This document shows, in pieces, positions 1 to 36,833 of a stretch of DNA of 36,833 nucleotides. The position numbers and the translations under genes were made by a program. The DNA lies in contig CALFUV010000029.1 of assembly GCA_937929825.1 (NCBI GenBank), positions 1-36,833 on the forward strand, read 5' to 3'. The first letter of the stretch is position 1. Each line of letters opens with the position of its first letter. The DNA is from an uncultured Patescibacteria group bacterium (lineage in GTDB: Bacteria; Patescibacteriota; Patescibacteriia; Veblenbacterales; UBA10138). The notes below the pieces were generated by a model, which saw nothing but the letters and a program-made list of their open reading frames with translations, did no database searches and was not told the DNA's origin.

Positions 1-177
1 ATCAACAAAACGTAATTCCAAAGCAGTCTGAATCTGCTTAATATCAGATACGCGCTTAGCGTCACGGGATTTAGCACGGGCGTTGTTCAAAGCCACTACT
101 GCTAAAGTGGATAAAAGACCAATGATGGCAATTACCACCAATAATTCAATAAGCGTAAAACCTTTTCTTTGTGTCAT
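1..177 (-). CDS. Type IV pilin (N-terminal part, truncated by window edge)
   Basis: Minus-strand translation MTQRKGFTLIELLVVIAIIGLLSTLAVVALNNARAKSRDAKRVSDIKQIQTALEL, a class III prepilin signal (G|FTLIE); strong SD AAAGGAGGTG just upstream. Confidence 0.93.
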   Translation of the reverse strand, partial: MTQRKGFTLIELLVVIAIIGLLSTLAVVALNNARAKSRDAKRVSDIKQIQTALELRFVD

Positions 178-349
178 TTTTTCACCTCCTTTCTTGTGTT
201 TATAGTTTTAGCTGTAAATTATTAAGCTAATAAGCTCAATATCCACGCTTAACTATATAAAAATTAATTAAGTATTTCTTAACTGTATTAAAAGTATAGC
301 ATAAACAGATAACTTTGTCCACATTAAAATACACTATTGTTATTTATTT

Positions 350-1558
350 TCATACATTCCCGATTGACTGGTAAATAGGCAAAATAATAGCTGAAACCAT
401 CATACCTACACCCACACCTAAAATCACCATAATTAAAGGCTCTATTAAAGTAACTAGACCCTGTACAGCATTTTCCACTTCGCGGCTGTAAAAATTACCT
501 AAACGATTTAAAATTTCTTCTAAGCGGCCGGTTTTCTCCCCCACCACCATCATTTGCGAAACCATAGCCGGCATAGCTGATGATTCTAAGAAAAGAGTGG
601 ATACAGAATTGCCTTCTTCTACCTCATGAATAGTGCGTATTATTAAATCACGGTAAACTTCATTGCCAACCACCTCCGCCACCACTTCCAAACCACGAGT
701 TAGGGGCACGCCGCCCAGCATTAAAGAAGCTAATGAACGGGTAAAGCGCACTAAATAAATTCTTTGTAAAATCCCGCCAAACACGGGCAACCTTAATTGA
801 AGCTGATGCCAAATAAGTCGACCCGGGCCTTGACGTGTTAGCATACGAACCGCCACTACCAAACCAATTACCAATAAAATCACTATCCACCAGTATTGCT
901 GTAAAAAACTACTAACCGCAATCAATACTTTAGTGGAAAAAGGCAACTCTGTGGCTGTTTCTTTAAGCATGGTAGTAAGTTTAGGCACCACAAAAGTCAT
1001 CATTACAAAGCCAATTATCAGCATGCCTGCCAGCACAAAGATCGGATAAGTCATAGCGCTTCTGATTTTACTCATCAAATCGTAATTTTTTTCCGCTTCG
1101 TCAGCCAGATAATTAAGAGTTTCATCCAAACGGCCGGAGGTTTCACCGGCCCGTATCATATTCACATAAAAAGTACTAAAAACATCAGGGTAACGCGCCA
1201 AAGCGGCGGAAAGTTTAGCGCCACCTTCCACTTCATCGGCTAAATCAGAGACAATTATTTTCAAATTGTCACTTTGTGTTTGTTTAACCAGAATACGCAA
1301 AGACTGCACCAGCGGCACTGTAGCTGAAACCATTACCGCCAACTGGCGTGAAAAAATCACTAAATCTTTAGTCTTTACCCTATTAAACCATCTATATGAA
1401 GCTTGGAGAGCACTTTTAGCAGGGCGTTCTTTTATAAAAACCGGCGTTAGATTTCGTTCAGCTAGCTCGTCCAAAGCCACTGTTTCAGTAGCGGCCTCAA
1501 TAACACCGCTAACATTATTGCCGTCAGCATCTTTGGCGCGATAATCAAATAAGGGCAT
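350..1558 (-). CDS. pilC: Type IV pilus inner-membrane platform protein PilC (T2SF domain)
   Basis: MPLFDYRAKDADGNNVSGVIEA start, FSRQLAVMVSATVPLVQSL, duplicated T2SF domain, C-terminal GxxLPIYQSIG. Confidence 0.95.
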   Translation of the reverse strand: MPLFDYRAKDADGNNVSGVIEAATETVALDELAERNLTPVFIKERPAKSALQASYRWFNRVKTKDLVIFSRQLAVMVSATVPLVQSLRILVKQTQSDNLKIIVSDLADEVEGGAKLSAALARYPDVFSTFYVNMIRAGETSGRLDETLNYLADEAEKNYDLMSKIRSAMTYPIFVLAGMLIIGFVMMTFVVPKLTTMLKETATELPFSTKVLIAVSSFLQQYWWIVILLVIGLVVAVRMLTRQGPGRLIWHQLQLRLPVFGGILQRIYLVRFTRSLASLMLGGVPLTRGLEVVAEVVGNEVYRDLIIRTIHEVEEGNSVSTLFLESSAMPAMVSQMMVVGEKTGRLEEILNRLGNFYSREVENAVQGLVTLIEPLIMVILGVGVGMMVSAIILPIYQSIGNV

Positions 1559-1649
1559 AAATTAAAAATCCAAACAAAATTATCATAAAAAAATAAACCA
1601 ATCCTTCACAGCTTATTAGCTACTATTTTACTTTATTTTACATTATCTT

Positions 1650-2759
1650 TCATCTTCTCAAAATAGATTTAAATACTTCGGGATCAAGCGCATGAGCTAA
1701 AGCCACCTCCTGCATTACTTCGCCGGTTTTTACCAATTCAGCTAAAGATCTATCAAAAGCCACCATTCCCTCTTCGCGAGAAGTTAATAAAATATTGGTA
1801 AGTTGATGATCTTTACTGTCGTGAATTAATGCTCTAACTGCCGGAGTGGCAATAAGAAGTTCTGCTACCAAAATTCTCCCGCCGCCCACCCTAGGTACAA
1901 GCTTTTGCACCAAAATGCCTAACAAGCCGTCAGCTAGTTTGGATCGCATAACCGGTCGACTTTCTGCCGGAAAACCAGCTATCAACTGCTCTACTGCCTG
2001 CACACAAGATTCAGCCTCCACTACCACAAATACCAGCTTGCCGCCCAAAGCCAAAGACAAAGCGCTGGCCGAGGTAGTATGATTATTAAGGCGCGAAAAA
2101 GCCACCACATCTGCATCTTCATTAGGTAATATTTCAACCGCCTCCTCCCAGCTTAAAGCATCTACTCCTACTTCACGCTGATCTATTATAGCTTTATCGC
2201 TAACTAGCACATATTCTATTGGCTCTTCAATGGTAATTATATGTTTAAGCTGATTTTGGTTTATAGTTTGCAAACATGAGGCTAGAGTAGTAGTGCGGCC
2301 GTGGCCATAACCACCGGCAATAATAATCAAGCCCCTGTCAGCGGCCACCAAGCGCTCAAACATGGGCGGCAAACCAAGTTCGCGCAAACTTTTAAGATTA
2401 CCGGGAATAAACCTGATAGCTATTTCCGGCAAACCACGCTGGTAAAAAACAGTGACTCTCAGGCGCATACGATTCATAAAAGTGTGTCCCACAGTTATTT
2501 GCTTTTCCGATTCCAGCGTAGCCCGCTGGGATTCTGTTAATAAAATACCCAAGACTACCTGCAAAAAATCGGCCGTAATTATGTCTTCGTTGGCAAGAAC
2601 TTCTAGTTCTCCGTCACGCCGAATAACCGGTTGACTACCAACTCGCAAATGTAAATCAGAAACCTGCTGACCAGCCAAACTAGTTAATATTTTCTGCAAA
2701 ATAGCGGTTTCAGTAGACGACATAAAAAATACTAAAAATAAAAATCTAATAAAATACAA
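1650..2759 (-). CDS. PilT-like retraction ATPase paralog with degraded Walker A/B
   Basis: PilT-like layout (QQVSDLHLRVGSQPVIRRDGEL; ITIEEPIEYV; IDQREVG; AVRALIHDSKDHQL), but GGYGHGRTTT instead of GPTGSGKSTT. Confidence 0.85.
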   Translation of the reverse strand: MYFIRFLFLVFFMSSTETAILQKILTSLAGQQVSDLHLRVGSQPVIRRDGELEVLANEDIITADFLQVVLGILLTESQRATLESEKQITVGHTFMNRMRLRVTVFYQRGLPEIAIRFIPGNLKSLRELGLPPMFERLVAADRGLIIIAGGYGHGRTTTLASCLQTINQNQLKHIITIEEPIEYVLVSDKAIIDQREVGVDALSWEEAVEILPNEDADVVAFSRLNNHTTSASALSLALGGKLVFVVVEAESCVQAVEQLIAGFPAESRPVMRSKLADGLLGILVQKLVPRVGGGRILVAELLIATPAVRALIHDSKDHQLTNILLTSREEGMVAFDRSLAELVKTGEVMQEVALAHALDPEVFKSILRR

Positions 2760-2794
2760 TAATTTTCAAAATCTAAAATTATATCTTCAGGCTC

Positions 2795-3172
2795 TTATTT
2801 TAAACAAGCCCAAACCTTAGCTACTACTTCCGATGGCAAAAAATGGGCTTTAATAATATAATCCGCCGCACCCAAACTGCGCGCTTGATCAATAGACGCT
2901 TGGGTGCTGGAATTAGTCAACATTAAAACAGGAATCTGCCTAGTAGCTTCATCTTGCTTTAAAGCCTGAAGTACAGCAAAACCATCCAGCTTGGGTAATT
3001 CAATATCTAAAAGTACCACTGAAGGTTTAGTGGCGCGAATTAATTCCAGTCCGGCTTGACCATCTTCAGCCACTTTAACATCAAATTTTTGTTCCTTAAA
3101 TTTAAGCTCATACAAACGGCGCAAAAAAACATCATCTTCCACTATAACAATACTGTTAATTTGATCTGACAT
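2795..3172 (-). CDS. Stand-alone CheY-like response regulator receiver
   Basis: IVIVEDDVFLRRLYELKF, VVLLDIELPKLDG, VLMLTNS, AADYIIKA. Confidence 0.92.
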   Translation of the reverse strand: MSDQINSIVIVEDDVFLRRLYELKFKEQKFDVKVAEDGQAGLELIRATKPSVVLLDIELPKLDGFAVLQALKQDEATRQIPVLMLTNSSTQASIDQARSLGAADYIIKAHFLPSEVVAKVWACLK

Positions 3173-3194
3173 AAAAAAATAAAAATCAAATAAA

Positions 3195-4931
3195 TTAATC
3201 GTTGGTAGCGCTTATCACTTCTTCCACGGTAGTTATACCCTGTAATACTTTCATTAGTCCGTCCTGTTCCATAGTAATCATACCCTGACGTTTAAATTCC
3301 TCACGTAAAGCCACCGGATTCAAATGAGAAACAATTAATTGTTGTAATTGCGGTGTATTGGAAAAAGCCTCGGCAATCACTACCCGTCCGCGATAACCGG
3401 TAAATGTACACCGTGAACAACCCTGACCGCGCTTAAATTTCCACTGGCCAGCAGGGAGCTGATCTTTAAAGCTTGCCGGGACATCTGCCAGAGTCTGTCT
3501 TATTTTTTCCACCAATTCATCAGGTACTTGCACCTCAGTTACGCAATACGGGCAAATACGACGCACCAAACGTTGGGCCACCACCACATTAAGAGTAGAA
3601 GCTATGAGAAACGGTTCTACATGCATATCTACCAAACGAGGAATAGCACCTAAGGCATCGTTGGTATGCAAAGTAGAAAGTACAATATGGCCGGTAAGTG
3701 AAGCGTGAATAGCCAAATCAGCAGTTTCTATATCACGGATTTCGCCCACCATAATTATATCCGGATCTTGGCGTAAAATAGACCGCAAGCCGCTGGCAAA
3801 AGTTAGTCCAACTTCAGCATTAACCTGCGATTGATTTACACCTTCCAAAAAATATTCCACCGGATCTTCCAAAGTAATAATATTAGAAGCCTCGTTGTTC
3901 AGTTTATTAAGGGCGGTGTAAAGCGTAGTTGATTTACCACTGCCAGTAGGTCCACAAACCAAAAACATACCTTGGGTTTTTTTCAAATTCTCTTCAATAA
4001 CTGCCGCTGTTTGTCCCACAAACCCAAGTTCACCAAAATTTCTCAAGCCGGCTGCTGTATCCAAAATTCTTAGCACCACTTTTTCACTTGACAACAAAGG
4101 CATAGTGGAAACCCGGAAATCTACTTGCCGTCCAGCTATATTTAAACGGATGCGGCCGTCTTGAGGTATACGAGTTTCGTCTATTTTCATATTGGCAAGC
4201 ACTTTTATACGACTAATAACCGCCGAATGAATATAACGCGGCAAAACAATGGAAGTATGCAGTTCGCCGTCAATACGATAGCGCACCCGTGTTTCATCCT
4301 GCACCGGTTCAATATGAATATCCGAAGCACCCCCCTCCACTGCATGACGAAAAATAACTGCTACCATTTTGGCAACTGGAGCGGTTTTTATCACTTCTTC
4401 CAGCTTGCTCTCATCTTCATCAAACTCGGCAGCTTCTGAAAACTTACCCTCAGCCTGCGTTAACGCTTCTTTAACCTCAGTGGTTAAATTGCCGTAAAAT
4501 TTAAAAGCATTAGCTAGGCCTGTAGGCGTAGTAATAAAATATTTAAGCCGCCAACCTTGTTCGCGGGCTCTAAACTCAATCGCTTCAATAGCCTTAAAAT
4601 TACCGGGATTAACCATAGCTACTGAAACTTCATTACCCATCCTCTCAAAAGTAACCATCTGGTAATTTTCCGCCAGTTCATAAGGCAAAAGCTGTACCAC
4701 TTCATGAGGCAGCTCCCTATCCACCAGATCTACATAAGGCATGTTGTAAAACTGGCTTTTAGCTTCAGCCAGCTGACCTTCGGAAACCAGCTTCTTAGCT
4801 AACAGTATTTCTTCCAACTGTTGGCCTTGTTTTTGAGCAAGATCTTCTATCTCCGCAACCTGTTCGGCTGTGAGAAATCTTTTTTGTATAAGTATATCCT
4901 GCAACTTAAGACTTAGCCGGGTTTTAGGCAT
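3195..4931 (-). CDS. pilB: Type IV pilus extension ATPase PilB/GspE
   Basis: MshEN/GspE N-domain, GPTGSGKSTTLYTAL Walker A, DPDIIMVGEIRD Walker B, TLHTNDA, CPYC...CSRC zinc motif. Confidence 0.96.
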   Translation of the reverse strand: MPKTRLSLKLQDILIQKRFLTAEQVAEIEDLAQKQGQQLEEILLAKKLVSEGQLAEAKSQFYNMPYVDLVDRELPHEVVQLLPYELAENYQMVTFERMGNEVSVAMVNPGNFKAIEAIEFRAREQGWRLKYFITTPTGLANAFKFYGNLTTEVKEALTQAEGKFSEAAEFDEDESKLEEVIKTAPVAKMVAVIFRHAVEGGASDIHIEPVQDETRVRYRIDGELHTSIVLPRYIHSAVISRIKVLANMKIDETRIPQDGRIRLNIAGRQVDFRVSTMPLLSSEKVVLRILDTAAGLRNFGELGFVGQTAAVIEENLKKTQGMFLVCGPTGSGKSTTLYTALNKLNNEASNIITLEDPVEYFLEGVNQSQVNAEVGLTFASGLRSILRQDPDIIMVGEIRDIETADLAIHASLTGHIVLSTLHTNDALGAIPRLVDMHVEPFLIASTLNVVVAQRLVRRICPYCVTEVQVPDELVEKIRQTLADVPASFKDQLPAGQWKFKRGQGCSRCTFTGYRGRVVIAEAFSNTPQLQQLIVSHLNPVALREEFKRQGMITMEQDGLMKVLQGITTVEEVISATND

Positions 4932-5463
4932 TTAAGTAAAATATTAAGTTAAACTTTATTTTATATTCAACGTATTCAATTCCAACTCTGGTTACCTGAT
5001 GCTTACCCAAACCTAAAATACCACTACCACCTTCTAAACAAAAACGAACTTCAAAATCAGTTGAAGATCGAGCTACCATAGTATAATCACATTCTGCTGT
5101 AGGACAGGTAAAAGACGTGTAAGGTGTGGCAAGAGAACAGGTGTTTGTAATACCTAATGGACCAACAAGTGTACTTGCGCCGGGTAAAAAAGCGGTTATA
5201 CCTCCGCTACTACAAGCTTGATTAAATCGACCGGGAACAGTCCCGCCGTAAGCGTTGTAGCTATTATTTTTAGTTGCATAAAGCTCAAAGGCCTTACTAA
5301 CAGCGCCCATATCATTAACACGTCGGGCGTCACGTGCTTTTTGTCTGGTGTTGCCCAAGACTCCCACCGCCAAGGTAGAAAGAAAACCGATAATTGAAAT
5401 AACAACCAAAAACTCAATTAAAGTAAACCCCTGCTTGTCTTTGATCTTTGATTTGGTAAACAT
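4924..5463 (-). CDS. Type IV pilin-like protein
   Basis: KQGFTLIEFLVVISIIGFLSTLAVGVLGNTRQKARDARRVNDMGAVSKAFELY; overlaps pilB by 8 nt. Confidence 0.92.
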   Translation of the reverse strand: MFTKSKIKDKQGFTLIEFLVVISIIGFLSTLAVGVLGNTRQKARDARRVNDMGAVSKAFELYATKNNSYNAYGGTVPGRFNQACSSGGITAFLPGASTLVGPLGITNTCSLATPYTSFTCPTAECDYTMVARSSTDFEVRFCLEGGSGILGLGKHQVTRVGIEYVEYKIKFNLIFYLNA

Positions 5464-5517
5464 AATTTGTTAAACATAATTTTATTTTAGATGTTACTTA
5501 TTAGTTCATAATTAAAT

Positions 5518-5826
5518 TTAAGGAGTAATTAGACCAAAAGGATCTTTATTGCCTAGAGCTTTTATTTCCAGCGGCACTTCGCCAAAACGCAGTAAATTGG
5601 TAAGTTCAGGTGCGCGTAAAAGGCTGAAATCTGCTGGCGGTTTGGTGCCGGCGGGTGCCTCAACATCACCTGCTACGCTCGTTGGAGTTAAAACTATCGG
5701 CTGGGACACTTTTTTAGAAGGTGCATAGTTACGGTATAACAGTATTCCTATTATACCCCAAACCACCACCATTGTGCCAGTGTATAGTATTATTTTTTTC
5801 TTACTTAAAGCTTTACGGGCTAACAT
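5518..5826 (-). CDS. Small membrane-anchored pilus assembly protein, possibly PilP-like
   Basis: Single TM and C-terminal KALGNKDPFGLI; lies between pilin and pilO. Confidence 0.55.
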   Translation of the reverse strand: MLARKALSKKKIILYTGTMVVVWGIIGILLYRNYAPSKKVSQPIVLTPTSVAGDVEAPAGTKPPADFSLLRAPELTNLLRFGEVPLEIKALGNKDPFGLITP

Positions 5827-5921
5827 AATCTTGGCTTAATAATTTAAAAACTGTATACTAGCTTTATTATTAATTATAACATTATTATATCTTTTGTTTA
5901 TTATTTAAACTTATTTTCGCT

Positions 5922-6578
5922 TTATTGGGGTAAATAAACAGTGCGAAAATTAAGTACATAAATAATATCGCTCTTTTGACCGTCAGTAGTACGGCTGTTA
6001 AAAGTAACTGAAGAAAGTTGAAGTAATTTGATGCTTTTTTCTGCTGTGGCAATAAATTTCTTTAAAGCCATATAATCCCCGCCTACTATACCTAGATTTA
6101 TTTTTATTTCCTGAGGGCCAACAGCAACCTCAAATGACCGGTTAGTAACATTGCCCTCCTCATCCATTTTCACAATAGGCAGGGTGGCTGAATTTTTAGT
6201 GGCGGAAAAGCTAAATTCTTTAATCGTAAAATTAGCGGCTTCAGCCACGCCTTCCAACTGCGCCAGTAAATTGGGAATATCCTGCCCACGGGGCAAAGCT
6301 AAATCTAAACGTAATAAGTCTGTGGCTGTCAGCTTTTCGTATTCTGTAGTTAGTTTTTTTAGACTATCAAGCTCAGCTTGCACAGCCCGACGAGAATCTT
6401 CAAAGCCAATAACCGGTGGCACAGCTTTGCCCTCCTGCCATTGCGGCAACCATAAAAACCAGCTACCGGCCAACAAAATAATAATCGACAAGGCAATAGT
6501 ATAGGGCCACCAAGAACGTTGACGCCGCGGCGCTTCGGGAGGTGGAGTATTCAAAATTGGTGTTTGAACCGGTGACAT
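5922..6578 (-). CDS. pilO: PilO-like pilus assembly protein
   Basis: N-terminal TM, coiled coil, ferredoxin-like C-domain; downstream of pilN. Confidence 0.75.
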   Translation of the reverse strand: MSPVQTPILNTPPPEAPRRQRSWWPYTIALSIIILLAGSWFLWLPQWQEGKAVPPVIGFEDSRRAVQAELDSLKKLTTEYEKLTATDLLRLDLALPRGQDIPNLLAQLEGVAEAANFTIKEFSFSATKNSATLPIVKMDEEGNVTNRSFEVAVGPQEIKINLGIVGGDYMALKKFIATAEKSIKLLQLSSVTFNSRTTDGQKSDIIYVLNFRTVYLPQ

Positions 6579-6583
6579 AAAAA

Positions 6584-7603
6584 TTATGGCTGAACATTAG
6601 CCAAAAATAAGCTGGATGGTAACTTAATGGCAAAATTAAATTTTATTACAGCAGGAGAAGTTGATCGAGTCATATCTCTTTCCACAGATACGCCTGATAA
6701 AGTTATTTCTTTTACTTTATCGCTTTGCTGAAAAGCCAGCATTTGCCGGCCCACTTCAGTAAAACTGGGAGCTGTGCCTGCCAGAGTAATACTGCCACTG
6801 GCGTCAGCTGCTAAATTTTGAAATTGCACAGTAGGAATAGTACGGCTCTCCAGCCAAGTAAAGAAATTTTCCCAGTTGGTTTGCTTCTTTAAAACATCTG
6901 CCAAAAAAACCACACGATGATTATCAGCAATAGCCCGTTCCGCACCAGCCCGTGCCTTTTCTAAATCTTGTTGCAAAGTAATAATTTCTTGTTGAATAGC
7001 CTCACTTTCCGCCTGTTTATTGGCTACATAAGTCCGCAAAGATAAATATCCCAGCAACACTATCAATAAAGATCCTGATATCAAAGCGATCATAGCAGTT
7101 AAAGATTGACTGGTTACTTGCCCTTCTTGCGCAGGTATCAAATTTACATCCAAAGTTGTTAATGGCGGTACACCAATAAAACCTGATTGTTTCTTACCAC
7201 CTAGGGGCGGTATCATTTTATCCTTAGGTGAAATAGTGTTTGTTGGTTGAGACTGAATCTTGGTTGGTGGCACTGAAGATAATGACTGGGCAGGCGCTGT
7301 CTGTTGGGAGCTAATTGACCGACTAACTTCTATTTTAGGGCTGGCTGATTTAACAGGCGCTGATGGCGTCAGCGGTTTTTTTGTGGCTGAAACCGGTGTT
7401 TGTGAAGATCCAGCTGAACTAATATTTTTTTTCAAAGCAGAAATCAACTGTTGCCAGCGATTGGGTGGTGACCCTTCTACGGGCTGTACATTTTTTTCAC
7501 GCGGATTATAAAACTGAGGCGCAGATTCATCGCCTGTTGACCGCTGGCGATCTTTTTGCTCCTTTTCTCTTAGCTCATCAGGTAACAAATTAATATCGGA
7601 CAT
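6584..7603 (-). CDS. pilN: PilN-like pilus assembly protein with long Pro/Ser-rich N-region
   Basis: MSDINLLPDELREKE at N-terminus; LDVNLIP before TM; C-terminal Fimbrial_PilN-like domain; between pilM and pilO. Confidence 0.8.
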   Translation of the reverse strand: MSDINLLPDELREKEQKDRQRSTGDESAPQFYNPREKNVQPVEGSPPNRWQQLISALKKNISSAGSSQTPVSATKKPLTPSAPVKSASPKIEVSRSISSQQTAPAQSLSSVPPTKIQSQPTNTISPKDKMIPPLGGKKQSGFIGVPPLTTLDVNLIPAQEGQVTSQSLTAMIALISGSLLIVLLGYLSLRTYVANKQAESEAIQQEIITLQQDLEKARAGAERAIADNHRVVFLADVLKKQTNWENFFTWLESRTIPTVQFQNLAADASGSITLAGTAPSFTEVGRQMLAFQQSDKVKEITLSGVSVERDMTRSTSPAVIKFNFAIKLPSSLFLANVQP

Positions 7604-7630
7604 AATTATAAAATCAAAATAAAAATTTTT

Positions 7631-8767
7631 TTAAATTAATTGTCTCATAGCCAAACCAATAGCCGAGGAAAATTGCGGACCTATTTCATCCAGCACTGGC
7701 TTAAGTTCTTCCGGATAGCTAACACGGGCCCACGGATCACCTATATAAACTCTGATTTGAAAAAGATTTTCCAAATATTCCGGCAACATCGGTAAAAAAG
7801 AAGAGCCGCCGGTTAAAATAATCTTTTCTATGGGTTGACTGGACTGACTTTGATAAAGAGAAAAATTATATTTGATTTCGTTAATTACCGGGCTAATAGT
7901 ATTTTCAATGGTAGTAGGAATCCCCACGGCCCTAGAAGAACCAATATTCAAACCAATATCACGCTTAAATTGTTCTGCTCTCTTAATATCTATATTTAAA
8001 CTATGGGCAATGGCTTTGGTTATGGTTAAACCACCCACATCAATACTACGATTAAGAATGGGGATCCCATTTTCCATAATGCCAATATCGGTGGTTACCG
8101 CTCCTAAATCCACCACCATTACTACTTCACGCGCACCGCCCACTAAACTTCTTTCCAAGGCAAAAGCCTCAGTTTCCAAGCTCAGAAGTTCTAACTCCGC
8201 CAAACGAAAGATATTTAAATATTTTTTAACCAGTGTTTGCGGTGCGGCTGTTAAAAGCACACGGATATTTTTTTTTGTTTTCACCTCTTTAGAATTAACT
8301 CTAGATTTAATATTTTTATCAGTTTTATTTTCTTCTGATGATTTGACTGGAATATTTTCTGCAGTCGACTGTTCTAAAAATTCAGGTAAAAATTTCCAAT
8401 CTAAAATCATTTCTTCCAATGGCATAGGCACAAACTTACGAGCCTCCCACCTGATAGCAGCTGCCAGTTCCTTTTCTGACATAGCCGGCAGGGTGATTAC
8501 TGAACTAAAAACAGCAAAAGTGGGTAAAGCAGCCGAAGCCCGGCGCGTGGTGGTGTGTGCTTGCTGACAAATAGCTTTAAGTGTGGATACAATCCGTTCA
8601 ATATCTTTTTCTGAATCTACTTTAGTTGAATCACCAGTATATTCTGCCCGGCCATAAGTTACTAAACGAGGAGTTTTAGCAGGCCCGGCCGCCAATTCCA
8701 CTACCTTAATACTGGCTGTGCCAATATCAACCCCCAAATACGACTTACGTTTAGTAAAAAAACTCAT
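7631..8767 (-). CDS. pilM: Type IV pilus assembly protein PilM (actin-like)
   Basis: YLGVDIGTASIKVVEL, VVDLGAVTTDIGI, IILTGGSSFLPMLPEYLENLF. Confidence 0.93.
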   Translation of the reverse strand: MSFFTKRKSYLGVDIGTASIKVVELAAGPAKTPRLVTYGRAEYTGDSTKVDSEKDIERIVSTLKAICQQAHTTTRRASAALPTFAVFSSVITLPAMSEKELAAAIRWEARKFVPMPLEEMILDWKFLPEFLEQSTAENIPVKSSEENKTDKNIKSRVNSKEVKTKKNIRVLLTAAPQTLVKKYLNIFRLAELELLSLETEAFALERSLVGGAREVVMVVDLGAVTTDIGIMENGIPILNRSIDVGGLTITKAIAHSLNIDIKRAEQFKRDIGLNIGSSRAVGIPTTIENTISPVINEIKYNFSLYQSQSSQPIEKIILTGGSSFLPMLPEYLENLFQIRVYIGDPWARVSYPEELKPVLDEIGPQFSSAIGLAMRQLI

Positions 8768-8901
8768 AATAAGTATTTTTTGAGATTCAGATTTAATACA
8801 TTAACAATAATTGGCTTTATTTATAGCCAAATTTTTCCAAAATAATTCTTAATTAACTAATATAGTATAGCAAAAAATTGCCCTTTTGTCCAATATAATT
8901 T

Positions 8902-11900
8902 TTAAGGTACTGGCGGCAAAGGAGTGCGGAATTGCCAACTAGGTAATGTACTCATAATATCTTTAAAGCCCGGCGGTGTATTAAGAGAAATACGGCCATC
9001 GGCAATTATCTTTTCTGATGGTTCACCGCCTGCTGATGCTGTTCGTTCCAATTTGAATTCTCGGGCAATAACAGCGCCATAAATCCTTAAACCAATATTA
9101 CCGCCGCCTGTCCTAAAAATACCACCGGCTAATCTAGGTGTTGGATACCCGCCGCCTGTATCTGCCATTGTTATTCCAGCCACAAAGAAAGAACCTACTA
9201 CTTGGCTTACACCGGGATCAATCTCCACATTACCCAACACTAACCAGCCTACTGAAGCCAGCTCGCGAGCATTAATTTTCGGCAAAGCTGGTTCGTAAGA
9301 TAAATTAGCCCTGATGTACAAATCACCATCTACAATAATCAAACCGGCTCCAGAATTTTCCCGTCCATTGGCAAACTCAACCGGTGATCTAATCACTAAA
9401 TCTCCCTTAATTCTTAAAACGCGTCCGCGTAAAGGATCACCTTCACGTACTATTTCATTAAAAGGAGTATTTTCAGACCAAACCCAAACTGGATTGCCGT
9501 AAATATTCGGCTTACCTTCGACTGCTTCTATACCAGCTAAATTATGAGTTAAACCATAATAATCAAAAGTGCTTTTTTGTGTACCGGGGGTAGCAGTGGT
9601 GCCGGGGTAAACTATTTGACCAAAACTTGGATCCACAAAAGAAAGTCCCGGCTTTGGCGGTGAGGCAGAAATAAAGTTCTCTATAACTCTGGTTTGTTGT
9701 TCCGTACCGCCTCCCAGCACAAAATAAGTAGCATTAAAACTACCCGGTGGTGGTGTATATTCAGCTCTGATATTGCCTTGTGAGTAAATACTGCCCTCTT
9801 CCACTGAAACATAAGGCTCATCACACAAAGAAGCTAATTTGTAACAAATGTTATAATCAACCTGATTGCAACTATTAACAGTAAATTTTATTCTGTTGGG
9901 CTGATTGTTATCAGCTATTAAATCAAGTAGAGTAATTGGCGGACTAACAGTGCTTTGATTCAAAGGTTGATTATAAACCGCCGCGTTGCCGATAGCATTA
10001 GCGTCAGCTGTATGGCTGGTACTGGGTTGTGCACAAACACCTTTGAACCTAATTTTTGGCGCCTGATTATCTGGCGTGTATATAAGGCTATATTGTTCAA
10101 TATTATTAACGGGATTTGTGGATTTTATTGTAAATTCATAAGTTTCACCATCATTAGCACGCAAAAATACATTGGGGTCATTTCCCGGCCCGGGATAACA
10201 GTAAGGCATAATATGATCTATGGTAAACTGATTGCTTAAAGCGGCGGTTTTTTCCACGCCATCATCCACCTCTACCTGAACGCGTTGATTAACTGCGGCC
10301 GGAGCACATAAAGAATTCCAAAGATAAGTGCATTTCCTAAAAGTAGTACTGCCGTTCCCGCCGCTACAGTTTAATTTAGGATCATTGCTTGGAATGCCCA
10401 AAACAATATTTTTACCAGCCCCCGCAGAACCGTAAGTAATATTAAATCTTATCAGCTGGGTATTTGGATTAGGATCGTTATCCGAATCCCTATATTCCCA
10501 AGTAATTATAGCTTGGCCGTTAACAACATCATCTCCACCATTACTAGGCCAACCAGGCGATCTGGTAATGATCACATTTTGAATCTGCGGGGGGGTATTT
10601 ATGGTAAAACGCCAGCCTGTAATTGGTTGGCTGTAAACCGTGTTAAAAGTATCTTTAGCACTCACACCCCAACGATATATTTGTTTAGGTGAAGGATTAA
10701 AACCTGTTAAGTTATAACCGGCCGAACAACCGTTAGTCGGCGGACCACATAAAGAATTGCAAGATTGTTGATTTATCAAAGAGCCGCGGCAATTAGGTGA
10801 GGCTGAACAAGGATCTGTCATATTTAGATCTCCATTAGGCTGAGAAAGAAAAACATTATAACTATAATAAGACGGATCTGAATCAGGATCACAACCAATC
10901 CACCTAAGCTGGCTGAGACTGGCGGGTACCACAGCTCCATCAGCCGGTGTGGGTGTATGGGGTGCTATAGGTTCCAAAGAAGACATATAATATATGCAAA
11001 CGTCTGCGTTGTTGGGATTAAAATAATATGGTGACAAATTTCCAGCCACATCGCGAGCCGCGGCCCGGAAACAATAAGTTTTTTTATGATGCAATTGGAT
11101 TCTTTGTGGTCCAGCGCCCTTACAATCTGTTGGAAAAGTGATAGTTGGTTGTAAATATGAAAAACCGCCCTGTGGTTCATATGGGTCCAAAGAACAATTT
11201 AACCAAGAGCCATTATCAATGCGGTATTGCAAAAACCAACGGCTGACACCGCTGTGAGCAATACCATTATCCAAACTAACTAAGGGGTAATCCTGCCAAA
11301 AAGTAGTTACGGGGAATTCCTTTACTGTAGAAATTATAGCTAAACCATCTTTATTATATATAAGGGGTGGAGTCACAATAGCATATGCTTCTATATAAGA
11401 ATTGTCTGTATCGATTTTTATAGCCACTTGTTCACTATTAAAAGGAATTACTGGTGGCGGTACAATAGCAGAATAAGCTGTTCTACCAGATGTATCCTGC
11501 ACTTCTACCCTATACTGATAAAATCTACCGCTTTGACCTTGTATAGTATCAGAATAAGAAAAATCAACCAGACCGTTATCAACTAACGGATTACTAATAG
11601 TAGTCCAATCAGACCAAACAGTTGGCACATAATCAGGAGGTGAAGACGTATAAGACGAGACCGATGTAGCCGTGCGTCTTTGTAAAGCACATTTGGTTAA
11701 ATAATAATCTTCTTCAGCAATGCAATTGACATTGTAATTAAAATACAAATTATTATACCAACCAGAGTTTTCCGGTTTGCTGATAAGTGTAGCAGATATG
11801 ACTGCTCTCTCTCTGGTTTTACAACTTATTTCGGCATAACTGATTGTTGCCTCATTATCATTATTACGGGCAATAATGCGTGTAGTATACTGGGTATCAG

Positions 11901-12894
11901 GAGTTAAACCTGATTGCGCCCAAGTGGTATTAGTTATCCAGCTGCTATCACCGGCTGTATTTTCCGCAAAATATTCTTTTTGCCCGCCGCCTGTTTGCCA
12001 AGTCCAAGTGATGCGTTGGCTAGAATTGGCAACACAAGTTGGATTTATTGGCACAGCTGCTTCAGTGTAACGCTCACGTGCACCGCCAGTAATACTAATG
12101 GGAGATTGGTTATAACGAGTAGCTACTATGAGCACATTGCCTGAAGGCTTATTATAATTTTCCGGCAATATCTGGCCTAAATTTTGTTCCCAAGAAAGAT
12201 TAGCAGCTGAAATGGTTGCTGTTAGTATACCATTTAAATAAACCAAATAATTAGAAGCATTAGCAGCTGCTGTCCAATGCCAAGTAATTTTAAAATAACC
12301 ATTGCTGGTGGTGTGGTTATGATCCGGATTAGCCCAGGTAAATGAACCAGGAGTCACCACCACATTTATTTGCTGTTGACCGGCAGAACAATGGCCAGAA
12401 TCATCACAGACCTCATAATTAGAAATATAAGTACCATCATCATTAAACAAATAAATTGCGTTAGCTGTGAACGGTCCTAAACCAATGTCAGACCAACCGG
12501 TAGTACATATCAACGGCGGATCATTTAGAGTGTAAACACCTGTATCTGGCGGACTTATTTGACAGCTTTGCATAGTATAGCCGCAAGACTCACCTACACA
12601 ACTACTAATTTGAGCACTAAATTTAACCTGTAATTGATCTTGTTCAGGATCAAGTGTATTAAAAGTCAAACTAACATCACAAGGTATGCCAACTGTACAA
12701 GTACAAGGTTCGGGCGGATCTGTAATATTGCATTGAGTAACTTGAGCCTTGGCAGATTGTATGCCAGCTAAAACAAACAAAAATATAAAAACTAAACAAA
12801 AAGTCCACCCTAATAAAAAATTGGGTAGACGAAAAACAGACTGCCCGAAGCTTAAGTTTAAAAATTTTATCAGCTGATTTTGTTTATTTTTCAT
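8902..12894 (-). CDS. Large exported multi-domain (FN3/Ig-like) surface protein, putative pilus-associated adhesin
   Basis: 1330 aa, N-terminal TM/signal LLGWTFCLVFIFLFVLAGIQSAKA, FN3-like modules; head of the pil gene series. Confidence 0.8.
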   Translation of the reverse strand: MKNKQNQLIKFLNLSFGQSVFRLPNFLLGWTFCLVFIFLFVLAGIQSAKAQVTQCNITDPPEPCTCTVGIPCDVSLTFNTLDPEQDQLQVKFSAQISSCVGESCGYTMQSCQISPPDTGVYTLNDPPLICTTGWSDIGLGPFTANAIYLFNDDGTYISNYEVCDDSGHCSAGQQQINVVVTPGSFTWANPDHNHTTSNGYFKITWHWTAAANASNYLVYLNGILTATISAANLSWEQNLGQILPENYNKPSGNVLIVATRYNQSPISITGGARERYTEAAVPINPTCVANSSQRITWTWQTGGGQKEYFAENTAGDSSWITNTTWAQSGLTPDTQYTTRIIARNNDNEATISYAEISCKTRERAVISATLISKPENSGWYNNLYFNYNVNCIAEEDYYLTKCALQRRTATSVSSYTSSPPDYVPTVWSDWTTISNPLVDNGLVDFSYSDTIQGQSGRFYQYRVEVQDTSGRTAYSAIVPPPVIPFNSEQVAIKIDTDNSYIEAYAIVTPPLIYNKDGLAIISTVKEFPVTTFWQDYPLVSLDNGIAHSGVSRWFLQYRIDNGSWLNCSLDPYEPQGGFSYLQPTITFPTDCKGAGPQRIQLHHKKTYCFRAAARDVAGNLSPYYFNPNNADVCIYYMSSLEPIAPHTPTPADGAVVPASLSQLRWIGCDPDSDPSYYSYNVFLSQPNGDLNMTDPCSASPNCRGSLINQQSCNSLCGPPTNGCSAGYNLTGFNPSPKQIYRWGVSAKDTFNTVYSQPITGWRFTINTPPQIQNVIITRSPGWPSNGGDDVVNGQAIITWEYRDSDNDPNPNTQLIRFNITYGSAGAGKNIVLGIPSNDPKLNCSGGNGSTTFRKCTYLWNSLCAPAAVNQRVQVEVDDGVEKTAALSNQFTIDHIMPYCYPGPGNDPNVFLRANDGETYEFTIKSTNPVNNIEQYSLIYTPDNQAPKIRFKGVCAQPSTSHTADANAIGNAAVYNQPLNQSTVSPPITLLDLIADNNQPNRIKFTVNSCNQVDYNICYKLASLCDEPYVSVEEGSIYSQGNIRAEYTPPPGSFNATYFVLGGGTEQQTRVIENFISASPPKPGLSFVDPSFGQIVYPGTTATPGTQKSTFDYYGLTHNLAGIEAVEGKPNIYGNPVWVWSENTPFNEIVREGDPLRGRVLRIKGDLVIRSPVEFANGRENSGAGLIIVDGDLYIRANLSYEPALPKINARELASVGWLVLGNVEIDPGVSQVVGSFFVAGITMADTGGGYPTPRLAGGIFRTGGGNIGLRIYGAVIAREFKLERTASAGGEPSEKIIADGRISLNTPPGFKDIMSTLPSWQFRTPLPPVP

Positions 12895-13026
12895 GAAGCA
12901 AGGCTAAAGCAAGAACCAAAACTTCAATTAAGTTTTTGAATTAAATAAATTATAACACAGTTTTAATTTTTTAGCAACTTAAAAACTTTTATTACAAAAC
13001 TTTTGAAATTCTTTACAATAAATATT

Positions 13027-13491
13027 TTACTTAACTGGGATAATTAAAGGATAATTTTTAGATGTATGCCCTGAACCGTCTTCTACCACCATATACAATT
13101 GTTTTTCACCTGAAGATGAAAAAGTAAATTCAGGCGCCACAGCCTCACCCGAAGCCGCTTTAACTTCATGTACCAGTTCCCCTGTTGCTTGATCATAAAA
13201 TTTATAAGTTAAGTCATCGCCCTCTGGATCTTCACCCTGAAAAACTGGACCAGAACAAATAACTCCAGCCTTACACTCAACTTTTGTTCGACCGATTCTG
13301 GTAACAAGAATAAGTGGCGTTGGTTCCATCTTTTGATTTTTACTTAAAAAAAAGTACATCACGCCTACAGCAGATAAAATCACTAGTAATAAAATTAAGC
13401 CATAAGCAGTGGGGATACTATGTTTTATTGGAGGTAAATTTTCTTTTGGAATTAATAGTTGATCTGACATATATATATAAATCAATCTCAC
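13027..13491 (-). CDS. Small single-TM protein with extracytoplasmic Ig/PKD-like domain
   Basis: TM AYGLILLLVILSAVGVMYFFL; EDPEGDDLTYKFYD and MVVEDGSGHTS resemble motifs in the 1330-aa neighbour. Confidence 0.6.
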   Translation of the reverse strand: MRLIYIYMSDQLLIPKENLPPIKHSIPTAYGLILLLVILSAVGVMYFFLSKNQKMEPTPLILVTRIGRTKVECKAGVICSGPVFQGEDPEGDDLTYKFYDQATGELVHEVKAASGEAVAPEFTFSSSGEKQLYMVVEDGSGHTSKNYPLIIPVK

Positions 13492-13675
13492 TACCTATAG
13501 TTTAACTGATTATTAGCTTACAGACAAGAATTAATCATCCCCGAGATTAATAATTTAAATAATGTTTTAGCGGCCTTATGGCAAACACTTGATTTTTTTA
13601 CCGCTAACGCCTAGCATAATTAAGCTGGTAATTAAATACTTCTCAGTTAGAGAGCTCCAAAATTCATAAATTCGT

Positions 13676-13750
13676 CGGGGTGTGGTGTACCGGTAACATG
13701 CACCCTTGGGGTGGGTGTGATAGCGGGTTCGACTCCCGCCACCCCGACCA
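13676..13750 (+). tRNA. tRNA-Pro(GGG), CCA encoded
   Basis: Hand fold: acceptor CGGGGTG/CACCCCG, anticodon arm CACCC-TTGGGGT-GGGTG (anticodon 13708-13710), T-arm GCGGG-TTCGACT-CCCGC, discriminator A, CCA. Confidence 0.95.
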
Positions 13751-13793
13751 AACCAACAACTCCATTCTTACAAGAATGGAGTTGTTGGTTTTT
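13751..13793 (+). terminator. Rho-independent terminator of tRNA-Pro
   Basis: AACCAACAACTCCATTCT / AGAATGGAGTTGTTGGTT, perfect 18-bp stem followed by TTT; directly after CCA. Confidence 0.88.
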
Positions 13794-14028
13794 AAAAAAT
13801 CAAAAGCCCACCTTCAGGCTTGGTACGATTGGAGTTCCTAATAACTCCAAGGGGGCCGGTCATCAGTCAAATTGGTACCAGCAGGAAAACTCTTTCCCAA
13901 CCAAGCCAACTTAACTGTTCCTCATAGCCGCCGAGGATTAATATTTTTATACCCACGAGTATAAAAATTTCATCCTTTGCTGTACTGAGATTGTAGAGCT
14001 CAATACATACCAAGCCTTGCGATGAGCT
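13794..14028 (-). ncRNA. Candidate stand-alone structured ncRNA, family not assigned
   Basis: Promoter TTGACA-N17-TATTTT (14058-14063 / 14035-14040); 10-bp closing helix 13816-13825 with 14008-14017; several internal hairpins; 3' hairpin plus U-tract at 13794-13821. Confidence 0.72.
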
Positions 14029-14034
14029 AATTTA

Positions 14035-14063
14035 AAAATATCCTGCCTGAGTTTTAGTGTCAA
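14035..14063 (-). promoter_or_regulatory. Sigma70-type promoter for the ncRNA
   Basis: TTGACA, 17-nt spacer, TATTTT on minus strand. Confidence 0.7.
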
Positions 14064-14152
14064 TAATGAAAATTAGCCAAAAATTATAATTGTTATTTTA
14101 CGTCTCTTATTTTTAGCTTAAAAAAAGTAAAAATTTTTCCACAATCAGGAAA

Positions 14153-14187
14153 ATAAAAAACCTCGCACTTATTTAATGGCGAGGTTT
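14153..14187 (-). terminator. Rho-independent terminator after the Zn-ribbon gene pair
   Basis: AAACCTCGC-loop-GCGAGGTTT then TTTATTTT on minus strand. Confidence 0.85.
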
Positions 14188-14196
14188 AAATTATTT

Positions 14197-14622
14197 TTAC
14201 TCCTCCATTATTAAATTGGCACGTTCACGAGCCGAGTGAATTGTCGCAATGAACTGAATTAAACCTTCTATTTTTTCCTTTTCAGAATATCTATAACGAC
14301 CGTTTAGACCAGCTAACGAATAAATCCTATCCGCTATTTCCTGAGTTGGCGGATGTGCGCCGGAACCTATTAACAACTGTGCCAAAAGTTTAGCATAATG
14401 CCGAGGAATGCAATCCGGACAAAAATTTTTTTCTGTACCATCTAAATCAACCATTTGGACGAGTAATATCTTATTATTACTCGCGCAAAGGCATTGTCCA
14501 AAGCGAGAAGTTGGGATTTCCATTTTTATCTTTTGGCCGCAAGTTATACAACTTGTGGCGTTAACCGAAACTAACATGTTACATTTTTGGCATCTTTTTG
14601 ATGCTCCGACATTTTTTATCAT
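14197..14622 (-). CDS. Zn-ribbon small protein, unknown function (paralog of next)
   Basis: CQKCNM...CITCGQK then CLC...FCPDCIPRHYAKLLAQLL; SD AGGAGGT. Confidence 0.75.
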   Translation of the reverse strand: MIKNVGASKRCQKCNMLVSVNATSCITCGQKIKMEIPTSRFGQCLCASNNKILLVQMVDLDGTEKNFCPDCIPRHYAKLLAQLLIGSGAHPPTQEIADRIYSLAGLNGRYRYSEKEKIEGLIQFIATIHSARERANLIMEE

Positions 14623-14632
14623 TTACTACCTC

Positions 14633-15022
14633 CTATACATATTGAATTTGATTTATTTGATTAAATTTATTTATAACTTTAACTAAAAGATTAATATTCT
14701 CTCTGGTGGGATAAGTTGAAAGTTTTTGAACATTAATAAATGTTTCAAAATTACCATAAACATTAGGGGCGTTCATAAAACCAAAACTATTAGTAAGCTG
14801 GGAGGCTAAGGTAGCTGCCACAGGTGTTGGTAAATGGTGTGGACAAAATGCTTTTTTGATTCCGTCGTATTTAATAACAACCAGATTTTTATGCTCACCG
14901 CAAGGGCAATTTTCGCTGTTAGATGGTCTTAAATCAAGCTTAACTTTTGTTAAGCAGTTTTGACAAACATTAGCAGTTGATTGAGTTTCACAACCGCAAA
15001 AACAACAAAGATTGTTATCCAT
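14633..15022 (-). CDS. Zn-ribbon small protein, unknown function (paralog of previous)
   Basis: CCFCGCE...CQNCLTK then CPCG...FCPHHLPTPVAATLASQLT; SD AAGGAGA. Confidence 0.75.
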   Translation of the reverse strand: MDNNLCCFCGCETQSTANVCQNCLTKVKLDLRPSNSENCPCGEHKNLVVIKYDGIKKAFCPHHLPTPVAATLASQLTNSFGFMNAPNVYGNFETFINVQKLSTYPTRENINLLVKVINKFNQINQIQYV

Positions 15023-15257
15023 GATTTTCTCCTTTTATTTATTTGTTAAGGTATAGTGTTAATTAGTTTTTTAATTTTGATTACAAATCAGCCGCTCTTT
15101 TTAGAAAGAGCGGCTGAGGTAATTTACAATTAAGTTCTTAACATTAGATTAACTTCAACTCGCTCTTTGGTGAAGAGATAATAATAAACAAACCAACAAT
15201 AATGTTGAGCGAGTTAGATATTTTTTTGTAAGACAAATTAAACATATTTATATCTTG
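15023..15257 (-). promoter_or_regulatory. Structured 5' leader of the Zn-ribbon gene pair
   Basis: Promoter TTGACA-N17-TAGTAT (15287-15292 / 15264-15269), AACTCGCTC...GAGCGAGTT helix, then 12-bp hairpin CAGCCGCTCTTT-CTAA-AAAGAGCGGCTG. Confidence 0.6.
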
Positions 15258-15309
15258 AAATAAATACTAGCACCCCTTTAAAATCCTGTCAAATTTCTAA
15301 TTTCCCCAT

Positions 15310-15336
15310 AAAAAAGCGGCTTTTAAGTAAGCCGCT
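15310..15336 (-). terminator. Rho-independent terminator of the T-box transcript
   Basis: AGCGGCTT-ACTTAA-AAGCCGCT then TTTTTATGGGG on minus strand. Confidence 0.85.
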
Positions 15337-15349
15337 ATGAAGGAATGGG

Positions 15350-15556
15350 TTAGCAGTAATGACTGCCGTCAGAAATTTTTTTTGTTTTTAGGTCTTCAGG
15401 TTTTAACACCTGAGATGTGTTGCTTTGAGGAACTTTTTCTTCAGAAGAATTATGTAATTCTGTATTCTGATTATTTTCCAGTTTTTTGGAAGATTCTTGG
15501 CTATTATCAGCCCCTTCAGGAATTATTTGTCCTACAAAATAACTTTTGTTTTTTAT
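15350..15556 (-). CDS. Small hydrophilic ORF with apparent ATA start, unknown function (68 aa)
   Basis: AAAAGGAGAAGATC-ATA; (M)KNKSYFVGQIIPEGADNSQESSKKLENNQNTELHNSSEEKVPQSNTSQVLKPEDLKTKKISDGSHYC*; between the T-box and a terminator. Confidence 0.5.
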   Translation of the reverse strand: MKNKSYFVGQIIPEGADNSQESSKKLENNQNTELHNSSEEKVPQSNTSQVLKPEDLKTKKISDGSHYC

Positions 15557-15595
15557 GATCTTCTCCTTTTTTGTTTTGTTTTTATTTTATTTAAT

Positions 15596-15932
15596 TAAAA
15601 AACTCCTCCTCCCCACTAGTTTCCCTAAAGAAACTAGTAAGGACGAAGAGTTTTACTTCTCCGCGGTACCACCTCACTTGTTCCGTACTATACGGAACCT
15701 GCTTTCACGCACGCTTTGAAAAAGAAATGCGTTAGTCCTGTTACGGGAACACCCGTTTCAGCTTACTAGCTAAATTTAAATAATAAAACTTGCATTCGGC
15801 TGAACGACTCCCGAGGGAACTTCCTTTACACTTGTTACAGATCTGCTTTCAGTCGCGGCAGATCCTCCCTTTTGAAACGGAGTATAAAGTACTTTCCTCG
15901 TTCACGGTCTTTACCACCTATTAAAGAACAAT
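15596..15932 (-). promoter_or_regulatory. T-box riboswitch (tRNA-sensing leader); specifier read as UUC/Phe
   Basis: T-box AGGTGGTACCGCGG; Stem I with AGTA and opposing GAA-G-TTC; stem III GTTCCGTA-TAG-TACGGAAC; terminator AACTCTTCGTCC...GGGAGGAGGAGTTTTTT. Confidence 0.9.
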
Positions 15933-15938
15933 AATTAC

Positions 15939-15967
15939 ACTTTAAACTATATAATTATAACTGTCAA
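15939..15967 (-). promoter_or_regulatory. Promoter for the T-box transcript
   Basis: TTGACA-N17-TAAAGT on minus strand, just after the glycosyltransferase stop. Confidence 0.6.
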
Positions 15968-15972
15968 ATATC

Positions 15973-16695
15973 TTATTTTACCCGTGGCCAGCGCTTAGAC
16001 CAAGCTTTTCCCCGCCATATTAAACTTAAAGCATTAAATAAATATAATTTATTAACCTTTAAATAGCCATAACGTCGGTAACGGCGCGGCGATTCATAAA
16101 CCAATACACCCCATAAATTCTTAATGCGGCCCAATTTTCTTAAACGTTTGTATAAATCAAAATCTTCAGCTGCCGGCAAATCTGGATTATAACCACCAGC
16201 CTGCCAAAAAGACTCAGTCTTAATAATTTGACAATTACCACGCCCGTAACCTAAACCTAAATAGTTTTGGATAAATATAATCAGGTTATAAAAATTAAGC
16301 CAAAAAATATCAGCTATTTTTCGCTCAGCCGGCGCAATAGCAAATCGTGGGGCCGCAGCTACAGCTTTTTTGTCTAACAGCAATTGCTGAGCAGCACTGA
16401 ATAACTCAGGCCAACTTCGCGGCTTAGTATCTGCGTCCAAAAAAATTAAAACCCTACCCCGGGCTACAGCCGCACCAGCATTTCTCCCTACGGCAATATT
16501 CTGTTTAACCCCCTTTTTAGAACTAATCACTTTAGCGCCTAATTTCCTAGCTAATGCCGGTGTACCATCTTTACTGCCGCCATCTGATACTATTAATTCC
16601 ACTGCAAATTTTTGTCTGGTAGCTTTATCTAATAATTTAAGAGTTTGCGGCAAGAGTTGAGCCTCATTAAGTGTAGGGATTATTAAACTAATCAT
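15973..16695 (-). CDS. Family 2 glycosyltransferase
   Basis: MISLIIPTLNEAQLLPQTL, ELIVSDGGSKDGT, FLDADTKP, GGYNPDLPAAEDFDLYKRLRKLG. Confidence 0.92.
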   Translation of the reverse strand: MISLIIPTLNEAQLLPQTLKLLDKATRQKFAVELIVSDGGSKDGTPALARKLGAKVISSKKGVKQNIAVGRNAGAAVARGRVLIFLDADTKPRSWPELFSAAQQLLLDKKAVAAAPRFAIAPAERKIADIFWLNFYNLIIFIQNYLGLGYGRGNCQIIKTESFWQAGGYNPDLPAAEDFDLYKRLRKLGRIKNLWGVLVYESPRRYRRYGYLKVNKLYLFNALSLIWRGKAWSKRWPRVK

Positions 16696-16704
16696 GATTT
16701 AAGA

Positions 16705-16745
16705 ATAACACAAAAACAAACCCCCGCCGGTAAGGGGCGGGGTAA
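16705..16745 (-). terminator. Rho-independent terminator after ndk
   Basis: CCCCGCC-CCTTACC-GGCGGGG then GTTTGTTTTT on minus strand. Confidence 0.8.
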
Positions 16746-16753
16746 AAAAAATT

Positions 16754-17356
16754 TTAAAACTGAATATCGTCTTCAGCTCTTTTGTAAGAATGAATTTCTT
16801 CCGGCGAAAACCAATGAGAAATTTCATGTTCAGCTTCTTGCGCGGTCTCCGAAGCATGAACAATATTATGTACTGCCCGCTTATCTTTATTAGCCGCCGC
16901 CGCTGAATCCACTGAATAATCTCCTCTGATAGTACCCATTTCCGCAGCTGAAGGCATAGTGGGGCCAACTAATTTTCTAATCATTTCCACAGCATGTACG
17001 CCCTGAATAACCATTTTGACTAGGGGCGCTGAAGTCATATAATCTACCAACCAACCCCGCACCATGTTGCCTATTTCCAATTTATCCTCAGTGCCCAATT
17101 CTTCCATGGCTTTATAGCCGTACTTCTCGTAAGTATTCAGAGTTTTCTCTCCCAAACGCGCTATCCAAGCCTCATCTTTAGGATAATGATTATCTATTTG
17201 CTCACGGCTGGGCTTAAACATTTCCAAAGCCACCACTTTTAAACCCCGTTGTTCCACACGATGAATAATTTCACCAATCAAACCACGTTTAACGCCATCA
17301 GGCTTTATCATTAAAAATGTTCGTTCTTCACGAGGATGTTTAGACATACTTTTCAA
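16754..17356 (-). CDS. ndk: Nucleoside diphosphate kinase with internal insertion
   Basis: RTFLMIKPDGVKRGLIGEIIHRVEQRGLKVVALEM, GTIRGDYS, HNIVHASE. Confidence 0.95.
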   Translation of the reverse strand: MKSMSKHPREERTFLMIKPDGVKRGLIGEIIHRVEQRGLKVVALEMFKPSREQIDNHYPKDEAWIARLGEKTLNTYEKYGYKAMEELGTEDKLEIGNMVRGWLVDYMTSAPLVKMVIQGVHAVEMIRKLVGPTMPSAAEMGTIRGDYSVDSAAAANKDKRAVHNIVHASETAQEAEHEISHWFSPEEIHSYKRAEDDIQF

Positions 17357-17368
17357 AATAAATAATTA

Positions 17369-17761
17369 TTAATTATTTAGCAATGTTTTAACTTTAGCCA
17401 CAATTTCCGCCGGTGTTTGATTGGCTTTAACAAAATAATCATCTGCTCCGAGTTCTTGGCCCCTTCTTATATCTTCTTCCTGTCCTAAATTTGTTAGCAT
17501 TACGACAGGAATTTTTTTTAAAGACTTATCAGCCTTAATTTCTTTTAAAGTAGCAAAGCCATCCAATTTGGGCATCATTACATCCAACAAAATAGCTGAC
17601 GGTTTTTTGGTTTTAGCCACTTCCAAACCTATCAAGCCATTTTCAGCAGTTAACACCTCAAAACCCTCGGCTGTAAACTTGGCGCCATACATATCCCGCA
17701 AAATCTGATCATCTTCTACAATTAAAATTTTAACTTTAGTCTTAGACATAAGTATTGGCAA
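17369..17761 (-). CDS. Stand-alone response regulator receiver
   Basis: KILIVEDDQILRDMYGAKF, AILLDVMMPKLDG, VVMLTNLG, ADDYFVKA. Confidence 0.92.
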   Translation of the reverse strand: MPILMSKTKVKILIVEDDQILRDMYGAKFTAEGFEVLTAENGLIGLEVAKTKKPSAILLDVMMPKLDGFATLKEIKADKSLKKIPVVMLTNLGQEEDIRRGQELGADDYFVKANQTPAEIVAKVKTLLNN

Positions 17762-17863
17762 TATAGTAGCATAAAACTAACAAAAAGCAAATAATTTTAT
17801 AAAAACTAATATATATAATATCTAATGAAAAAATAAATTTACAATCATGACCTGCCTGCTAAT

Positions 17864-17895
17864 TGTCTATGGAATTATTCTATAGAATACTCCTA
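17864..17895. repeat. Intergenic imperfect palindrome, copy A
   Basis: Core TATTCTATAGAATA; 18-bp ATTATTCTATAGAATACT identical to copy B. Confidence 0.6.
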
Positions 17896-17907
17896 TAGAA
17901 ACGCGGG

Positions 17908-18783
17908 CTAACTAGAAAACCAAAATTGCCACCATTTTAGTGATTGTCGCTTAAAATTTTGTCCGTAGCTGATAAATATAATATCTCCCGCTTCATCAGT
18001 GCGCAGGACCTGAGGTATTAAAACTCGCAAGCGGGCTAAAACTTCAGCGTGCGGATGACCATAACGATTAGGTCCTACCGAAATAACAGCAGACTCTGCG
18101 CCGACGGCACGTAAAAAATCATCGCCTGAAGAAGTTTTAGAACCCTGATGTGCTACTTTCAATACTTGTGCGGATACATTAATACCAGCCTCTAAAATAT
18201 CTGCTTCATTTTCTAAAGGAGTATCACCGGTAAAAAGAGCGCTGGATGTGCCATAAAGCAAACGAATGACAATGGAAGAATCGTTAAGATTAGATAATTT
18301 CTGATTAGCAAAGGAACGATTTGGCCAAATAACTTCTAACTTAATATCATTGTCAAATAAAATTTCCTGCCCTTGTAAGGCTATGACTATGGGAATCTTT
18401 TTTTGTTGAATTAATTCTAAAAATCTTAAATATTCCGGTGTGGTGTGTACAGCCTCAGTTATTAATACTTGTCGTACACGATATCTTTCCAGTACATAAT
18501 TTAAACCGGCTAAATGATCAGCATGCGGGTGTGACAAAACCACCAAATCAATTGTTCGCTCTGTCCAAGGTAAATAACGCTCCAGCTTGCTTAAAATTGT
18601 CCTGTCCGGCCCACCATCAATTAAAATATTCTGCCCAGCGGGTGTACGTATAAGACTGGCGTCTCCTTGCCCGACGTCCATAAAAATCAGAGTTAATTGC
18701 TGGCTGCTGGTTGCCCAACAACCCCCAATAAAAACAATTAAAAGCAAAAACAGCATTAACCAAGGTAAAATTTTTCTAATCAT
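17908..18783 (-). CDS. ComEC-type metallo-beta-lactamase-fold protein
   Basis: MDVGQGDASLIRTPAGQNILIDGG, LSHPHADHLAGL, VLKVAHQGSKTSS. Confidence 0.92.
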   Translation of the reverse strand: MIRKILPWLMLFLLLIVFIGGCWATSSQQLTLIFMDVGQGDASLIRTPAGQNILIDGGPDRTILSKLERYLPWTERTIDLVVLSHPHADHLAGLNYVLERYRVRQVLITEAVHTTPEYLRFLELIQQKKIPIVIALQGQEILFDNDIKLEVIWPNRSFANQKLSNLNDSSIVIRLLYGTSSALFTGDTPLENEADILEAGINVSAQVLKVAHQGSKTSSGDDFLRAVGAESAVISVGPNRYGHPHAEVLARLRVLIPQVLRTDEAGDIIFISYGQNFKRQSLKWWQFWFSS

Positions 18784-20240
18784 AAATTAGTTTGTTTTCT
18801 TCTAACTACTTTTTTAGGCAACCAAAACAGCCAAACTGCTAAAAATAGATAAAGCACGATCAAAACCAGCCAGACTTGCCAGACAGATTGTACCGCCGCC
18901 CATGGTAAACTAGCCAACCAATTAACAATTGTTACTAAATAAAAAAGCACCGCTGAAAGCAACCAAACAGCCGGTGCGGCAGCTGTGAAACTAAAAGTGC
19001 TTAAAACCAAGAGACCTAAACCAAATACATAAACTAATATGGCTATTGGTGCCACTAACAAATTAGCTAACGGCGTGATAACTGAGACTTCACTAACTCG
19101 CGTTAAAATAATAGGCATAGTAGCTAATGAAGCTGCCAGAGTTTCAGCTGATATTTGTCGTAGACTTAAAAACTCAGGTAAAAAAGTTAGTTTTTTAATT
19201 AACCAGGGTGATAAATAAACTAAGCCAGCCATAGCGGCAAATGACAATTGCCAACCAAGTTCAACAACTAAACGAGGTGAAACAAAAAGCATGGCTGCGC
19301 CGGTGCCTAATAGTAAATTCAAACTATCTGCCCGGCGAGCCAATACTTGTCCTAAAAGCAAAACCGAACCCATAATACCGGCCCGCACTACCGAAGATTC
19401 GCCGCCACTAAAAATTACAAACAATCCCACGATAAACAAAGCCATTGCACTGGCTTGCTGACGCCATAAACCAATAGCAATCAATAACCAAAAAATAACC
19501 TTAGTCAGCACCATAACATTAAATCCAGAAACCGCTAACAAATGAGTGGTGCCAGTACGCCGAAAGTCATTGATTAATTTTGCAGGCAAACCACTATCAT
19601 CGCCCCACATCATACCTGCGGCTAAAGTCGCATAAGGTTCTGGTACCTGCGCGCGTAAACGATCTCCCGCTTGTTGTCTAATTCTATACAACCACACTCG
19701 CAAACCGCTGGATGGACGAGTAATAAGTTCAATTGCCGGCCAAGCACATTGACGCCAAATACCACGATTGTTATAGGGCTTAAAATCCATCAATTCTACC
19801 CCAGGACAATTCAACTTAATTTGATCGCCATAATAAAATTCCGGCCAAGGTCCTGCTATAACAGCTACCCGTAAACCGGGTAAGGGAGAAATTGTTTCTG
19901 CTATATAACGCCGAGTTTTTTCACCTAAACGCGGCAACTCAGAAATTCTGGCTGTAAATTCCTGCTGACCAATAAAAACTTCAACAGGTGGTGACGATAT
20001 AAAACCATTACCCCGCCACCAAGCAAGCAAAATACCTATAATAAAAATTCCCAACAAGGGCGGTATTATTTTACGCCCAATACATACAACTGTTATAGCT
20101 AAAAAAATCAAAATTAGTATCGGCGGTTGAATAAACCAAAATCCAATTATAAAACCTAACAAAACACCTAGACTAAAAGTGCGAAAAACGAAAACTGGAT
20201 GGAGGTTAGGCTGAAATTCAATCTGTTTAGCCTCCTCCAT
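18780..20240 (-). CDS. comEC: ComEC/Rec2-type competence membrane channel
   Basis: ComEC core HLLAVSGFNVMVL, GGESSVVRAGIMG, DUF4131-like N-region. Confidence 0.93.
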   Translation of the reverse strand: MEEAKQIEFQPNLHPVFVFRTFSLGVLLGFIIGFWFIQPPILILIFLAITVVCIGRKIIPPLLGIFIIGILLAWWRGNGFISSPPVEVFIGQQEFTARISELPRLGEKTRRYIAETISPLPGLRVAVIAGPWPEFYYGDQIKLNCPGVELMDFKPYNNRGIWRQCAWPAIELITRPSSGLRVWLYRIRQQAGDRLRAQVPEPYATLAAGMMWGDDSGLPAKLINDFRRTGTTHLLAVSGFNVMVLTKVIFWLLIAIGLWRQQASAMALFIVGLFVIFSGGESSVVRAGIMGSVLLLGQVLARRADSLNLLLGTGAAMLFVSPRLVVELGWQLSFAAMAGLVYLSPWLIKKLTFLPEFLSLRQISAETLAASLATMPIILTRVSEVSVITPLANLLVAPIAILVYVFGLGLLVLSTFSFTAAAPAVWLLSAVLFYLVTIVNWLASLPWAAVQSVWQVWLVLIVLYLFLAVWLFWLPKKVVRRKQTNL

Positions 20241-20244
20241 AAAA

Positions 20245-21355
20245 CTATTTTTCTTGAGCGGTTAATTGTTTTAGTCTGGCTTCAATAAATTTTATTAAAT
20301 CGCCAGCTAACACTTTTTCAGGATTAGTATCTTCATAACCAGTACGATGATCTTTAACTTGTTTATATGGTTGAAGTACATAAGAACGTGCTTGGTTACC
20401 CCAAGCAGCCTCTCGGTACTCCCCGCGTAATTCGCGCTTTTGCTCTTGCTGTTGACCCCAAGCCATTTGCCATAATTTAGCACGTAAATATTTCATGGCT
20501 TGTTCCTTGTTTTGGCTTTGAGAACGTTCATTTTGACAAGTAACAGTGATACCTGTTGGTAAATGAACTATCCGCACTGCTGAATAAGTGGTATTCACAC
20601 TTTGTCCGCCATGTCCGCCCGACATAAAAGTATCTATACGTAAATCTTTAGGATCAATTTTAATCTCAACAACTTCTGGTAATTCTGGTAAGACTTCTAC
20701 TAAAGCAAAACTAGTATGACGCATTTTTTCCGCATCAAACGGACTAATACGCACCAAACGATGAACACCGGCTTCATTTTTTAAAAAGCCGTAAGCATAC
20801 CGTCCATTTATCTTCAAAAGCGAGCTTTTAATACCCGCTTCACCGCCTTTTGATTCATCCAACACTTCTACCTGCCAACCGCGCGATTCGGCAAATCGTA
20901 AATACATACGACGTAACATGGCAGCCCAATCTTGAGCGTCTGTGCCACCAGCACCGGCATGAATGGCTAACAAGGCATTAGACTCATCGTGTTCACCGGA
21001 AAATAATTTCTTAAATTCAAAATCTTCCAGCTTTTTGCTAAGTTGCCAGTATATTTTTTCCAATTCTTCTCTTAAATTTACATCTTTTTCCAATTGATCA
21101 GCTACCGCCAATTCCAGAATATCGTTTGTTTCCTTTTCCAAACTTTTAAATTCAGCTAACTCCTGCGTCAGTTCATCATGTTGAGCACTTATTTGTCGTG
21201 CTCTTGTTTGATCAGCCCAAAAATCAGGTTGTTGCATAACCATTTCCAGCGCTTTTGCTTTAGTTTGAAGATTATCTGGGTCAAAGCCAGTTCCGGGCTT
21301 CCTGGACCCTAGTCTTCAAAGCCCGGAGATTTTTGATAAGTTCTGCTTCTTGCAT
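20245..21355 (-). CDS. prfB: Peptide chain release factor 2, programmed +1 frameshift at CTT TGA C
   Basis: ATG at 21355; MQEAELIKNLRALKTRVQEARNWL then TGA (21283-21281); +1 shift gives DPDNLQTKAKALEMVMQQPDFW...; SPF and GGQ motifs. Confidence 0.95.
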
Positions 21356-21420
21356 GAGCCTAGCCTAGCAAAACAGTTAAAAAAGTAAAGCTAATCAACA
21401 GTTAATCCGCTTATTCTAGA

Positions 21421-21456
21421 TCTTATTGTATTATTCTATAGAATACTACAATAAGC
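21421..21456. repeat. Intergenic near-perfect 34-bp palindrome, copy B
   Basis: CTTATTGTATTATTCTA|TAGAATACTACAATAAG, one mismatch; shares 18 bp with copy A. Confidence 0.65.
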
Positions 21457-21526
21457 CACATTAAAGACTTTCCTTAATTAGCTAATAATTTTTACTCAGG
21501 ATTTAATGAATTGGGATAAATTAATT

Positions 21527-22810
21527 TTACTCTTTAAACTCTTCCAATATTACTTTAACTTCTTTGGTATCTCCTTTAGAGTAAACTTTTAGAGTAATTG
21601 AATCGCCGGGGCTATAGCGCGACAAAGCACGCACTAAAGAAAATTCAGTGCTAATACGCTGCCCATTAACTTCCAATATAATATCATTCTCTCTTAAACC
21701 AGCTTTATCTGCCGGACTACCAGGGACTACCGCCAGTTGATCACGGGATTCACCGCGTACTAATAAAGCACCATAATCTATTTCTAAATTATTAGTGCGC
21801 GCCAATTGCGGTGTTACCATAACATATCTAATACCAAGATACGGACGCACTATACGGCCATACTTTTCATAAGAATCTATCATTCTTTTCGCTTCGTTTA
21901 CCGGAATAGCAAAACCTATCAATTGACCTTCACGGTTAATGGCTGTATTAATACCTATAACTTCACCGGCCAAATTTATCAACGGACCGCCGCTATTACC
22001 GGGGTTAATAGCGGCATCAGTCTGAATAACACCCTCTAGGCTTTCTGCCCCACCACTACCACTGGCTACCACATTACGGCCAATACCTGAAATCACTCCT
22101 TTGGTTACAGTGTTACGATATTCACCCAAAGCATTGCCAATAGCAATCACTGTTTGTCCGATTTGCAAAGTATCTGAATTGCCTAAAGAAACAGCTGGCA
22201 AACTCTTGTCTTCAATCTGCACCAGAGCCATATCATTAATTTTATCACGAGCTACCACTTTTGCCGGAAAACGCCGCCCATCATTAGTCAGCACTGAATA
22301 TTCAGCTTCAGTATCAGATACCACATGTCTATTAGTAAGTATTAAACCTTTAGCCTGATTAATAACGAAACCGGTACCGCCACCAATTTCCTGTTTGCCT
22401 TGCGGTGTCCGCTGCTGGGGTTGCTGAAAAAAGAAATTAAACGGCCAGCCAAAAAAATCATCAAACGGCAAGGGACCGGTATAATTGTAAATTTGCGAAA
22501 GATCTTTAGTAACAATAATGCTAACTACTGCCGGCGCCACTTTTTTTACCGCCTCGGTGGTGGAAGACTCTTCTTCCACCACCTGCCGCAAAGGCTCAAC
22601 TGATAAAGATGTTGGCTGACTAACCAAATTCGAATTAATAATTTTCAGATAAGGCTGACCAAACACTAACACAGACGCACCGCCTAAAAAACCAGCCAGT
22701 AAAGATAAAACAACAATTAACCATAGCGGTTGTGACCGGTTTGTTTTTTCAGATTTAACAGATTCAGTTAAACTGTTATTTTCTGTTTCGTAATTTTCTT
22801 CAATAAACAT
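21527..22810 (-). CDS. HtrA/DegP-like serine protease with PDZ domain
   Basis: TNRHVVSD, DMALVQI, GNSGGPLIN, PDZ domain. Confidence 0.95.
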   Translation of the reverse strand: MFIEENYETENNSLTESVKSEKTNRSQPLWLIVVLSLLAGFLGGASVLVFGQPYLKIINSNLVSQPTSLSVEPLRQVVEEESSTTEAVKKVAPAVVSIIVTKDLSQIYNYTGPLPFDDFFGWPFNFFFQQPQQRTPQGKQEIGGGTGFVINQAKGLILTNRHVVSDTEAEYSVLTNDGRRFPAKVVARDKINDMALVQIEDKSLPAVSLGNSDTLQIGQTVIAIGNALGEYRNTVTKGVISGIGRNVVASGSGGAESLEGVIQTDAAINPGNSGGPLINLAGEVIGINTAINREGQLIGFAIPVNEAKRMIDSYEKYGRIVRPYLGIRYVMVTPQLARTNNLEIDYGALLVRGESRDQLAVVPGSPADKAGLRENDIILEVNGQRISTEFSLVRALSRYSPGDSITLKVYSKGDTKEVKVILEEFKE

Positions 22811-22833
22811 AAAATCAATTAATGATATTTTTA

Positions 22834-23163
22834 TTAACGCTGATATTTTTTTAACTCCTCCAGCAAATCAAGTGTTGAGTTAGAACTATTACTGCTACTG
22901 CCTGACGGTATACCTAATAAATCATGATAAGCACTGAAAGCATTCTGAAAATAAGGCCTTAAATATAATATACCCAAAATTATAGGAATAACTATTATAA
23001 GCAAGCGTAATAAGCTCCAGATTCTGCTCCAACGTAAATAACTCAAAATTTTCTCATTACCAGCTTTTACTTCCTGTAACAGACGATTATTTTCTGCCAA
23101 TATTTCCTGAAGATCTTGATTATCAGTAGATAAATCAGGAGAAAATGGTTTTTCCATACGCAA
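22834..23163 (-). CDS. Small coiled-coil plus TM protein, unknown function
   Basis: DNQDLQEILAENNRLLQEVKAGNEKILSYLRW then TM segment. Confidence 0.6.
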   Translation of the reverse strand: MRMEKPFSPDLSTDNQDLQEILAENNRLLQEVKAGNEKILSYLRWSRIWSLLRLLIIVIPIILGILYLRPYFQNAFSAYHDLLGIPSGSSSNSSNSTLDLLEELKKYQR

Positions 23164-23216
23164 AAGTATTATAGCATACTGCCCAAATTTCGGCTGTTTA
23201 TAATTTTATCCTTAAT

Positions 23217-24953
23217 CTATTTTCCAATCCTTAAACGCCAGCTGGCAAATTTTTCTATAGCCGCAATCCCATTAGCTAAATAATAACGTCGGCCGTCTCG
23301 AGGATTAACATACCAAGCCTCACCTAATGATTCAACTTGTAGTAATATCCGGCCTTTTAATTTATTGGCTAAGGCAATATCGGGTTGAAGTGTTTCCACG
23401 GTATCAATTTCACCCTCACCAACGGGTATTTTACCTAAATTAACATTAGTAATACCTAAACCAAATATTTCCAAAGCCCGATAAGCCGCTGTTGAATCAG
23501 CTACACAATAAGCCTTTTTAGAAACAGGGTCAATATACCAAGGCGTATCAGAATCATTAACTGATAAAATAAATCCGGACCAAGCAGCTGCCTGCTCAAT
23601 TGTTAAATCAGGCTCACAACTATACAATTTTTCACCAAGTACCTGACCAGTAAGCATTTTATTTTCATTTTTAAAATCATTATTAAATACAATTTCATCT
23701 TCTAATGAAGTTACTAAAACAACTAAATTAGCAGTATTGTTTAATTTATCAATATCCAGCTCACGGGCATTAACTTCAACCCTAACCTCCATTTCCCCTC
23801 CTAAACGAGGTGTCAAAACAAGGTATAATTCAGCTGTAGCATAATTATTAAACCTGATAAAAGTCCATTTATTCTGTTGCTGATCAAAATCTCCTTCAGA
23901 AGGTATGCTCTGAATAATTTCCATGCCATCCGGCAATGCCAATCTCGCCTCAACTGCTTGTGCCATATTAGGACCCTTGTTATACAATTTTATTTTTAAG
24001 CCAAATTGTTGGTTTTCTTTGATATTAATACTTTTAGAATCAAATTTTATTTCTAAATCTGCCAAGGGCGTGAAAACAGTATTTGACCCGCCAACATAAT
24101 TACCTCGCGCCACTGGATAACTTTTACCCATAAGGGCAATAAGAGCATAAGCTGTCATACCAGCCGAACCTGCTGTATCACCCGCTTGCCATTTAAAAGA
24201 GCCGTCAGCTGTTTGTAAGGAGAGTAAAAAATCTTGAGGTTTAACTCCGCTTTTAATCCAAGAAGCAGCATTTAAATTCAATTTATTAAGAGCTGAAACT
24301 ACCCAAGCGGTGGAAGCTGAATCAGAAGCTTCACAGCCCGGCCAATAACAGGGCAACTGATAAGGCCAGCCAGCATCGCTATTCTGTTGTGAAGTTAAAT
24401 ATGACACCCCAGCCTGTACAAATGAATCTGAAGCAGTATAACCAACTTCAGCTAAAGCCATCAGCACGGCGGCTGTGCTGTTGGTATCAGAATCAAAACC
24501 CACTCCCCAACTCCATCCGCCGTCAGTATTTTGATTGGTTAACAAATACTGAACAGAATTTTTAATTACAGAATCAGTTGCCGGTAACCCAGCACTACGT
24601 AAAGCCATAATACCCCAAGTATCATCATTTAAAAGAGCAGGGTTACCTAATTGGCCACCATTGGCAAAATTTTTTAAACTCTGCACCAGATTTATACCAG
24701 TATAAGTAGTCGGGTTCTGACCTGCGGCTACCAAAGACAAAATACGCTTAGAATAATCATTGGCCGACGATCCACCAAAAGACTGTAGGGGCGTAGGATC
24801 AATATTTTCCCCGGCAGCCGCCAGGGCTTGAACTATCCAATCATCTAAAGTCTGATTTTTTAAATAGTTAACCGCTTCTGGCACACCAGCATAAGCTAAG
24901 AAGGGTTTTAAAAAGATAAAAATGAACATTATGGAGAATATGACTTTTTTCAT
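23217..24953 (-). CDS. Exported alpha/alpha-toroid (prenyltransferase-repeat/transcobalamin-like) protein with CARDB/DUF11-like and WYVNP repeat modules
   Basis: Signal peptide; repeated SVQYLLTNQNTDGGWSW, GVSYLTSQQNSDAGWPY, FLLSLQTADGSFKW; C-terminal PWYIDPVSKKAYC / AWYVNPRDGRRYYL; downstream of the cobalamin riboswitch. Confidence 0.8.
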   Translation of the reverse strand: MKKVIFSIMFIFIFLKPFLAYAGVPEAVNYLKNQTLDDWIVQALAAAGENIDPTPLQSFGGSSANDYSKRILSLVAAGQNPTTYTGINLVQSLKNFANGGQLGNPALLNDDTWGIMALRSAGLPATDSVIKNSVQYLLTNQNTDGGWSWGVGFDSDTNSTAAVLMALAEVGYTASDSFVQAGVSYLTSQQNSDAGWPYQLPCYWPGCEASDSASTAWVVSALNKLNLNAASWIKSGVKPQDFLLSLQTADGSFKWQAGDTAGSAGMTAYALIALMGKSYPVARGNYVGGSNTVFTPLADLEIKFDSKSINIKENQQFGLKIKLYNKGPNMAQAVEARLALPDGMEIIQSIPSEGDFDQQQNKWTFIRFNNYATAELYLVLTPRLGGEMEVRVEVNARELDIDKLNNTANLVVLVTSLEDEIVFNNDFKNENKMLTGQVLGEKLYSCEPDLTIEQAAAWSGFILSVNDSDTPWYIDPVSKKAYCVADSTAAYRALEIFGLGITNVNLGKIPVGEGEIDTVETLQPDIALANKLKGRILLQVESLGEAWYVNPRDGRRYYLANGIAAIEKFASWRLRIGK

Positions 24954-25011
24954 ATTGATTTAAGGATTAATAATTAAAAATAAAGTGGCTTTAAATTATT
25001 TTTGTTTTTTA

Positions 25012-25046
25012 TTAAAAAACCTCCGCTCTTCACAAAAAGCGGAGGT
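25012..25046 (-). terminator. Attenuator terminator of the cobalamin riboswitch
   Basis: ACCTCCGCT-loop-AGCGGAGGT then TTTTTTAAT on minus strand. Confidence 0.85.
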
Positions 25047-25084
25047 GGCACAACAAGCAAAATAAATAATTTTATGCTATGGAA

Positions 25085-25248
25085 CCACTTCCTTTCTCGC
25101 GAAGGAAGAAGATTCAAACTATATACCAGTAATCAGTAATCGGGCTTATCCGCTTGGAGCGGAATTACCGTAGCGGGACTGCGCCGGATTACCCATCCTC
25201 CGCAGATTTAACGAAGGATTGGTCACCGGACTTCCCTGAATACTGGTT
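25085..25248 (-). promoter_or_regulatory. Cobalamin riboswitch (aptamer 25124-25248; downstream hairpin 25088-25108)
   Basis: GGGAAGTCCGGTGACCAATCC ... CCGGCGCAGTCCCGCTACGGTAA ... AGCCCGA; P1 ACCAGTA/TACTGGT. Confidence 0.9.
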
Positions 25249-25798
25249 AATTTATAAAGAACTTATGATTACTTAAAACGCTTACTGTTTTATTTTTATT
25301 TATTAGAAATACTTTTTTACTAACCAAAACCCAAGATCCAAATATAACTCCTGTAAAAATCAAATCCCCCAATGCCATATTACGAAAAAAAGGAATACCC
25401 ATTTCATAAGCTAACAGTAAACCAGCCATAGTCTTCGGGTACCAATCGCTCGCTAGCCACACGGCAAAATTAGTAGTTAAAAAGAAAAAAGTAGAAGAAG
25501 CCAGAGAAGCTATTAACAAACGATGAGGCTTAACGTGTTTAATCCAGCGGCCGATAAATACTACTATGGCAAAACTGCCATAAACTGTAAGCATTATGGG
25601 TAAGTGATAAAAACCTATTATCAAATCTGATAAAAACATAGAGGCTAATGGCACAACTATAGCCCACCAGCGTGGCAGAAGATAACCAGCCAGCAAGCTT
25701 ACTGCCACCACAGGTGTTACATTCCACACATGAGGCATAAGTCTACCAACTAATACCAAAATAATTAAAACAGTTGTGATAATAATATTTTTTTTCAT
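25247..25798 (-). CDS. Polytopic membrane protein, DUF6580/ECF S-component-like, putative cobalamin transporter component
   Basis: About 5-6 TM, RLMPHVWNVTPVVAVSLLAGYLLPRWWAIVVPLASMFLSDLIIGFYH; B12 gene context. Confidence 0.65.
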   Translation of the reverse strand: MKKNIIITTVLIILVLVGRLMPHVWNVTPVVAVSLLAGYLLPRWWAIVVPLASMFLSDLIIGFYHLPIMLTVYGSFAIVVFIGRWIKHVKPHRLLIASLASSTFFFLTTNFAVWLASDWYPKTMAGLLLAYEMGIPFFRNMALGDLIFTGVIFGSWVLVSKKVFLINKNKTVSVLSNHKFFIN

Positions 25799-25801
25799 TT
25801 T

Positions 25802-26263
25802 TTAATATTTTGATTTGCTAAAACTCCACAATACTGTTTCCCCGCCTTGTAAAACATAATTATCTGCTGATACCATAGGTTGTTCTCCGCCTACCCAATA
25901 CTGCCAGTACATTTGATTCTGTCCATTTACTTTATCTCCTATTTGTTTAACAAAAGCGCCCATAGAATAACTTTTATCAATATCAATAATTAATTTTTCC
26001 TGTTTACTAATAGTTTCTAACAATCCAAGTACAGTCGGCGGTTGAGGTAATGACAAATTAGCAAAACTTTTTATAAACTGCCCGTTGTTGATAAGCAAAT
26101 TAACTTCTCTAACCTGTTCTATTTCTATAGGCAAAGCTGGAGGCAAGGACGAATCATTTTTTTGACCACCAAAGTAATAGCCAAAAATAAAAATTGCTCC
26201 GGAAACCAATAACGCTATGACTAAATTAATTACTTTCTTGTTCATAAAAATTATCTTTGCCAA
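25802..26263 (-). CDS. Membrane-anchored DUF4430 (transcobalamin C-domain-like) protein
   Basis: N-terminal TM; TVLGLLETISKQ...YSMGAFVKQIGDKVNGQNQMYWQYWVGGEQPMVSADNYVLQGGETVLWSF. Confidence 0.75.
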   Translation of the reverse strand: MAKIIFMNKKVINLVIALLVSGAIFIFGYYFGGQKNDSSLPPALPIEIEQVREVNLLINNGQFIKSFANLSLPQPPTVLGLLETISKQEKLIIDIDKSYSMGAFVKQIGDKVNGQNQMYWQYWVGGEQPMVSADNYVLQGGETVLWSFSKSKY

Positions 26264-26790
26264 ATTGTTTCTGCTTGACCAACTTGATGATTAACAAAAC
26301 GGGCTAACACAAATAAATAATCTGATAATCTATTTAGATATTTCATAACTTCAGGTCTTAGTGTTTGTTGACGAGAAAGATCAACCGCCTCTCGCTCCAC
26401 TCGCCGCGCCACTGCCCGCGCCCGCATCAGTTCAGCCGCCACAATGGTACCGCCTGGTAGAATAAAATTTTTAAGCGGCGGTAATTCAGCTTCATATTTA
26501 TCAATCAACCTTTCCAGTCTGACAATATTAGTCTCATCAATTAATTTTAAACCTGCAATCTCTTTACCGGGCGGGGTGGCCAATTCAGCGCCCAATGTAA
26601 AAATATCACTTTGCACTTTGGTAAGATCATTTTTTAATGATTTATCCTGATTTTGTGAAATAACAACTCCTAAAAAAGCATTAAGCTCGTCTAGAGATCC
26701 AATAACTTTCAAAACAGGATGATGTTTGGGGACACGACAGCCGTAAAGTGATGTTTCACCTGTATCGCCAGTTTTAGTATAAATTTTCAC
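26251..26790 (-). CDS. pduO: Cob(I)alamin adenosyltransferase, PduO type
   Basis: KIYTKTGDTGETSLYG, GSLDELNAFLG, FILPGGT, ARAVARRVERE, YLNRLSDYLFVLAR. Confidence 0.95.
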   Translation of the reverse strand: MKIYTKTGDTGETSLYGCRVPKHHPVLKVIGSLDELNAFLGVVISQNQDKSLKNDLTKVQSDIFTLGAELATPPGKEIAGLKLIDETNIVRLERLIDKYEAELPPLKNFILPGGTIVAAELMRARAVARRVEREAVDLSRQQTLRPEVMKYLNRLSDYLFVLARFVNHQVGQAETIWQR

Positions 26791-26903
26791 AAAATAATAA
26801 AATTGATTATTAATTTAATCGCCAAAAATCACAGTTTTTTATGATAATTTTACGCTGCTTCATTTATAGAAGTAGTTAAAAAATATTTTTGTTTTATAAA
26901 AAT

Positions 26904-29198
26904 CTATTTCAATTCACAAGCCCCTGAAACACAAGCTAATTCATGTGATCCCTCTGTTTCATCATCATATTCATAAGCCGCAACATTGGAAAAATCAACT
27001 TCCGGAAATTTAGCTACTAATTCTTCATATTGCTCTTTTGTTATCTCCTCATATGGGGCTAACTGATACACGTGATCATCTTTTGGCAGGAAAGATAACC
27101 CACCTACCAAATCCCAGTTTTCATAAACCCAGTTGCCAACCTTAAGCCATTCATCATTAGCTACGGAAATAGTAACTGAAGGATTATGTTCGGTGTAATT
27201 AATCTTCAACATTTTCCAATGCTCCAATAAATCAAGAGCTGAAAGGTCACGCCTGGTCACTGCCCCTTCGGGAGCTTTAATAGGAAATTCTAAAACATAA
27301 TTAGAAGCTTCACCGTCAACTTGCCCAACTTCAGGATGATATGGCACGCCTAAATCTTTCATCATATGAAACAATGGATTATGTGATTCCACCCGCACAC
27401 GCCTAATGTAATAAGCAGCATGCCTAGGATGCATACCTGAAGAAGCATCAGTTAACTGAGAAGTATTGCCTGAAGGCTTAACACAAGTAACACAGGTTGA
27501 TGGATTAATGCCAAATCTGGCGGCATACTCTTTATTTACTTCAACAGCATAATCACGTAAACGACGTAAAACCTCAGGGTTTCTGACTACCGGACAATCC
27601 CACTGGCCGGTAATAGAAACTCCTAGTAAGGCTTCTTCTTCACAATTTTTTTTCCATTCCGAAGAAAGATAAGGAAAATTAGTTAGTGTGGCTTGATAAG
27701 TCCCCAAAATGGTGGCGATACGAATTTTTTTCATTAAAGAGCTTTCCGTATCTTCAGCCCGAGCCACCACCTCTGTTAAATTGCAAAATTGTTTTGATTT
27801 TAAAATTATTTCTCCACAAGGATTAGTGCCGCAATTATGAGCTGCTGATTCAAATATGGGCCAACGTCTTGCTGGTAGCTGTTTTTTTAAAGAACCGCGA
27901 TTAAAAATACCTCTTTCGCCAGAACCAGACTTAATTAAATTTATCCATTCATCAAGAAAAAGTGGCAATGATGGTTTTTCATTATAAACAGCGGAATTAT
28001 TAGCCATGGCACGTTCTGGATGTTTAAGGTAAAATTGGCCGTTTTTAGCTTCACGCATTTCAATATCATCTAAATCGGATAAAGAAATAAGCGCACTGCG
28101 TCTAACGCCACCCATCACCACAATTTCACCAATTTTACAAATAATATCATGAACATCCAAAGTAGTAAGATGACGCCCTTGCCGACTAAGCATCTTTTCG
28201 CGAGTAAATTTCATTAAATCAATCAAAGGTCCGGGGCCGGAAGCACGACCGCCCATAGTTTTCAAACGTGCGCCTTGTGGACGTATAGCTGAATAATCAA
28301 AATCTATATCCTTGCCCTCAGCCCAAGTGGTTAAACCTAAAACCAAAGCATCAGCCCAGCCTTCTTTACTGTCCTTAACCTGATGGGTAAATAGCTTTAT
28401 ACCAGACTGACGTTTGATTATGGGCAATTGTTCCACATTTTGTCGCTCCACAGAATAACCTAAACCTGTACCACACATCAAAATATACATCATTTCACCA
28501 AAATCCTGCCATGATTGAGGAGCAATAAAAGAACAATTATAAGCACAGACATTAGTAGCCTGTGCAGCTTTACCTGCTGCCCATAAAAGTCTCATAGACC
28601 CTAAGGTTTCCATCTGCAACATGGCTTGGTGAATTTCCTTATACTCTTCTTCCGAAAGTTTGTTCCCCAGATTTTCACGCATAAAATCAATATAGCGAGC
28701 CACTGTTTCAATCCAAGTTTCCCGTCGCCCTTTTTCCGGTAACCATTTAGAATAAGTGCGATAATAAACAAATTCGCTTAAAAGATTCTTAAAATACTTT
28801 TTACTCTCTTTTGCCATTACCCGGGCCTCTTCCGGTACTGGTCGTACAGCTCGGCGCATTTTAGCATGCTCCTCACGGTAAAGTATGTAAGCTTTAGCAG
28901 TCTTAAACCATTTGGAATGCATTAAAACCAATTCCACTATATCCTGAACCTGCTCTACATTTGGTACGGTGCGACCGTCATATATCCCTTCCAATTCCTC
29001 CACTACTTTCCAAGCCAATTTAGCTGCCTCTGTCCGGTCAAACTCACCGGTTTCCTCACCAGCCTTGGCAATAGCTGAGATTATTTTTTTGGGATCAAAC
29101 TCTACTTCCCGACCATCGCGTTTAATAATGTGCTTAATTTTCAAATTAACTACCGTTGAAGAAACGGCAATATCTGAAGAAGGAGATAATTGAGGCAT
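26904..29198 (-). CDS. nrdJ: Adenosylcobalamin-dependent class II ribonucleotide reductase with ATP cone
   Basis: ATP cone IIKRDGREVEFDPKKI; NPCGEI; VKPSGNTSQLTDASSGMHPRHA; C-terminal CVSGAC redox pair. Confidence 0.95.
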   Translation of the reverse strand: MPQLSPSSDIAVSSTVVNLKIKHIIKRDGREVEFDPKKIISAIAKAGEETGEFDRTEAAKLAWKVVEELEGIYDGRTVPNVEQVQDIVELVLMHSKWFKTAKAYILYREEHAKMRRAVRPVPEEARVMAKESKKYFKNLLSEFVYYRTYSKWLPEKGRRETWIETVARYIDFMRENLGNKLSEEEYKEIHQAMLQMETLGSMRLLWAAGKAAQATNVCAYNCSFIAPQSWQDFGEMMYILMCGTGLGYSVERQNVEQLPIIKRQSGIKLFTHQVKDSKEGWADALVLGLTTWAEGKDIDFDYSAIRPQGARLKTMGGRASGPGPLIDLMKFTREKMLSRQGRHLTTLDVHDIICKIGEIVVMGGVRRSALISLSDLDDIEMREAKNGQFYLKHPERAMANNSAVYNEKPSLPLFLDEWINLIKSGSGERGIFNRGSLKKQLPARRWPIFESAAHNCGTNPCGEIILKSKQFCNLTEVVARAEDTESSLMKKIRIATILGTYQATLTNFPYLSSEWKKNCEEEALLGVSITGQWDCPVVRNPEVLRRLRDYAVEVNKEYAARFGINPSTCVTCVKPSGNTSQLTDASSGMHPRHAAYYIRRVRVESHNPLFHMMKDLGVPYHPEVGQVDGEASNYVLEFPIKAPEGAVTRRDLSALDLLEHWKMLKINYTEHNPSVTISVANDEWLKVGNWVYENWDLVGGLSFLPKDDHVYQLAPYEEITKEQYEELVAKFPEVDFSNVAAYEYDDETEGSHELACVSGACELK

Positions 29199-29236
29199 AA
29201 TATTGTCTTGATTTTTAAATTTTATTAGTTAAAAAT

Positions 29237-29707
29237 TTATTTAACAGAACGTGCCCGACGACTACCTAAACCTTTAAGTTCTTGAGAAAAACTTTGCGCG
29301 TCTTGAAAAGAACGATATACGCTGGCAAATCTTATGTAAGCTACCTGATCAAAACTCTTTAGACGTTTCATAACCATTTCACCAATATCCTCTGAAGTCA
29401 GCTCAGACTTACGCTTGCGCTGAATATCGCGCTCAATCTTTTGTACTAGAGCAGTGAACTGTTCGGCTGTAAAGGGACGTTTCTCCAATGAACGTTTAAG
29501 TCCTTGTGATAATTTTTCTTTGTTGTAAGGTTCACGCCGACCATCCCGTTTAATAACCGTAAGATCAAGAATTTCACCTTGTTCCACTGTAGAAAAACGA
29601 AAATTACATTTAGTACACTCGCGACGGCGTCTAATGGAAAACCCGTCTCCAGTCACCCTAGAATCTGTGACCTTGGTGTCAAAATAGTTGCAATAAGGAC
29701 AATGCAT
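29237..29707 (-). CDS. nrdR: Transcriptional repressor NrdR
   Basis: MHCPYCNYFDTKVTDSR...RRRRECTKCNFRFSTVE plus ATP cone. Confidence 0.97.
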   Translation of the reverse strand: MHCPYCNYFDTKVTDSRVTGDGFSIRRRRECTKCNFRFSTVEQGEILDLTVIKRDGRREPYNKEKLSQGLKRSLEKRPFTAEQFTALVQKIERDIQRKRKSELTSEDIGEMVMKRLKSFDQVAYIRFASVYRSFQDAQSFSQELKGLGSRRARSVK

Positions 29708-29721
29708 AAGGTCACGAATAA

Positions 29722-29777
29722 ATACAATATGTTGTGGTTACAAATTAAATTTTACCCCTATATATAGTAATAGTCAA
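29722..29777 (-). promoter_or_regulatory. nrdR-nrdJ promoter with two putative NrdR boxes
   Basis: TTGACT-N17-TAAAAT; box-like ATACAATATGTTGTGG (29722-29737) and CCCCTATATATAGTAA (29755-29770), plus-strand sequence. Confidence 0.7.
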
Positions 29778-29875
29778 AAATCCATGATTATTAACAAAAA
29801 AGGCCTGTTTATTGAATTATTTAGCACATTAGTCATCATAATGAAAAAAATTGTGGATAACTGCACTCTTAATTT

Positions 29876-29903
29876 AAAAAACACCCTTGCATAATAAGGG
29901 TGT
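29876..29903 (-). terminator. Rho-independent terminator
   Basis: ACACCCTT-ATTATGC-AAGGGTGT then TTTTTAAATT on minus strand. Confidence 0.8.
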
Positions 29904-30016
29904 AAAAAATAATGCCATCAATAAAGCCTATTTGGCTAAAATTAAAGTGTCGTAAAATATCGTAAGGCAGAAAAAAAGACATTTACTTTTATTTTATATT
30001 TATTTTTTCTACTTAC
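29876..30016 (-). ncRNA. Candidate small RNA between ftsZ and nrdR
   Basis: Promoter TTGACT-N17-TATTAT (30046-30051 / 30023-30028) and terminator about 140 nt downstream. Confidence 0.4.
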
Positions 30017-30031
30017 CTTCTAATAATATCA

Positions 30032-30072
30032 AAAAATACCCCCCAAGTCAATAAATTTTCGGAGTATTTTAT
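30032..30072 (-). terminator. Terminator after ftsZ
   Basis: AATACTCC...GGGGGTATT then TTTT on minus strand. Confidence 0.6.
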
Positions 30073-30090
30073 TGTGTTTAATTAAAAAAC

Positions 30091-31293
30091 TTATTTTTTA
30101 TCCAATTTTTTTCGGATAAAAGCCGGAATCTCATAATCATCATCACTGGCAACTGATGAATCTGATGCATCACGTGCTGGGGTTGATTTTGTTTTAGGTG
30201 GCACGCGCAACGGTCTTTCCTGAAAACCAGATACTTCTTCTTTTTTGGTTTCCTGATCCGAAGGTATTCTTTCTTGACGTAAAAATGCAGGCGGTGAATA
30301 TGGTGTTGGTGCTGGTATAGGAGAAATTTTTTTAGGCATAGATGTTTGAGCAAAACCTGTGGCAATCACTGTTACCTTGAATTGATCTCTCATGTCCTCA
30401 TCAATAACCGCACCAAATATTATTTTGGCATTTGGATCAGCCGAGGCTGTGATGATTCTGGCAGCTTCATGAACTTCATACAAAGCTATATCTGGTCCGC
30501 CGGTAATGGTAAAGAGTATACCCTTAGCACCATCAATACCTAATTCCAACAGCGGTGAATCTACCGCTGCTTTAGCAGCCTCAGCCGCACGATTCTCGCC
30601 ACTTGCCACACCAATACCCATTAAAGCAGAACCGGCGTTCTGCATAATAGCTTTAACATCAGCAAAGTCAACATTAATTAAAGCAGGTACTGTTACTATC
30701 TCCGAAATACCCTGAACACCCTGACGTAATACATCATCTACAATAGCAAAAGCATCAAGCAAGGAAGTTTTCTTATCAATTAACTGCAATAAACGATCGT
30801 TAGGTATGGTAATTATGGTATCAACCTTATCAATTAATTCATCAGCTCCTTGCTCAGCAATCGCCTTTCGCTGAGCACCCTCAAAACTAAAAGGTTTAGT
30901 AACCACTGCTACAGTCAAAGCACCAGCTTCACGAGCTAATTCAGCCACTAAAGGCCCTGCCCCAGTGCCTGTTCCTCCGCCTAAACCACAGGTTAAAAAA
31001 ACCATATCCGCTCCTTTTAACACCTCTTTAATTTCGTCACGGCTCTCTTCAGCTGATTTTTTACCTATTTCTGGATCCATACCAGCACCCAAACCTCGGG
31101 TAGTAGACATACCAATATGCAGCTTGACACCAGCCCGAGAATGTTGAAGTGCTTGGGCATCGGTATTAATAGCCACAAATTCAACTCCGCGTATCTTGGT
31201 AGAGATCATTCTATTAATTGCAGCTCCACCTGAACCACCCACGCCCACTACTTTAATTTTAGCTAATGTTTCAATATCTGGCTTTACTTCCAT
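30091..31293 (-). CDS. ftsZ: Cell division protein FtsZ
   Basis: [18 protein letters not shown]-terminal [13 protein letters not shown]. Confidence 0.98.
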
Positions 31294-31328
31294 ATTTATT
31301 ATTATTTAGGATTAAAAATAAAATACCA

Positions 31329-32600
31329 TTAAGGTATGAAAATTTTAGATAAGCCTTTTATTTTATCTACCACTTTGGCAAGTGATGATAATTTTGGTAG
31401 ACTAAACCCTTTCACGCTCTCTGCCCGCAATAATCCCCAGCGAACTAATCCTAATGCTGTGCTGAATGCCGGATCATTAACTTTTTCCAAAGGACTGGCA
31501 ACATCAAGCGGATAACCTAATGAGGCTGGTAAACGAAACTGGTGTTTGGCCGCTTCAACCAATCCGGGAAGTTTAGCCCCACCGCCGGTTAAAATAATAC
31601 CGGCCGGCAATTTTCCAGAACGATCAATTTTACCTAGTTCTTTGTCAACCAAACTGAATATTTCTTCTAGGCGAGCTTCAATTATCTCAACTAAATTTTT
31701 TCTACTAATAAACCCCTCTTCAGCACTTATTTCAGATAAATTAATTTCTTCGCGTTTACCAACATCACTTGACGATGCCTGACCATAATCAATTTTTAAT
31801 CTCTCGGCCACATCAATTGAAGTTCTAAGACCAATAGCAATATCATTGGTAATGTGACCGGAACCAACTGGTAAAATAGCTGCGTGTAAAGGATCGCCCT
31901 CCTCACAAACCAGTAAACTGGTAGTAGCTCCACCAATATTAATCACTGCCACACCTAATTCCTTTTGGCGTTTAGTCGCAACCGCTTCGGTGTTGGCTAG
32001 TATACCCAAAACCAAATCATCAATATCCACTCCAGTGCGATAAACACATTTAGTAAAATTTTTAACTTGAGCAGTTTGCCCTTCAATAATTTGTGCTTCT
32101 ACCTCCAAACGAACCCCGGTCATGCCTACTGGATCTTTAATACCGGCTTGACCATCAACAGTAAACGATCGCGGTAAGACATGAAGAATTTCATAGTTAG
32201 GGGGAGTAGCTACAGCCTGTGCAGCTTCTACTACTCGTGCTACGTCATCTTCACTAATTTCGCCATTGGGTTTTGACACAGCGATAACACCATGACTAGA
32301 TTGAGCTTGAATATGACTACCGTTAATACCCACCCAAGCATGCTCAACTGGCGAACCGGTCATCCGTTCAACTTTCTCCAAACAACTTGAAATTGCCGAT
32401 ACCGCATCATCAATACTGGTAACTACACCCTTATGAATACCTTCCGATGGAACTTCGGCCAAACCAATAACACGCAGATTATCTTCTGCGCCACCTTGAG
32501 CCACCGCCACTCTAATGGCTGTTGATCCTATATCCAATCCAACTATGGAAGAAGATGAAGACATGATAATTAACTCTTTAATTATATAACCAATACTCAC
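31329..32600 (-). CDS. ftsA: Cell division protein FtsA (start may be MSSSSSIVG)
   Basis: IVGLDIGSTAIRVAVAQ, SHM insertion domain, GIILTGGGAKLPGLVEAA. Confidence 0.96.
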   Translation of the reverse strand: MSIGYIIKELIIMSSSSSIVGLDIGSTAIRVAVAQGGAEDNLRVIGLAEVPSEGIHKGVVTSIDDAVSAISSCLEKVERMTGSPVEHAWVGINGSHIQAQSSHGVIAVSKPNGEISEDDVARVVEAAQAVATPPNYEILHVLPRSFTVDGQAGIKDPVGMTGVRLEVEAQIIEGQTAQVKNFTKCVYRTGVDIDDLVLGILANTEAVATKRQKELGVAVINIGGATTSLLVCEEGDPLHAAILPVGSGHITNDIAIGLRTSIDVAERLKIDYGQASSSDVGKREEINLSEISAEEGFISRKNLVEIIEARLEEIFSLVDKELGKIDRSGKLPAGIILTGGGAKLPGLVEAAKHQFRLPASLGYPLDVASPLEKVNDPAFSTALGLVRWGLLRAESVKGFSLPKLSSLAKVVDKIKGLSKIFIP

Positions 32601-32652
32601 TAATGTGAATATTAAGACGCTGAATAATTTTATTGTTCAGTTATTAAAAACT

Positions 32653-32994
32653 TTATAACAGTATTAAACCGGCCACTATAACTGCTCCAAGAGCGGTTAT
32701 TAATACAGCCGCTGCCAACAAATTCTTTAAAAGCGCTACTTGACCGGAAAGTCTAGGCTCAACTATATCAAATAATCTTTCCAAAGCAGTATTAAAAGCT
32801 TCAGCTGTTAAAACCATAATAGAAACAATAGTCAAAAGGGCCCATGATATTTTATTAAGTTGCCAATAATAAGCTATAAACTGAACAAAAAAAGCTGCAA
32901 AAAGCTGCCAGCGAAAACTTTTTTCCCTCTGCCACAAATACTGTAGTCCTAAAAAGGCATACTTGAATTTATTAATTATTTTAATAAATTTCAT
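32653..32994 (-). CDS. dgkA: DgkA-family diacylglycerol/undecaprenol kinase
   Basis: FKYAFLGLQYLWQREKSFRWQL, LTAEAFNTALERLFDIVEP. Confidence 0.9.
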   Translation of the reverse strand: MKFIKIINKFKYAFLGLQYLWQREKSFRWQLFAAFFVQFIAYYWQLNKISWALLTIVSIMVLTAEAFNTALERLFDIVEPRLSGQVALLKNLLAAAVLITALGAVIVAGLILL

Positions 32995-33434
32995 ATATTC
33001 TGCACAGCTAGTCTATCCTTACCCAGTATTTTTTTCTCTACTTTTTCCATAATCAATCTATCATAATGCTTAATATGATCATAACCTAACAAATGTAAGC
33101 AACCATGTACAAATAAAAATTCCAATTCCTGCTCAAAGCTATTACCAAATTTTAACGATTGCTTTTTTGCTTTGCTTAAACATATAAAAATTTCACCGCT
33201 AATTTTAGGTTTAACTTGATAAATAAAAGATAACACATCTGTGACTTTATTAATCCGACGATATTGGCGATTTAATATTTTTATTTTTGTAGATGTAACC
33301 AAAACCAAACTAACTTCGGCAAATTTTTTTCCTGTTAATTTTTGAATTCGCTTCAATAATTTTACACAAGATAACTTAAAACCCTTAGGTACTCTGTTGC
33401 CAGAAATATTAATAAAACTTAAAACAGCCGGCAT
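32991..33434 (-). CDS. ybeY: Endoribonuclease YbeY
   Basis: Zinc motif HGCLHLLGYDH; NRQYRRINKVTDVLSF. Confidence 0.95.
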   Translation of the reverse strand: MPAVLSFINISGNRVPKGFKLSCVKLLKRIQKLTGKKFAEVSLVLVTSTKIKILNRQYRRINKVTDVLSFIYQVKPKISGEIFICLSKAKKQSLKFGNSFEQELEFLFVHGCLHLLGYDHIKHYDRLIMEKVEKKILGKDRLAVQNI

Positions 33435-33462
33435 AAATTAAGTTGTTTTAAGTAATTTATAT

Positions 33463-34764
33463 TTAAGGAACCATCTGACTAACAAATTGTTCAACTGGGG
33501 GCAGTAATGAAAACATTCTAATCATAGCTTTATAGAGTTTATAATAAGAAGCTTTTTCATTAGTGCCAATATTATAACTAAAGGCATAGATATTTTCAGC
33601 TGTCGCCAAATAAACCGCTAAACCATCTGGCGACATTGCCCAAGTGTACCTACTGGTTTTAAATTCTGGAACTTCAGCTGGACGCAGACTGGGAAATTGT
33701 TTAGCATACCATTCGGCAGAAGTTAATCTATCGGTGTTGGCAATAACCACTAAACTCATAAATTCAGAGTTACCGCTGGAAATAATTATCTCCGTGCCAG
33801 ATTGATCAATTACTTTAAGTTCCCAGGTACCGGGGTATTTAATTTGATAAAAGAAACTCTCATTTCTGTAATTTTCAAAAACATCACTATCAATTAGTAA
33901 TGCTCCTTGGCCTAATTTTGGATCATAACCACTCTCCACTTCATTACCATCAAGATAACCATCATCGTCAGAATCTGGTTTATTAGCATCTGTACCAAAA
34001 ATAATCTCTTCTTCATCTGTTAAACCATCCCCGTCAGTATCCATGGTTGATAATGGTGGTGTTATGGTACGAGGATTTAAGGGCGGTTCCACAACAGCCG
34101 GCTTAGCATCAATACCTAAGGGTGACGCTTCGTGATCACCGGCTTCTATACCAGCCGTACCTTCTTCCAGATTAAAACGCAAAATATAAGTCGACCCGTC
34201 CAAACTTTCATAAAGATAAGGACTTCCACCAGGCTCCGGATTCTGAGGTACCTGAGGCAAATATACTACCCCTTGAGCCAAACCTGTAAAACCAGCGGCA
34301 CTTAAAATATTGCTTGATGGTGTGCCTAAAACAATAGATAATGGAGCTAAAGGATAACGATTATTTTCAGCATAATACATTTCCAAAGCGGCTTGTATTT
34401 CTCTAATATCGCGGTAACGCACGCGATCACGCTCGGCGGCAGTAGGATATTGTGGTTCTGGAAGTACCGGTGTTGCTGGTTCGGGCGTAGATTCAACTAT
34501 CGGTATCGACTGAACTGGCAGCGGCAGTTCTTTTTTTGATTGAGCACGCAAAAATAAATAAACCACTAAACTAATTATCAAAGCAACTAAGACAACTAAA
34601 ATAACTAATAATATTTTTTTACTAGAACCTGACTTGGCTACCATTCCTTGATAAGCATTAGGCATAGTATAAATTTCGCCCCATACTTCAGGTTTAATTG
34701 ATTTCTCAGACGGCGAACTGCTTGAAGCTGAAGCAGATGGATTATTTTTCTTCTTACTAAACAC
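33463..34764 (-). CDS. Membrane-anchored protein with pilin-like head and thrombospondin type 3 repeats
   Basis: [66 protein letters not shown]; probable GTG start, SD GGAGGT. Confidence 0.8.
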   Translation of the reverse strand: MFSKKKNNPSASASSSSPSEKSIKPEVWGEIYTMPNAYQGMVAKSGSSKKILLVILVVLVALIISLVVYLFLRAQSKKELPLPVQSIPIVESTPEPATPVLPEPQYPTAAERDRVRYRDIREIQAALEMYYAENNRYPLAPLSIVLGTPSSNILSAAGFTGLAQGVVYLPQVPQNPEPGGSPYLYESLDGSTYILRFNLEEGTAGIEAGDHEASPLGIDAKPAVVEPPLNPRTITPPLSTMDTDGDGLTDEEEIIFGTDANKPDSDDDGYLDGNEVESGYDPKLGQGALLIDSDVFENYRNESFFYQIKYPGTWELKVIDQSGTEIIISSGNSEFMSLVVIANTDRLTSAEWYAKQFPSLRPAEVPEFKTSRYTWAMSPDGLAVYLATAENIYAFSYNIGTNEKASYYKLYKAMIRMFSLLPPVEQFVSQMVP

Positions 34765-34784
34765 TTTTTCACCTCCAAATAAAA

Positions 34785-35399
34785 TTAATTATTCCCAGCA
34801 GGTAATTCTAATAAACGACCCGGACCTAATGGATTATAACCAGCCCGCACTTCCTGACCATCGGTATAACCATCACCGTCAGTATCAGAATTCAAAGGAT
34901 CAGTACGGTAAATTCTTACTTCCTCGCCGTCAAATAAACCATCACTGTCAGTATCAGGATTCAAAGGATCAGTGCCTAATCTTAGTTCTTCAGCGTCAGT
35001 TAAACCGTCGCCGTCAGTATCAATATCAGCCGTAGGTTGGGGTGAAGCTGCTGGAATTTGAGCAGCCTCCGGTGCTATATTTTTATCGGTAACCGGCAAG
35101 GCTGTTTCATTAATTTTAAGTGAGCACTTGCCAAATATCGGACAATTAACTGCTGTACGGCTACTGTACCACCACCAACCTCCACCTGCTAATAAAATAA
35201 CAATTATCAATACTACCGCCAACCATAAAATAATCTTACGTCCAGACTTGGGTAATTCTGGTGAAAAAGATAATGGCTGTGATTCTATTGGCTGCAAATT
35301 ATTTATTTCTAAAGACATACCCATTGGTGGCGGTGAAGCTTGGGCAAAAATATCTTCTACTGGTGCTGGTTGAGTTGGTGGTGTTTTCTCATCAAACAT
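34785..35399 (-). CDS. Membrane-anchored thrombospondin type 3 repeat protein
   Basis: [60 protein letters not shown]. Confidence 0.82.
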
Positions 35400-35451
35400 A
35401 TATTAAAACTTTATTTTATTTAGAATATCATAATCCTTGGTTTAAATAAAA

Positions 35452-36833
35452 TTACCAAGGGGGTCTAGTAGTAAAATACCACACATCACCTTTTGTTGTT
35501 TTTCCGGAAATAGAATTATGGCTATCAATTCGCCAATAATATGTGGTGTTGTAATTCATATAAGGAGACCAGGTACTATTATTGGGGGTAAAACCTAAAT
35601 AATAAGGAGAGGATGTATCTGCGGCATTCATCACTCCATTATAGTCAGTTCCCATATATAAATAGAATCTATCTGTACATTTAGTATAATTCCAACTTAA
35701 CTGTAATAAGAGCTGCACACCTGTACTCCCTACTGAGGGATTGGGATTAGATGTTTTTTCTGGTAAGTCAATTTTATTAAACGTGCCAGTAACTGTAGTA
35801 TTACTTGTATAATTTCTAGGCTGTGGCGGACTGGTGCTGGCATAGCTATAACAAGATAAAGTATCGTCAAATGTAACGGTATGATAAGTATCTTTTTCAA
35901 CCTGAGTGCTGATTGGAGTTAAACCTACATAATTACCATCCAGCCGGGCAGTAGCGCCGCTGATGGCAGAGTTAAAATTATCCCTTGTTTGAATAGTAAT
36001 GGTTACTAAGGGTGGTGGCTGGGTGGTAAAACTCCAAACATCACCTTTTGTTGTTTTAACTGTGGAAGAATTATAAGAATCTACCCGCCAATAATAAGTA
36101 ACTCCATAAGCTAACGGTCCGGTAAAGGCGCTAACATTAGGATGGGTAGTAGTGGTTTTATAATATGGCGAACCAACTATAGCATTCGATACGCCATCAT
36201 AATCAGTACCCAAAAATATATGATAATAATTGGCACAACTAGAAGTTTGCCAATACAACGTTTGAACAGGGAAAAGATTTGTTTCTCCGTTAGCAGGGTA
36301 AGTATATAATGGTTTGGAAGGAATGCCGTAAATAAAATTTCCAGTCACCGTTGTATTAGTATTATAAACCATAGGTTGAGGCGGGCTAATACTATCAAAT
36401 AAATAACAATCAGATGGATCATCAATAAATTCTGCCTGATAAGTCATACCGGTAATAACAGAAGTTGAAGTAGGAGTAGCACCACTAAAGGGTGGTGAAG
36501 TATTAATAGTAGCAGTGATGCCTGTGATATTATTGCCGAGATTATCTTTAGCTTGGAAATTTACTGTGACTGTTGGAGGTGGCTCGGTAGTAAAACTTAA
36601 AACTTGGCCAGTAGTTAATCTTCCGTGATTTAAAGTATCCACCCGCCAATAATAAGTGGTGGCATAATTAAGAGTAGGCGGGGTGTAAGAAAATGGCGCA
36701 CTGGTTAAAGTAGCTACCAGTGTAGTGGGGTTAGTGCTGGTGCCAAAATAAACACGATAAGTATCAGCACAAGCAGCAGCCGTCCAAGTTAAACTGGGGT
36801 TAAGGCCAATACCTGTAGCGCCGTTGGCAGGTG
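35452..36833 (-). CDS. Large exported repeat protein (alternating FN3-like and PEGA-like modules), truncated at window edge
   Basis: Repeats TTYYWRVDSxNSxxxKTTKGDVWxFTTxPP and CYxxxSxSPPQPxxYxxNTTVTGxF; frame open beyond 36642 (PANGATGIGLNPSLTWTAAACADTYRVYFGTSTNPTTLVATL...). Confidence 0.85.
   Translation of the reverse strand, partial: PANGATGIGLNPSLTWTAAACADTYRVYFGTSTNPTTLVATLTSAPFSYTPPTLNYATTYYWRVDTLNHGRLTTGQVLSFTTEPPPTVTVNFQAKDNLGNNITGITATINTSPPFSGATPTSTSVITGMTYQAEFIDDPSDCYLFDSISPPQPMVYNTNTTVTGNFIYGIPSKPLYTYPANGETNLFPVQTLYWQTSSCANYYHIFLGTDYDGVSNAIVGSPYYKTTTTHPNVSAFTGPLAYGVTYYWRVDSYNSSTVKTTKGDVWSFTTQPPPLVTITIQTRDNFNSAISGATARLDGNYVGLTPISTQVEKDTYHTVTFDDTLSCYSYASTSPPQPRNYTSNTTVTGTFNKIDLPEKTSNPNPSVGSTGVQLLLQLSWNYTKCTDRFYLYMGTDYNGVMNAADTSSPYYLGFTPNNSTWSPYMNYNTTYYWRIDSHNSISGKTTKGDVWYFTTRPPW

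Follow-up and report, generated by a model that had tools for sequence, protein, structure and literature searches.

The window (the whole 36,833-nucleotide stretch analysed here, contig 29 of a 0.80 Mb Patescibacteria genome that is 98% complete) was confirmed to carry a T-box riboswitch with predicted tRNA binding and antitermination. Since this T-box module lay inside a locus where other amino-acid sensors drive small proteins, the unit most likely represents an amino-acid-starvation response output and not a Phe supply gene. The best explanation, which we consider probable, is a transcription-attenuating Phe T-box, likely a module from a pheST leader, whose output would be a starvation response via small proteins.

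The leader gave a full-length match to the Rfam T-box covariance model RF00230 (15914–15636, minus strand, as are all window coordinates below; model positions 1–219; 107.6 bits, gathering cut-off 93; E = 4.8e-23), comprising Stems I, II and III and the antiterminator. It was preceded by a promoter (TTGACA-17-TAAAGT, 15939–15967). The Stem I specifier loop consisted of AAAGUA opposite GAAGUUC, and thus contained the AGUA/GAA arrangement of T-boxes and a triplet matching the host tRNA-Phe (GAA). The antiterminator (15636–15678) folded with a canonical 7-nt UGGUACC bulge, of which UGGU (15671–15668) would pair with the tRNA 3' end. It competed with a terminator (15599–15654), a 56-nt hairpin with a folding energy of −36.0 kcal/mol (z = −8.0). 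A further terminator closed the unit at 15315–15336. The Rfam match, the promoter and the folds bear out the first-pass annotation, which had described a T-box leader with its own promoter, Stem I, T-box and terminator.

Conservation was assessed in an alignment of four Patescibacteria and two Chloroflexi copies. Both sides changed in 27 of 52 pairs, and 85.3% of cells were paired compared with 37–44% when the partners were slid. In Stem II, changes occurred in all six pairs while pairing was kept in all six sequences. Since the stems covary across the six copies, the T-box structure is kept under selection. A TTGACA promoter preceded the T-box in every aligned copy, that is, in the window, in the related genomes G003, G006 and G038, and in the two Chloroflexi.

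The specifier was located at 15817–15819 by the RF00230 alignment, where it read UUC (Phe) within GAA-G-UUC-C. Its register was in doubt because two codon spacings occur in other Patescibacteria T-boxes: the codon follows GAA directly (GAA-CGC before argG) or one base later (GAA-U-UAC before a tyrosyl-tRNA synthetase-like gene). The nucleotide following the specifier was C instead of the usual purine, and this C was shared by the pheS leaders of Chloroflexi, which have the same loop. A leader containing GAAGUUCCCUC was common to the window T-box and the pheS–pheT leaders of Anaerolineae. Scanning 85,462 genomes with a sequence pattern detected it in two Anaerolineae records, and a T-box search added one more copy, the third from Chloroflexi. 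In all three copies pheS was the next gene, followed by pheT where the record reached that far. A strict pattern applied to 200 Anaerolineae recovered the known copy alone, because its stem III part was too narrow. The elements shared with the Anaerolineae pheST T-box (RF00230) were the specifier loop GAAGUUCC, stem III CGGGNGUUCCCGU, the UGGUACC T-box and the TTGACA promoter.

A tRNA search covering approximately 96% of the host genome (769 kb) found one tRNA-Phe, with anticodon GAA and discriminator A73, which fits both UUC and UGGU. The identical leaders 5' of pheS–pheT in Chloroflexi, together with this tRNA, support Phe (UUC) as the predicted specifier, as had been proposed from the leader alone along with the fit of the TGGT bulge to discriminator A. 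A specifier one base earlier (GUU, Val) or later (UCC, Ser), with a ligand other than tRNA-Phe, would agree with the direct GAA-codon spacing seen before argG in other Patescibacteria T-boxes and, for Val, with the tRNA-Val(GAC) present in the host genome. Such a shift is disfavoured by the pheST homologues, in which the identical loop lies 5' of pheS–pheT in three Chloroflexi, and UUC is the +0 frame under the TBDB rule (PMC7778990); we consider it extremely improbable.

The window T-box does not precede pheS–pheT, as its Chloroflexi homologues do. The absence of a synthetase or transporter downstream, noted in the first-pass annotation, was upheld, and a small ORF was found in that place. 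The direct target was a 68-codon hydrophilic ORF (15350–15556) with one Cys and no family match. It had no ATG, GTG or TTG start; an ATA was well placed after AAGGAG, and because of this start the ORF is missing from a standard ORF list. The annotation had correctly placed a 68-aa hydrophilic ORF before the next terminator (15336–15315) while overlooking the ATA start. We infer translation from the AUA, although an ORF without a standard start codon may not be translated. The host pheS was intact elsewhere in the genome, where it began directly behind another gene and had no leader. Two weaker T-boxes were also present in the host genome, before valS (40 bits) and thrS (30 bits).

Among the T-boxes listed by Wels et al. 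2008, 92% precede synthetase, biosynthesis or transport genes and 8% precede unknown or unrelated genes (PMC2494555), and an orphan target by itself therefore has precedent. What is unusual here is that the same switch recurs in front of unrelated small ORFs and that several sensors are stacked at a single locus. No paper on T-boxes in Patescibacteria was found in the part of the open-access literature that was covered. Other Patescibacteria T-boxes (L010, L011, L046, L092, L097, L009) also stood before unusual genes, including a nucleoside phosphorylase (GAA-CAC, possibly His), a TrpD/thymidine-phosphorylase-like gene (UGG, possibly Trp), an AstE/AspA-like gene (UAC, possibly Tyr), an ATP sulfurylase and a PPDK-type ATP-grasp gene. 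Arg (CGC) T-boxes preceded argG in Patescibacteria L006, L013, L043 and L053, with a small helical ORF between T-box and argG in L006.

Three further Patescibacteria had the same T-box with small ORFs; it occupied the syntenic locus in two of them, G003 and G006, and another site in G038. The targets were a 53-aa basic ORF in G003, an 82-aa and a 39-aa ORF in G006 and a 58-aa ORF in G038. All had ATG or GTG starts and good ribosome sites directly downstream of the T-box, and each unit was closed by a terminator. No homology was detected when the ORFs downstream of the four T-boxes were compared. Searches with the small ORFs of the locus against Pfam, NCBIfam, PADLOC and PHROGs gave nothing above cut-off, with weak zinc-ribbon hits alone. 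Phe was strongly depleted in the T-box ORFs (1 in 300 residues versus 10.9 expected from window proteins); allowing for hydrophobic content lowered the expectation to 7.9 (P = 0.002), so that the depletion is partly explained by the hydrophilic nature of the peptides. In the attenuator-controlled ORFs of the locus (see below), Phe was near expectation (29 versus 32).

The ATA start of the window ORF, the lack of homology among the downstream ORFs and the patchy presence of the T-box (three of eight family genomes) are what one would expect of an orphan relic, a T-box that came with pheST or another gene since lost and is still transcribed but has no useful output, the ATA ORF being a decaying or chance frame. 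We consider this unlikely given that promoter, specifier, T-box, terminator and closing terminator were intact in four genomes, that the stems were kept by compensatory changes, and that the three relatives have ATG- or GTG-started ORFs with good ribosome sites directly downstream. Conservation of the leader but not of the ORFs, in a unit that stands alone between a promoter and a terminator of its own, could also mean that the functional product is the RNA. Either the terminated leader (approximately 320 nt) or the read-through transcript would then act in trans, e.g. by sequestering uncharged tRNA-Phe, with the ORF being incidental. The conserved antiterminator/terminator switch would be needless for such a sponge, and three relatives have good Shine-Dalgarno sites and starts, making this reading very unlikely.

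In contrast to the Anaerolineae leaders, the window type thus targets small ORFs, in Patescibacteria that have their own unleadered pheS. G001, a genome of the same genus, had no T-box unit, and its glycosyltransferase gene ran directly into the attenuator promoter, which indicates that the unit is gained and lost as a module. The unit was apparently acquired ready-made (promoter, leader, terminator), and the source was probably a Chloroflexi-type pheST leader, with the direction of transfer judged from similarity and not from a tree. No evidence for a mobile-element origin was found. A shared genome-specific sequence of the two promoters of the locus, hinting at duplication, was not supported. 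Contamination or misassembly was rejected because G003 is syntenic, with the glycosyltransferase gene upstream and the tRNA-Pro downstream in common. Separation from pheS/pheT by an assembly error, which the first-pass annotation had named as a possible objection, is contradicted by the intact pheS elsewhere without a T-box and by the recurrence of T-box and small ORFs, syntenically in G003 and G006 and at another site in G038.

The T-box unit was situated between the glycosyltransferase gene and a second amino-acid leader 300 bp downstream with its own promoter, which had been missed in the earlier description of the locus, correct as that was for the T-box unit. This attenuator (15292–15079) consisted of an extended −10 promoter (15264–15292), an Ile/Leu-rich leader peptide (MFNLSYKKISNSLNIIVGLFIIISSPKSELKLI, 15144–15245) with homologous leaders in G001, G003, G004 and G006, and hairpins 1:2, 2:3 and 3:4 (15079–15206). 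The leader peptides shared IIxGLxII. The hairpins folded either as 1:2 plus 3:4 (−39.8) or as 2:3 (−18.5), and compensatory changes were observed in both the 3:4 and the 2:3 helices. A model of the attenuator matched one copy each in six of the eight family genomes, with one weak match outside the family; an Rfam search gave no family match. With a codon-run peptide and conserved, mutually exclusive hairpins, although the U tract of the window copy is poor, the second unit reads as a textbook leader-peptide attenuator. It shares the amino-acid-rich leader peptide and the three hairpins with the enterobacterial ilv/leu/phe/trp attenuators, but lacks an Rfam match and controls zinc-ribbon and helical small ORFs, not biosynthesis. 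In this genus, the targets were two paralogous Cys-rich zinc-ribbon-like proteins of 129 aa (14633–15022) and 141 aa (14197–14622); elsewhere, they were other small ORFs, including helical ones. AlphaFold2 gave a poor model for the 141-aa protein (pLDDT 45).

The nearest functional precedent is found in B. subtilis, where the small zinc protein anti-TRAP is controlled by a Trp T-box and by tRNA-dependent stalling of ribosomes (PMC11255114). The rtpA/yczA operon resembles the locus in combining a T-box and a leader peptide with a small zinc protein that is a shortage effector and not a supply enzyme (PMC11255114, PMC2494555). It differs in its amino acid (Trp there, Phe or Ile/Leu here) and in having one transcript where the window has separate ones, and no sequence similarity is claimed. 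The T-box transcript of the window does not encode a zinc protein, as the zinc-ribbon genes lie past a terminator and a promoter. Read-through past the closing hairpin would bring them under the T-box and make the 129- and 141-aa proteins its real targets. The two units are on the same strand and 300 bp apart, and anti-TRAP is a precedent for a small Zn protein controlled jointly by a T-box and a leader peptide. Against read-through, the intervening terminator recurred at that place in G003 and G006, and G038 had a single small ORF and then a terminator. We therefore regard such read-through as quite unlikely.

Further amino-acid sensors were found at the syntenic locus in relatives. G006 encoded a Trp repressor (PF01371, E = 1.9e-18) with an operator-like GTACTAGTAC palindrome (L032, about 10165–10530). 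G007 had a WFWF leader peptide and attenuator hairpins (L156, reverse complement 5360–5545) before a 176-aa ORF, which was weakly related to a 108-aa ORF behind the TrpR gene in G006. From these arrangements, the locus reads as hypervariable, with several amino-acid sensors controlling small, fast-evolving proteins, and it gives the impression of an amino-acid-starvation island. Partial tRNA-Pro(GGG) copies surrounded the intact gene in G006 (L032), as in a recombination-prone site. A candidate structured RNA of approximately 235 nt (13795–14028) with its own promoter and terminator was conserved beside the same locus in G001, G003, G004, G006 and G007. Its predicted fold (−91 kcal/mol) combined a long closing stem with a hairpin UAUUGAG-CUCUACAAU-CUCAAUA, and it had no Rfam match. 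Elsewhere in the window, a cobalamin riboswitch (25263–25079; RF01482, 59.2 bits) preceded a 578-aa ORF.

In the mechanism we propose for the Phe T-box, charged tRNA would let the strong terminator form when Phe is plentiful. When Phe is short, uncharged tRNA-Phe(GAA) would make two contacts, pairing its anticodon with the UUC of Stem I and its 3' ACCA with UGGU. The antiterminator would then form, and RNA polymerase would continue into the short unit, which comprises the ORF for a small hydrophilic protein and a closing terminator. We infer that this switching occurs in vivo. The module would have been placed into a locus already under the control of other sensors, namely the Ile/Leu attenuator and, in relatives, a TrpR-like repressor and a Trp/Phe leader peptide.

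The Phe T-box thus retained its sensor while its output changed, and its neighbours at this locus are further amino-acid sensors. This provides a sequence-based handle on how auxotrophic, host-attached bacteria respond to amino-acid depletion, and marks the small uncharacterised proteins at the locus as putatively starvation-induced. More tentatively, and with somewhat less than even confidence, we hypothesize that the locus is a dedicated amino-acid-starvation island of host-dependent Patescibacteria. In different species, the Phe T-box, the Ile/Leu attenuator, the Trp/Phe attenuator and the TrpR-type repressor would drive fast-evolving, non-supply small proteins as starvation effectors, those of the T-box units being nearly Phe-free. 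If this is true, these effectors might act on, e.g., the ribosome or the host cell.
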